Assembly: GCA_023384105.1 (NCBI GenBank)
Contig: JAHDXR010000021.1
Span: forward strand, 1 to 46,659
From: Hyphomonadaceae bacterium
GTDB lineage: Bacteria; Pseudomonadota; Alphaproteobacteria; Caulobacterales; Aquidulcibacteraceae
Direction: 5' to 3'
Length of the DNA stretch: 46,659 nt
Shown here: in pieces, positions 1 through 46,659 of the stretch
How the letters are laid out: each line of letters begins with the position of its first letter
How positions within the stretch are numbered: position 1 is the stretch's first letter
The notes under the pieces: generated by a model
Seen by the model: only the letters and a program-made list of their open reading frames with translations
Database searches by the model: none
What the model was told of the DNA's origin: nothing
Position numbers and translations under genes: made by a program

Positions 1-37
1 CAACTACTTCGCCGCCGCCGGATACGGTGCTACCTGA
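1..37 (+). CDS. Possible C-terminal end of an upstream gene (partial)
   Basis: Frame 2 from the window edge reads a short Ala/Gly-rich end (NYFAAAGYGAT) and stops at a TGA at 35-37. It could be the last residues of a plus-strand gene that begins outside the window. Eleven residues cannot identify a family, and the reading frame may be accidental. Confidence 0.25.
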   Translation, partial: NYFAAAGYGAT

Positions 38-145
38 ACGGAATCTGCGCTAGCCGAAGCGCCTGCCGAGCCCGGCCGCGCGCGTCATGGCGTCCTCCTC
101 GTTGATGCTTGAGCGCGGCCGTTTGGGATTAAGCGATGACGGGCG

Positions 146-1660
146 CTAGGCGTCGGTCAGCATCTTGCGCAATTCCGTCTTCAGCACCTTGCCGTACGCG
201 CTCTTGGGCAGTTCCTGCACGACGCAGTAGCGCCGCGGACGCTTGTAGCGGGCGAGCCGGCTGAGGCAGAGCGCGTCGAGGGCTGCAGCGTCGGGCGTGT
301 CTTCGCCGGGAACGATGAAGGCGGCCGGAATCTCTCCCCATTCCGCGTCGGGCAGGCCGACGACGGCGCACTCCTCCACGTCCGGGTGCGTGAGCAGCGC
401 CTCTTCGATCTCGCGCGGATAGATGTTGGAGCCGCCGGAGATGATCATGTCCTTGGCGCGATCGACCAGGGTGAGAAAGCCGCGCGCGTCGAGGCGGCCG
501 AGATCGCCGGTGTGCAGCCAGCCGTCGCGGATCGCGGCGGCGGTGGCGTCGGGGCTGTTCCAGTAGCCGCCCATCAGCATGTCGCCCTGCACGGCGACCT
601 CGCCGACTTCGCCGATGTCGGCGTCGGCGCCGTCCTCGCGCACGATCCGCAGCAGCACGCCGCTGCGCGGAACGCCCACGCTCATCAGCCGCGCCTCGTA
701 ATCGGGATCGTCCGCCGCGCCGAACAGGCGCGGCGGCAGGTGCGTGATCGTGTTTGGGCACTCGCCCTGGCCGTAGAGGTGCCAGAGCCGCTCCGCGCCG
801 AACGCGGCGACGGCGCGCTTCAGGTCCTCCATGTACATCGGCGCGCCGCCGAAAAAGATGCGGTGGATCGCCTGGACCGCCGCCGCGTCGAGCAGGTTGG
901 GCGACATCAGCCGCCGCACGACCGTCGGCACGGCGAAGAAGGAAAGCGGCGCGAACGCTTTCAGCGCGCGGCGGATTTCCGCTCCATCGAGCGCGCCGGT
1001 GGGCAGGATGACGTTGTTGCGCGCGCGGGCGAGATAGCTCAGCCCCAGAAAGCCGCTCGCATGCGACATCGGCGCCATGTGCAGGATGTGATCGTCGACC
1101 ACCGCGCCGCTGTCGGCGAGGAAGCTCAGGTTCATGGCGTAGAGCGTGCGGTGGGTGTGGATGGCGCCCTTCGGCTTGCCGGTGGTGCCGCTGGTGTAGA
1201 AAAGCAGCGCGGGCGCCTCCGGCGCGCGCGGCGCGATCCGGGCTTCGCCGTGGCCGTGCAGTTCGGCGAAGGCGGCGCTGTCGGTGTCGATCACCCGGCA
1301 GCCGCCGAAATCCTGCTCGGCGAGGCCCGCGCTGAGGTCCGGCGTCGACAGGCAAAGCCGCGCGCCGCAATCGGCGGCGGCGTAGGCGATCTCGGCCGGA
1401 TGCAGCCGGCAGTTCTGCGGCGCCGGCACAAGGCCGGCGATCCAGGCGCCGAGCAGCACTTCGTAGTAGGCGGGCGCGTTCGACATCGCCAAGGCGACGC
1501 GCTCGCCGGGCGCGAGGCCGTGCGCCTGGAAGCCGGCCGCCAGCGAGGCGGCGCGCGCCATCAGCTCCCGATAGGTCCAGAGCGGCCGATCGATATAGGA
1601 GACGGCGATCGCGTCGGGATTGGCGCGCGCGGCGGCGGCGATGAGGCTGATGAAGTTCAA
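146..1660 (-). CDS. AMP-dependent acyl-CoA synthetase (ANL superfamily)
   Basis: This 504-residue protein is a full-length adenylate-forming ligase, expected to activate a carboxylic acid to its CoA thioester through an acyl-AMP. The phosphate-binding loop YTSGTTGKPKG lies at about residues 155-165. An aromatic A5 motif (YGQGE) and the GWLHTGDLG and DRAKDMIISGG hinge motifs follow, and the catalytic lysine is near residue 491 in SAYGKVLK. The start (MNFISLIAAAARANP) aligns with the usual beginning of the family, although no good ribosome-binding site precedes it. It lies 129 bases downstream of a TonB receptor gene on the same strand, at the edge of a cluster rich in acyl-CoA enzymes. A second ligase lies at 7035-8576. 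The family assignment is firm. The substrate is not determined by the sequence; a branched or sterol-derived acid is inferred from neighbours. Confidence 0.9.
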   Translation of the reverse strand: MNFISLIAAAARANPDAIAVSYIDRPLWTYRELMARAASLAAGFQAHGLAPGERVALAMSNAPAYYEVLLGAWIAGLVPAPQNCRLHPAEIAYAAADCGARLCLSTPDLSAGLAEQDFGGCRVIDTDSAAFAELHGHGEARIAPRAPEAPALLFYTSGTTGKPKGAIHTHRTLYAMNLSFLADSGAVVDDHILHMAPMSHASGFLGLSYLARARNNVILPTGALDGAEIRRALKAFAPLSFFAVPTVVRRLMSPNLLDAAAVQAIHRIFFGGAPMYMEDLKRAVAAFGAERLWHLYGQGECPNTITHLPPRLFGAADDPDYEARLMSVGVPRSGVLLRIVREDGADADIGEVGEVAVQGDMLMGGYWNSPDATAAAIRDGWLHTGDLGRLDARGFLTLVDRAKDMIISGGSNIYPREIEEALLTHPDVEECAVVGLPDAEWGEIPAAFIVPGEDTPDAAALDALCLSRLARYKRPRRYCVVQELPKSAYGKVLKTELRKMLTDA

Positions 1661-1789
1661 GGCGGCGGTGCGGCGTGTGCGTTGAAGAACGCCAGCGCAG
1701 TACGCGCGCGCCTCAGGGTGCGGCGCCCGCGCACGCGCTGGCGAAGGGAGGCGGCTGTCCGGGAGGAGACGAAGGCCGCGCTCATTGCG

Positions 1790-3949
1790 TCATCGGCGCC
1801 AGTTGATGGCGACGCCTGCGGTCATCGGATCGCCCGGCGCGCCGGCCCCGGTCGGGCCGACGATCGCGACGTTGCGGAAGTATTCCTCATCGCCGAGATT
1901 CTTGCCGTAGAGCGAGATTTCCCAATTGCCCCCCGGCGGCGCGTAGGTGAGGCGCGCATTGAAGAGGTCGTATGCGGGCTGGTAGGCGCCGGGCGTGCTT
2001 ATATTGGCGGCGTCGAAATACTGCTCGGACATGTAAGTGTACTCGCCGCGCAAGCGGAGATCGCCCGCGCCGCCCAGCGGCCATGTATATTCGCCGATCA
2101 GCGACGAGGAGAAATCCGGCGACCGCAATTGCGCATTGCCCGAAAGATCGGTCGTGCATACGGGCGGCGCGCCGGAGCAATTGGTCAGGTACTCGGTGAA
2201 GCGCGCGCTCTGCAGCGTGGCGTTCCAGTCCAGGCGGAAGTTCTGGGTGAGGAAGGCGGAGACCGACACGTCGATGCCGTCGGTTTCCGTGCGCCCGGCA
2301 TTGTCGATGATCGTGACGCTGGGCGAGGGGACGCGCAGGATCTGCTGGTCCTCGATGTCGGTGTGGAACAGCGACGTGTTGATCTGCAGCCGGCCGTCGA
2401 GCCAGCGGCTGCGCAGGCCGAGTTCGTAGGAGCGCACGAACTCCGGATCGTAGACGCTCGAGGCCAACGCGGCGCTGCCCGGCAGCGACTGGAAACCGCC
2501 GCTCTTGAAGCCCTGGCGCGCCGAGGCGTAGAGCATCACATCCTCGTTGGCCTGGAAACTCAGCGTGAAGGCGGGATCGAACGAATCCCAGTCCGGGTTG
2601 AGATTCACGCTGTAGAGCCCGGCCGGGCCGATCGGATCGACGATCTGGCGCGATTCCTTCTCGTCGAACGTGTAGCGCGCGCCGATCGTCGCGCTCAGGC
2701 GGTCGGTGAGGTCGTATGTCGCCTGTCCGAACAGCGCGTAGCTGTCGACGGTGAGGTCCTGATTATAGACGCCCGTGGTGTTCTGGAACACGGGCACGGC
2801 GAAGTCCGGCCCGGCGGCGAGCGTGTCCACGCGCTCGGTCTCGCCGTGATAGTAGTAAAGGCCGAGAATCCAGTCCCAGCGGCCGCTCTGGTTCGAGAGG
2901 CGCAGTTCCTGGCTGAAGCTGCGGTCCTGTTCGTCGGTGCCGAGAGTGTAGCCGGCGGCGGCGGTGCCGTCCTGGTCCTGCAGGCGCTCGAACTGGTTGT
3001 CGCGATAGCCCGAAATGGCGGTGAGCGTGGCGAATGGCAGGTCCCACTCGAACCGCGCCGTGAGCGTTGCGGTGTCCTGCCGCTCGAAGCCGTCGGTGTC
3101 GTAGTAGCGGCGGTAGAAGCTCTGATCCGTCGGCAGGCCCGCCGCGGCGGCGGGCGTCAGCACGCCCGCGGTGATGGCCGTCGACAGGAAGAAGTTGGTC
3201 ATGCCGTTGTCGGACGTGAAATAGTCGCCCGTGAACAGCGCCATGAAATTGGGGCTCACGTACTGAAGCTGGCCGCGCGCCGTGGTGGTGTCGATATAGC
3301 CGGGATCGACGCCGGCGGGGTTGTCGGTGAACGCGTCGCGCTCGCGATGGCCGGCGGAGACGCGATAGCGCCACGATCCGTCGCTGGTGAGCGGGCCGGT
3401 GACGCCGCCGCGCACGTTGAAGGCGCTGTAGTCGCCGGCGTCGAGCAGGGCGTAGGCGTTGAACTCTTCTTCCGGGCGGCGGGTGATGATGTTGACCGCG
3501 CCGGCGGCGGCGTTGCGCCCGAACAGCGTGCCCTGCGGGCCTTTCAGCACTTCGACTTGCTGCACGTCGAGCAGATCGAACTGCATGCCGGCGGTGCCGG
3601 TGAGGTACACTTCGTCGATGAAGAAGGCGACGCTCGGGTCGGCGCCGGAATCGAGCACGTTGGTGCCTGCGCCGCGCACGTAGGTGTAGCTGACCCAGCC
3701 GCTGCCGATAGTGGACATGTTGAGGCCGGGCGCGAGGTGCTGGATGTCGTCGAGCGTCTGGACGCCAGAGCGCTCGAGCGTCTCGGCGCTGACGGCCACG
3801 ATCGAGATCGGCACTTCCTGGAGGTTCTCGGCGCGCTTTTGCGCTGTAACGATAATTTCCTCCACGCCCGAGTCTTGGGTCTGCTGGGCGAACGCGCACG
3901 GCGCAGCCAGCAAAAGCGTGGCGCTTGCCAGTGTGGCATAGGACTTCAC
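1790..3949 (-). CDS. TonB-dependent outer-membrane receptor
   Basis: This is a 719-residue TonB-dependent receptor. I place the start at the GTG at 3949 because GGGGAGGAAC lies just upstream and the product then begins with a clean signal peptide (VKSYATLASATLLLAAPCAFA) cleaved before QQTQ. A TonB-box-like segment VEEIIVTAQKR follows, then the plug domain (VPISIVAVSAETLERSG; LKGPQGTLFGRNAAAGAVN) and a long beta-barrel ending in aromatic-rich NWRR. The frame stays open upstream to 4183, but that part runs through a repeat element and is unlikely to be translated. The VTAQKR plug type is the large iron-independent nutrient-receptor group common in sphingomonads and Caulobacterales. Its position among acyl-CoA genes suggests uptake of a hydrophobic carboxylate or sterol-like substrate; that is inference. 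Confidence 0.92.
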   Translation of the reverse strand: MKSYATLASATLLLAAPCAFAQQTQDSGVEEIIVTAQKRAENLQEVPISIVAVSAETLERSGVQTLDDIQHLAPGLNMSTIGSGWVSYTYVRGAGTNVLDSGADPSVAFFIDEVYLTGTAGMQFDLLDVQQVEVLKGPQGTLFGRNAAAGAVNIITRRPEEEFNAYALLDAGDYSAFNVRGGVTGPLTSDGSWRYRVSAGHRERDAFTDNPAGVDPGYIDTTTARGQLQYVSPNFMALFTGDYFTSDNGMTNFFLSTAITAGVLTPAAAAGLPTDQSFYRRYYDTDGFERQDTATLTARFEWDLPFATLTAISGYRDNQFERLQDQDGTAAAGYTLGTDEQDRSFSQELRLSNQSGRWDWILGLYYYHGETERVDTLAAGPDFAVPVFQNTTGVYNQDLTVDSYALFGQATYDLTDRLSATIGARYTFDEKESRQIVDPIGPAGLYSVNLNPDWDSFDPAFTLSFQANEDVMLYASARQGFKSGGFQSLPGSAALASSVYDPEFVRSYELGLRSRWLDGRLQINTSLFHTDIEDQQILRVPSPSVTIIDNAGRTETDGIDVSVSAFLTQNFRLDWNATLQSARFTEYLTNCSGAPPVCTTDLSGNAQLRSPDFSSSLIGEYTWPLGGAGDLRLRGEYTYMSEQYFDAANISTPGAYQPAYDLFNARLTYAPPGGNWEISLYGKNLGDEEYFRNVAIVGPTGAGAPGDPMTAGVAINWRR

Positions 3950-4167
3950 GATGTTCCTCCCCGCCCGCATGGGCTTTCGTGCGAAGCGCTCTTTCGGCGC
4001 TCTGGTTCGGGAACATGATGTGGGAGGCGCGCGCCGCCGCAAGCCATGAAACATGGACGAGCGTCCAAGCCATGCGTCGGCGCTTCGCCCCATAAGCGTA
4101 ACGCATGACGTGAGGTAGCACGCCGGCAGCCGTCTAAGCGCCGCGCCAAAATCGGACTCGCCGTCCT

Positions 4168-4293
4168 TATGGACCGCCGGCATGCGCGCGCTTTAACGAG
4201 GGGAAGCGCGGCGTGTCCCGCGCCGCACGTGCAGCGCCGCTCGCTCCAATTTGGATAGGTTTGTACATGCCGGCGGGAGGCCGGCGGTCCATA
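4168..4293. repeat. MITE-like palindromic element, complete copy a
   Basis: This 126-bp element is bounded by perfect 14-bp terminal inverted repeats, TATGGACCGCCGGC at 4168-4181 and GCCGGCGGTCCATA at 4280-4293. It lies between the TonB receptor and the TetR gene. Other complete or nearly complete copies are at 19258-19358, 27548-27641 and 43693-43801. The rest of the 374-base gap (3950-4323) shows no gene. Confidence 0.8.
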
Positions 4294-4323
4294 GGCGTTG
4301 CGTTGGATTCAATGCACGGCGCT

Positions 4324-4983
4324 TTAGGGTTTGCTCAGGCTTGGGCTGGCTCGCTTCTCGGCGAGGGTGCGGATGCCGCTGACGCAGAAGGCGACGAGAT
4401 CGGCGGTGACGTCTTCCGGCGTGCGGACGACGTCGCGGCCGAGCATCGAGTCGTAGCGCCGGTCGATCACCTGCCACGAATACACCACGCCGATGACGAA
4501 CGAGAACGCCCAGATCGTGTCCTGGCGAGACAGCGTGGGGCAGCTCAGCATGATCGCGTCGATCCAGCGCCCCATTGAGCGGTCCGCGATCGCCAGCATC
4601 GCGCTTGCGATGGGCGGATGCCAGTGGGCGAGATGGCTGCGCAGGAGGTAGATTTGAGCGATGTCGCGGTCGCATGAGCTGAGCGCGCGGCGCACGATCG
4701 GAAACGCCAGAGCGTAGACCAGGTCCGGCAGCGGCGGCTTGGCGGGATTCTTCGCGAGCGCCTTTTCCAGATAGCGGCTGCGCTCGTTGTCGACTTCCTC
4801 CCAGGCCTTGCGCCCCACCGCGGCGTAAAGCTCCGACTTCGACCCGAAATAGAGATGGATGGTGGAGAGCGGCACTTCCGCGGCGCGCGCGATGTCGCGC
4901 AGCGAAGCGCCTTCGTAGCCGTCTCGCGAGAAGTTGTAGATGGCGCTCTCCATGAGCGCGTCGATGGTCGCCGTCTTGGACAT
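4324..4983 (-). CDS. TetR-family transcriptional regulator
   Basis: This 219-residue protein has a TetR-type helix-turn-helix in the first 60 residues (SAIYNFSRDGYEGASLRDIA, then PLSTIHLYFGSKSELYAAV), followed by a helical ligand-binding domain with many Trp and Leu residues. I chose the ATG at 4983 (MSKTATIDALMES) because it gives the usual family N-terminus. An in-frame ATG at 5040 would add a basic stretch with no ribosome-binding site. It is divergent from the cupin gene at 5211 across a 227-base gap, the usual arrangement for a local repressor, and could also affect the downstream receptor gene. Effector unknown. An acyl-CoA ligand is plausible because many TetR regulators beside beta-oxidation genes bind acyl-CoAs. 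Confidence 0.88.
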   Translation of the reverse strand: MSKTATIDALMESAIYNFSRDGYEGASLRDIARAAEVPLSTIHLYFGSKSELYAAVGRKAWEEVDNERSRYLEKALAKNPAKPPLPDLVYALAFPIVRRALSSCDRDIAQIYLLRSHLAHWHPPIASAMLAIADRSMGRWIDAIMLSCPTLSRQDTIWAFSFVIGVVYSWQVIDRRYDSMLGRDVVRTPEDVTADLVAFCVSGIRTLAEKRASPSLSKP

Positions 4984-5210
4984 GGGCCTTGCGGGGCAAT
5001 CAAGCCGACGACGCCGAGCCGAAGCAACAGATTTCCTCATTGCTGCGCTGCAGCAATCGCCGCAAGGCGCAACTGTGCGTCGCTGAGCGCAGCGACGGCG
5101 ATAGGACGCTCGTCCGGGTTTAGCGCTTGCCGGCGCGTGCGCGGATGGCCCCAAATCGCGATCACATCGAGCGTGCTGAAAGCGCGCGCATGACAAAGGA
5201 GACGTTCTCG

Positions 5211-5738
5211 ATGAAGCGATACGTGATGGCCAATCGCCCGGATGGTCTTGCCGATGTCGTGTACGAGGACGACCTTGAGCCCCACTTCAAGACGAACCGT
5301 TTTCGCGAACTCTGGCTCAATACCGAAACGCCGGCCGATCTCGCGGGCGGCGCCGATCCGGTGGCGGACCAGGCCATGATCCACGAGCCGCCCGATGGCG
5401 GCGCCGTGTTCCGCATGCTGGTGTTTCCGCCCAACAGCACACAGCCGACGATGACGCCGGAGCAGGTGGTGGAGATGCACAAGGCGATCCACAGCACGCA
5501 CATCCCGAGTGTGGAATATCTGCGCACCGCCAAGGATCCCACCATGCACCGCACCGACACGCTCAATTATTTCGTGCTGACCGAAGGCGAGCTGTGGGCG
5601 CTGTCGGAAGGCAAGGACGTGCTTCTGAAGGCGGGCGATGCGCTCATCCAGAAGGGCTGCATGCATGGCTGGCGCAACGACAGCGACAAGCGCGCGGTGC
5701 TCGCCGCGGTGCTGATCGACGCCAAGCCGCCGGCGTGA
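5211..5738 (+). CDS. Cupin-domain protein
   Basis: This 175-residue protein carries one cupin barrel in its second half. The first conserved motif is around HRTDTLNYFVLTEGELW and the second around GDALIQKGCMHGWRN, with histidines placed as metal ligands. The start at 5211 is set by AAAGGAG at 5195-5201, nine bases upstream of ATG (MKRYVMANR); a further in-frame ATG at 5190 overlaps that site and is less likely. Proteins of this type often occur beside fumarylacetoacetate-hydrolase-family and acyl-CoA genes in sphingomonad and Caulobacterales catabolic clusters, but their reaction is generally unassigned. The gene ends 23 bases before a strong terminator, so it is probably transcribed alone. 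Confidence 0.8.
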   Translation: MKRYVMANRPDGLADVVYEDDLEPHFKTNRFRELWLNTETPADLAGGADPVADQAMIHEPPDGGAVFRMLVFPPNSTQPTMTPEQVVEMHKAIHSTHIPSVEYLRTAKDPTMHRTDTLNYFVLTEGELWALSEGKDVLLKAGDALIQKGCMHGWRNDSDKRAVLAAVLIDAKPPA

Positions 5739-5760
5739 ACGGAGCTGGGGGACCGAAGCC

Positions 5761-5788
5761 GGGCCGGACGCGAACGTCCGGCCCTTTT
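5761..5788 (+). terminator. Rho-independent terminator after the cupin gene
   Basis: A perfect 10-bp stem (GGGCCGGACG/CGTCCGGCCC) with a CGAA tetraloop is followed by TTTTC. It lies between the convergent cupin and fumarylacetoacetate-hydrolase-family genes and has a T-run only on the plus strand. Confidence 0.9.
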
Positions 5789-5801
5789 CATATCGTCCGC
5801 T

Positions 5802-6779
5802 TCAGGCGGCCTTGATGTGCGGCGCGATCACCCGGTTGCGCAGCACGCCGATCTTCTCGACCTCGCACTCGATGACGTCGCCGGGCTTCAGCGCTTGGCC
5901 GGTCTCGAACGAGCAGCCGCCGCCCACCGTGCCCGAGCAGATGAGTTCGCCGGGATAAAGCGTCGTTCCTTCGGAGAGGAAGGCGAGCAGATCCTCGAAC
6001 GTGAAATGCATGCCGGCGCTGCTGCCGCGCGAGACCTCCTCGCCGTTGACGCGCACCACCATGGCGAGCGCGTAAGGATCGGGGATTTCGTCCGCCGTCA
6101 CGATGCAGGGGCCGACGCCGTTGCAGAAATCCTTGCCGCGTGCGGGGCCGAGATTGATGGCGCTGCCTTGCATGGCCCGCATCTGCTCGTCGCGCGCCGA
6201 CCAGTCGTTGAACACGGTGTAGCCGAAGATGTGCCGGCGCGCGTCTTCCTTGCGTACGCCGCGGCATTTCTTGCCGATGACGGCGGCCCATTCCATCTCG
6301 TAATCGATCATCTGCGAATAGGGCGGCCACTCGACGTCGACGTCGGGCCCCGCCACGGCCATGCGGTTGGAGATGTAATAGAGCGGGAAGTCGTAGAAGG
6401 CTTTCGGCACATCGAGGCGTCCCGATGCTTCGATCTCGGCCATCGCCTTGGCCGGATCGGGCGCCGTCGCAGCCATCCGTTCCGCCTGCGCGCGCGCGGC
6501 GCCCTGGAGGTGGCCGGGGAACGTGAGGCAGTCGCGGATCTGCGTCGGGCGCGGCAGCGGCGCCAGCACTGTGCATTGCGCGGCGGCGAGCACGCTCGCC
6601 TTCGCCGGCGCTTTCACGCAGGCGCGTGCGCGCGCCAGCGCCGCCTCGCCGCCTTCGATCAGCGCGATCATGGAGCCGAAGGCCGGATCGGCGCGGCCGA
6701 GATCGACGATCTGGCGGTCGCCGTCGATGAAAGCGCCGACGCTTTCGCGCCCTTGGTGAAGGAATGTGATGAGACGCAT
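5802..6779 (-). CDS. Fumarylacetoacetate hydrolase (FAH) family protein
   Basis: This is a 325-residue FAH-fold enzyme. The N-terminal small domain (MRLITFLHQGRESVGA, QIVDLGRAD) leads to the catalytic domain. The metal-binding acids appear in YEMEWAAVIGK and in NDWSARDEQ, followed by GKDFCNGVGP and the closing LYPGELICSGTVGGG and LKPGDVIECEVEKIG motifs. Family members hydrolyse C-C bonds of acylpyruvates, decarboxylate oxo-acids or hydrate dienoates, using Mg2+ or Mn2+. The start at 6779 has AGGCAGGAA upstream. It is convergent with the cupin gene and divergent from the acyl-CoA synthetase at 7035, so it probably acts on a ring- or side-chain-cleavage intermediate of this cluster. The exact reaction cannot be read from sequence. 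Confidence 0.88.
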   Translation of the reverse strand: MRLITFLHQGRESVGAFIDGDRQIVDLGRADPAFGSMIALIEGGEAALARARACVKAPAKASVLAAAQCTVLAPLPRPTQIRDCLTFPGHLQGAARAQAERMAATAPDPAKAMAEIEASGRLDVPKAFYDFPLYYISNRMAVAGPDVDVEWPPYSQMIDYEMEWAAVIGKKCRGVRKEDARRHIFGYTVFNDWSARDEQMRAMQGSAINLGPARGKDFCNGVGPCIVTADEIPDPYALAMVVRVNGEEVSRGSSAGMHFTFEDLLAFLSEGTTLYPGELICSGTVGGGCSFETGQALKPGDVIECEVEKIGVLRNRVIAPHIKAA

Positions 6780-7034
6780 GGTTCCTGCCTTTTGCGCGGG
6801 AGGCTTCCGCGGCCTCGCACGTTATTGTTCGGCGCCCGGAGAACGCGGCGCCCGGCGAATTGATCAACGCTTGCGCCGGGGCGTCCAGACTATTCGCTGG
6901 ACGCATGTCTCAACGACAGGGCTGGACACGCCCGCGCGGCGACGAAACAGTCCGAGCTTCGCGCTCGTCCAAGCGAATCCAGAAACGTGAGCACCGAGAC
7001 GGAAGCGGTGCGGCGGGCGCGGAGGAGGAGGATC

Positions 7035-8576
7035 GTGCCGGACGCACCGACTTTTCGCGACTTCGCCCCCGACAAGCCCGCGATCATCATGGGCGAGGAC
7101 GGGCGTATCGTCAGCTATGGCGAACTCGAGACGCTCGCCAACCAGGGCGCGCAGCTCTTGCGCGCGCTGGGGCTCGCGAACGGCGACACGCTCGCCGTCT
7201 GCATCGAGAACAGCCCCGACTTCTTCGAGGTCGTTTGCGCCGCGCGCCGCAGCGGCCTCGTCATCGTGCCGATCTCGACCAAGCTTACCGCGTCCGAACT
7301 GGCCTTCATCGTCGGCGACAGCGGCGCCCGGGCGCTGGTGGTCTCGCCCGGAATAGAAGCCGCGTTGTCCGAAATCGCCGAGCTTTGCAGCGGCGTGACG
7401 CTGCTGGGCGTCGGCGCCGCAAGCAGCATCGGCCGCTCCTGGACCGAAGAGCGCGCGCGCCAGCCCGCGGCGCCGATCGCCGACGGCGCCCGCGGCCGCG
7501 AGATGCTCTATTCGTCCGGCACGACGGGCCGGCCTAAGGGCATACGCTACGAAGGCGTCGAGGACTTGCCGGACGCGGTGAGTTCCGCCGTGCGCATGCT
7601 GGCGCGGCTCGGCGCGACGTCGGAGTCGGTCTATCTGTCGCCGGCGCCGCTCTATCATTCCGCGCCTTACGCCTGGGCCATGGCCATGGTCGAACTCGGC
7701 GCCACCGTCATAGTCATGGAGCGCTTCGATCCCGAGCAGGCGCTGCGGCTCATCGACCTCTACCGGGTCGATGTCAGCCAGTGGGTGCCGACCCATTTCG
7801 TTCGCATGCTGAAACTGCCGGAGGAGACGCGCGCGCGCTACGACGTTTCCTCGCTGCGGCTCGCCGTGCACGCCGCCGCGCCGTGCCCGGTGCCGGTGAA
7901 GCACGCGATGATCGCCTGGTGGGGGCCGATCCTGCTGGAATATTTCGGCTCCAGCGAGCAGACCGCGCTCACCATCATCGCAGCCGAGGAATGGCTGAAG
8001 CATCCCGGCTCGGTCGGCCGCTGCATGCTCGGGCGGGTGCATATCTGCGACGACGACGGCCGTCCGCTGCCGGTGGGCGAGGTGGGGCTCGTCTATTCCG
8101 AAGGCGGCATGGGGTTTTCGTACCATAACGATCCGGCGAAAACGGCGGAGTCGCGCAACGCGCAGGGCTGGACCACGGTGGGCGACATCGGCCGTCTCGA
8201 CGAGGACGGCTATCTCTATCTCACCGACCGCAAGAGCTTCATGATCATCACCGGCGGCGTGAACGTCTATCCGCAGGAGATCGAGAATCTTCTGGTCACG
8301 CATCCGCGCGTCGCCGACGCCGCCGTCATCGGCGTGCCGGACGAAGACCTGGGCGAGGCCGTGACCGCCGTCGTGCAAACGCTCGATCCGGCCGACGCCG
8401 GCCCGGAGTTCGCCGACGAACTCCGCCGCTGGATGCGCCAGTCGCTCTCCAGCGTCAAAACGCCCAAGCATCTGCTGTTCCGCCGCGAGCTGCCGCGGCT
8501 GCCCACCGGCAAGATGGCCAAGCACGTCCTGCGCCGCGACATCGCGGAGGAGTTCGCGCGCGCCAGGCGGCGCTGA
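7035..8576 (+). CDS. AMP-dependent acyl-CoA synthetase (second copy)
   Basis: This 513-residue ANL-superfamily ligase has YSSGTTGRPKG at about residues 159-169, YFGSSEQT (A5), GWTTVGDIGRLDEDG, DRKSFMIITGG and the catalytic lysine near residue 493 in LPTGKMAK. I place the start at GTG 7035 because GGAGGAGGAGG lies immediately upstream. A longer start at GTG 6987 would add 16 mostly basic residues with no ribosome-binding site. It resembles the synthetases annotated as bile-acid, cyclohexanecarboxylate or long-chain ligases, and differs clearly from the one at 146-1660, so the two probably activate different acids. It converges on the LysR gene at 8599 with 22 bases between. Family certain, substrate unknown. 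Confidence 0.9.
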   Translation: MPDAPTFRDFAPDKPAIIMGEDGRIVSYGELETLANQGAQLLRALGLANGDTLAVCIENSPDFFEVVCAARRSGLVIVPISTKLTASELAFIVGDSGARALVVSPGIEAALSEIAELCSGVTLLGVGAASSIGRSWTEERARQPAAPIADGARGREMLYSSGTTGRPKGIRYEGVEDLPDAVSSAVRMLARLGATSESVYLSPAPLYHSAPYAWAMAMVELGATVIVMERFDPEQALRLIDLYRVDVSQWVPTHFVRMLKLPEETRARYDVSSLRLAVHAAAPCPVPVKHAMIAWWGPILLEYFGSSEQTALTIIAAEEWLKHPGSVGRCMLGRVHICDDDGRPLPVGEVGLVYSEGGMGFSYHNDPAKTAESRNAQGWTTVGDIGRLDEDGYLYLTDRKSFMIITGGVNVYPQEIENLLVTHPRVADAAVIGVPDEDLGEAVTAVVQTLDPADAGPEFADELRRWMRQSLSSVKTPKHLLFRRELPRLPTGKMAKHVLRRDIAEEFARARRR

Positions 8577-8598
8577 CGTGCCGCCCCCGCGCAGGACT

Positions 8599-9528
8599 CT
8601 ATCCGCTTGGCCGCCGCCGCCGCGCGGCGGCGCCGTTCTGCATGAACGTAATGAAGGCGCGGGCGGCCGGTTTCACCTCCCAGCGTGCGCGCACCGCGCA
8701 GCACATGGGCGAGATCTCGGCGAAGAGATCGAACGCGTCGAGCGCGACGAATTGATTCCTGAAGGAGGCCGAGCGGTCGGCGAAGCCGGCCATCATCACG
8801 CCGACGGCGTCGGTGGTGGCCACGATGCGCTTCACGACCGGGAAGAAATCGACGACATGGATGCGCTTGCGCCAGTCGACGCCGTGATCCTCGTAAAGCG
8901 CGCGGATGGCGGCGCCGTACGGACGCGAATCCGAAGGGCTGACGAAGTCGAATTTCGCCAGCGTCTTCACGGTCGGGCGCCGCACCTCCAGGATCGGATG
9001 GCCGCGCCGCACGAACATGACTGCGCGATCATCCTCGAGCGCGATGCGCTGCCGGCGCAGGTCCGGCCAGTCCACGAACGCCGCCTCGAAGCCGACGGCG
9101 ACGTCGATGCTGCCGTTCCGCAACTGCTGCACGGCGCGCTCGAAGATGAGCCCGTTCACGTCGAGACGAATGGACGGGTGCTTGCGCAGGAGCTGCTCCA
9201 GCGGATTGATCAGGCAGAATTCCATCGACGCCGGGCAGACGCCGATGCGCAGAACGCCGGAATAGGCGTCCTCGCGCCCTTGCGGGCGCTGCAGCAGGTC
9301 CTGGGCGTCCTCGATCAGCTTTTGCGCGCGTTCGGCGAAGTCGCGGCCCTGCTCGGTCAGGATCGCCCCCCGCGAGGTGCGCACGAAGATCGAGTAGCCG
9401 ATCTGGCGTTCGAGGTCGGCGACGCTGCGCGTGATCGCCGATTGCGTGACGCCGGCGATGCCGGCGGCGGCGGTGAACGAGCCCGCGCGCGCCACGGCGA
9501 CTACATGGTTCAATCGGGTGTCGAGCAT
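8599..9528 (-). CDS. LysR-family transcriptional regulator
   Basis: This 309-residue LysR-type regulator begins MLDTRLNHVVAVARAGSF at 9528. The winged helix-turn-helix occupies residues 1-60 (AGVTQSAITRSVADLERQIG, ILTEQGRDFAERA), and a periplasmic-binding-protein-like effector domain follows (GVLRIGVCP, DVAVGFEAAF, VMFVRRGHPIL). The frame stays open upstream toward 10779, but that part is antisense to the dehydrogenase gene. It is transcribed away from the seven-gene operon that starts at 9628. A perfect palindrome lies between them, so it is the obvious candidate regulator of that operon. The effector is probably a CoA thioester or free acid of the pathway; this is inferred from position. 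Confidence 0.92.
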   Translation of the reverse strand: MLDTRLNHVVAVARAGSFTAAAGIAGVTQSAITRSVADLERQIGYSIFVRTSRGAILTEQGRDFAERAQKLIEDAQDLLQRPQGREDAYSGVLRIGVCPASMEFCLINPLEQLLRKHPSIRLDVNGLIFERAVQQLRNGSIDVAVGFEAAFVDWPDLRRQRIALEDDRAVMFVRRGHPILEVRRPTVKTLAKFDFVSPSDSRPYGAAIRALYEDHGVDWRKRIHVVDFFPVVKRIVATTDAVGVMMAGFADRSASFRNQFVALDAFDLFAEISPMCCAVRARWEVKPAARAFITFMQNGAAARRRRPSG

Positions 9529-9531
9529 AGC

Positions 9532-9548
9532 TATGCGTATCACGCATA
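9532..9548. promoter_or_regulatory. Candidate LysR operator between lysR and the acyl-CoA operon
   Basis: TATGCGT-ATC-ACGCATA is a perfect 7-bp inverted repeat. It contains the T-N11-A core (T9534, A9546) typical of LysR-type recognition sites. It starts four bases upstream of the LysR start codon and 80 bases upstream of the dehydrogenase ATG, so bound protein could repress its own gene and control the operon. Confidence 0.7.
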
Positions 9549-9627
9549 CAAGATGCGCGCAATGAATTGGACGAACGGCGTTGGCCGGTGTTTTCTCGCC
9601 GCAACAGAGGCCCCCAGAGGCGGATAA

Positions 9628-10770
9628 ATGCTCAATGTGGAGGGGCGCCCCGTCTACGGCGCCGAGCACAATCAGTTTCGCGATACGGTCCGGCGTTTCC
9701 TGGAGCGCGAGGTCGCGCCCCACTACGAGCGCTGGGAGCGCCAGGGCGTCGTCGACCGGTCGTATTGGGATGCCTGCGGCGCGGCGGGCCTGCTGTGCCC
9801 CACCGTGTCCGAACAGTATGGCGGGCTCGGCCTCGATTTCCGCTACAACGCCATCATCGGCGAAGAGTCCGGCTATGCCGGGGTGCTGCTGCCGTCGATG
9901 CTGCAGTCGGACGTCACGGTCGGCTATATCGAGCGCTATGCGAGCGAGGAGCAGAAGCGCCGCTACCTGCCGAAGATGGTCTCGGGCGAGCTGATCGTCG
10001 CCATCGCCATGACCGAGCCGGGCGCCGGCTCGGACCTCCAGGGCATCCGCACCGGCGCCAAGCGCGACGGCGGCGAATACGTCATCAACGGCTCGAAGAC
10101 CTTCATCTCCAACGGCCAGACCGCCGACATGGTGATCGTCGTCGTCAAGACCGACGCCGACGCCGGCGCCAAGGGCGTGTCGCTGATCCTGGTCGAAGCC
10201 GATCGCCCCGGCTTCAAGCGCGGGCGCAATCTCGACAAGGTCGGACAGCACTCCGCCGACACATCCGAGCTGTTCTTCGAGGACGTGCGCGTGCCCGCCG
10301 GCAATGTGCTGGGCGCGGAAGGCGCGGGGTTTGCGTACTTGATGAACCAGCTCGCACAGGAGCGGCTCTCCATCGCCGTCGGCGCGCAGGGCGCGGCGCA
10401 ACGCGCGTTCGACGAGGCCGTGCGCTACGCCAAGGACCGCCGCGCCTTCGGCAAGACGGTGTTCGAGTTTCAGCACTCGCGCTTCTCGCTGGCGGACCTG
10501 AAGTCCAAACTCCAGGTCGGCTGGGCGCACTTGGACTGGGCCTTGGACCGTCATGTCAAAGGCCAGCTCACCGCGGCCGAAGCGTCCGCCGCCAAGTACT
10601 GGCACACCGAGACGCAGTGGGAGATCGTGGACGCCGCGCTGCAGCTCCACGGCGGCTCGGGCTACATGAACGAAGTGCTGATCGCGCGGATGTGGCGCGA
10701 CGCGCGCGTGCAGCGCATCTATGGCGGCACCTCCGAAATCATGCGCGAAGTCGTCTCGCGATCCATTTGA
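9628..10770 (+). CDS. Acyl-CoA dehydrogenase
   Basis: This is a 380-residue FAD-dependent acyl-CoA dehydrogenase of normal length, introducing the alpha-beta double bond in an acyl-CoA. Visible signatures are AMTEPGAGSDLQGI (flavin and substrate), GSKTFISNG, the RAFGKTVFEFQ segment of the C-terminal helical domain and QRIYGGTSEIM near the end. The medium-chain type carries its catalytic Glu in YEGT; here that position is Gly (YGGT). The base is more likely Glu245 in AQERL, the position used by long-chain and isovaleryl-type enzymes. That hints at a branched or bulky substrate. AGAGGCGG precedes the ATG. It is the first gene of the operon running to 15929, and its stop is seven bases from the next ATG. 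Confidence 0.93.
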   Translation: MLNVEGRPVYGAEHNQFRDTVRRFLEREVAPHYERWERQGVVDRSYWDACGAAGLLCPTVSEQYGGLGLDFRYNAIIGEESGYAGVLLPSMLQSDVTVGYIERYASEEQKRRYLPKMVSGELIVAIAMTEPGAGSDLQGIRTGAKRDGGEYVINGSKTFISNGQTADMVIVVVKTDADAGAKGVSLILVEADRPGFKRGRNLDKVGQHSADTSELFFEDVRVPAGNVLGAEGAGFAYLMNQLAQERLSIAVGAQGAAQRAFDEAVRYAKDRRAFGKTVFEFQHSRFSLADLKSKLQVGWAHLDWALDRHVKGQLTAAEASAAKYWHTETQWEIVDAALQLHGGSGYMNEVLIARMWRDARVQRIYGGTSEIMREVVSRSI

Positions 10771-10777
10771 GGAAACC

Positions 10778-11920
10778 ATGAGCGGACCGCTTCACGGAGT
10801 GCGCATCGTCGAGTTCGCCGGCCTGGGGCCGGGGCCGTTCTGCGCCATGATGCTGGCCGACCATGGCGCGGAGGTGATCCGCATCGACCGCATCGGCGGA
10901 CATGTCTTGGGCGCCGACCCCGCGGGCGAATTCTTGAACCGCTCGCGCAAGGGGCTTTCCGTCGATCTGAAAAGCGAGCGCGGCAAGGCTCTGGTGCGCA
11001 GGCTGTGCGCGGGCGCGGACGCGGTGCTCGAAGGCTATCGTCCCGGCGTGATGGAGCGGCTGGGCTTGGGTCCGGACGTGCTGCTCGCCGACAATCCGAA
11101 GCTCGTCTACGGGCGCATGACCGGGTGGGGGCAGGACGGCCCGTACGCCGGCATGGCCGGGCACGACATCAATTACATCGCGCTCTCCGGCGCGCTGCAC
11201 GCCATCGGCCGCAAGGGCGAGAAGCCTGTGCCGCCGCTCAACCTCGTCGGCGATTTCGGCGGCGGCGGCATGATGCTGGCGTTCGGCATGCTCGCGGCGC
11301 TGCTGGAGGCGCAGAAATTCGGCAAGGGTCAGGTGGTCGACTGCGCCATGACCGAGGGCAGCGCGGTGCTGATGGCCATGATCTACTCGATGCTGGCGCA
11401 GAAGCGCTGGCGCGACGAGCGCGGATCGAACTTCGTCGATTCCGCCGCGCCGTTCTACGACGTCTACGAAACCGCGGACGGCAAATACATCGCCGCCGGC
11501 GCCGTCGAGCCGCAATTCTACCGCACCTTCATCGCGCTGATCGGCCTGGCCGACGATCCCACTTTCGCCGAGCAGAACGACGTTCGCGACTGGCCCGCGC
11601 AAAAAGAGAAAATCGCGGCGCGGATCAGGACTAGGAGCCGCGCCGAGTGGGCCGCGGTCTTCGAGGGGCAGGATGCGTGCGTTGCGCCGGTCATGTCGCT
11701 TGCGGAAGCGCCGCATCATCCGCACAACAGGGCGCGCGGCGCCTTCGTGGACGCCGCGGGCGGACAGCAGCCGGCGCCCGCGCCGCGCTATTCGCGCTCG
11801 CAGACGGCCGCGCCGGCGCCTTTGGACATCGGCAGGGACGCAGCCGACTTGATTTTGGCGAACGCCGGGTTCGCCGCCGAAGACATCGCCGAATTACGCC
11901 GGGCCGGCGTGGTCGGCTGA
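10778..11920 (+). CDS. Alpha-methylacyl-CoA racemase-like CoA transferase (CaiB/BaiF, family III)
   Basis: This 380-residue family III protein resembles alpha-methylacyl-CoA racemase more than carnitine- or formyl-CoA transferases. The catalytic pair of the racemases can be placed as His129 in GHDINYIALSG and Asp159 in NLVGDFGGGG, and the neighbouring GRMTGWGQDGPYA also matches. The racemase interconverts (2R)- and (2S)-methylacyl-CoA so that the 2S form can be dehydrogenated. The start at 10778 has GAGGAAACC upstream, seven bases after the dehydrogenase stop, so the two are co-transcribed and probably act in sequence. A true CoA-transferase role cannot be excluded, but both racemase residues and the genetic context support a 2-methyl-branched substrate. 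Confidence 0.85.
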   Translation: MSGPLHGVRIVEFAGLGPGPFCAMMLADHGAEVIRIDRIGGHVLGADPAGEFLNRSRKGLSVDLKSERGKALVRRLCAGADAVLEGYRPGVMERLGLGPDVLLADNPKLVYGRMTGWGQDGPYAGMAGHDINYIALSGALHAIGRKGEKPVPPLNLVGDFGGGGMMLAFGMLAALLEAQKFGKGQVVDCAMTEGSAVLMAMIYSMLAQKRWRDERGSNFVDSAAPFYDVYETADGKYIAAGAVEPQFYRTFIALIGLADDPTFAEQNDVRDWPAQKEKIAARIRTRSRAEWAAVFEGQDACVAPVMSLAEAPHHPHNRARGAFVDAAGGQQPAPAPRYSRSQTAAPAPLDIGRDAADLILANAGFAAEDIAELRRAGVVG

Positions 11921-11940
11921 GCAGCATGTGAAGGAGAAGA

Positions 11941-13137
11941 ATGATGGCTAATGCGGGAGGCGACGTTCTTGTCGCCGGCGTCGGGATGATCCCGTTCACG
12001 AAGCCCGGCCAAAGCGCGCCCTATGACCAGATGGGCGCCGAAGCCATTCGCCTGGCGCTGAAGGACGCGGGGATCGACTACGGCCTCGTCGAGCAGGCCT
12101 ATGCCGGCTACGTGTTCGGCGCGAGCTGCGCCGGCCAGCGCACGGTCTACCAGGCCGGGATGAGCGGCGTCCCGATCGTCAATGTGAACAACAATTGCTC
12201 CACCGGCTCGACGGCGCTCTTCCTGGCGCGCCAGGCGATCGGAAGCGGCGCGGCCGATTGCGTGCTCGCCGTCGGCTTCGAGCAGATGAATCCCGGCGCC
12301 ATCGGCGCCGTCTTCACCGACCGCGTCAGCCCGTTCGAGGATTTCGACCGCGTCTGCGACGAACTTGTGGATGTCGAGCTGCCGCTGGCGCTGCGCTATT
12401 TCGGCGGCGCCGGCCTCGCCCACATGAAGAAGTACGGCACTACGCTGGAGGATTTCGCCAAGGTGCGCGCGAAGGCGAGCCGCCACGCGGCGAAGAACCC
12501 GCTTTCCGTCTTCAAGAACGTGATGACGGAAGAAGAGGTGCTGAAGTCGCAGGTGATCTGGCCGGGCGTCATGACGCGGCCAATGGCGTGTCCGCCCACC
12601 TGCGGCGCCGCCGCGGCGATCCTGGTCTCGGCCGATTTCGCCAAGAAGCACAACATCAAGCCGCAAGTGAACATCCTCGCCCAGGCGATGACGACCGACC
12701 GCCCGGTGGCGCTCGAGTCCAGGGACATGATCGAGCTTGTCGGCCGCGACATGGCCGTGCGCGCGGCGAAGGCGGTCTACGAGCAGGCCGGCGTCGGCCC
12801 GGAGGACATCCGCGTCGCCGAACTGCACGATTGCTTCGCGCACAACGAAGTCATCACCTATGAGAGCCTCGGCTTCTGCCCCGAAGGCGGCGCGCAGAAA
12901 TTCATCGCCGACGGCGACAACACCTATGGCGGCAAGGTTGTCACCAATCCGTCGGGCGGCTTGCTCTCCAAAGGCCATCCGCTGGGCGCCACCGGCCTCG
13001 CGCAATGCTACGAACTCACGCAGCAATTGCGCGGCGCGGCGGGCGAGCGCCAGGTCGAAGGCGTGCGCCACGCGCTGCAGCACAATTTGGGTCTCGGCGG
13101 CGCCTGCGTGGTGACGCTTTACGAGAAGGTCGCCTGA
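11941..13137 (+). CDS. SCP-x-like thiolase / lipid-transfer protein
   Basis: This 398-residue thiolase-fold enzyme belongs to the sterol-carrier-protein-x group. The nucleophilic cysteine is Cys86 in NNNCSTGS. HDCFAHNE, NPSGGLLSKGHPLGATG and the closing HNLGLGGAC give the remaining active-site and family motifs. SCP-x thiolases cleave 3-oxoacyl-CoAs with 2-methyl branches; related Ltp proteins in actinobacteria act as retro-aldolases on sterol side chains. No SCP2 lipid-binding domain is fused here, and no DUF35 partner is seen. AAGGAGA at 11931-11937 precedes two adjacent ATGs (11941 and 11944), and the second has the better spacing. It is the third gene of the operon. Thiolase versus aldolase activity is not decided by the sequence. 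Confidence 0.88.
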   Translation: MMANAGGDVLVAGVGMIPFTKPGQSAPYDQMGAEAIRLALKDAGIDYGLVEQAYAGYVFGASCAGQRTVYQAGMSGVPIVNVNNNCSTGSTALFLARQAIGSGAADCVLAVGFEQMNPGAIGAVFTDRVSPFEDFDRVCDELVDVELPLALRYFGGAGLAHMKKYGTTLEDFAKVRAKASRHAAKNPLSVFKNVMTEEEVLKSQVIWPGVMTRPMACPPTCGAAAAILVSADFAKKHNIKPQVNILAQAMTTDRPVALESRDMIELVGRDMAVRAAKAVYEQAGVGPEDIRVAELHDCFAHNEVITYESLGFCPEGGAQKFIADGDNTYGGKVVTNPSGGLLSKGHPLGATGLAQCYELTQQLRGAAGERQVEGVRHALQHNLGLGGACVVTLYEKVA

Positions 13138-13202
13138 CGCGTGCGGGCCGACGGGAAAACGAGGCCGAAGACAAGGCCGGAAGAAGAGGGAGGTGGATCG
13201 TC

Positions 13203-13709
13203 GTGACTTCGGCTGCTCCAAGCAATCCGCGAGGCATCTTTGACCGCAGCGTCAAAGGCGCAACGCTCGAACCCGTACCCGTGCAGATAGAACGCGGCGT
13301 CATCCGCTTCTTCGCGCAGGTGCTGGGCGAAACCGACCCGATTCACTTCGACGTCGAGGCCGCGCGCGCCGCCGGCCATCCCGATCTCGTCGCCTCGTCG
13401 AGCTTCTTCGTGGTGATCGAAGCGGCCGCCGACGAAGAGCGCAAGCGCCGCGGCCAGCCCGCGCTGCTGGACACTTTGAAGTGCGACTTCCGCTATCTGC
13501 TGCACGGCGACGAGCGCTACTTCTACGAGGCGCCGATCTATGCCGGCGAGGAGGTGGCGTTCTCCACCACCATCGTCGACTTCTACGACAAGAAGGGCGG
13601 GGCGATGGAACTCGTCACCTGCGAGTCGAAGGTGGTCCATCCAAAGCGCGGCCTGCTGGTGCGCTCGCAGCGCACGCTTCTGCATCGCTTGCCGGAACCG
13701 AAGGGCTGA
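13203..13709 (+). CDS. MaoC-like N-terminal (FAS1-type) dehydratase domain protein
   Basis: This 168-residue single hot-dog protein matches the N-terminal MaoC-like half of double hot-dog hydratases. The start is the GTG at 13203, preceded by GGGAGGTGG (VTSAAPSNPRGIF). The hydratase-2 motif is degenerate: where the active partner has GDHNPAH, this protein reads GETDPIH at residues 42-48. It ends five bases before the second MaoC gene. In mycobacterial steroid degradation such neighbouring halves (ChsH1/ChsH2 type) assemble into one heteromeric enoyl-CoA hydratase, with this half shaping the substrate tunnel. I infer the same here. Confidence 0.85.
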   Translation: MTSAAPSNPRGIFDRSVKGATLEPVPVQIERGVIRFFAQVLGETDPIHFDVEAARAAGHPDLVASSSFFVVIEAAADEERKRRGQPALLDTLKCDFRYLLHGDERYFYEAPIYAGEEVAFSTTIVDFYDKKGGAMELVTCESKVVHPKRGLLVRSQRTLLHRLPEPKG

Positions 13710-13714
13710 ACCCC

Positions 13715-14134
13715 ATGGACAAGATCAATCTGAAGGCGGTCGAAGTGGGCGCGGCGCTGCCCGAGCTGACGTTCGGCCCGATCTCGCGCAAGACTTTGGC
13801 GCTCTACGCCGGCGCCTCCGGCGACCACAACCCCGCGCACATCGATATCGATTTCGCCAAGAAGGCCGGCCTCCCGGACGTGTTCGCGCACGGCATGCTG
13901 TCCTTCGGCGTGCTGACGCGCGTGGTGACGCGCTGGGCCGGCGCCGGACGGCTGCGCGAGTTCGGCGCGCGCTTCGTGTCGATCACGCAAGTCCACGATC
14001 TCATCACCTGCAAGGCCACGGTCATCGAGAAGTTCGAGGCCGACGGCGAACAGCGCGTGCGCCTCGCCGTCGTCGCCACGGCGCAGGACGGACGGGAAAC
14101 CCTCAGCGGCGACGCCGTGGTGGCGCTGAACTGA
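13715..14134 (+). CDS. MaoC-family (R)-specific enoyl-CoA hydratase
   Basis: This 139-residue single hot-dog protein carries the full hydratase-2 signature YAGASGDHNPAHIDIDFA, with the catalytic Asp37 and His42 in place. It is expected to hydrate trans-2-enoyl-CoA to (3R)-hydroxyacyl-CoA. The ATG at 13715 follows the previous stop by five bases, so translation is probably coupled. It most likely pairs with the degenerate MaoC half just upstream, the two together replacing the hydratase domain of eukaryotic D-bifunctional protein. The dehydrogenase gene 33 bases downstream encodes the matching next step. Confidence 0.9.
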   Translation: MDKINLKAVEVGAALPELTFGPISRKTLALYAGASGDHNPAHIDIDFAKKAGLPDVFAHGMLSFGVLTRVVTRWAGAGRLREFGARFVSITQVHDLITCKATVIEKFEADGEQRVRLAVVATAQDGRETLSGDAVVALN

Positions 14135-14167
14135 CGCCGCTGCGTCGGATGACTTTAGGAGCAGGAT

Positions 14168-15085
14168 ATGTCGCTTCGTTTTGATGATCGCGTCGTGATC
14201 GTGACCGGCGCCGGCAACGGCCTCGGCAAGAGCCACGCGCTCGATTTCGCCCGCCGCGGCGCCAAAGTGGTGGTCAACGATCTCGGCGGCGGCATTGCCG
14301 GCGAAGGCGCGAGCAAGTCGGTCGCGCAAGGCGTGGTCGACGAGATCAAGGCCGCCGGCGGCGAGGCGGTCGCCAACACCGACAGCGTCGAGGACGGCGA
14401 CAAGGTCGTGCAGACCGCGCTCGACGCCTACGGCCGCATCGACGTGGTCGTGAACAATGCCGGCGTGCTGCGCGACGCCTCGTTCGCGAAGATGGCCGAC
14501 GCCGATTGGGACATCATCTACCGCGTCCATCTCTACGGCGCCTACAAGGTCACCAAGGCCGCCTGGCCGCACATGCGCAACGCCAATTACGGCCGCATCG
14601 TCATGACCACGTCGGTGGCGGGCATCTACGGCAATTTCGGCCAGGCCAATTACGCCGCCGCGAAGCTCGGCCTGTTCGGCCTGGCGCAGACGCTGGCGAT
14701 CGAGGGCGCCTCCAAGAACATCCTCTGCAATACGGTCGCGCCGACGGCCGGCTCGCGTCTCACCGCCACCGTGTTGCCGAAAGAGGTATTGGAGGCGCTG
14801 AAGCCCGAATACGTGACCCCCGCCGTCGTGCTGCTCGGCCATGAAAGCTGCCCGGTTTCGGGCAAGCTGTTCGAGGTCGGCGGCGGCTGGGTGTCGCAGA
14901 CCCGCTGGGAGCAGACCCAGGGCGTGTTCTTCCGCGACGATTTCAGCGCCGAGGACCTGCGGGCCAAGTGGGCGGAGGCGACGAGCTTCGAGAACGCCCG
15001 CCACGCCAGCAAGATTTCGGAGTCCAAGACCGGCCTCGAAGAACGGCTCGGCCGCAAGCTGGAACTCGCGCCGCAGAAGACATAG
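14168..15085 (+). CDS. (3R)-hydroxyacyl-CoA dehydrogenase, SDR family, D-bifunctional-protein type
   Basis: This 305-residue short-chain dehydrogenase closely resembles the N-terminal dehydrogenase region of eukaryotic peroxisomal D-bifunctional protein (HSD17B4/MFE-2). Shared features include the nucleotide fold TGAGNGLG at 13-20, [12 protein letters not shown] at 96-99, [23 protein letters not shown] and ALKPEYVTP. The catalytic triad is Ser149, Tyr162 and Lys166. The extra C-terminal part ([15 protein letters not shown] onward) is also found in the eukaryotic protein and is absent from ordinary SDRs. AGGAGCAGGAT precedes the ATG. It oxidises (3R)-hydroxyacyl-CoA with NAD+ and follows the MaoC hydratases in the operon, matching their stereochemistry. 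Confidence 0.93.
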
Positions 15086-15134
15086 CCGGAGCGTGGGCTG
15101 CGCGTGAACCGCAGAGGCGGGCAGGAGATCGGTC

Positions 15135-15929
15135 ATGGCCTATGCGAAGATCGTCGTCGAACGCGATGGGCCGCTCGCGATCGTGACGCTCAACGATCCC
15201 CTGCACATGAACGCCGTCGACGAAATCATGCGCAGGGATGTCGTCGCGGCGATGAATGCGGCGCTCGATGACGAGGGCGTGCGCGCGATCCTCGTCACCG
15301 GCGCCGGCGAGGCCTTCTGCGCGGGCGCGAACCTGAGAGACATGTCCGGCGAATACGCGCGCGGCGTCACTCCGGACGTGGGCCACATGCTGCGCGACGG
15401 CGTCATCCCGCTGCTGGTGCGGATGACCGAGGCGAGCAAGCCGATCGTCGCCGCCGTCAACGGCGCCGCCGCCGGCGTCGGCTGCGGGTTTGCGCTCGCG
15501 GCCGACATCGTGCTGGTCGGGCGCTCCGGCTATTTCCTCCAGTCCTTCATCCGGCTCGGCGTCGTCCCGGACGGCGGCAGTTCCTGGCTCATCCCGCGCC
15601 TGGCCGGGCGGGGCCGTGCGGCGGCGATGATGATGCTCGGCGAAAAGATCGGCGCCGAGACCGCCGTCGCCTGGGGGCTGGCGCACCGCCTGTTCGAGGA
15701 CGCCGAACTGCCCTCGGCGGCGCGCGCCATGGCGATGGGCCTCGCCAACGGGCCGACGCTCGCCTACGGCAAGCTCAAGCACCTGCTGGCCAGGAGCGTC
15801 GACAGCAGTTTCGCCGAGCAGCTCGAACTGGAGACGGCCTGTCAGCAGGCGTCGTTCGAGACGGCCGATTGCCGGGAGGGCGTCGCCGCCTTCATCGAGC
15901 GGCGCGCGCCGCGTTTCACCGGCGCCTGA
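15135..15929 (+). CDS. Enoyl-CoA hydratase/isomerase family protein (PaaG-like)
   Basis: This 264-residue crotonase-fold protein has oxyanion-hole segments FCAGANLRDM and NGAAAGVGCGFALA. At the usual catalytic-Glu region it reads GVVPDGGSSWLIPRL, with Asp where classical hydratases have Glu. That pattern is typical of PaaG-like isomerases and of hydratases with altered chemistry, so double-bond isomerisation is at least as likely as hydration. AGGAGATCGGTC precedes the ATG. It is the last gene of the acyl-CoA operon. Because (R)-hydration is already covered by the MaoC pair, this enzyme probably handles a different bond or an unsaturated side chain. Confidence 0.88.
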   Translation: MAYAKIVVERDGPLAIVTLNDPLHMNAVDEIMRRDVVAAMNAALDDEGVRAILVTGAGEAFCAGANLRDMSGEYARGVTPDVGHMLRDGVIPLLVRMTEASKPIVAAVNGAAAGVGCGFALAADIVLVGRSGYFLQSFIRLGVVPDGGSSWLIPRLAGRGRAAAMMMLGEKIGAETAVAWGLAHRLFEDAELPSAARAMAMGLANGPTLAYGKLKHLLARSVDSSFAEQLELETACQQASFETADCREGVAAFIERRAPRFTGA

Positions 15930-16022
15930 GCCGATCGTTGCGCGCCTGGGACGGCCGGTCCGCCCGCCAACGGCCCGGCTTGCGCAATCAGCGCTTGACC
16001 TTCGCGCCGACGCGGCGTTTGG

Positions 16023-16042
16023 GGAGGTGACACGCCACCTCC
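16023..16042 (+). promoter_or_regulatory. Inverted repeat in the mgtE leader
   Basis: GGAGGTG at 16023-16029 and CACCTCC at 16036-16042 form a perfect 7-bp hairpin with a 6-base loop, ending 18 bases before the mgtE ATG. One arm is an ideal Shine-Dalgarno sequence and the other its complement. It is not a recognisable M-box. It could be a small control hairpin or a chance structure. Confidence 0.4.
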
Positions 16043-16060
16043 ACCGCGAAGCGACGGCCG

Positions 16061-17452
16061 ATGAGCACCGAGACCGAACCGGCGGCCGCCGAATCCCTGC
16101 GCCGCGCACCATCCGAAGACCCGCACTTCATCGCCAGCGTCATCGGCGCGGCGGGCGATCACGACGCGCCGCTGCTGCGCCGCCAGTTCGCCGGCCTGAG
16201 CACGCCCGACCTCGCCGACGTGATGGAGCACGTGCCGCTGGAGACGGCGCGCACCGTCGCCCGGCTGATCGGCCGCGAGCTGCCGGCCGAGTTCCTGGCC
16301 GACCTCTCCTGGGAGCGGCGCGAGGAGGTGCTGCCGGAACTGCCGGCCGACTATGTCGGCAAGGCGCTCGACCAGCTCGACACCGACGACGCCGCGGCCA
16401 TCGCCGCCGACATCGACGAAAAGCAGCTCGGCGAGGTTCTGGCCGCCGCCGACGAGGACACCCGCCTTGCGGTCGAAGAGGCGCTTTCGTTCGAGGAGGA
16501 GACCGCCGGGCGCCTGATGCAGCGCGAATACGTCGCTGCGCCGGAAGGCGACACCGTCGGCAACGTCATCGACCGGCTGCGCGCCAACGCCGAGGATCTG
16601 CCCGACGAGTTCTTCGAGATCTACGTGGTCGACGCCGCCATGCGCCCGATCGGCGCCGTGCGCGTGTCGAGCCTGATCCGCGCCCGCCGCGAAACCGCGC
16701 TCAGGGAGATCATGCGCGCGCCGCTGATCCTGATCCGCCCTGAGATGGACCAGGAAGAGGTGGCGCAGACGTTCCAGAAATATCACATGGCGTCCGCGCC
16801 GGTGGTGGACGAGGCGGGCCGGCTCACCGGCATGGTCACCGTCGACGACATCGTCGACGTCATCAGCGAGGAAGGCGAGGAGGACTTGCTGAAGCTCGCC
16901 GGCGTCAGCGAAGCGGCGCAGACCGACACCGTGCTGCGCTCGGTGCGCGCCCGCGCGCCGTGGCTGCTGGTGAACCTGCTCACCGCCGTCGTCGCCTCCT
17001 ATGTCATCAGCGCCTTCGAGGGCTCCATCAGCAAGCTGGTCACGCTCGCGGTGCTGATGCCGATCGTCGCTTCGATGGGCGGCAACGCCGGCACCCAGGC
17101 GCTCGCCGTCGCCGTGCGCGCCATCGCCGCGCGCGACCTGACCGAAAGCAACGCCGCCCGCTACGTGCTGCGCGAAGTCATGACCGCCGTCTCCAACGGC
17201 TTCATCTTCGCCGTCGTGCTCGCGACGGTGGTCGCGGTCTGGTTCCACAACGCCCTGCTGGCGTTCGCGATCGCGCTGGCGATCCTGATCAATTTCGCCT
17301 GCGCCGGGCTCGCCGGCATCCTCGTGCCGCTGACGCTGCGCCGCCTGGGCGCCGACCCGGCCGTCAGCTCGTCGGTGTTCGTCACCTTCATCACCGACAT
17401 CGTCGGCTTCCTCGCCTTCCTCGGCCTCGCGACCGTGATCCTGCTGAGCTGA
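16061..17452 (+). CDS. mgtE: MgtE-family magnesium transporter
   Basis: This 463-residue protein has the complete MgtE layout: an N-terminal superhelical MgtE_N domain (about 30-130), two CBS domains (about 140-260, with VDDIVDVISEEGEEDLLKLAG at the end), a connecting helix, and five membrane helices from about residue 290 to the end. GGNAGTQALAVAVRAIA is the pore-lining signature, and the last helices contain FITDIVGFLAFLGLA. Family members are Mg2+-gated Mg2+ channels of the inner membrane. No strong ribosome-binding site precedes the ATG, but a short hairpin lies just upstream. It is separated from the acyl-CoA operon by 131 bases and is probably independent of it. Confidence 0.95.
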   Translation: MSTETEPAAAESLRRAPSEDPHFIASVIGAAGDHDAPLLRRQFAGLSTPDLADVMEHVPLETARTVARLIGRELPAEFLADLSWERREEVLPELPADYVGKALDQLDTDDAAAIAADIDEKQLGEVLAAADEDTRLAVEEALSFEEETAGRLMQREYVAAPEGDTVGNVIDRLRANAEDLPDEFFEIYVVDAAMRPIGAVRVSSLIRARRETALREIMRAPLILIRPEMDQEEVAQTFQKYHMASAPVVDEAGRLTGMVTVDDIVDVISEEGEEDLLKLAGVSEAAQTDTVLRSVRARAPWLLVNLLTAVVASYVISAFEGSISKLVTLAVLMPIVASMGGNAGTQALAVAVRAIAARDLTESNAARYVLREVMTAVSNGFIFAVVLATVVAVWFHNALLAFAIALAILINFACAGLAGILVPLTLRRLGADPAVSSSVFVTFITDIVGFLAFLGLATVILLS

Positions 17453-17463
17453 GCCTGCGCAGC

Positions 17464-17490
17464 ATGGAGCGCCGGCGCCCCCGCCGGCAT
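17464..17490. repeat. Half-copy b of the MITE-like element
   Basis: ATGGAGCGCCGGCGCCCCCGCCGGCAT resembles one arm of the palindromic element, with the internal CGCCGGC/GCCGGCG pair. It lies just after the mgtE stop and may fold into a short hairpin. Confidence 0.55.
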
Positions 17491-17526
17491 CCCCGTTTCA
17501 TCCCGCAAACGGCTCGAAGCTGACGC

Positions 17527-17721
17527 CTAGGCCCGTCTCGCCGCGTTCTTTTCGCGCGCGATGCGTTTGAACGCCGGCACGGCGCGGCCCCACCAGATTT
17601 CGAGCCTGGCGCCGCAATCGTCGCAGTCGAAGCAGCCGATGTCCTTGATCGGCAGCTGGACTTGGCGGCGTTCATAGCGCGCGCCGCACGCACAATCGAC
17701 GATCGTGTGCTGCTTGCTCAT
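17527..17721 (-). CDS. Small cysteine-rich (zinc-ribbon-like) protein
   Basis: This 64-residue protein starts MSKQHTIVDCACGARYE and contains CxC, then CFDCDDCGA, followed by a basic C-terminus (AFKRIAREKNAARRA). The spacing CACG...CxxCxxCG suggests a compact zinc ribbon, possibly for nucleic acid or protein binding. I chose the ATG at 17721; the open frame continues upstream to 17958, but that part overlaps the lysozyme start region and has no protein-like features. It ends between mgtE and the lysozyme gene on the opposite strand. I do not recognise the family. Similar small proteins are common as uncharacterised ORFs in Caulobacterales. Confidence 0.65.
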   Translation of the reverse strand: MSKQHTIVDCACGARYERRQVQLPIKDIGCFDCDDCGARLEIWWGRAVPAFKRIAREKNAARRA

Positions 17722-17926
17722 GGCGTCAACTTCGGCTGGTTCCCGGTTCCCTTCATACGGCCCGGCGCCCGGCGCGAACAGCGCGGCCGGCGGCCAAAAG
17801 AGGGCTAACGCAAATTCACCTTCGGCGCGCGTCTTTGGCGCCGCACTTGCCTCTCCGGCGAAGTCCGCCGCGCCGCAGCCCCGAAATGGCGCCGCCGGAC
17901 GTGAAATACGCCGAAAGACAGTGAAA

Positions 17927-18949
17927 ATGACGTACGCAGTCTCCGCCGCCGGTCTCACTCTGATCCAGGAGCACGAAGGCTTCCGCGCCGCGCCGGCGCA
18001 GACGCCGGACGGTGGCTGGGTGGTGGGCTACGGCCATGCGCGCCTCAGCGCGCCCGGCGAACCGGTAAGCCGGGACGAGGCGGCCGAATTGCTGGCGAAG
18101 GACGTCGACCCGGTCGCGCGCGTGGTGAACGCGCTCGTAACCGCGCCGCTCACGCAATCGCAGTTCGACGCGCTGGTGTCGTTCGCATTCTCGATCGGCC
18201 TCGACGCATTCGCCGACAGTCAGGTGCTGCGCCGTCTGAACAGCGGCGACCTGGTCGCCGCCGCGTGCGCGCTCGATGCGTGGCGCAAGGCGAAGATCGA
18301 CGAGGAGGTGGAAGTGTCGGACGCCCTGGTGCGCCGGCGCGCCGCCGAAAAGGCGATGCTGCTGAAGGATGCGCCGTTCGAGGTTGCGCCGTCGGCGATG
18401 CTGCGGCCGCGGCTCGATCACGCCGCCTCGATCCTGGGCGCGCCGGTGCGCGCGGTCGTCGCTGCGGCCAATACGCAGCCGTCTGCACAAATTGTGAGCT
18501 TTTCCTCCGCGACAGCGGTCATGACGCAGCCCCAGCCGGATGCGCCGGCGCCGGATTTCGTACCGGCGGTGTGCATCGCCGACGTCATGAAGGCCGAACC
18601 GCAGGACGACGTGCTGCTGCTGACGCAAGTCGCCAACGATTGCGATGACGCCGAGGCCGAGCCCGTCGTTCCCGCGCGCGAAGCGCAAGCCGCCGAGAAG
18701 AGCCGCTTCCGCCGGCTGAAGCGCGGCGCGATCTCGGGCCTCAAGCGCGCGCTCGAACATTGCGGTCTCGCCGCGCTCATGATCCTCGGCCTGGCGCTGA
18801 TCGCGCTCGGCGCCTCGCTCATGTTCAGCGGCGAGGGCGCCGGCGTCGAGATCGCCGCGGCGGCCGCTGTGGCGACGCCCGGCCTCGCCGCGACCTTGAT
18901 GGCCGCCTACGGCTTCTGGCGCACGCCGCGCGCGAGCGCCGCCGCCTGA
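17927..18949 (+). CDS. GH24 (phage-type) lysozyme with C-terminal membrane anchor
   Basis: This 340-residue protein has a glycoside hydrolase family 24 domain in its first 150 residues: LIQEHEGFRAAP supplies the catalytic Glu, VVGYGHA follows, and SQFDALVSFAFSIGLDAF is the second GH24 signature. It should cleave peptidoglycan between MurNAc and GlcNAc. A low-complexity linker follows, then a basic patch (RFRRLKRGAISGLKRA) and two hydrophobic segments (ALMILGLALIALGASLMF; AATPGLAATLMAAYGF type). The catalytic domain precedes the membrane anchor and no N-terminal signal is visible, unlike a SAR endolysin. The start is ATG 17927 or GTG 17921. No phage structural or holin genes are nearby, so this looks domesticated. 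It is followed by a terminator. Confidence 0.85.
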   Translation: MTYAVSAAGLTLIQEHEGFRAAPAQTPDGGWVVGYGHARLSAPGEPVSRDEAAELLAKDVDPVARVVNALVTAPLTQSQFDALVSFAFSIGLDAFADSQVLRRLNSGDLVAAACALDAWRKAKIDEEVEVSDALVRRRAAEKAMLLKDAPFEVAPSAMLRPRLDHAASILGAPVRAVVAAANTQPSAQIVSFSSATAVMTQPQPDAPAPDFVPAVCIADVMKAEPQDDVLLLTQVANDCDDAEAEPVVPAREAQAAEKSRFRRLKRGAISGLKRALEHCGLAALMILGLALIALGASLMFSGEGAGVEIAAAAAVATPGLAATLMAAYGFWRTPRASAAA

Positions 18950-18979
18950 ACGAATCCTTTTACGCTGGTGAACCTCGGC

Positions 18980-19010
18980 AGAGGGCGGGAGCGATCCCGC
19001 CCTCTTTTTT
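18980..19010 (+). terminator. Rho-independent terminator after the lysozyme gene
   Basis: AGAGGGCGGGA and TCCCGCCCTCT form a perfect 11-bp stem around GCGA, followed by five more Ts. It lies 31 bases after the lysozyme stop. Confidence 0.92.
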
Positions 19011-19026
19011 CTTCGCCCAAACAGCC

Positions 19027-19060
19027 GAAGGGCCGCGCCGGTCGCCCGGTGCGGCCCTTC
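19027..19060 (-). terminator. Hairpin ending the mini-ORF transcript
   Basis: GAAGGGCCGC at 19027-19036 pairs with GCGGCCCTTC at 19051-19060, and an inner CCGG/CCGG pair closes the loop. Read on the minus strand it lies 28 bases after the mini-ORF stop and is followed by GGCTGTTTGGG, which has only a weak T-run. It is a probable 3' end for that RNA, possibly assisted by the next hairpin. Confidence 0.55.
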
Positions 19061-19151
19061 CATTGTCAGTCCCCAGCGGGGCGATCGTTCAGGCGCTCGT
19101 CGCCGGCGAGGTGGTCCAAGCCTGCGACAATGCCCCTAACGAGTGACAATG
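19061..19151. repeat. Inverted CATTGTCA/TGACAATG pair across the mini-ORF
   Basis: CATTGTCA at 19061-19068 and TGACAATG at 19144-19151 are perfect 8-bp inverted repeats. One lies just downstream of the mini-ORF and the other over its codons 3-5. A third partial copy (GACAATG) is at 19126-19132. They allow alternative foldings of the RNA. Confidence 0.55.
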
Positions 19152-19157
19152 AGACAT
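19089..19157 (-). CDS. 22-codon ORF behind a full 16S-tail-complementary ribosome-binding site
   Basis: The minus strand reads ATG at 19157 through TGA at 19089. The peptide begins MSHCHSLGALSQAW and ends in a Ser/Thr/Ala-rich tail. Directly before the ATG lies AGAAAGGAGGTGATCC (complement of 19158-19173), the exact complement of the usual alphaproteobacterial 16S rRNA 3' tail. The ORF uses codons unusual for this genome (TTA, TCT, CAT, GCA). It also contains TGGACCACCTC (complement of 19108-19118), which copies the 16S tail with one mismatch and can pair with its own ribosome-binding site. It has its own promoter-like boxes and a terminal hairpin. I do not recognise the peptide. It may be a leader, a small protein, or a by-product of a regulatory RNA. 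Confidence 0.55.
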   Translation of the reverse strand: MSHCHSLGALSQAWTTSPATSA

Positions 19158-19173
19158 GGATCACCTCCTTTCT
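19158..19173 (-). promoter_or_regulatory. Extended Shine-Dalgarno, complementary to the 16S tail
   Basis: The minus strand AGAAAGGAGGTGATCC sits immediately before the ATG at 19157. Its AGGAGG core is seven bases from the start codon. Typical genes in this window match only four to seven bases of this sequence. Confidence 0.75.
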
Positions 19174-19207
19174 TAAAAGCACGCCGGCGAAAGCCGCCGG
19201 AGCGCCC

Positions 19208-19235
19208 AAGATAGGGCGCCTTCGCGGCCCTGCAA
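19208..19235 (-). promoter_or_regulatory. Candidate promoter of the mini-ORF
   Basis: On the minus strand TTGCAG (complement of 19230-19235) and TATCTT (complement of 19208-19213) are separated by 16 bases. A start a few bases downstream would give a leader of about 40-45 bases that includes a CCGGCG/CGCCGG hairpin before the ribosome-binding site. Confidence 0.5.
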
Positions 19236-19257
19236 AGCGGCTTGGCTAAAGCGCGCC

Positions 19258-19358
19258 ACGGAGCGCCGGCGCCCCCGCCGGCATGGCGCGACCGCTACCG
19301 ACAAGCGCAGGCGCTTGTTCGATAAGGCGCAGGCGGACGAGGACGCCCGCGGTCCATG
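19258..19358. repeat. MITE-like element, complete copy c
   Basis: This element of about 100 bp runs from GGAGCGCCGGCG to GCGGTCCAT. Its centre (19284-19322, with GACAAGCGCAGGCGCTTGTTC) is nearly identical to the reverse complement of the centre of the copy at 43693-43801, so the two lie in opposite orientation. Confidence 0.75.
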
Positions 19359-19363
19359 CGGCG

Positions 19364-19933
19364 TTATGGCCGTTCCGGCGTCAGCGAGCCGAGCAAGGTC
19401 GCCCTGTCGCCTGCCATCGCCACGCACGCATTGCTCTCTGCGCCATCCGGGAAGCAGAACAGCGGCCCTTGCGCGCCGCGCGCGGACTCGTAGCGGTTGC
19501 GGTCCACCGCCGGCTGGAAGCCCGGCGGGCGCGCTTGCCCGCGCGGCCAGGCCGGCAGCGTGTCCGCCGTCGGCGGCTCGGCGGTATTCTGCGTCCACGC
19601 TTCGAGATCGCTGCGCAGCCCGGTCTGGTCGGTGTTGGGATTGAACGCGAGCGGCGCCTGCGCGATCGGATAGTCGCGCGTGAACAGCACCGCGCCGTCG
19701 CGCGATTTGATGCGCAGCGTCGCCACCGCATCCGCGCAGGTCTCGCCGTGCGCTTCCGCTTCGATCACGTAATACTGGCTGCCGACCGCGGACCAGTCGC
19801 GCGCCGTCTCGGCGCTGCACCCCGCCGCCTGCACGGGCGCGGGCGCTGGAATCTCGGCCGTTCCGGTCTCGCGCTGCGGCGGCGAACACGCCGCCAGCGC
19901 CAATGCTGCAACGGCCCATCCAGCATGCTTCAT
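19364..19933 (-). CDS. Lipoprotein, third of three tandem paralogues
   Basis: This 189-residue lipoprotein starts MKHAGWAVAALALAACSPP, giving a lipobox LAAC at residues 13-16. The mature part contains paired cysteines (AGCSAETARDW, GETCADAV, PLFCFPDGAESNACV) and a central DYPIAQAPLAF segment. The arrangement, an N-terminal Cys, a GxSC-like Cys, and a closing YE..R....(L/M).CF......C pattern, is shared with the next two upstream genes, so the three arose by tandem duplication. Its ATG overlaps the preceding gene's TGA by four bases (ATGA). It has no recognised domain and is probably anchored to the inner face of the outer membrane or to the periplasmic face of the inner membrane. Confidence 0.8.
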   Translation of the reverse strand: MKHAGWAVAALALAACSPPQRETGTAEIPAPAPVQAAGCSAETARDWSAVGSQYYVIEAEAHGETCADAVATLRIKSRDGAVLFTRDYPIAQAPLAFNPNTDQTGLRSDLEAWTQNTAEPPTADTLPAWPRGQARPPGFQPAVDRNRYESARGAQGPLFCFPDGAESNACVAMAGDRATLLGSLTPERP

Positions 19934-20457
19934 TCCTGGCTCTCCTCGACATCGCGATCGTACAACTGGCCGGCGCCGCCCGCGGCGGGCTCCCAGAACA
20001 CGCAGGTCTGCCGTGCTGTGCCCGAAAAGTGGCACAACATCGGCAGATTGCGGGCGCGCACGTCTTCGTATGTGAGTTGATCGAGCGTGGTCTGGCCCGG
20101 CGCCAGCGCCGGCCACGCCGGCGCGGCTTGCGTCGTCGTAATCTCGGGCTGCGCCCAGGCGTCGAGGAAGGATTGCACGTGCTCGGAATCCTCGGCGGCG
20201 AACACGTCGCCGAAGCGGTGCGCCAGCGGCGCGCTCCAGGACCAGACCGGATAGCCCTCCGCCGTGCGCAGCACGAACAGGCCGATCGCCTTGTCGCAGG
20301 AGGGGCCGATCGCGCGCGTCAGCACTTCGTCGGCGGACTCGCCGGAACTGAACGCGATCTCGCGCGCGGCCTGAAGATCGCAGCCCGCCGGCGCGTCGCC
20401 GCTCTCGCGCGCGCACGCGCCGAGCATCAGCGCCAGCCCGATGACGATCCCACGCAT
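19930..20457 (-). CDS. Lipoprotein, second of three tandem paralogues
   Basis: This 175-residue lipoprotein begins MRGIVIGLALMLGACARES with lipobox LGAC. Like its neighbours it has an N-terminal CDLQAAREIAFSSGE segment, GPSCDKAIGLFVLRTAEGYPVWSW, a helix with FLDAWAQPEITT, and a C-terminal YEDVRARNLPMLCHF followed by a second Cys (TCVFWEP). The start overlaps the stop of the preceding gene by one base, and its stop overlaps the next start by four, so the three are translated as one unit. Function unknown; four conserved cysteines suggest two disulphides in the periplasm. Confidence 0.8.
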   Translation of the reverse strand: MRGIVIGLALMLGACARESGDAPAGCDLQAAREIAFSSGESADEVLTRAIGPSCDKAIGLFVLRTAEGYPVWSWSAPLAHRFGDVFAAEDSEHVQSFLDAWAQPEITTTQAAPAWPALAPGQTTLDQLTYEDVRARNLPMLCHFSGTARQTCVFWEPAAGGAGQLYDRDVEESQE

Positions 20458-21020
20458 CACGGCCCGTAGGTCACGATCTGCGCCGGCTCGCCCGATGCGG
20501 GATCGACGATCAGGCAGCGCGACGTCTCCACCCCCGCGGCGAAGCAGATCATGCGCAGATCGGCGGCGCGCAGCGCTTCGTAGGTCTCGCGCGCGAACGG
20601 CGTGTCGTATGCGAACGTGGTCGCGCTCTCGGTCAGCGTCGCCGCGTCGGCGCGCCATTCGGGCAGGGCGCTGGTTTGCGACATGGTGACGTCCGCCCAC
20701 GCCGTCAGGAACGCATCCATCTGCTCGGGCGTCACCGGCGGCGCATCGGCGGGCGCCGCCGCGCCGATCGTCATCAGGTCGTAGCTCGACGCGAACACCC
20801 ACAGCGGATCGCGCGCGGCGTTGCGCACGACGAACGTCACCGCCGCCTGCCGGCAGCTCGGCCCGTGCGCCGTCGTTGTGATCACATCGCGCGCTTCGCT
20901 TTGCGTCCACGCCATGGCGTGCGTGGCGCTGCGCGCGCACGCTTCGGGCGCCGCTGCGTTTTCGTTTTGCCCGCACGCGCCGAGCGCCAGCGCCGCGAGC
21001 GCCAAGGCGAACCGGCGCAT
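20457..21020 (-). CDS. Lipoprotein, first of three tandem paralogues
   Basis: This 187-residue lipoprotein begins MRRFALALAALALGACGQN with lipobox LGAC. GTGAGGTCTTG precedes the ATG at 21020; the open frame continues to 21077 but without a better start. The mature protein matches the two downstream paralogues: ACARSATHAMAW, HGPSCRQAAVTFVVRNAARDPLWVF, FLTAWADVTMS and YEALRAADLRMICFAAGVETSRC. It heads the three-gene operon. The neighbouring patatin gene upstream is on the same strand but is separated by 178 bases. No functional assignment is possible from sequence alone. Confidence 0.8.
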   Translation of the reverse strand: MRRFALALAALALGACGQNENAAAPEACARSATHAMAWTQSEARDVITTTAHGPSCRQAAVTFVVRNAARDPLWVFASSYDLMTIGAAAPADAPPVTPEQMDAFLTAWADVTMSQTSALPEWRADAATLTESATTFAYDTPFARETYEALRAADLRMICFAAGVETSRCLIVDPASGEPAQIVTYGP

Positions 21021-21087
21021 CAAGACCTCACGAATCCGCCCGAACCATAGCCGGCGCGCCGCGCCGCGCCACCCCAAAGCGCTGCGC

Positions 21088-21102
21088 CCTATGGAGCGCC
21101 GG
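21088..21102. repeat. Half-copy d of the MITE-like element
   Basis: TATGGAGCGCCGGCG matches the end of the palindromic element with one change. It lies in the 178-base gap between the lipoprotein operon and the patatin gene, which otherwise shows nothing recognisable. Confidence 0.5.
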
Positions 21103-21198
21103 CGTGCGCGGCGTCGTGCTTCGACAAGCTCACCATGACGCCAAGGCGCCGCCGGGTCCCCGCGCCACCGCAGCGTCAGCCTGAGCTTGCACGACGCT

Positions 21199-22992
21199 TT
21201 AATCCGCCACTTCGAGCGAACCTGCGCCGGCGATCTCGCCGATCGTGTCTTCCGGCGGGCTGTGGAACAGGCCGTGCGGCCGCTGCAGCGCCGCGACCGC
21301 GGATTCGTAACCGGCCGCGACCACGTCGTCGAAACGCTTCCAGTCGCGCATGTCGATGTCGGGCATTTCCGGCGCGATCAGCACGTCAGCGCCGGAGCGG
21401 CCTTCCCACGGATCGATCGCCAGCGTCGCCGAGCGCATCAGCACCGAGGCGATCGGCGGCGGCGATTGGAGGCCGTGCGCGGCGGCCCAGCCCAGAAAGC
21501 CCGGCGGATCGCGGAAGTCTTCGAGATCGATGCCGTCGCGCCGCGCCACGTCGACGCCGATGATCGGCCCGCGATGCAGGTCTTTCAGGATGTCGACCGG
21601 GAAGTTCTTCAGCACCGCGCCGTCGACCAGCAGGCCCTGATCGCCGTCGATCACCGGCGGCAGGATGCCCGGCAGCGAGATCGAGGCGCGCAGCGCCCGG
21701 CGCAGCAGGCCGCCGCGATGCACGCGCACGTCCCCGGCCACGAGATCGGTCGACACCGCGAAGAAGGGGATGCCGAGGTCCTCGATCAGCGTCTCGCCGA
21801 AATGCTCCTGCAGGCGGTCCTCGACGCGCCGCCCGCGCACCAGGCCGACCACCGGCAGCACGTAGTCGCCCAGCGGATTGCTTTCGACGAACGCCTTGCG
21901 GATGCGCAGCTCGATCTCGTCGTCCTTCCAGCCCATCGCCGCGCAGGCGCCGACGATCGCGCCCATCGAGGTGCCGCCGATCACGTCGAACGGCAGCCCC
22001 GCCTCGCGCAGCGCGCGCACCACGCCGATATGCGCATAGGCGCGCGCGCCGCCGCCCGAGAGCACAAGCCCGATCGAGCGCCGCGCGATCACCCGCGCCA
22101 GCCGTGCTGCGTCCTCGTCCTCGAGCCCGCGCCAGTGGAACAGCCGCGACGCTTCGCACGCGACGCGCCATTCATTGGTGGTCGCCGCCTTGCGGTCCAT
22201 GCCGTGGTGCAGCAGGACGACGTCCACCAGCCGGAACTGCCGCGCCGGCGAAGGCTCTTCCGGCGGCAGGATCGGCAGCGACGGCCGCGCGTCGGCGCGG
22301 GCGAAGAACCAGAGCCGGTCGGCCTGGCGGATGCAGGTGCGGAACCACGGCGTGTCGGCGATCGGCGTCACCAGGAAGACGGCGTCGTTCTTCGCTTCCA
22401 GCGCGTCGAACCAGGCGCTGGTCATGCCGCCTTCCATCGCGCGCTGATCGTCTTCGGTGACGATCACGGCGCGGCGGTTCAGCCGCTTCAGCCCCGCCTG
22501 CAGCGTGCGCGCGCGCACCATCAGGTCGATCGTCGGCGAGGTGGAGATCAGCGCATAGACCTTGGGGTCCGCGCGCGGGCTGTTGCGGTGGCTGGCGCGC
22601 GCGCGCGTCAGCATGATGCGGGCGATATGCCGCATCATCGCCGGGTGCGCCTGCACCAGGAGGTCGAACGCGTCGGGCGGCAGCTTCAGCACTTCGCTGT
22701 CGCGGATCGCGAACACGCTGGCCGAGTGCGGTTCGCGCGCGATCATCGCCATTTCGCCCACCGGCTCGCCGGGACGGATATAGCCCAGCAGCGTGTGGCC
22801 GCCGCGTTCGCCCAGCTTGAACGCCGACAGCGAGCCCGAAAGCAGGAAATAGACGCCGTCCGGCGGCTCGCCCGCATGCATGAGCGGCCAGCCCGCCGGG
22901 ATCGAGAGCCATTCCGAGACCGCATCCAGCGCCGCCAGCAGGTCGGCTGGGGCGTCCTTCAGCGTCGGAATCTCGGCGAGGCTCGGCTTCAC
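21199..22992 (-). CDS. Patatin-like phospholipase with cyclic-nucleotide-binding domain (NTE type)
   Basis: This 597-residue protein combines an N-terminal cNMP-binding-like domain (about 10-130: GVYFLLSGSLSAFKLGERGG, PGEPVGEMAMI) with a patatin phospholipase domain (about 300-500). The oxyanion loop is LSGGGARAYAHIG, the nucleophile is Ser342 in GGTSMG, and the catalytic Asp is Asp457 in VDGAVLKNFP. This is the bacterial relative of neuropathy target esterase and hydrolyses (lyso)phospholipids at membranes. The middle part resembles the linker typical of the family. The PGEPVGEMA loop lacks the full set of cAMP-contact residues that I would expect, so nucleotide binding is uncertain. The start at 22992 gives the usual length. 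Confidence 0.92.
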   Translation of the reverse strand: MKPSLAEIPTLKDAPADLLAALDAVSEWLSIPAGWPLMHAGEPPDGVYFLLSGSLSAFKLGERGGHTLLGYIRPGEPVGEMAMIAREPHSASVFAIRDSEVLKLPPDAFDLLVQAHPAMMRHIARIMLTRARASHRNSPRADPKVYALISTSPTIDLMVRARTLQAGLKRLNRRAVIVTEDDQRAMEGGMTSAWFDALEAKNDAVFLVTPIADTPWFRTCIRQADRLWFFARADARPSLPILPPEEPSPARQFRLVDVVLLHHGMDRKAATTNEWRVACEASRLFHWRGLEDEDAARLARVIARRSIGLVLSGGGARAYAHIGVVRALREAGLPFDVIGGTSMGAIVGACAAMGWKDDEIELRIRKAFVESNPLGDYVLPVVGLVRGRRVEDRLQEHFGETLIEDLGIPFFAVSTDLVAGDVRVHRGGLLRRALRASISLPGILPPVIDGDQGLLVDGAVLKNFPVDILKDLHRGPIIGVDVARRDGIDLEDFRDPPGFLGWAAAHGLQSPPPIASVLMRSATLAIDPWEGRSGADVLIAPEMPDIDMRDWKRFDDVVAAGYESAVAALQRPHGLFHSPPEDTIGEIAGAGSLEVAD

Positions 22993-23096
22993 GCCTTTCA
23001 GGATAGGGGCCGATTGTTAAGGCGCAATGAGAAGCCTGTGAGCGGCTGCGGCCTAGCCGTTTGCGGGGCGCCGGGACGGGTCTTAAGACGGACCGC

Positions 23097-24242
23097 ATGA
23101 CCGTGTTCATCGCCCACGCGCCGGCTGACCGGGCCGCCGCCGAAGCGCTCGAGAAAGTGCTCGAGCGGCGCGGGCAGTTCGTCGAACTCGATGACGGTAC
23201 GGTAGCGCTGCGTCCGGTGCAGGCGGGCGACGCGCTGGTGCTGCTGGTCTCGCAGGCGCTGGCCAACGCCACCGCGCGGCTGCGCCTCGAACAGCGTTCG
23301 CTCGACGCCTGGGCCGATGGCCGGCTCGTGCTGGTGAAGCTTGACGCCGCGCTCGCGCCGGTCGGCCTGCGCGATCTCCCGGCGATCGACGCCGGCGACG
23401 AAGCGCAGCGCGACGCCGGGTGGAGCGACGCCGCCGACGCCGTGCGCGCCGCGCTTGTCCCGCCGGCGCCGGCGCGCAGCGCGGACATGGCCGCGCCTGC
23501 GCCGCCGCGCGCGCCCGCGCCGTCCGCCAGGGCGCCGGCGCGCAACTGGCGCGCGCTGATCCTGGCGCCGCTATTGGCGCTTCCCGGCGTCGCAGCGATC
23601 GCCGTTCTTGCATCGATCTGGCTCGTCAACCGTATCGGCCCGGCGCCGGGCGGCTGGCCCGAACTGCGCCGCGGCGTCGGCGCATTCGGCGCGCGCTTCG
23701 GCCTGTCGCCCGGCGCGACCGAGATCGCCTTCGCCGCCGCCATCGCGCTGACGCTCGCGGTTGTCGCGGTCTGGCTCGCGCGCCTGTTCGCCCGGCCGAA
23801 AGCCGCAGAGCCGGCTGCGCGCGCCCCCGCGCCCGCGCCGGTAAGACAGACCGATGCGCTGTTCGTCTCCTACGCCCGCGCCAACGAAAGCGTGGTGCTG
23901 CCGGTGATCGAAGCGGCCGGGCAGGCGGGCCGCAGGTTCTGGCTCGACCGGCACGGCGTCGTCGCCGGCGACGGCTGGGCCGGCGAGATCGTCCGCGCCA
24001 TCCGCGGCGCCGCCGGCGTTCTGGTGATGTGCTCGAAGGCGGCGTTCGAGAGCGATCACGTCAAGCGTGAGATTTACCTGGCCGACCGCTACAAGAAGAA
24101 ACTGGTGCCCGTTTTCATCGAACCGGCCGAAGCGCCGGAGGATTTCGAGTACTTCTTCGCCGGCGTGCAGCCGCTCAACCTGTTCGAGAAACCCGAAGCC
24201 GAGCGCTCGCAAGCGCTCATGAACGCGTTAGGATCAAGCTGA
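23097..24242 (+). CDS. Membrane protein with two TIR-like domains (TIR-TM-TM-TIR)
   Basis: This 381-residue protein has a TIR-like domain at each end. Residues 1-120 (MTVFIAHAPADRAAAEALE...VLLVSQALAN) form a degenerate copy. An Ala/Pro-rich linker follows, then two membrane helices at about 153-177 and 208-231. Residues 253-360 form a complete TIR domain: DALFVSYARANE, RRFWLDRHG, GVLVMCSKAAFESDHVKREI, LVPVFIEP. Glu325 occupies the position of the catalytic glutamate of NADase TIR domains. Its stop shares one base with the next gene's ATG (TGATG), coupling it to an enoyl-CoA hydratase. Bacterial TIR proteins act as signalling or NAD-depleting modules, often in defence; no partner effector gene is adjacent. 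The function is therefore open. Confidence 0.8.
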   Translation: MTVFIAHAPADRAAAEALEKVLERRGQFVELDDGTVALRPVQAGDALVLLVSQALANATARLRLEQRSLDAWADGRLVLVKLDAALAPVGLRDLPAIDAGDEAQRDAGWSDAADAVRAALVPPAPARSADMAAPAPPRAPAPSARAPARNWRALILAPLLALPGVAAIAVLASIWLVNRIGPAPGGWPELRRGVGAFGARFGLSPGATEIAFAAAIALTLAVVAVWLARLFARPKAAEPAARAPAPAPVRQTDALFVSYARANESVVLPVIEAAGQAGRRFWLDRHGVVAGDGWAGEIVRAIRGAAGVLVMCSKAAFESDHVKREIYLADRYKKKLVPVFIEPAEAPEDFEYFFAGVQPLNLFEKPEAERSQALMNALGSS

Positions 24243-25033
24243 TGTCCACCGATCCCGTCCTGCTCGATGTCTCGCCCGCGGGCGTCGCCGTCGTCACGCT
24301 GAACCGGCCCGAGAAGCGCAACGCCTTCGACGAGCTGATGATCGCGGGCCTCACCGACACGTTCGAGACGCTGAAGGGCGCCGATCATGTCCGCATCGTG
24401 TTTCTGCGCGGGCAGGGCGAGGTCTTCTGCGCCGGCGCCGACATCGACTGGATGCGCCGCGCCGCCGCGTTCACCGAGCAGGGCAACGAGACCGACGCGC
24501 TCGCGCTCGCGCGCCTGCTGCGTCACCTGCACGAGCTGCCGCAGCTCACGGTCGCGCTGGCGCACGGCGCGGCGATGGGCGGCGGCGCCGGCCTCGTCGC
24601 GGCGTGCGACGTGGCGGTCGCTGTAAAAACCGCCAAGTTCCGCTTCTCGGAAGTGCGCCTGGGGCTCACCCCGGCGACGATCTCGCCGTATGTTGTCGAA
24701 GCGGTCGGTCCGCGCTGGGCGAGGGCGCTGTTCGCCACCGCCGAGAGTTTCGACGGAACCTTCGCCGAGCGAATCGGCTTGGTGCAGTATGCGGTAGAGG
24801 ATGAAGCGGCGTTGCGCCCGATGATGGAGCACCTGAGCGAACTGGCCATGGCGGCCGCGCCCGGCGCCGTCGCCGACGCGAAAGCGCTGGTGCGCCACGT
24901 CGCAGGCCATAAGATCGACGACGCGCTCGCCAAGGAGACGGCCCGCCGCATCGCGGCGCGGCGCGCCTCCGCGGAAGGACGCGAAGGGCTCGCCGCGTTT
25001 CTGGAGAAGCGCAAGCCGGAGTGGTGTTCGTGA
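24242..25033 (+). CDS. Enoyl-CoA hydratase, methylglutaconyl-CoA hydratase-like (LiuC type)
   Basis: This 263-residue crotonase-family enzyme closely resembles methylglutaconyl-CoA hydratases of leucine degradation. Shared features are FCAGADIDWMRR, HGAAMGGGAGLVAACDVAVA, FRFSEVRLGLTPATISPYVV and the LFATAESFDG helix. The glutamates in SEVRLGLTPA and downstream are placed as in LiuC. In classical liu operons it lies beside isovaleryl-CoA dehydrogenase and methylcrotonyl-CoA carboxylase. Here the only possible relative is a carboxylase beta subunit 8 kb away on the other strand, so the assignment rests on protein similarity. It is translationally coupled to the TIR gene upstream and to a small gene downstream (GTGA overlap). 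Confidence 0.82.
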   Translation: MSTDPVLLDVSPAGVAVVTLNRPEKRNAFDELMIAGLTDTFETLKGADHVRIVFLRGQGEVFCAGADIDWMRRAAAFTEQGNETDALALARLLRHLHELPQLTVALAHGAAMGGGAGLVAACDVAVAVKTAKFRFSEVRLGLTPATISPYVVEAVGPRWARALFATAESFDGTFAERIGLVQYAVEDEAALRPMMEHLSELAMAAAPGAVADAKALVRHVAGHKIDDALAKETARRIAARRASAEGREGLAAFLEKRKPEWCS

Positions 25034-25410
25034 AACTGAAGCGCGGCCTGAGCCGGATTTGGCCAGCCCTCTATCAAGCCAAACTGGTTCGCCCGCACAT
25101 GCCGTTCTGGCGCGTGGTGGTGGAGGCCCGGCTTGATCGCCGCTCCAAGAAGTGGCCGCGCAAGTTCGGCTCAGCTGTGACGGCAGTGTTCGTCTGGGCG
25201 CGCACCATCGAGGAAGCCGAAGGCCTCGCCGTGCTCGCGCTTGAGGAAGAGGGCCTGGAGGCGCTCACCGCCGACGCCAAGAAGGCGCCGCCGGCGGCCG
25301 CGCCGCGCCGCGCGCCCGCGGCCGTCGCCCGCACCGAGCTTGGCTTCCTGCCGCGCCTCGACGGCGAAACCGGCGCCGACGGCCCCTCGCGCAGGGACGC
25401 GCGGGCTTGA
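25030..25410 (+). CDS. Hypothetical protein
   Basis: This 126-residue protein starts at a GTG (25030) that overlaps the hydratase stop in a GTGA, which I prefer over the in-frame GTGs at 25021 and 25024. The first 80 residues look like a small alpha/beta domain (RPHMPFWRVVVEARLDRR, AVFVWARTIEEAEGLAVLAL), and the last 45 are Ala/Pro/Arg-rich and probably disordered. I do not recognise the family. The tight coupling suggests co-expression with the hydratase. Confidence 0.65.
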   Translation: MKLKRGLSRIWPALYQAKLVRPHMPFWRVVVEARLDRRSKKWPRKFGSAVTAVFVWARTIEEAEGLAVLALEEEGLEALTADAKKAPPAAAPRRAPAAVARTELGFLPRLDGETGADGPSRRDARA

Positions 25411-25477
25411 TCGGCGTCCGCCGAAGCGGGACAAACCGACTCATGAGCGGGGAACTGGAAGCGGCCGGTCTCACCGG

Positions 25478-25894
25478 ATGAACTGGGACGCCTATCTCGC
25501 CGAGTGGGTGAAGGAAGCGCCGGTGCTGGCGGGGTCGGCCGCAGTGGTGCTGGTCATGGTCGGCGTCGCCGCGCTGCTGGGCTTCCGCGACACCGCCCGG
25601 ATCGACGAGGCCGAACTGGCCCGGCTCGCCGCCGCGGAAGGCGCAAGCCTCGAACAGGCGGTGATCGACGCCAAGGGCCGCACCGCGCTCGCGCGGCTCA
25701 GCGGCGACAGGCTGATGGTCGCCCGCGTCATGGGCGCCGACATCGGCGCCCGCGCCGCGCCGGCCGCCGCCGTCCATGTCGCCCTCCGCGACGGCAAGCT
25801 GAACGCCCGGTTTGCCGACCTGGGCTTCCCGCCGCTACATATGAAGCTGCAAGCGCCGCCGCCCTGGCTCGCCGAGCTTGCTGGAGAGGCTTGA
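25478..25894 (+). CDS. Small single-pass membrane protein
   Basis: This 138-residue protein begins MNWDAYLAEWVKEAP and has one membrane helix (VLAGSAAVVLVMVGVAALLG, about 15-34). A soluble part follows (DEAELARLAAAEGASLEQAV, RVMGADIGARAAPAAAVHV). The orientation is probably N-out with the soluble domain in the cytoplasm, judged from charge. Its stop is immediately followed by the GTG of the hydroxylase gene (TGAGTG). It may be an accessory subunit of that membrane enzyme; this is inferred only from position and the membrane anchor. Confidence 0.65.
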   Translation: MNWDAYLAEWVKEAPVLAGSAAVVLVMVGVAALLGFRDTARIDEAELARLAAAEGASLEQAVIDAKGRTALARLSGDRLMVARVMGADIGARAAPAAAVHVALRDGKLNARFADLGFPPLHMKLQAPPPWLAELAGEA

Positions 25895-26896
25895 GTGACC
25901 GCGCCATCGTTCGCTGCGCCGCCGTTCGAGATTCCGCCGATCGTCACCTATGCGGTGCCGGCCTTCGTGCTGCTGATTCTGATCGAGATGGTCGTGGTGA
26001 AGCTCTCGAAGCGCGGGCGCTACGAAGCGCGCGACAGCGCGACCAGCCTCGCCATGGGGCTCGGCAACCGCATCATGGACATCGCCTTCGGCGGCGTCGT
26101 CGTTGCGGCCTATTACGTGGTCTACCAGTTCCGCCTGTTCGATCTGGGCTGGACCTGGCCGGTGCTGGTCGCGTGCTTCTTCGGCGAGGACCTGGCCTAT
26201 TACTGGTTTCACCGCGTCGCGCACGAGCGCCGCTTCTTCTGGGCCAGCCACGTCGTCCATCACAGCTCGCAGCACTACAATCTGACCACCGCCCTGCGTC
26301 AGAGCTGGACCGGCACGCTCGGCCTCTGCTTCGTCTTTCATCTGCCGCTGGTGCTGATCGGCTTCCCGCCGCTGATGGTGTTCATGTTCTCGGCCATCAG
26401 CCTCGTCTATCAATTCTGGATTCACACCGAGACGATCGGCCGGATAGGGCCGCTGGAATGGGTGCTCAACACGCCGTCGCATCACCGCGTCCATCACGCC
26501 ACCAACGCCAAGTATCTCGATGCGAACTACGCCGGCGTGCTGATCGTCTGGGACCGCCTGTTCGGCACCTTCGTGCCGGAGGACGACGCGGAAAAGCCGC
26601 GCTACGGCATCGTCAGCCAGCTCGGCACCTTCAATCCGTTCCGCGTCGCCTTCCACGAATGGGCCGGCATCTGGCGCGACATCGCCCACGCCAAGTCGCT
26701 GAAGCAGGTGCTGGGCTACACCTTCGGCCCGCCCGGCTGGAGCCCCGACGGCTCGCGCAAGACCTCGCGCGCGATCAAGCAAGCGTGGGCGGCGCAGTTT
26801 CCTCCCCCGCGTGCGGGGGAGGCGGCGGGCGTCGCCGTTTCCCCCTCAGTCACGCTTCGTGTGACAGCTCCCCCGCACGCGGGGGAGCAAACCTGA
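25895..26896 (+). CDS. Sterol desaturase / fatty acid hydroxylase family protein
   Basis: This 333-residue integral membrane di-iron enzyme has the family's histidine clusters: HRVAHERR, HVVHHSSQHYN, and HHRVHHATN near residue 200. Hydrophobic helices surround them (PAFVLLILIEMVV, LGLCFVFHLPLVLIG). Members hydroxylate or desaturate sterols, fatty acids or sphingoid lipids using O2. The GTG start directly abuts the upstream stop. The last 30 residues or so (PPPRAGEAAG onward) are encoded by an intergenic palindromic repeat (26802-26887), so the natural end of the domain is near RAIKQAWAAQF and the tail is acquired. The next gene begins one base after the stop. Confidence 0.88.
   Translation: MTAPSFAAPPFEIPPIVTYAVPAFVLLILIEMVVVKLSKRGRYEARDSATSLAMGLGNRIMDIAFGGVVVAAYYVVYQFRLFDLGWTWPVLVACFFGEDLAYYWFHRVAHERRFFWASHVVHHSSQHYNLTTALRQSWTGTLGLCFVFHLPLVLIGFPPLMVFMFSAISLVYQFWIHTETIGRIGPLEWVLNTPSHHRVHHATNAKYLDANYAGVLIVWDRLFGTFVPEDDAEKPRYGIVSQLGTFNPFRVAFHEWAGIWRDIAHAKSLKQVLGYTFGPPGWSPDGSRKTSRAIKQAWAAQFPPPRAGEAAGVAVSPSVTLRVTAPPHAGEQT
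26802..26887. repeat. Palindromic repeat pair inside the hydroxylase 3' end
   Basis: Two perfect 9-bp hairpins, CTCCCCCGC-GT-GCGGGGGAG (26802-26821) and CTCCCCCGC-AC-GCGGGGGAG (26868-26887), flank a smaller GTCAC/GTGAC hairpin. The unit is the common REP-like arrangement of alphaproteobacteria. A short variant (CTCCCCCTGGCGGGGGAG) lies near 32224. Confidence 0.8.
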
Positions 26897-26897
26897 A

Positions 26898-27545
26898 GTG
26901 TACGTCCCCGCGCACTTCGCGGCGGGCGACGAAGACGCGCTGATTGCGCGCCTCGCGCGCCGCCGGGCCGGCGTGCTGGTCACGGTGGATGAAGCCGGCG
27001 CGCCCGTCGCCACGCACACGCCGATTGTGTGGGACGCCGAGCAGAAGATCGCGCGCGGCCACATCGCCCGCGCCAACGGCCAGTGGAGACACGGGCCGGG
27101 GCGGGGGCTGATCGTGCTCGGCGGCGCCGAAGCCTATGTCTCGCCCGCCTGGTATCCCTCCAAGGCCGAGCACGGCGAAGCCGTGCCGACCTGGAATTAC
27201 GAAGCCGTCCACATCGCTGGCCGCGTCGAATGGTTCGACGATCCCGCGCGCCTCGAAGCGCTCTTGCGCGATCTGTCGCACCTCCACGAACACGACCGCG
27301 CCGAGCCGTGGGCGCTCGGCGACGCGCCGCGCGCCTATATCGAGGCGCTGTTGCGCGGCGTCGTCGGCGTCGCCCTCCACGCCGAGCGCATCGACGCCAA
27401 GCGCAAGCTCTCGCAGAACAAGAGCGCCGCCGATTTCGCGGGCGCCGCCGGCGGTCTCGCCGCAAGCGGCGATGCGCTCGCCGCCGAAGTCGCCGCGCTC
27501 ATGCGCGCCGAACGCCCGCTGAGCGACGATCCGGAGGGCAATTGA
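26898..27545 (+). CDS. FMN-binding negative transcriptional regulator-like protein (PaiB family)
   Basis: This 215-residue protein matches the PaiB family: it opens MYVPAHFAAGDEDALIARLARR, contains THTPIVWD, GHIARANGQWRH, AYVSPAWYPSK and VPTWNYEAVHIAGRVEWF, and ends with KRKLSQNKSAADF. The fold is the pyridoxamine-phosphate-oxidase-like split barrel that binds FMN. PaiB was named for repressing Bacillus sporulation genes, but most members are uncharacterised flavin- or heme-binding proteins and need not be regulators. It starts with a GTG one base after the previous stop. Confidence 0.88.
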   Translation: MYVPAHFAAGDEDALIARLARRRAGVLVTVDEAGAPVATHTPIVWDAEQKIARGHIARANGQWRHGPGRGLIVLGGAEAYVSPAWYPSKAEHGEAVPTWNYEAVHIAGRVEWFDDPARLEALLRDLSHLHEHDRAEPWALGDAPRAYIEALLRGVVGVALHAERIDAKRKLSQNKSAADFAGAAGGLAASGDALAAEVAALMRAERPLSDDPEGN

Positions 27546-27547
27546 TA

Positions 27548-27641
27548 GGAACCGCCGGCGTCCCGCCGGCCTGCGCGGCGCCGGCGGCATGTGTGCATTC
27601 TGTCGCCTCCACGCTGGCCGGCCGGACGCCGGCGGTCCATA
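27548..27641. repeat. MITE-like element, copy e
   Basis: It starts GGAACCGCCGGCG right after the PaiB stop and ends GCCGGCGGTCCATA at 27641, just 12 bases before the GTG of the next gene. It therefore supplies nearly all of that gene's upstream sequence. Confidence 0.7.
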
Positions 27642-27653
27642 ATTGCGATTCAC

Positions 27654-28088
27654 GTGACCATCCACATCGTCAAACTCTGCGTCGGCGCCGACAGCGTCGA
27701 GGACCTGGCCGAATGGCAGGTCGGGCAGGTCAAGCGCGCGAAGACGGAAAAGCGCAAATACATCGCGCCGGTCTGCGGCACGCGCATGTGGCCCAAGCGC
27801 GCGGACGACGTGCTCGCCGGCGGTTCGCTCTACTGGGTGATCAAGGGCGTGATCAGCGTGCGCCAGCGCATCGTCGCCATCGACCACGTCACCGACAATC
27901 ACGGCCCCCGCTGCGGCCTCTATCTCGACGCCGAACTCGTCCGCACCGCGCCGCAGCCGCGCCGCGCCTTCCAGGGCTGGCGCTATCTCGAGCCGAAAGA
28001 CGCTCCCGCCGACCTCGGCTCGGCCCAAGGCGGCGCCGAACTCCCCGAGCATCTGCGGCGGCAATTGGTGGAGCTCGGCGCGTGGTGA
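27654..28088 (+). CDS. DUF1489 family protein
   Basis: This 144-residue protein belongs to the alphaproteobacterial DUF1489 family. Its N-terminus VTIHIVKLCVGADSVEDLAEWQ, a central GTRMWPKRADDVLAGGSLYWVIKG, IDHVTDNHGPRCGLYLD, and FQGWRYL fit the family pattern. The GTG at 27654 is supported by that N-terminal match although no ribosome-binding site is visible, because a repeat element occupies the upstream region. The family has no established function. Conservation across the class suggests a housekeeping role. Confidence 0.85.
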   Translation: MTIHIVKLCVGADSVEDLAEWQVGQVKRAKTEKRKYIAPVCGTRMWPKRADDVLAGGSLYWVIKGVISVRQRIVAIDHVTDNHGPRCGLYLDAELVRTAPQPRRAFQGWRYLEPKDAPADLGSAQGGAELPEHLRRQLVELGAW

Positions 28089-28152
28089 TCGTGCGCAAGC
28101 CGGCGCCCGTTAAAGGGTGACCGGTCGCGGCTTCCGTGCTAAAAATTACGTC

Positions 28153-28401
28153 ATGAGCAAGCCTACGACGATCACGCTCCCCGAACACCAGCTCAGTTTT
28201 GTGCAGGGACAGGTGGCGGAGGGTCATTACGGCTCGGCGAGCGAAGTCGTGCAGGCCGGCCTTCGATTGCTTGAGCAGCAGGAAGCGAAGCTTGCGCAAT
28301 TGCGCGACGCGCTGATCGAAGGCGAGCAGAGCGGGCCGGCCGAGCCGTTCGACGCCGAGAGTTTTCTGGAACGCCTGCGCGCCGAGCATGCCGCGCAGTG
28401 A
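28153..28401 (+). CDS. parD: ParD-type antitoxin
   Basis: This 82-residue protein starts MSKPTTITLPEHQLSFVQGQ, a ribbon-helix-helix with the family phrase GHYGSASEVVQAGLRLLEQQE, followed by a C-terminal toxin-binding segment rich in acids (PFDAESFLERLRAEH). It should bind its own promoter and neutralise ParE. Its stop shares one base with the ATG of the toxin gene. The frame extends upstream to 28117, but the ATG at 28153 gives the family start. The partner is disrupted (see next entry). Confidence 0.9.
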   Translation: MSKPTTITLPEHQLSFVQGQVAEGHYGSASEVVQAGLRLLEQQEAKLAQLRDALIEGEQSGPAEPFDAESFLERLRAEHAAQ

Positions 28402-28700
28402 TGAGCCGCTATGCGCTTCGCAAGCGGGCGCAAGCTGACTTGGCGGACATCTGGCGCTTCACGGCGCAAAGATGAAGCGTCGCCCAGGCCGACAAATATT
28501 ATCGCGAGATCGTCGCTGCGCTGGAGGCGGTCGGTGCGGCGCCGGAGCTTGGCCGGGCGTGCGACGACATCCGCCCAGGCTACCGCCGGCACAATGTCGG
28601 CGCGCACGTGCTGTTCTACCGGGTGATGGGCGATGTCGCCGATGTGGTGCGGATCCTGCACCAGCGCCGCGATTTTCGCCGGCATTTGCCGAAGGCTTGA
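28401..28700 (+). pseudogene. parE: ParE-type toxin gene broken by an in-frame TGA
   Basis: The frame reads MSRYALRKRAQADLADIWRFTAQR, meets TGA at 28473-28475, and continues in the same frame as SVAQADKYYREIVAALEA...VLFYRVMGDVADVVRILHQRRDFRRHL to TGA at 28700. The two parts are together a normal 99-residue RelE/ParE toxin. Family members usually have Trp at the stop position (ERWG/SVAQAD), so a single TGG-to-TGA change explains it. The catalytic-face residues after the stop (HQRRD) look intact. The antitoxin upstream is complete. A sequencing error is the main alternative. Confidence 0.85.
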
Positions 28701-28740
28701 AGCATCGTGCGCCAAGCATATGGCGTTTCAGCTTTGTACT

Positions 28741-28785
28741 CGCATGCAGGATGAGACGGGGTTGCTGGCTTCCAGCCGGCGTGCA
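28741..28785. repeat. Partial copy of the composite repeat (unit C)
   Basis: GCATGCAGGATGAGACGGGG, then GGCTTCCAGCCGGCGTGC, resembles the GCGTGCGGGATGAAACGAAC...GGAAGCCGGCGGTCC end of the composite repeat at 36261-36444. It lies between the ParE remnant and the kynureninase-like gene. Confidence 0.5.
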
Positions 28786-28827
28786 GCGTTTCGTTTCTCG
28801 CCCGCGTCCGATATCCGGCACGACGCT

Positions 28828-30006
28828 TTAGGCGCCGGAAAGCGCCCGCTTCGCCGCGGCGCAGAAGGCCGGCACGTCCGCCTGGTCCTGGTAGAGGCCG
28901 AAGCCGATGCGCAGGATGTCGTCGCGCGCGTCGGTGATGACATTGGCCGCCGTCAGCGCCGCTTTCCACTGCACCGCATCCGGATGGCGCAGCGACAGGA
29001 ACCGCGCCTGCGGCCCGTTCGCGTTCGGCTGCAGCAGCTCCGCCTTGCGCAGGCGCGCGCCCGCTTCGCCGGCGGCGATCGCATCGGCCATCATCGCGCG
29101 CAGCACGTCGAGGCGCGCGCTGATCGCGGGCGTATCCAGTCCCTCATTGGTCAGCATGGTCTGCACCGCGTTGAAGCGGTAGAGCCCGGTCGGATCGTAG
29201 GTGGCGCCGAAGAAGCGCGAGCCGTCCGCGCCGTAGGCGACTTCGCCCTGCTTGGCTTCCATCGCGCCGAAGTCAGCGAACCAGCCGGTCTGCAGCGGGC
29301 GCGGGCCGAAGCCCGGCGGCGCGTGCAGATAGGCGGCGTTCTCGCCCGCCATCGCATATTTGTAGCCGCCGCCCAGCAGGAAGACGCGGCCGGCGATCTT
29401 CGAGAAATCGCACGGCATCGCCATGAACGAGTGATAGAGATCGAGCACCACCCAGGTCCCGTCCGGCGCGGCGTGCTTGGCGATCTCCTCGGCGCCGTCG
29501 AAGCGCAAGCCGCTGCGGAACATCACGTGGCTGAGGAAGATGATGTCGGGCGTCTTCTCGCGCGCGGCGGCCAGGAAGCGCTCCGTGAACGTGTCGAACG
29601 GCTCGCACGCCACTTTGCGCTGCCTCATCACCCCGCGCTCTTCCCAGCGCGCGGCCTGGCGGCGGAACGAATGGAATTCGCCGTCGGAGGTGAGCACGTC
29701 CATCGGCCGGTCGGGCCAGCGCGTGGCGAAGATGCGCGAGAGAAATTCGTGCGTGCTCGACGCGAACGCCAGCGTGCGCGGATCGGGCAGCTTGAGTTCG
29801 GCGGCGATGTGCGCCTGCGCGCGCGGGATCACCTCGCCGAAAATCTTGTCCCACTTGCGGTCGGCGAGAGCGGCGGCGTCGTCCCACGCCTGCATGTGGC
29901 CCTCATAGGAGGCGTCCGGCCACAGATGATGCGAGTGCGCAGCGAAATGAATCCGCCCCGGTGCGGCGGCGAGCGCGCGCGAGAACAGGTGTTTGTAGCT
30001 TTTCAA
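28828..30006 (-). CDS. Kynureninase-like PLP enzyme (aminotransferase class V fold)
   Basis: This 392-residue fold-type I PLP enzyme has the cofactor aspartate at Asp189 (VVLDLYHSF) and the Schiff-base lysine at Lys216 in LLGGGYKYAMAG, similar to the YKY motif of kynureninases. The probable start is the TTG at 30006 (TTGAAAAGC, preceded by GAGGACGAAG), overlapping the dioxygenase stop as TTGA. The frame extends upstream, but there it is antisense-like in character and overlaps the dioxygenase. Placed directly after tryptophan dioxygenase, it should act on kynurenine to give anthranilate and alanine. It lacks the usual kynureninase N-terminal phrase, so another class V reaction is possible. 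Confidence 0.78.
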   Translation of the reverse strand: MKSYKHLFSRALAAAPGRIHFAAHSHHLWPDASYEGHMQAWDDAAALADRKWDKIFGEVIPRAQAHIAAELKLPDPRTLAFASSTHEFLSRIFATRWPDRPMDVLTSDGEFHSFRRQAARWEERGVMRQRKVACEPFDTFTERFLAAAREKTPDIIFLSHVMFRSGLRFDGAEEIAKHAAPDGTWVVLDLYHSFMAMPCDFSKIAGRVFLLGGGYKYAMAGENAAYLHAPPGFGPRPLQTGWFADFGAMEAKQGEVAYGADGSRFFGATYDPTGLYRFNAVQTMLTNEGLDTPAISARLDVLRAMMADAIAAGEAGARLRKAELLQPNANGPQARFLSLRHPDAVQWKAALTAANVITDARDDILRIGFGLYQDQADVPAFCAAAKRALSGA

Positions 30007-30794
30007 AGCTTCGTCCTCATCGACCAGATTTCCGGAAACGCGCGGCGCGTCAGCGTCTGCTGCAGATAGCCCACGCCCTCGGTGCCGCCGGTGCCGCGCT
30101 TGCGGCCGATGATGCGCTCCACCGTGAGCACGTGCTTGTGCCGCCAGGTGAGCAGCGCGTCGTCGAGATCGATCAGCTTCTCCGCCAGCTGATAGAACGC
30201 CCAGTGCTTCTGCGGATCGCGATAGACTTGAAGCCATGCCGCTTCAACCGCCGCGCTCGGTTCGTAAGGCGCGCCCGGCGCGCGCGCATAGACGCTCTCG
30301 GGAATGTCGAACCCCGCTTTCGCCAGCTGCGCCAGCGCATCGTCATAGAGGCTCGGGCCGCCGAGCGCCGCCTCCAGCGCCGCGCGCTGTTCGCTGCTCT
30401 CGGCGTGATAGGCGAGGAACGCCGCGTCTTTCAGGCCCAAGCGATACTCCAGCACCCGGAATTGCGCCGACTGGAAGCCCGAACTCGTCCCCAGCATCGA
30501 CCGGAAGTTGAGATAGTCCGCCGGCGTCATCGTCGCCAGCACGTCCCAGGTCTGGGTCATCACCGCCTGGATGCGCGACACGCGGGCCAGGTGCTTGTAG
30601 GCCGGCGCGAGCTCGCCGGTGCGGATTTGGGCCTGCGCGGCGCCGATCTCGTGGATGACCTGCTTCATCCACAGCTCCATCGTCTGGTGGAGAATCACGA
30701 ACAGCAGCTCGTCGTGCTGGCCGGTGCGCGGCTTTTGGGCCGCCAGAAGCTCTTTCAGGCGCAAATAGCCGCCATACGTGACTTCTTCGTCCAT
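30003..30794 (-). CDS. kynA: Tryptophan 2,3-dioxygenase
   Basis: This 263-residue all-helical heme enzyme opens the indole ring of L-tryptophan to N-formylkynurenine. Family landmarks are VTYGGYLRLKELLAAQ, HDELLFVILHQTMELWMK, FRSMLGTSSGFQSAQFR and WRHKHVLTVERIIGRKRGTGGT. His221 is placed as the axial heme ligand. The start at 30794 has GGAGGAAG upstream. The stop overlaps the following kynureninase-like gene by four bases. No kynurenine formamidase (kynB) is adjacent, so the pair lacks the middle enzyme here. Confidence 0.95.
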   Translation of the reverse strand: MDEEVTYGGYLRLKELLAAQKPRTGQHDELLFVILHQTMELWMKQVIHEIGAAQAQIRTGELAPAYKHLARVSRIQAVMTQTWDVLATMTPADYLNFRSMLGTSSGFQSAQFRVLEYRLGLKDAAFLAYHAESSEQRAALEAALGGPSLYDDALAQLAKAGFDIPESVYARAPGAPYEPSAAVEAAWLQVYRDPQKHWAFYQLAEKLIDLDDALLTWRHKHVLTVERIIGRKRGTGGTEGVGYLQQTLTRRAFPEIWSMRTKL

Positions 30795-30962
30795 CGCGCG
30801 GCTTCCTCCATTAAATCACGGCCTTAAAGCACGGGCGCCGCAGCGGGAAAAGGCGGGCGCGGACCGCGTCTGCGACCACAGCGGCCACTTTTAGGTTTGG
30901 TCTGCGGCTGCGATTTGCTAGGGAAACCGCCGCATTGGACGAGAACGCCAAGGAGGGTGGCC

Positions 30963-32048
30963 ATGGGCTCTGTCATCAGGACAATTCTCATCATTGTAGC
31001 TTTGCTGCTGGTGATCGCCGGCGCAGGCTACTTCTTCGGCCCGAAAGTCGCCGCGCGCACGCAGACGCTGGAGATCGAGCGTCCGGCGCCGACGGTGCTG
31101 GCGCGTCTGGCGTCGACGCCGGTCGGCGCCGCCGTGATCGACGGCGTCACCATCGCCGAAGCGCCGACGCAACAGGGCAACACCGTCACCGCGCCGGTCA
31201 CGTTCGCCGACGGCGCGACGGGCCGCGTCGTCTACACCGTCTCGCCGAGCGGCGAAGGCGCGCGCGTCGTCGTGAAGCTGGAGCAGGATCTGGGCGCCAA
31301 CCCGATGGATCGCTTCCAGGCCTTCACCGGCGGCGAGGTCGCCCCGCTGATCGCCACCGCCGCGAGCGCGGTCGAAACCGATCTCAACGCGCTGCCGAAC
31401 GCGTCGTTCGAAGGCCTGCAATACAGCGTGCAGCAAGTCGAAGCGCGTCCGTTCTTCTATGTCGAGAACTGCTCGGACAGCTCGGTTGAATCGATCACCT
31501 CGATCATCAGCCAGGCCGTCGTCGCCATTCCGCCGGTGATGCGCCAGAACAATCTGACCGTGAACGGCCCGCTGACGGCGGTCGAGCCGCGCGTCGTCTC
31601 CGGCCAGTACTGCTACCAGGTCGGCTATCCCTACACCGGCCGCCAGCCGCGCGCGCTGCTGATCGGCCGGACCGGCGTGACGCCGTCGGGCACGGTGCTG
31701 CGCGTCGTCTACACCGGCGAGGAAGCCAACGTGCTGCGCGACGTCTACAACCCGATGGACGCGCTGCTCGCCGCCGCCTACCTCGACAATCCGGCGACGC
31801 CGGAAGACGACTGGACTACGTACGAAATCTATCACGACGATCCGCTCCAGGCGGGCGGCTCGCGCAACCGTGAGATCTTCTACGTCGCCCAGGGCGACAT
31901 CAGCGCGCTGACGCGCATCGCTCCGCCGACCGAAGCCGCCCCGGTGGCGCCGCCGCCAGCGGAAGCGCCAGCCGCCGCGCCGGCGGAAGCGCCCGCGGAA
32001 ACGCCCGCGCCCGCCGAAACCCCGGCGCCCGCGGAAGCGACGCCGTAA
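30963..32048 (+). CDS. Membrane-anchored effector-binding-domain protein with Ala/Pro/Glu tail
   Basis: This 361-residue protein starts at ATG 30963 after AAGGAGGGTGG. Residues 5-25 form a signal anchor (IRTILIIVALLLVIAGAGYF). A START/SRPBCC-like region (about 35-140) follows, then a GyrI/AraC-effector-binding-like region (about 150-310, with SVQQVEARPFFYV and TYEIYHDDPL). The tail (from about 325) repeats Ala, Pro and Glu (APAEAPAETPAPAETP) and is probably disordered, perhaps spanning the periplasm. Domain calls are by pattern and are tentative. A terminator follows 21 bases after the stop. Confidence 0.65.
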   Translation: MGSVIRTILIIVALLLVIAGAGYFFGPKVAARTQTLEIERPAPTVLARLASTPVGAAVIDGVTIAEAPTQQGNTVTAPVTFADGATGRVVYTVSPSGEGARVVVKLEQDLGANPMDRFQAFTGGEVAPLIATAASAVETDLNALPNASFEGLQYSVQQVEARPFFYVENCSDSSVESITSIISQAVVAIPPVMRQNNLTVNGPLTAVEPRVVSGQYCYQVGYPYTGRQPRALLIGRTGVTPSGTVLRVVYTGEEANVLRDVYNPMDALLAAAYLDNPATPEDDWTTYEIYHDDPLQAGGSRNREIFYVAQGDISALTRIAPPTEAAPVAPPPAEAPAAAPAEAPAETPAPAETPAPAEATP

Positions 32049-32069
32049 GCGAACCGCTGAGCGAAACTC

Positions 32070-32099
32070 AAGGGCCGCGGTTCACGCCGCGGCCCTTTT
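32070..32099 (+). terminator. Rho-independent terminator
   Basis: AAGGGCCGCGG and CCGCGGCCCTT form a perfect 11-bp stem around TTCACG and end in TT plus a short T-run. It closes the transcript of the gene at 30963. Confidence 0.88.
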
Positions 32100-32140
32100 G
32101 CGTGGCGCAAGCGGCGCCGCTTCTGACCGGAACGCAACCC

Positions 32141-32205
32141 GCTTCCCGGCCGCAGCGAAGCGGAGAGCCGGGACCCAGGGGCGAACGCACCCGCGCTTCA
32201 ACCTC
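32141..32205. repeat. Composite repeat, partial copy 1 (unit A)
   Basis: GCTTCCCGGCCGCAGCGAAG, then GAGAGCCGGGACCCAGGGGC, leads into CGAACGCACCCGCGCTTCAA. This unit recurs at 32271, 36261 and 41500. Confidence 0.75.
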
Positions 32206-32270
32206 CTTGGTATCCGCCGCGTCCTCCCCCTGGCGGGGGAGCACGGGTAGTGGTGGTTTTTCAACGTCAC

Positions 32271-32425
32271 GCTTCCCGGCCGCAGCGCAGCGAAGAGCCG
32301 GGACCCAGGAGCAAACGCACCCACGCTTCGCCCCACCCCGGCTCAAGGCCGGGGCTGCGTCCGGGGAGCGGAGGGATGCCTCCCACGCGCGTACAGGATG
32401 AAACGAACCTGCCGGCTGGAAGCCT
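32271..32425. repeat. Composite repeat, copy 2 (units A-B-C)
   Basis: Unit A (GCTTCCCGGCCGCAGCGCAG...GAGCCGGGACCCAGG) is followed by unit B (CCCCGGCTCAAGGCCGGGGC, TGCGTCCGGGGAGCG) and unit C (CTCCCACGCGCGTACAGGAT, GAAACGAACCTGCCGGCTGG). Together with copy 1 it fills most of the 442-base gap from 32049 to 32490, in which I see no gene. Confidence 0.8.
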
Positions 32426-32490
32426 TGCGCAGGATCAATCGTGCGCCCGTCAGTGGCGAATAAGCTTCGAAAACAACCTTAGGGATCGTG

Positions 32491-33087
32491 ATGTTTCGCA
32501 CGCTTTCGTTCGCGCTCGTGATTGTCTTCTGGATGCTCGGTTCAGCGGCGCCGGCGAGGGCGCATTGCGACGGCGTTGACGGTCCGGTCGCTACGGCGGC
32601 GCAGCGGGCCATTGAAACCGGAAACGTGAATTTGGCGCTGCCGTACGCGCCGGCTTCGGCCGAGGAAGAGATAACCGCAAGATTTCAGGAAGCGCGGCGT
32701 GTGCGCAACCGTGGGCGCGACGCCCGCGTTTTGGCGGACCGCGCGTTTGTGGAGACAGTGGTTCGCCTTCACAGGATAGGCGAGGGGGCGAGCTATGCTG
32801 GTTTGCGCCCGGCCGGCATGGATTACGGTCCTGTGATTCCCGCCGCGGAACATGCGCTCCAATCGGGCGACGTCGCCGGCGTAAGAGCGATTCTGCTGGA
32901 GGAGGTCGATCATGGGCTCGCAGAGCGCCTTGCGCGCGTGCGCGCGCTGCGCGCCGTAGCGGTTGAGCCGCAAGATCATGCGGGTGTCGCGGCGGCCCGG
33001 GAGCGCATTGGCGCCGAACTGGATTTCATCACTTACGCCGAGGGTCTGCGCCAAGCCGTGAGCGGGGCGGCTGAGCATCACGAATAA
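32491..33087 (+). CDS. DUF6448 family secreted protein
   Basis: This 198-residue protein has a signal peptide (MFRTLSFALVIVFWMLGSAAPARA) cleaved before HCDGVDGPV. The mature part matches DUF6448: HCDGVDGPVATAAQRAIETGNVN, then EEEITARFQEARRVRNRG, DRAFVETVVRLHRIGEGASY, and a His-containing C-terminus. ATG at 32491 (or GTG 32488) follows AGGGA. The conserved early His/Cys/Asp could bind a metal, but no function is known. It is flanked on its left by dispersed repeats and has somewhat less GC-rich codons than its neighbours, so horizontal acquisition is possible. Confidence 0.78.
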   Translation: MFRTLSFALVIVFWMLGSAAPARAHCDGVDGPVATAAQRAIETGNVNLALPYAPASAEEEITARFQEARRVRNRGRDARVLADRAFVETVVRLHRIGEGASYAGLRPAGMDYGPVIPAAEHALQSGDVAGVRAILLEEVDHGLAERLARVRALRAVAVEPQDHAGVAAARERIGAELDFITYAEGLRQAVSGAAEHHE

Positions 33088-33165
33088 TCCCCTGGACTGA
33101 CGACGCCCGTTCTCGGTGAGAAGCGGCGTTTAAGAGCGCGCTACGCCGCGCCGGCGACGCCGCGC

Positions 33166-34713
33166 TCAAGGCCGCATCCCGAAACTCGACGGCCCCGTCT
33201 CCAGCAGGCGCTGTGCGAGGCCGGCCCATTCGCAGAGCAGGGGCCGCGTCTCGCGCGGGTCGATGATCTCTTCGGCGTAGAACGCTTCGGCCGTGCGGAA
33301 CGGCGAGCGCAGCGCTTCCGCCCAGGCGCGGATTTCCGCCAGGCGCTTCTCCGGATCGGGATGGGCTTCGATCTCGCGCTTGTAGGCGGCTTCGATTCCG
33401 CCCTCCATCGGCAGCGAGCCCCAATCGCCGCTCGGCCAGCAATAGCGGTGCTTCACCCGCGTCGGGTTCATCATCACCGAGCCGGCGAGCCCGTAAGCGG
33501 CGCGCACCACGATCGAGCACCAGGGCGTGCTGGCCTGGTACACCGCCGCCATCGCCTGCACGCCGAGCTTCACCGTCGCTGCGCGCTCGTGCTTTGCGCC
33601 CACGGCGAAGCCCGGACAGTCGACGAAATGCACGACCGGCAGATGGAACGTCTGCGCCAGGTCCACATGCTTGATCAGCTTGCGGCACACGTCCGCCGTC
33701 CACGCGCCGGCCAGAAACATCGGATCGCCCGCCAGCACCGCGACGCTGTAGCCGTCGATGCGGGCGAAGCCCGTGATCAGCCCGCGCCCCCATTGCCGCC
33801 CGGTCTCGAAGAACGTGCCCGCATCGACGCACGCTTCGACGATGCGCCGCATCTTGTATGGCACGCGCCGGTCGCGCGGCACGGCGTCGATCAGGGTCGG
33901 ATCGCGCCGGTCGGCGGGATCGCCGTTCTGCACGCGCGCGGGCAGTTCGTGGATCGAGGCGGGCAGATAGGAGAGAAACCGGCGCGCGGCCGCGAACGCT
34001 TCCGCTTCGCTGCCGACGATGTCGTCGACCACGCCGTTCTTGCCGTTGATCTCGGCGCCGCCGAGGCCTTCCTTGTCGACGTCCTCGCCGATCGCCTTCG
34101 CCACCGGCGGGCCGGCGACGAACACCTGGCTCAAACCTCTCACCATCACGCTGTAATGGCTCGCCGCCACGCGCCCCGCGCCGAGCCCTGCGCACGGCCC
34201 CAGCGCCAGCGCCACCACCGGCACGCAGCCCATGTTCGCCACCGCCCATTCCCAGCCCGGCGTCTGCGGAATGTAGGTGCGCGGGTCCTTCTCCAGCATC
34301 TTCACCGAGCCGCCGCCGCCGGTGCCGTCGACCATGCGGATGAGCGGCATGCGATATTCGTTCGCCATCTGCTCGGCGAACACGAGCTTCTGCCAGATGC
34401 CCGCATCGGCCGCGCCGCCGCGCACGGAAAAATCGTCCGCCTGCACCGCGACCGGGCGCCCGTCGATGGCGCCGCGCCCGACCACGAACGGCGTCGGCAG
34501 AAAGCTGGTCATCTCGTTGTCGGCGCCGTACGTGGCGCGCCCGGCGATCTTGCCGGTCTCGTGGAACGAGCCCGGATCGAGCAGCGCGCCGACCCGCTCG
34601 CGCGCCGTCAGCTTGCCGGACGCCTTCTGCCGCGCCACGCGCTCTGCGCCGCCCATCTGCTCGGCCAGCGCCTCGCGCCGGCGCAAGTCGTCGATCTCGT
34701 CTTTCCAGCTCAT
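33166..34713 (-). CDS. Acyl-CoA carboxylase, carboxyltransferase (beta) subunit
   Basis: This 515-residue carboxyltransferase has both crotonase-like halves. The N-terminal half includes GKLTARERVGALLDPGSF, DDFSVRGGA, MVDGTGGGGSVKM and GPCAGLGAGRVAASH. The C-terminal half includes VAVLAGDPMFLAGAWT, HLPVVHFVDCPGFAVG and PWCSIVVRAAYGLAG. It transfers CO2 from carboxybiotin to an acyl-CoA (propionyl-, methylcrotonyl- or similar). The glycine-rich stretch differs from standard propionyl-CoA and methylcrotonyl-CoA carboxylases (VMMNPTRVKHRYCWPSGDWG), suggesting a distinct subgroup. No biotin carboxylase or biotin-carrier gene is present in the window. Confidence 0.9.
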   Translation of the reverse strand: MSWKDEIDDLRRREALAEQMGGAERVARQKASGKLTARERVGALLDPGSFHETGKIAGRATYGADNEMTSFLPTPFVVGRGAIDGRPVAVQADDFSVRGGAADAGIWQKLVFAEQMANEYRMPLIRMVDGTGGGGSVKMLEKDPRTYIPQTPGWEWAVANMGCVPVVALALGPCAGLGAGRVAASHYSVMVRGLSQVFVAGPPVAKAIGEDVDKEGLGGAEINGKNGVVDDIVGSEAEAFAAARRFLSYLPASIHELPARVQNGDPADRRDPTLIDAVPRDRRVPYKMRRIVEACVDAGTFFETGRQWGRGLITGFARIDGYSVAVLAGDPMFLAGAWTADVCRKLIKHVDLAQTFHLPVVHFVDCPGFAVGAKHERAATVKLGVQAMAAVYQASTPWCSIVVRAAYGLAGSVMMNPTRVKHRYCWPSGDWGSLPMEGGIEAAYKREIEAHPDPEKRLAEIRAWAEALRSPFRTAEAFYAEEIIDPRETRPLLCEWAGLAQRLLETGPSSFGMRP

Positions 34714-34746
34714 GGCGAAAACCTAAGCGCGAAACGCGGCGGCGCC

Positions 34747-34760
34747 TATGGACCGCCGGC
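34747..34760. repeat. Half-copy f of the MITE-like element
   Basis: TATGGACCGCCGGC is an exact copy of the element's terminal 14 bases, standing alone between the carboxylase and permease genes. Confidence 0.6.
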
Positions 34761-34764
34761 CATA

Positions 34765-36174
34765 TCAGCGCTTCGTCGCCAGCGCGCTCTTATGGGCGCC
34801 CCACAGCAGATAGACCGGCGCGCCGATCGCCATCCAGATGAAGAAGCGCTGGATGGTGCCGGTGTTGAGGCTGGAGAAGAGATAGACGCAGCCCACGATC
34901 GCCAGCGGCGCCAGCAGCCACGCCAGCGGCGTCCGGAACGGCCGCTCCAGTCCGGGCTCGCGCCGCCGCAGCACCATTACCGCCACCGCCACCGCGATGA
35001 ACGCCGCCAGCGTGCCGGCGTTGGCGAGCGAGGCGATCTCGCCCAGCGTCAGCAGCCCCGCCAGCGCCGAGCACACCACCGCCGTGAACAGCGTGATGAA
35101 CACCGGCGTGCCGAGCTTCGAATGCACGCGGCTCCAGGAGCGCGGCAGCAGCCCGTCGCGCGCCATCACGTAGAAGATGCGCGTCTGGCCGTAGAGGAAG
35201 GCGAGGATCACGGTCGGGATCGCGATCGAGGCGACGCCGCCGATGATCGCCGCCGCTTCCGGCTGGCCGAGCGCGCGCACGATCAGCGCGATCGGTTCGC
35301 CGCTCGCGGCGAAGGCGCGGAAGTCCATTGCGCCGATGGCGGCCGCGCCCACGGCCATGTAGAGCAGCGTGCAGATCAGCATCGAGCCGACGATGCCGAT
35401 GGCGAGATCGCGGCCGGGGTTCTTGGTTTCCTCCGCCGCGGTGGAGACCGCGTCGAAGCCGTAGAAGGCGAAGAACATCACCGCCGCGCCCGCCATCACG
35501 CCGATATTCGTGCCGGTCTCGGTCGGCGTCGATCCCCAGCCGAACGGCGCGAACGGGGTGAAGCGCGAAATGTCGAACGCGGGCAGGGCGATCGCCAGGA
35601 ACAGCAGCAGCGCCGCGATCTTCAGCACCACCAGCGCCGAGTTGATCCACGCGCTCTCGCGCGTGCCCAGGATCAGCAGGCCGGCGACGGCGAAGATGAT
35701 GAACACGGCCAGCGGATTGAAGTGCAGCGCGTGCCCGCCCAGTTCGCCGAACGGCAGCATCTGCGGAATGTCGAGGCCCCAGCCCGTCAACAGCCCCGAG
35801 GCGTAGCCGGACCAGCCGACCGCCACCGCGCTCACGACGACAGAATATTCCAGGATCAGCGCCCAGCCCACCATCCAGCCGGCGAACTCGCCGAGCGAAG
35901 AATAAGTGTACGTGTAAGCGCTGCCCGAGGCCGGCATCATCGTCGCCAGCTCCGCATAGCAGAGCGCCGCGCACGCGCAGACCGAGCCCGCGATCGCGAA
36001 CGAGACGATGACGCCCGGTCCCGCCATGCCCGCGCCCTGGCCGATCAGCGCATAGATGCCGGCGCCGACGATCGCGCCCACGCCCAACGCCACCAGATGC
36101 GGCCACGACAAGGTGCGCTTCAGCTCGGCATGCGCCGGCGCTTCGATCGGCTTGCGCCTATTCCAGAACGCCAT
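34765..36174 (-). CDS. APC-family amino acid permease
   Basis: This 469-residue inner-membrane transporter has about 12 hydrophobic helices. The signature ALGVGAIVGAGIYALIGQGAG lies in helix 1 and is typical of the cationic amino acid/CAT-like branch. SALAGLLTLGEIASLANAGT, YAELATMMPASGSAYTYTY and FFAFYGFDAVSTAAEETKNPGRD (helix 6 region) are further landmarks. It probably imports one or several amino acids; the substrate is not determinable. Start MAFWNRRKPIEAPAHAELKRT. It follows the second TonB receptor gene on the same strand, separated by repeats and a terminator. Confidence 0.92.
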   Translation of the reverse strand: MAFWNRRKPIEAPAHAELKRTLSWPHLVALGVGAIVGAGIYALIGQGAGMAGPGVIVSFAIAGSVCACAALCYAELATMMPASGSAYTYTYSSLGEFAGWMVGWALILEYSVVVSAVAVGWSGYASGLLTGWGLDIPQMLPFGELGGHALHFNPLAVFIIFAVAGLLILGTRESAWINSALVVLKIAALLLFLAIALPAFDISRFTPFAPFGWGSTPTETGTNIGVMAGAAVMFFAFYGFDAVSTAAEETKNPGRDLAIGIVGSMLICTLLYMAVGAAAIGAMDFRAFAASGEPIALIVRALGQPEAAAIIGGVASIAIPTVILAFLYGQTRIFYVMARDGLLPRSWSRVHSKLGTPVFITLFTAVVCSALAGLLTLGEIASLANAGTLAAFIAVAVAVMVLRRREPGLERPFRTPLAWLLAPLAIVGCVYLFSSLNTGTIQRFFIWMAIGAPVYLLWGAHKSALATKR

Positions 36175-36260
36175 GCATCCGCTCCCCCGCTCGAAGCGAG
36201 CCTAAAAGCGTTTTCGGAAACACTCCACCCCGGCCCGGCGTCGAGCCCGGCGCGCACTCC

Positions 36261-36444
36261 CGCTTCCCGGCCGCAGCGAAGCGAAGAGCCGGGACCCAGG
36301 GGGAAGCGCACCCGCGCTTCAACCCCTGGGCCCCGGCTCGCACCCCGGCTTTCGCCGGGGCTGCGTCCGGGGAGCGGGGGATGTCTCCCACGCGCGTGCG
36401 GGATGAAACGAACCTGCCGGCGGGAAGCCGGCGGTCCGAAGCGG
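36261..36444. repeat. Composite repeat, full copy 3 (units A-B-C)
   Basis: This 184-bp copy contains unit A (CGCTTCCCGGCCGCAGCGAA...GAGCCGGGACCCAGG), unit B (CCCCGGCTCGCACCCCGGCT, TTCGCCGGGGCTGCGTCCGG) and unit C (TCTCCCACGCGCGTGCGGGA, then GAAGCCGGCGGTCC). It ends with the GCCGGCGGTCC arm of the MITE-like element. It fills the gap 36175-36508 together with the terminator below. Confidence 0.85.
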
Positions 36445-36462
36445 CGCCGCGGCGCGAAAGAG

Positions 36463-36490
36463 AAAGGCCGCGGCGTGAGCCGCGGCCTTT
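36463..36490 (-). terminator. Terminator of the second TonB receptor gene
   Basis: AAAGGCCGCGG (36463-36473) and CCGCGGCCTTT (36480-36490) form an 11-bp stem. Read on the minus strand it is followed by a T-rich CTCTTTC. It lies 18 bases after the receptor stop. Confidence 0.8.
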
Positions 36491-36508
36491 GAAGCAAAGC
36501 GTTTGCGC

Positions 36509-38905
36509 TCAGAACGTGCGCCGCACCGTGACGCCGATCGTGCGCGGCTGGTTGGTGTGGAACGCAAGCCGCGCCCGGCCGCCGCGCTCGCGGTCGAAGC
36601 CCAGATTGGCGTTCTCGTCGAACACGTTGTTGGCGAACAGGCTCACCGTCCAGTTCTCGCCCTCGACGCCCGCGCTCAGGTTCACGATCGTGTACGGATC
36701 GAGTTCGAGATCGACCGAGGTGATCTCCGCGCCGCTCGCGCCCCCGAACGGCAGGCCGGAAACGAAGTTGCCCGCGCCCGGCAGCTGGTCGCTCGGCTGC
36801 GTGTAGCGGCTGCCGATATGCTGCGCCGACGCGGTGACGAAGCCTTCCAGCCCCGCGCCCCAGCGTTCGAGCGGGAAGTAGTACGCCGCCGTGGCCGCAA
36901 GCTGGTATTCGGGCACGGATGCGAGGCGGTTTCCGGCTTCGATGCCGCCGATGACGTCGCCGTTGCCGTCGACGACGGTGGAGTCGAACTCGGCCTCGAC
37001 CCAGCTGCCGGCCAGGCTGAGTTCGAGCCCTTCGATCGGCGACCAGCCGAACTCGGCTTCGATGCCGGTGGCGTGCGCTTCCGGCACGTTGAACGAAATC
37101 CGCGACGAGCAGGAGCCCGCGTCGAGCGTCACCTGCAGATCGGAAATCTCGTTGTGATAGACCGCCGCGTTGAACGTGTAGCGCGGCCGCGTGATCTTCA
37201 CGCCGGCTTCGTAGTTCCACGAGGTTTCGTCGTCATAGCTCTGGAAGCCGCCGAAGATCGCTTCGTCCTCGGTCGTGCAGAGCGGCAGGTTGAGCGGGTC
37301 GTTGACGCCGCCCAGCCGGAAGCCCTGGCTGGCCTGGAGGTTGAGCCTCACGGCCGGCGTCAGATCGTAGCTCGCGATCACGCGCGGCGTGATCCCTTCC
37401 GACGAGGTTTCATCCTGGCGATTGTCGGCGTTGGCGAACAGGCCGCCGGACACGAAGCGCCGCTCTTCCTCGAAATTGTAGTAGCGCGCGCCGACGGTCA
37501 GCGTCAGCCGGTCGGTGACGTCGTAGCTGCCTTCGCCGAAGATCGCCCATTGTTTGATGTTGTAGGGCAGGTCTGAGTTGTATGGCGAATCCGCCGGGAA
37601 GCCGTTGGCGACCGCGGCCGAGGTGCCCGGGCCGAGCCCGTCCGGCGGCGGCGCATCGACGAACGCGTCGTAGCCCGGCGTCGGCAGACGCTGGCGATAG
37701 AAGCGGTCGACGTCCGAATAGAAGGCGCCGATCAGCCACTGGAACGGCGACTCATAATCGGAGGCGAGCCGCACTTCCTGCGTGAACTGCGTGAAGTCGG
37801 TGGTGTCGCGCAGGTTCGACGGCAGCAGCACCGCCGCGTCCGGGAAGCCGAGATCGACCGAGACCGAGCCCGACAGCGCGCTGGCGTCGCGGCTGGCCAG
37901 GATGTTGCGCTGCAGGTGCGACGTGATCGAGGTCAGCTGCACATTGCCGAGATCCCAGTTCACGTTGATGTCGGCCAGGAACGTCTCGTCGCTGAACTCC
38001 TCGTCGAGCATCAGGAATTGCTCGCGCTCGCCGAACGTCACGGCGGGCCGCGTCGTGGTGTGGGGATTGGCGAACAGGTTGTAGACTTCCTGGCGATTGA
38101 ACCCGTTCATCTCCAGGTGCTGGTAGACGATGCGCGGCGTCACCGTGACGTTCGGCGTGACCTGCCACGTCAGCGCCGCGCGCAGGCCCGAGCGCGTGCC
38201 GTCGTTCACGTCTTCGCTGACGCCGCCGCCTTCGCGCAGCGCGTCGATGAAGCCGGCGTACTCGGTGTGATAGCCGACCACGCGCAGCGCCAGCACGCCC
38301 GGCACCAGCGCGAAGTTCGCCATGCCCTTGAGATGCCCGCCTTCGCCGCCGTCGGTCACGGTGTTGACGCTGGCTTCGAGCGAGCCTTCGAACGCATCGA
38401 GATCGGGCTGGTTGGTGATGTAGCGGATGGTGCCGCCGACCGAGCCGGAGCCGAACAGCGTGCCCTGCGGGCCGCGCAGCGTCTCCACCCGGTTCAGATC
38501 GTAGAGATCGAAGTCCGGCGTGAACAGCGAGAGCGAAACCACCGAGTCGTCGAGATAGACGCCGACCTGCTCCTTCACGCCCGGCTGGTCGCGCACGATC
38601 TGGCCGGCGGAGACCCCGCGCAGCGAGACCTGGCTCTGGCCGGGCCCGAGGTTCTGGATCGACATGCCGGCGACGCTGCGCGAAATGTCTTCGAGCGACG
38701 TCGCGCCGCTGCGCTGGATGTCTTCTTCCGTCTGCGCGTTCACCGAGAACGGCACGTCCTGGATCGACGTCGCGCGCAGCGTCGCGGTGACGACGATCTC
38801 TTCTTCGGCCTGGTTCTGCGCCCATGCCGCGCCCGGCGCGGCCATGCAGGCGACGGCGATTGCGATCGCACTGACCGCATAAGCCAACATACGTTTGCGA
38901 GCCAT
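36509..38905 (-). CDS. TonB-dependent outer-membrane receptor (second)
   Basis: This 798-residue receptor begins MARKRMLAYAVSAIAIAVACM at ATG 38905, preceded by GGGAGGGAG, with a signal peptide cleaved before QNQAEEEIVV. An EEEIVVTATLR box follows, then a plug domain (QDVPFSVNAQTEEDIQRSG, VETLRGPQGTLFGSGSVGGT) and a 22-strand-type barrel ending RTIGVTVRRTF, with the usual terminal Phe. It is the larger VTATLR-type group, different from the receptor at 1790-3949. A terminator follows, so it stands alone. Substrate unknown; neighbours (permease downstream, panC upstream) give no clear link. Confidence 0.93.
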   Translation of the reverse strand: MARKRMLAYAVSAIAIAVACMAAPGAAWAQNQAEEEIVVTATLRATSIQDVPFSVNAQTEEDIQRSGATSLEDISRSVAGMSIQNLGPGQSQVSLRGVSAGQIVRDQPGVKEQVGVYLDDSVVSLSLFTPDFDLYDLNRVETLRGPQGTLFGSGSVGGTIRYITNQPDLDAFEGSLEASVNTVTDGGEGGHLKGMANFALVPGVLALRVVGYHTEYAGFIDALREGGGVSEDVNDGTRSGLRAALTWQVTPNVTVTPRIVYQHLEMNGFNRQEVYNLFANPHTTTRPAVTFGEREQFLMLDEEFSDETFLADINVNWDLGNVQLTSITSHLQRNILASRDASALSGSVSVDLGFPDAAVLLPSNLRDTTDFTQFTQEVRLASDYESPFQWLIGAFYSDVDRFYRQRLPTPGYDAFVDAPPPDGLGPGTSAAVANGFPADSPYNSDLPYNIKQWAIFGEGSYDVTDRLTLTVGARYYNFEEERRFVSGGLFANADNRQDETSSEGITPRVIASYDLTPAVRLNLQASQGFRLGGVNDPLNLPLCTTEDEAIFGGFQSYDDETSWNYEAGVKITRPRYTFNAAVYHNEISDLQVTLDAGSCSSRISFNVPEAHATGIEAEFGWSPIEGLELSLAGSWVEAEFDSTVVDGNGDVIGGIEAGNRLASVPEYQLAATAAYYFPLERWGAGLEGFVTASAQHIGSRYTQPSDQLPGAGNFVSGLPFGGASGAEITSVDLELDPYTIVNLSAGVEGENWTVSLFANNVFDENANLGFDRERGGRARLAFHTNQPRTIGVTVRRTF

Positions 38906-39028
38906 TTTAGCGCTCCCTCCCTGAGGCATTCACACTCCCGCCGCAATCGTTAACCCAGCACGGGCGAGGGGCTGTCGCAAACGCCTTTCAGGAGAAAAAT
39001 CCGCGGTATGGCGCGCGGAACTCGCCTG

Positions 39029-39883
39029 TCAGACCGCCATGTTGTCGATCAGACGGGTCTTGCCGAGCCATGCCGCCGCGAGAATGCGGGCGGGGCGGGA
39101 GAGATCGCCGACCGGCGCCAGCGTCTCGGCGTCGCGGATCGCCACGTAGTCGACGCTGCTGAAGCCGGCCGCGATCAGGTGGCGCGCCGCCTCCGCTTCG
39201 ATCGCCGCGATCGCGCCGTCGCCGGCGCGCGCGGCCTTGATCGCATCGTGCATGACGTGGTTGAGCCGCGCGGCGATGCGCCGTTCCTCGGCGCTCAGGT
39301 AGGCGTTGCGCGACGACATGGCGAGCCCGTCCTGCTCGCGCACGGTGGGGCAGCCGATAATCTCCATCGGCATGTCCAGGTCGCGCGCCATGCGCTTGAT
39401 CACCAGCAGTTGCTGGTAGTCCTTCTCGCCGAACAGCGCCGCGTCCGGCAGCGCCTGCAGCAGGAGCTTCGTCACCACGGTGGCGACGCCGCCGAAGAAG
39501 TGCGGCCGGAACTCGCCTTCGAGCGGCGTCGAGACGTCGGAGACGATCACATTGGTGGCGAAGCCCGGCGGATACATCGCGCTCCGCTCCGGCGCGTAGA
39601 GCAGGTCGCAGCCCGCGCCCGCGAGCAGGCTGGCGTCGCCCCGTTCGTCGCGCGGATAGCGCTCGAAATCCTCGTGCGGCGCGAACTGGCGCGGATTGAC
39701 GAACAGGCTCGCGACGACGCGCCCGCATGTCTCCTTCGCCGCGCGCACCAGGGAAAGGTGCCCCTCGTGCAGCGCGCCCATGGTCGGCACGAGCCCCACG
39801 CGCAGGCCCTGCGCCTTCCAGGCGGCGACCGCCGCGCGCAGATCGGCAACCGTGCGGGCGATGGGAAGCGGCTGATCGCTCAT
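39029..39883 (-). CDS. panC: Pantothenate synthetase
   Basis: This 284-residue enzyme joins pantoate and beta-alanine with ATP to form pantothenate, the CoA precursor. The nucleotidyl-transferase motifs are PTMGALHEGHLSLV (HxGH type) near residue 35 and MSSRNAYLS (KMSKS-like) near 188. FVNPRQFAPHEDFERYPRD and GVATVVTKLL complete the family pattern. I chose ATG 39883 (MSDQPLPIARTV); the open frame upstream to 40009 gives no sensible N-terminus. It is divergent from mipZ, so the CtrA-type site between them may affect both. panB is not in the window. Confidence 0.95.
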   Translation of the reverse strand: MSDQPLPIARTVADLRAAVAAWKAQGLRVGLVPTMGALHEGHLSLVRAAKETCGRVVASLFVNPRQFAPHEDFERYPRDERGDASLLAGAGCDLLYAPERSAMYPPGFATNVIVSDVSTPLEGEFRPHFFGGVATVVTKLLLQALPDAALFGEKDYQQLLVIKRMARDLDMPMEIIGCPTVREQDGLAMSSRNAYLSAEERRIAARLNHVMHDAIKAARAGDGAIAAIEAEAARHLIAAGFSSVDYVAIRDAETLAPVGDLSRPARILAAAWLGKTRLIDNMAV

Positions 39884-39984
39884 GTTTTTCGCATCGACCG
39901 GCGCGCCCGCGCCGTCAAGGCCGCGCAACGCCGCCCCGCCGCGCCCGGATGCGCGAACAACGTCAAGCCCCAGGCGCAAACCGC

Positions 39985-40000
39985 TTAAGCGCCCCTTAAC
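39985..40000 (+). promoter_or_regulatory. CtrA-type binding site upstream of mipZ and panC
   Basis: TTAA-GCGCCCC-TTAAC matches the full CtrA consensus TTAA-N7-TTAAC. It lies 83 bases before the mipZ ATG and 102 bases upstream of panC. CtrA is the cell-cycle master regulator of Caulobacterales. Confidence 0.7.
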
Positions 40001-40082
40001 CTCGATCAACCAATTTCAACTCTATGTATCCAGGCGTTGCGGCATCCGACAGGCGCGCGGCGTCCGCTCGCGCGGGCGGGCG

Positions 40083-40961
40083 ATGAGCCTCGCCTACGAC
40101 GCCCCCGAGCCGCAGCGCGCCTACGCGCCGCGCCAGGCGCATGTCATCGTCGTCGGCAACCAGAAGGGCGGGGCCGGCAAGTCGACGGTGGCGATGCACG
40201 TCATCGTCGCCCTGATGCGCATGGGCCGCCGCACCGGCGCGCTCGACCTCGACGTGCGCCAGCGTTCGCTCACCCGCTACATCGAGAACCGCAGCCGCTG
40301 GATCGCCGCCCGCGGCGCCAAGCTGCCCGCGCCGCAGATCCTCGAACTCTACGAAAGCGCCCAGCGCTCGCTCGACCTCGCCGAGGCCGAGGAGGAGGCC
40401 GCCTTCCGCGCCGCGCTGCGCCGGCTCTCCGACACCTGCGATTTCATCGTCGTCGACAGCCCCGGCGGCGATTCCTTCATGGCCCGCATCGCCCACGCCT
40501 GCGCCGACACGCTGATCACCCCGCTCAACGACAGCTTCGTCGATTTCGACCTGCTGGGCTCGATCGACGAGCAGTGCGCCGACATCGTCCGCCCCTCGGT
40601 CTATAGCGAGATGGTCTGGGAGAGCCGCAAGAAGAAGGCGCTCGCCGCGCGCACGCCGATCGATTGGGTGGTGCTCCGCAACCGCACCTCCACCAGCCGG
40701 ATCGAAGCCAGGAACAAGCAGCGCGTCGGCGATGCGCTGAAGACGCTGTCGCAGCGGATCGGCTTCCGCCTCGCGCCGGGCCTGTCCGAGCGGGTGATCT
40801 TCCGCGAACTGTTCCCGCAGGGGCTGACGCTGCTCGATCTCGACGCCGACGGCGTCGACGGGGAGATGAAGATGACCCATCTCGCCGCCCGTCAGGAGCT
40901 GCGCGATCTCTTCATCACGCTGAAACTGCCCGGCCTCGAAGGCGAACCGCTCAAGTTCTGA
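40083..40961 (+). CDS. mipZ: MipZ, division-plane positioning ATPase
   Basis: This 292-residue ParA-superfamily ATPase inhibits FtsZ polymerisation as a gradient from the ParB-bound poles, placing division at midcell. The deviant Walker A motif KGGAGKS is at residues 28-34. MipZ-specific phrases include LDLDVRQRSLTRYIENR, DSPGGDSFMARIAHACAD, PLNDSFVDFDLLG, IDWVVLRNR and ERVIFRELFPQGLTLLDL. The upstream part of the frame (39882-40082) holds a CtrA-type site and is not coding. ATG 40083 has GCGGGCG upstream but no strong ribosome-binding site. It is a marker for alphaproteobacteria with MipZ-type division control. Confidence 0.96.
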   Translation: MSLAYDAPEPQRAYAPRQAHVIVVGNQKGGAGKSTVAMHVIVALMRMGRRTGALDLDVRQRSLTRYIENRSRWIAARGAKLPAPQILELYESAQRSLDLAEAEEEAAFRAALRRLSDTCDFIVVDSPGGDSFMARIAHACADTLITPLNDSFVDFDLLGSIDEQCADIVRPSVYSEMVWESRKKKALAARTPIDWVVLRNRTSTSRIEARNKQRVGDALKTLSQRIGFRLAPGLSERVIFRELFPQGLTLLDLDADGVDGEMKMTHLAARQELRDLFITLKLPGLEGEPLKF

Positions 40962-40966
40962 CCGGC

Positions 40967-40980
40967 GCCGGCGGTCCATA
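40967..40980. repeat. Half-copy h of the MITE-like element
   Basis: GCCGGCGGTCCATA is exact, located just after the mipZ stop and before the J-domain gene's GTG. Confidence 0.6.
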
Positions 40981-40996
40981 GTGTTAGAGTCCCGCC

Positions 40997-41434
40997 GTGT
41001 TGCCGATCCTGCTCATCGTTGCGCTGGCCTTCGTGCTGCTGCTGGTCGTGCGCGTCAGCGCCGCCGAGCGGCGCCGGCTCCTGGCGCGCTGGCCCGCCGT
41101 CGCGCTCGCGCTCGCGGCGGCGCTGGCCGCGGTCCGCGGCATGATCTGGCCGGCGATCGCGCTCGGCGCGCTGGCGGCGCTGGCCTGGACGCACTGGCCG
41201 TCCGTCCGCGCGCGGCTCAACCGCTACGACCGGGCCGCGGCCCAGTCCTCCGCCGATCCCGCCGACGCCGAAGCCCGCGCCGTTCTCGGCGTCGGCCCCG
41301 GCGCGACCGAAGGCGAGATCCGCCGCGCCTATCGCGCCAAGATGGCGCGCGCCCATCCCGACCGCGGCGGCGCGCACGCCGAAGCCGCCCGCCTGACCGC
41401 CGCCCGCGACCGCCTGCTCAAACGCAAGCCCTGA
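40997..41434 (+). CDS. Membrane-anchored J-domain protein (DnaJ-like)
   Basis: This 145-residue protein starts with GTG and has an N-terminal membrane region of two hydrophobic segments (LPILLIVALAFVLLLVVRV; VALALAAALAAV...GALAALAW). A C-terminal J domain from about residue 92 follows (ARAVLGVGPGATEGEIRRAYRAKMARAHPDRGG) with the essential HPD motif. The layout resembles mitochondrial Tim14/Pam18 and its alphaproteobacterial relatives, which recruit an Hsp70 to the membrane. Its position directly downstream of mipZ is consistent with a housekeeping role. Confidence 0.85.
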   Translation: MLPILLIVALAFVLLLVVRVSAAERRRLLARWPAVALALAAALAAVRGMIWPAIALGALAALAWTHWPSVRARLNRYDRAAAQSSADPADAEARAVLGVGPGATEGEIRRAYRAKMARAHPDRGGAHAEAARLTAARDRLLKRKP

Positions 41435-41441
41435 CGCCGCG

Positions 41442-41470
41442 TCTGGAGCGCCGGCGTCCTCGCCGGCATG
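41442..41470. repeat. Half-copy i of the MITE-like element
   Basis: TCTGGAGCGCCGGCGTCCTC, then GCCGGCATG, starts eight bases after the J-domain gene. Confidence 0.5.
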
Positions 41471-41499
41471 CAACGCTTCAGCTTCAAGCCGCCTCTCCC

Positions 41500-41684
41500 G
41501 CTTCCCGGCCGCAGCGCAGCGGAGAGCCGGGACCCAGGGGCGAACGCACAGCACTTCACCCCCTGGGCCCCGGCTCGCACCCCGGCTTTCGCCGGGGCTG
41601 CGTCCGGGGAGCGGGCTGGGGAATATCTCCCATGCGCATACAGGACGAAGCGGTGTCGGCGGCTGGAAGCCGGCGCTCCGAAGC
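41500..41684. repeat. Composite repeat, full copy 4 (units A-B-C)
   Basis: This 185-bp copy is collinear with the one at 36261-36444: GCTTCCCGGCCGCAGCGCAG, GAGAGCCGGGACCCAGGGGC, CCCCGGCTTTCGCCGGGGCT, then CAGGACGAAGC and GGAAGCCGGC. It ends six bases before the stop of the carboxypeptidase gene. Confidence 0.8.
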
Positions 41685-41690
41685 GGACGC

Positions 41691-42764
41691 CTACTCGACT
41701 TCCTCGGTGGACTGGTCGGTCTCGTCGCCCTGGCCGAGGGGCTCCGCGGACAGCCGCGACGGCGACAGCGTTTCGATCACCATGCCCTGATAGGTCTCGT
41801 ACGGCGAGCTGGGCGGCAGCGGCCGCGCGAGCGCCGAACTGGTCGTGGTCACCGTGCCGGGCGCGATCTGCATGTCGAGCCGGCGCGCCGGCATCGAGGC
41901 CAGCTGGGCTGCGTTGGGGTCTTCGCGGCGGGCGAATTCCTCGTAGGCGCCTTCGACCAGATAGGCGACCTGGGCGTCGCGGGCCGCGGCGGTCTCGCCG
42001 CCGAGCACCACCACGATCACGCGCCGGCCGCTGCGCTCGGCCATGGTGGCGAGGTTGAAGCCGGATGCGCGGGTGTAGCCGGTCTTGATGCCGTCGACGC
42101 CGTCGACCGTGCCGAGCAGGCGGTTGTGGCCGCGGACCAGGCGTCCGCGCCAGCTGAAGTTCTGGCGCTGAAACACCTCATAATATTCAGGAAAATCGCG
42201 CCACAGCGCCTGCGCCAGGACGGCCATGTCGCGCGCGGTGGTGCGGTGACGGGCGTCCGGCAGGCCGCTCGCATTGGCGAAGCGGGTTTCGGTCATGCCC
42301 AGTTCGCGGGCGCGGGCGGTCATGTTGGCGGCGAAGCGCGCCTCGGTGCCGCCCAGCCGCTCGGCGACCAGCGTGGCGACGTCGTTGGCGGACTGCACCA
42401 CCAGCGCGTTGATCGCCTGCTCGACCGTCAGCGAGTCGCAGCCGTTGCGGCGCGTGCAGGCGAGGCCGAGCCGGGACGGGGGCTGGCGGGCGGCGTTGCG
42501 GGACGCCGTCAGCCGCGTGTTCATCGAGACGTCGCCGCGTTCGATCGCCTCGAACAGCATGTAGAGCGTCATCATCTTGGTCAGCGAGGCCGGGAAACGG
42601 GCCTCGTCCGCCTGGTCTTCGAGCAGCACCTCGTTGGTGCGCGCGTCCATGACGATGGCGGCGTACCGGTCCTGCGCGGCGGCGGGGGAGGCCATGCCGA
42701 GCGCGAGCGCAATCGCGACAGCGCCGAACGCCCCCCTGATGATCGATACGCCCGCTGACTTCAT
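41691..42764 (-). CDS. D-alanyl-D-alanine carboxypeptidase (S11 family, penicillin-binding protein)
   Basis: This 357-residue periplasmic enzyme trims the terminal D-Ala of peptidoglycan stem peptides. The signal peptide MKSAGVSIIRGAFGAVAIAL is cleaved before QDRYAAIVMDA. The three active-site motifs are SLTK (Ser60-Lys63), SAN (125-127) and KTG (227-229). I use the ATG at 42764; ATGs at 42782 and 42788 are possible. The C-terminal tail (PPSSPYETYQGM...DQSTEEVE) is acidic and differs from the amphipathic anchor of E. coli DacA, so membrane attachment is uncertain. Confidence 0.92.
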   Translation of the reverse strand: MKSAGVSIIRGAFGAVAIALALGMASPAAAQDRYAAIVMDARTNEVLLEDQADEARFPASLTKMMTLYMLFEAIERGDVSMNTRLTASRNAARQPPSRLGLACTRRNGCDSLTVEQAINALVVQSANDVATLVAERLGGTEARFAANMTARARELGMTETRFANASGLPDARHRTTARDMAVLAQALWRDFPEYYEVFQRQNFSWRGRLVRGHNRLLGTVDGVDGIKTGYTRASGFNLATMAERSGRRVIVVVLGGETAAARDAQVAYLVEGAYEEFARREDPNAAQLASMPARRLDMQIAPGTVTTTSSALARPLPPSSPYETYQGMVIETLSPSRLSAEPLGQGDETDQSTEEVE

Positions 42765-43035
42765 CGTCGTGTCATCCCGCATAAACACGGAGTATTTCAG
42801 GCAATTCGCGTGCCGCGCAGCTTACAGATTCCTTAGCCCCGGTTAAGGCGCCGTTGCACTTCCAGGGTTAACGGGCCGCCGCGCGCAGCCGATTTGCCTA
42901 ACGCCGCTCCAGGCTGTGGAAAACGTGGTTAATGGCTGATGAAGAAGTCGCCGCGCCCGATGTCATTTCCGGGGCGCGGACTGCGTTTGCCTGCGCAAGC
43001 GGCGGCGGCGGCCCGCCCCGGCGGCAGGCGTCGGT

Positions 43036-43091
43036 TTATGCTGCACTGCAACAAAATTGTGGTTGACTTCGCAGGTGCAGCATAACATACA
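43036..43091 (+). promoter_or_regulatory. Phasin promoter with 11-bp inverted repeat (candidate PhaR operator)
   Basis: TTATGCTGCAC (43036-43046) and GTGCAGCATAA (43075-43085) are perfect inverted repeats with a 28-base spacer. The spacer holds TTGACT (43063-43068), a good -35 box; CATACA (43086-43091) is a possible -10 after 17 bases. PhaR repressors of phasin genes bind TGC-rich sites of this kind. The rest of the 381-base gap 42765-43145 shows no gene. Confidence 0.65.
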
Positions 43092-43145
43092 GGGACCACG
43101 GAATCGGCCTCCCCCGGCGCGCCCGCCAACCAGACGGAGATCCAA

Positions 43146-43607
43146 ATGGCCACTGCGAAGTCCGCCCCCCGCGCCGCCAAGTCGGCCACGGAAGCGTTTG
43201 AAACCCTGACCACCGCCTCCAGCGAGACGGTGCGCGAGAACATCGACCGCAGCCTCGCCGCGCTCTCGGAAGCGCAGGCGTTCGGCAAGCAGAACGTCGA
43301 AGCCTGGCTGGCCTCGGCCCAGGCCGCGCAGAAGGGCTTCGAAGCCCTTTCGGCCCGCGCCGTCGCGTTCCAGAAGTCGGCGCTCGAAAACCAGCTGGCC
43401 GCCGCCAAGTCGCTGATGACCTCGAAGAGCGTGCAGGAGTTCGTCGAGAAGCAGAACGATTTCGCCAAGTCCTCGTTCGAAGCGTATGTCGCTGAACTGA
43501 CGAGCGTTTCCGAGCTGGTCTCGGGTGTCGCCAAGGAAACCCTGGCGCCGATCAACGACCGCGTAAACGCGGTCGGCCAGCTGATCCAGACCGGCGCCGC
43601 GCGCTGA
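43146..43607 (+). CDS. Phasin family protein
   Basis: This 153-residue helical protein is a granule-associated phasin. It is rich in Ala and charged residues, with the phrases ESVTVRENIDRS-like SSETVRENIDRSLAA, QKGFEALSARAVAFQKSALE and SFEAYVAELTSVSELVSGVA. Phasins coat polyhydroxyalkanoate granules and control their size. ACGGAG precedes the ATG. It has a strong inverted repeat in its promoter and a terminator 45 bases downstream, so it forms a single-gene unit. It implies that the organism makes or once made PHA, although no synthase is in the window. Confidence 0.9.
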   Translation: MATAKSAPRAAKSATEAFETLTTASSETVRENIDRSLAALSEAQAFGKQNVEAWLASAQAAQKGFEALSARAVAFQKSALENQLAAAKSLMTSKSVQEFVEKQNDFAKSSFEAYVAELTSVSELVSGVAKETLAPINDRVNAVGQLIQTGAAR

Positions 43608-43651
43608 CCCCATTCCGCTTCGGCGCACGCCGCCGAGGGGCTGAAAAAGAG

Positions 43652-43689
43652 ACGAGCCCGGCTCCCCGCGAGCCGGGCTCGTTTCGTTT
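43652..43689 (+). terminator. Rho-independent terminator of the phasin gene
   Basis: ACGAGCCCGGCT and AGCCGGGCTCGT form a perfect 12-bp stem around CCCCGCG, followed by TTCGTTT. Confidence 0.9.
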
Positions 43690-43692
43690 CCC

Positions 43693-43801
43693 GGACCGCC
43701 GGCGTCCCCGCCGGCATGCGTCCTATCGAACAAACGCCGGCGCTTGTCGGCAGCGGTCGCGCCGCGCCGGCGAGGGCGCCGGCGGTCCATAGTGAGGTGC
43801 G
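43693..43801. repeat. MITE-like element, copy j
   Basis: GGACCGCCGGC (43693-43703) and GCCGGCGGTCCATA (43788-43801) bound a 109-bp element whose core is the reverse complement of the one at 19258-19358. It fills much of the 299-base gap between the phasin and clpS. Confidence 0.75.
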
Positions 43802-43906
43802 AGCGCGCCTCCAAACTGCGCACGCCAAAAGTTCAAGGCCTTTCCAGCCTCGATTCAGTCCATAAATTGTTGACCATGTCAGCCGGCTTGGAGGACTGCG
43901 GAGTCG

Positions 43907-44245
43907 ATGAGCGGGAATCCCTGGGACGAGGATCGCGACCAGGACGGCGGGGCGGACGGCCGCGTCGGTACGAAGACTCTGACCCGCACCAAGAAGCCGT
44001 CGCTCTACCGGGTGCTGCTGCTCAACGACGATTACACGCCGATGGAATTCGTCGTCTATGTGCTGGAGCGGTTCTTCCAGAAGACCCGGGAGGAGGCGAC
44101 CACGATCATGCTCCACGTGCATCAGAACGGCGTGGGCCTGTGTGGCGTGTACACCTACGAGGTGGCCGAGACCAAGGTCGCCCAAGTGTTGGACCTGGCG
44201 CGGCGGCATGAACACCCGCTGCAATGCACGATGGAAAAGGATTAA
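43907..44245 (+). CDS. clpS: ClpS, ClpA adaptor for N-end rule substrates
   Basis: This 112-residue adaptor has the family core [25 protein letters not shown], then [23 protein letters not shown] and [12 protein letters not shown]. The [10 protein letters not shown] and HVHxxG residues form the pocket for N-terminal Phe, Leu, Trp or Tyr. The N-terminal 30 residues are charged and probably disordered, as in other ClpS proteins. CGGAGTCG precedes the ATG. It lies six bases before clpA, forming the usual operon. Confidence 0.95.
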
Positions 44246-44251
44246 CGTCGA

Positions 44252-46570
<2,319 letters not shown>

Positions 46571-46583
46571 CGCAAAGAGGAGC

Positions 46584-46601
46584 GCGGGTCTTCAGACCCG
46601 C
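46584..46601. repeat. Hairpin after clpA
   Basis: GCGGGTC-TTCA-GACCCGC is a perfect 7-bp hairpin 13 bases after the clpA stop, followed by AAACC rather than a T-run. It may be a stabilising 3' hairpin or a small dispersed repeat. The rest of the sequence to the window end (46602-46659) shows nothing recognisable. Confidence 0.5.
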
Positions 46602-46659
46602 AAACCGCTTCGCTCCGTCCGGAATGACGCGACGGATAAGGGGATAGAGCGGAGCTCTA

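Follow-up and report, generated by a model that had tools for sequence, protein, structure and literature searches.

A CC2171-related RNA with an Extended Shine-Dalgarno Site and a Mini-ORF in a Hyphomonadaceae Bacterium

Introduction

The Rfam family RF01867 (CC2171), a Caulobacter sRNA, has a consensus structure that combines a long-range CAUUGUC/GACAAUG helix with a terminal hairpin. Rfam classes it as an sRNA gene, and there is no ORF in its retrieved fields. A second group of small transcripts has come from other alphaproteobacteria: Hahn et al. 2017 reportedly described Bradyrhizobium rreB and rreR of the Rhodobacter lineage, small mRNAs with an extended Shine-Dalgarno site that are said to be stand-alone transcripts of about 165 nt ending in a terminator. 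For rreB, association with the 30S subunit, weak translation and a dependence of RNA stability on the start codon were reportedly found.

Other small RNAs carry the opposite partner of such a site. The retrieved sections of the sources describe small RNAs with anti-Shine-Dalgarno motifs in Caulobacter, the Sis RNAs (alpha-R8/Sis; PMC12559287), and CCUCCUCCC loops in the Sinorhizobium small RNAs SmelA075 and SmelA099 (PMC3927594). As far as those sections go, these RNAs resemble the one analysed here in having a 16S-tail-like segment, but they carry the anti-site, whereas our RNA has a full Shine-Dalgarno site and an ORF. Extended Shine-Dalgarno sites are used generally within one species, Staphylococcus aureus, according to the retrieved part of PMC13009471; the likeness lies in a 16S-tail pairing longer than usual and the difference in number, since the genome studied here has one exact site in place of species-wide use.

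The window analysed here is the whole stretch of 46,659 nucleotides that makes up positions 1 to 46,659 of contig JAHDXR010000021.1 (assembly GCA_023384105.1, Hyphomonadaceae bacterium). It contains an RNA unit of a kind that is already described, as CC2171 in RF01867 and reportedly as rreB and rreR. The new points are an apparent unification of the CC2171 and rre RNAs, covariation of one helix across orders, and a competitor helix conserved in the genus; none of these three was found in the literature examined, a set to which Landt 2008 and Hahn 2017 do not belong.

Results and Discussion

A compact unit on the minus strand

The unit occupies the minus strand at about 19201-19027, and its RNA would start near 19201. 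An initial annotation made from the letters of the DNA had described a Shine-Dalgarno site directly before an ATG, a 22-codon ORF containing a mimic of the 16S tail, alternative helices, and leader and terminal hairpins; sequence reading located every one of these pieces (Table 1). Its promoter-like boxes hold in part: exact copies of the putative −10 box recur in the genus, but a simple scan of the locus found no sigma-70 consensus promoter. The terminal hairpin is likewise in place, but it was not reported by a terminator scan, which listed the leader hairpin as terminator-like instead. Among 18 genus sequences, 97.8% of cells in the leader hairpin are paired, with one pair altered on both sides, and both-sided changes occur in 7 of the 13 pairs of the terminal hairpin.

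Table 1. Features of the unit, in window coordinates.
Feature	Position	Strand	Basis or remark
TATCTT, putative −10 box	19208..19213	-	exact in 14/18 genus sequences
5′ leader hairpin CCGGCGGCTTTCGCCGG	19184..19200	-	terminator scan and genus alignment
Extended Shine-Dalgarno site AGAAAGGAGGTGATCC	19158..19173	-	abuts ATG; complements 16S tail
ATG start codon	19155-19157	-	sequence
Mini-ORF, 22 codons plus stop, peptide MSHCHSLGALSQAWTTSPATSA	19089..19157	-	sequence
P1 5′ strand CATTGTCA, codons 3-5	19144..19151	-	pairing comparison and fold
Third-helix strands TTGTCGC / GCGACGA	19124-19130 / 19097-19103	-	sequence
16S-tail mimic TGGACCACCTC in the ORF (pairing partner GAGGTGATCCA, 19157-19167)	19108..19118	-	10/11 pairs
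P1 3′ strand TGACAATG	19061..19068	-	pairing comparison and fold; abuts terminal hairpin on its 5′ side
Terminal hairpin GAAGGGCCGC...GCGGCCCTTC	19027..19060	-	terminator-like in relatives; T tract poor in the window
Match to Rfam RF01867 (CC2171)	19030..19175	-	70.5 bits, E 1.2e-14

A 17-nt complement of the 16S tail

The 16-mer of the site occurs once in the window at up to 3 mismatches (0.10 occurrences expected), and AAGGAGGTGATCC has one exact copy in its own 3.67 Mb genome, with eight one-mismatch places. A search with an exact 14-mer found no 16S gene in the same assembly or in those of four congeners; 2 of the 10 genomes tried gave one. The 16S tails of two other alphaproteobacteria (L326 and L327) contain TGGATCACCTCCTTTCT, and 17 nt of the window, AGAAAGGAGGTGATCCA, comprising the 16-mer and the A of the ATG, are complementary to them. 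The initial annotation's view of a uniquely long site is supported, and the length agrees with the 16 nt or more of 16S 3′-end complement before a small ORF that reportedly marks the rre type. The site/16S-tail duplex is computed at −29.7 kcal/mol.

Among 181 homologues, 155 carry GAAAGGAGGTGATCC and 20 carry the full 17 nt, all 181 having been selected by a pattern that already requires AAGGAGGTGATCC. In one congener (L023) two bases are deleted from the site (GGAGGTGTCC), and the remainder of the unit is present. An antisense copy of a 16S gene was ruled out, since the minus strand is the one that carries the ORF and the hairpins, and no rRNA appeared when 20 homologous loci were searched against Rfam.

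The unit recurs across the alphaproteobacteria

The initial annotation had asked whether the site is found next to an ATG in relatives. Among 60 family genomes, 26 contain AAAGGAGGTGATCCATG; every one of these belongs to the same genus, which is represented by 30 genomes. At the level of the order, GGAGGTGATCC followed by TGTCTCATTG was found in 52 of 299 genomes (9 of 54 genera). Class-wide, AAGGAGGTGATCC before RTGTC matched 57 of 385 genomes and 46 of 277 genera, at one place each, and the reversed control gave 0. In the 30 of these 57 matches that were read, the ORF does not exceed 35 codons in 29 and has 56 codons in the remaining one, L091. A sample of the phylum gave matches in 46 of 299 genomes which, counted from the listing, fall in 46 of 86 alphaproteobacteria versus 0 of 213 others. 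A named scan returned at least 116 stretches; among the 80 matches listed, 77 open ORFs of at most 31 codons (one of which, L156, ends at a contig edge) and L147, L178 and L207 are longer. Apart from a few odd records, we assign the listed matches to Rhodobacterales, Sphingomonadales, Rhizobiales, Acetobacteraceae, Inquilinus and Caulobacterales. The labels Acidobacteria (L152) and Woeseiaceae (L205), which occur once each, may reflect misbinning. As judged from sequence comparison, the feature is not due to chance.

Relation to CC2171 and to the rre RNAs

A scan of the window with Rfam at the gathering threshold gave no match; RF01867 was revealed by an E-value search, in which the unit aligns to model positions 1-159 with a score (Table 1) slightly under the curated cut-off of 75. 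By model alignment the window RNA is a homologue, and by Rfam's rule it is not a CC2171 member. It shares with CC2171 the strand, GAAAGGAGGUGAUCC, the CAUUGUC/GACAAUG helix (P1) and the terminal hairpin, so that both parts of the consensus structure are found; it differs from the retrieved fields of the entry in its ORF, and from the RF01867 consensus, which has P1, in a helix between site and mimic.

At E≤0.01 RF01867 matched 45 of 190 class genomes, 7 of them above the cut-off. Two of the 14 controls also gave a match, namely Caulobacter vibrioides and Deinobacterium chartae; only one of these exceeds the cut-off, and we take it to be Caulobacter. A gathering-score search passed 5 of the 20 loci tried. 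Matches below the cut-off fall on the mini-ORF in 6 of 6 loci from other orders, with E from 3.6e-8 (Devosia) to 0.027 (Bradyrhizobium). Matches outside the exact motif are only partly independent, as the RF01867 model itself includes the site: 12 of 15 such matches, and additionally L257, show the site with slight alterations, either within it or at the start codon, such as GGAGGTGGTCC (a wobble change) or TTG starts, and L338, L341 and L342 look like chance matches. One genome (G310) holds two family-like places, C1:2922049 and C1:805104 (L340), the second of which opens MSHCHA..., unlike the other copy.

Like rreB and rreR as reported, the window unit places a long 16S-tail complement before a tiny ORF, and it appears to stand alone; it reportedly differs from them in using ATG and not GTG, in having 22 codons that encode an unrelated peptide, and in the mimic within its ORF, which makes 10 pairs with the site. 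The homologues include ORFs of 14 residues in Bradyrhizobium and 18 residues in Rhodobacterales, which RF01867 matches weakly (L201, E 0.027; L158, E 0.0087; L174, E 0.00014). By these alignments CC2171 and the RNAs of the rre type appear to form a single family.

Helix P1 covaries between orders

P1 pairs codons 3-5, and by eye as far as roughly codon 9 in certain clades, with the stretch immediately 5′ of the terminal hairpin. VSHC and MSHC types have CAUUGUC/GACAAUG as its strands, Sphingomonadales have CAUGGUUCAGC/GCUGACCAUG, and MSS types have GUGAG/CUCAC and AUGAG/CUCAU. A first, loose terminator finder placed the hairpin in 170 of 181 homologues, some wrongly picked; a second gave one in all 181. 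After filtering for the P1 test 177 remained, the window copy with its poor T tract being among the 4 dropped.

Own pairing in the 177 homologues averaged −16.54 kcal/mol versus −11.52 (sd 0.26) when 3′ strands were swapped, and 0 of 500 permutations were as good (best −12.17), in a test that treats related sequences as separate and is not phylogenetic. Swaps confined to the VSH, MSS or mixed groups matched own pairing in 0 of 300 cases each, and swaps inside Rhodobacterales, Sphingomonadales, the genus or g6 left pairing unchanged. The 5′ strands of g6 pair better with 3′ strands of the genus (−18.5) than with their own (−13.3), and own pairing is weak in Bradyrhizobium (−10.9). Within the genus, 7 pairs are invariant and the eighth fails in 11 of 18 sequences. 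By the swap comparison P1 covaries across orders. Conservation, on which the initial annotation had staked its proposal, is seen both in this helix between early codons and terminator and in the class-wide recurrence of the site and start region.

Competing folds around the site

The proposal had been that the mimic can mask the site by pairing over 11 positions with one mismatch, and this complementarity is present in the sequence. In 18 genus sequences, 97.8% of 180 cells of the site/mimic helix are paired, versus 33–59% when the strands are slid; a shuffle control is uninformative in the genus because the site is invariant, which makes two-sided changes impossible. Mimic substitutions in 22 genus sequences kept 17 paired cells, created 6 and broke 5. 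Class-wide, site/mimic pairing reaches p≤0.05 in 43 of 181 homologues (mean z −1.19; window p 0.059), with group z values of −2.45 in Bradyrhizobium (5 sequences), −2.04 in the genus, −0.63 in VSHC types and −0.46 in Sphingomonadales. The helix is kept in the genus, then, but across the class it stands only moderately above shuffles. A third helix, TTGTCGC/GCGACGA, forms 7 of 7 pairs in the window and only 2–6 of 7 in the 17 other genus rows, which rules it out as a conserved part of a switch.

For the predicted transcript the computed folding energy is −93.5 kcal/mol (z −5.03), with 0 of 200 shuffles as good. This thermodynamic fold favours P1 (7.75 expected pairs versus 0.019 for site/mimic), and forcing the site/mimic helix gives −89.3, 4.2 kcal/mol worse; RNAalifold on the genus prefers the site/mimic helix over P1. 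Since the two helices cross, they are mutually exclusive or form a pseudoknot. The site is only partly open in the computed ensemble, and the GGA of its core, with an unpaired probability of 0.05–0.14, sits in a small local hairpin absent from the centroid. Of the switchable RNA that had been proposed there remain a conserved stand-alone RNA, a uniquely long site and crossing helices; the third helix is unconserved, however, and the mimic is modest class-wide.

A retained ORF and its divergent peptide

An ORF of 12–36 codons is present in 181 of 181 homologues kept, compared with 81 and 67 in the other two frames; 7 loci with ORFs of more than 40 codons had been removed beforehand, a filter that favours the first figure. 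Divergence at codon positions 1–3 is 0.297, 0.290 and 0.275 in the 22-codon genus group and 0.192, 0.246 and 0.269, a slight third-position excess, in the 26-codon genus group; in Sphingomonadales the third position diverges less. Peptides are recognisable inside clades and by eye look unrelated between them, and a number of the conserved residues are encoded by RNA segments that pair. The peptide seems, from these comparisons, to be without clear purifying selection as a protein, and RNA pairing may constrain third codon positions too. The initial annotation had left it undecided whether the peptide matters; with codon positions diverging about equally, it seems of little consequence as a protein sequence.

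Mechanism and alternatives

We put at roughly 0.5 the probability that the unit is a stand-alone small mRNA able to capture 30S subunits, with ribosome occupancy governing how it folds and decays. The long site, outside P1 on its 5′ side, would bind a 30S subunit tightly, and P1 would melt for initiation and translation; ribosome occupancy would thereby set both fold and RNA stability. Whenever a bound 30S is absent, the tail-like segment in the ORF could pair with the site, and the peptide would be mainly a by-product of a translated regulatory RNA. The anatomy, the conservation, the covariation of P1 and the retention of site and mimic in the genus are observed; 30S binding is, by analogy, what is said of the relative rreB; fold switching and any output in trans we infer. 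Partial pairing of the site core in the computed fold lowers our confidence, and we also count against this mechanism the near-zero weight of site/mimic pairing in the plain fold, the weakness of the mimic class-wide, the invariance of P1 in the genus, and, from the swap comparison, the unchanged pairing inside four groups, the preference of g6 for genus strands and the weak pairing in Bradyrhizobium.

An sRNA or sponge that acts by base pairing, in which the site captures anti-Shine-Dalgarno sRNAs (alpha-R8/Sis) or the mimic pairs with ribosome-binding sites of mRNAs while the ORF is secondary, is unlikely. Such sRNAs do occur in the class, according to the retrieved sections of PMC12559287 and PMC3927594, and a peptide unconserved as protein would suit it; the closing of the ORF in every homologue kept, with loci of more than 40 codons removed, does not, and a near-invariant site would, we infer, fit the invariant 16S tail more than variable sRNAs. 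An ordinary small mRNA whose strong ribosome-binding site gives high output of a functional micropeptide appears quite improbable. The retrieved part of PMC10117765 gives the 23-residue SEP1 of Sinorhizobium meliloti, possibly the same gene, the top translation efficiency among non-annotated sORFs, and peptides within clades are alike; against this, they look unrelated between clades with no clear third-position excess, and several of their conserved residues translate paired RNA.

Two further readings place the output in trans. In the first, free 30S subunits compete class-wide, through their 16S tail, with the tail copy in the RNA for the near-invariant site, the fold and an output in trans reporting the free-30S pool; this strikes us as rather improbable. 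Still more doubtful is the second, a ribosome sponge dedicated to sensing or buffering free 30S subunits. The 16S tail and its copy within the RNA could compete for one site, and the 17-nt complementarity (tails of L326 and L327) fits this; the mimic, however, is not strong class-wide, and of 37 viral contigs with the motif, not all independent, 25 place it before ORFs of at least 60 residues, 7 before other short ORFs and 5 in family-like copies. By itself a long site does not prove a trap.

If the small mRNA that captures 30S subunits is the right reading, the Caulobacter sRNA and the rre small mRNAs would be one family spanning several alphaproteobacterial orders, with the complement of the 16S tail as its most constant part. 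The effect of a maximal Shine-Dalgarno helix, the retention of an ORF despite peptide drift and a readout of ribosome supply by RNA folding would become testable, and the covarying P1 helix supplies concrete mutants for laboratory work.

Genomic surroundings

The next clear gene is convergent (17705-18949, plus strand) and encodes 414 residues with a Phage_lysozyme domain; relatives of this protein adjoin the unit in 12 of the 141 loci used and also in L018. A mechanically called minus-strand ORF (17816-19063) is antisense to this gene, has no Pfam match, and varies in its start among the 8 loci of its cluster. A leader peptide or attenuator of a downstream gene was ruled out for the window by the convergent neighbour and by the lack of a Pfam match and the unstable starts of the antisense ORF. 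The largest neighbour cluster covers 19 of 141 loci.

Of the 141 loci used, 19 have an ORF of an RF-1-domain (ArfB-like) cluster close to the unit. This ORF is downstream and on the same strand in 14 loci (L138, L166 and L174 at more than 800 nt) and upstream on the other strand in 5; Pfam confirmed the domain in 4 of 4 tested. Hairpins with T tracts separate the unit from the RF-1 ORF, by eye, in the loci displayed. In L145, L153 and L158, of Rhodobacterales type, an RF-1-domain gene lies about 180–200 nt past the site, and in L150 (Hyphomonas) and the similar L102 an ORF of the cluster precedes the unit by about 1 kb on the opposite strand.

In two congeners the unit is interrupted at the same point, in draft assemblies where misassembly is possible: in G002 (L052, L018) the 5′ and 3′ halves of the unit are on separate contigs, with the break just after ATGTCTCAT(TGTCA) and TGTCTCAT in common, as after insertion, and in G006 (L016) ATGTCTCAT(TGTCA) is followed by unrelated DNA with an exact GGATCACCTCC. 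Three matches from the viral collection lie near recombination genes, and the mini-mRNA gene may serve as an integration site. L302 has a large serine recombinase 144 nt off and, by eye, a phage RNA-polymerase-like ORF on the contig; a tyrosine integrase lies 339 nt from L295, and an integrase-like ORF, under its Pfam cut-off, lies 197 nt from L285.
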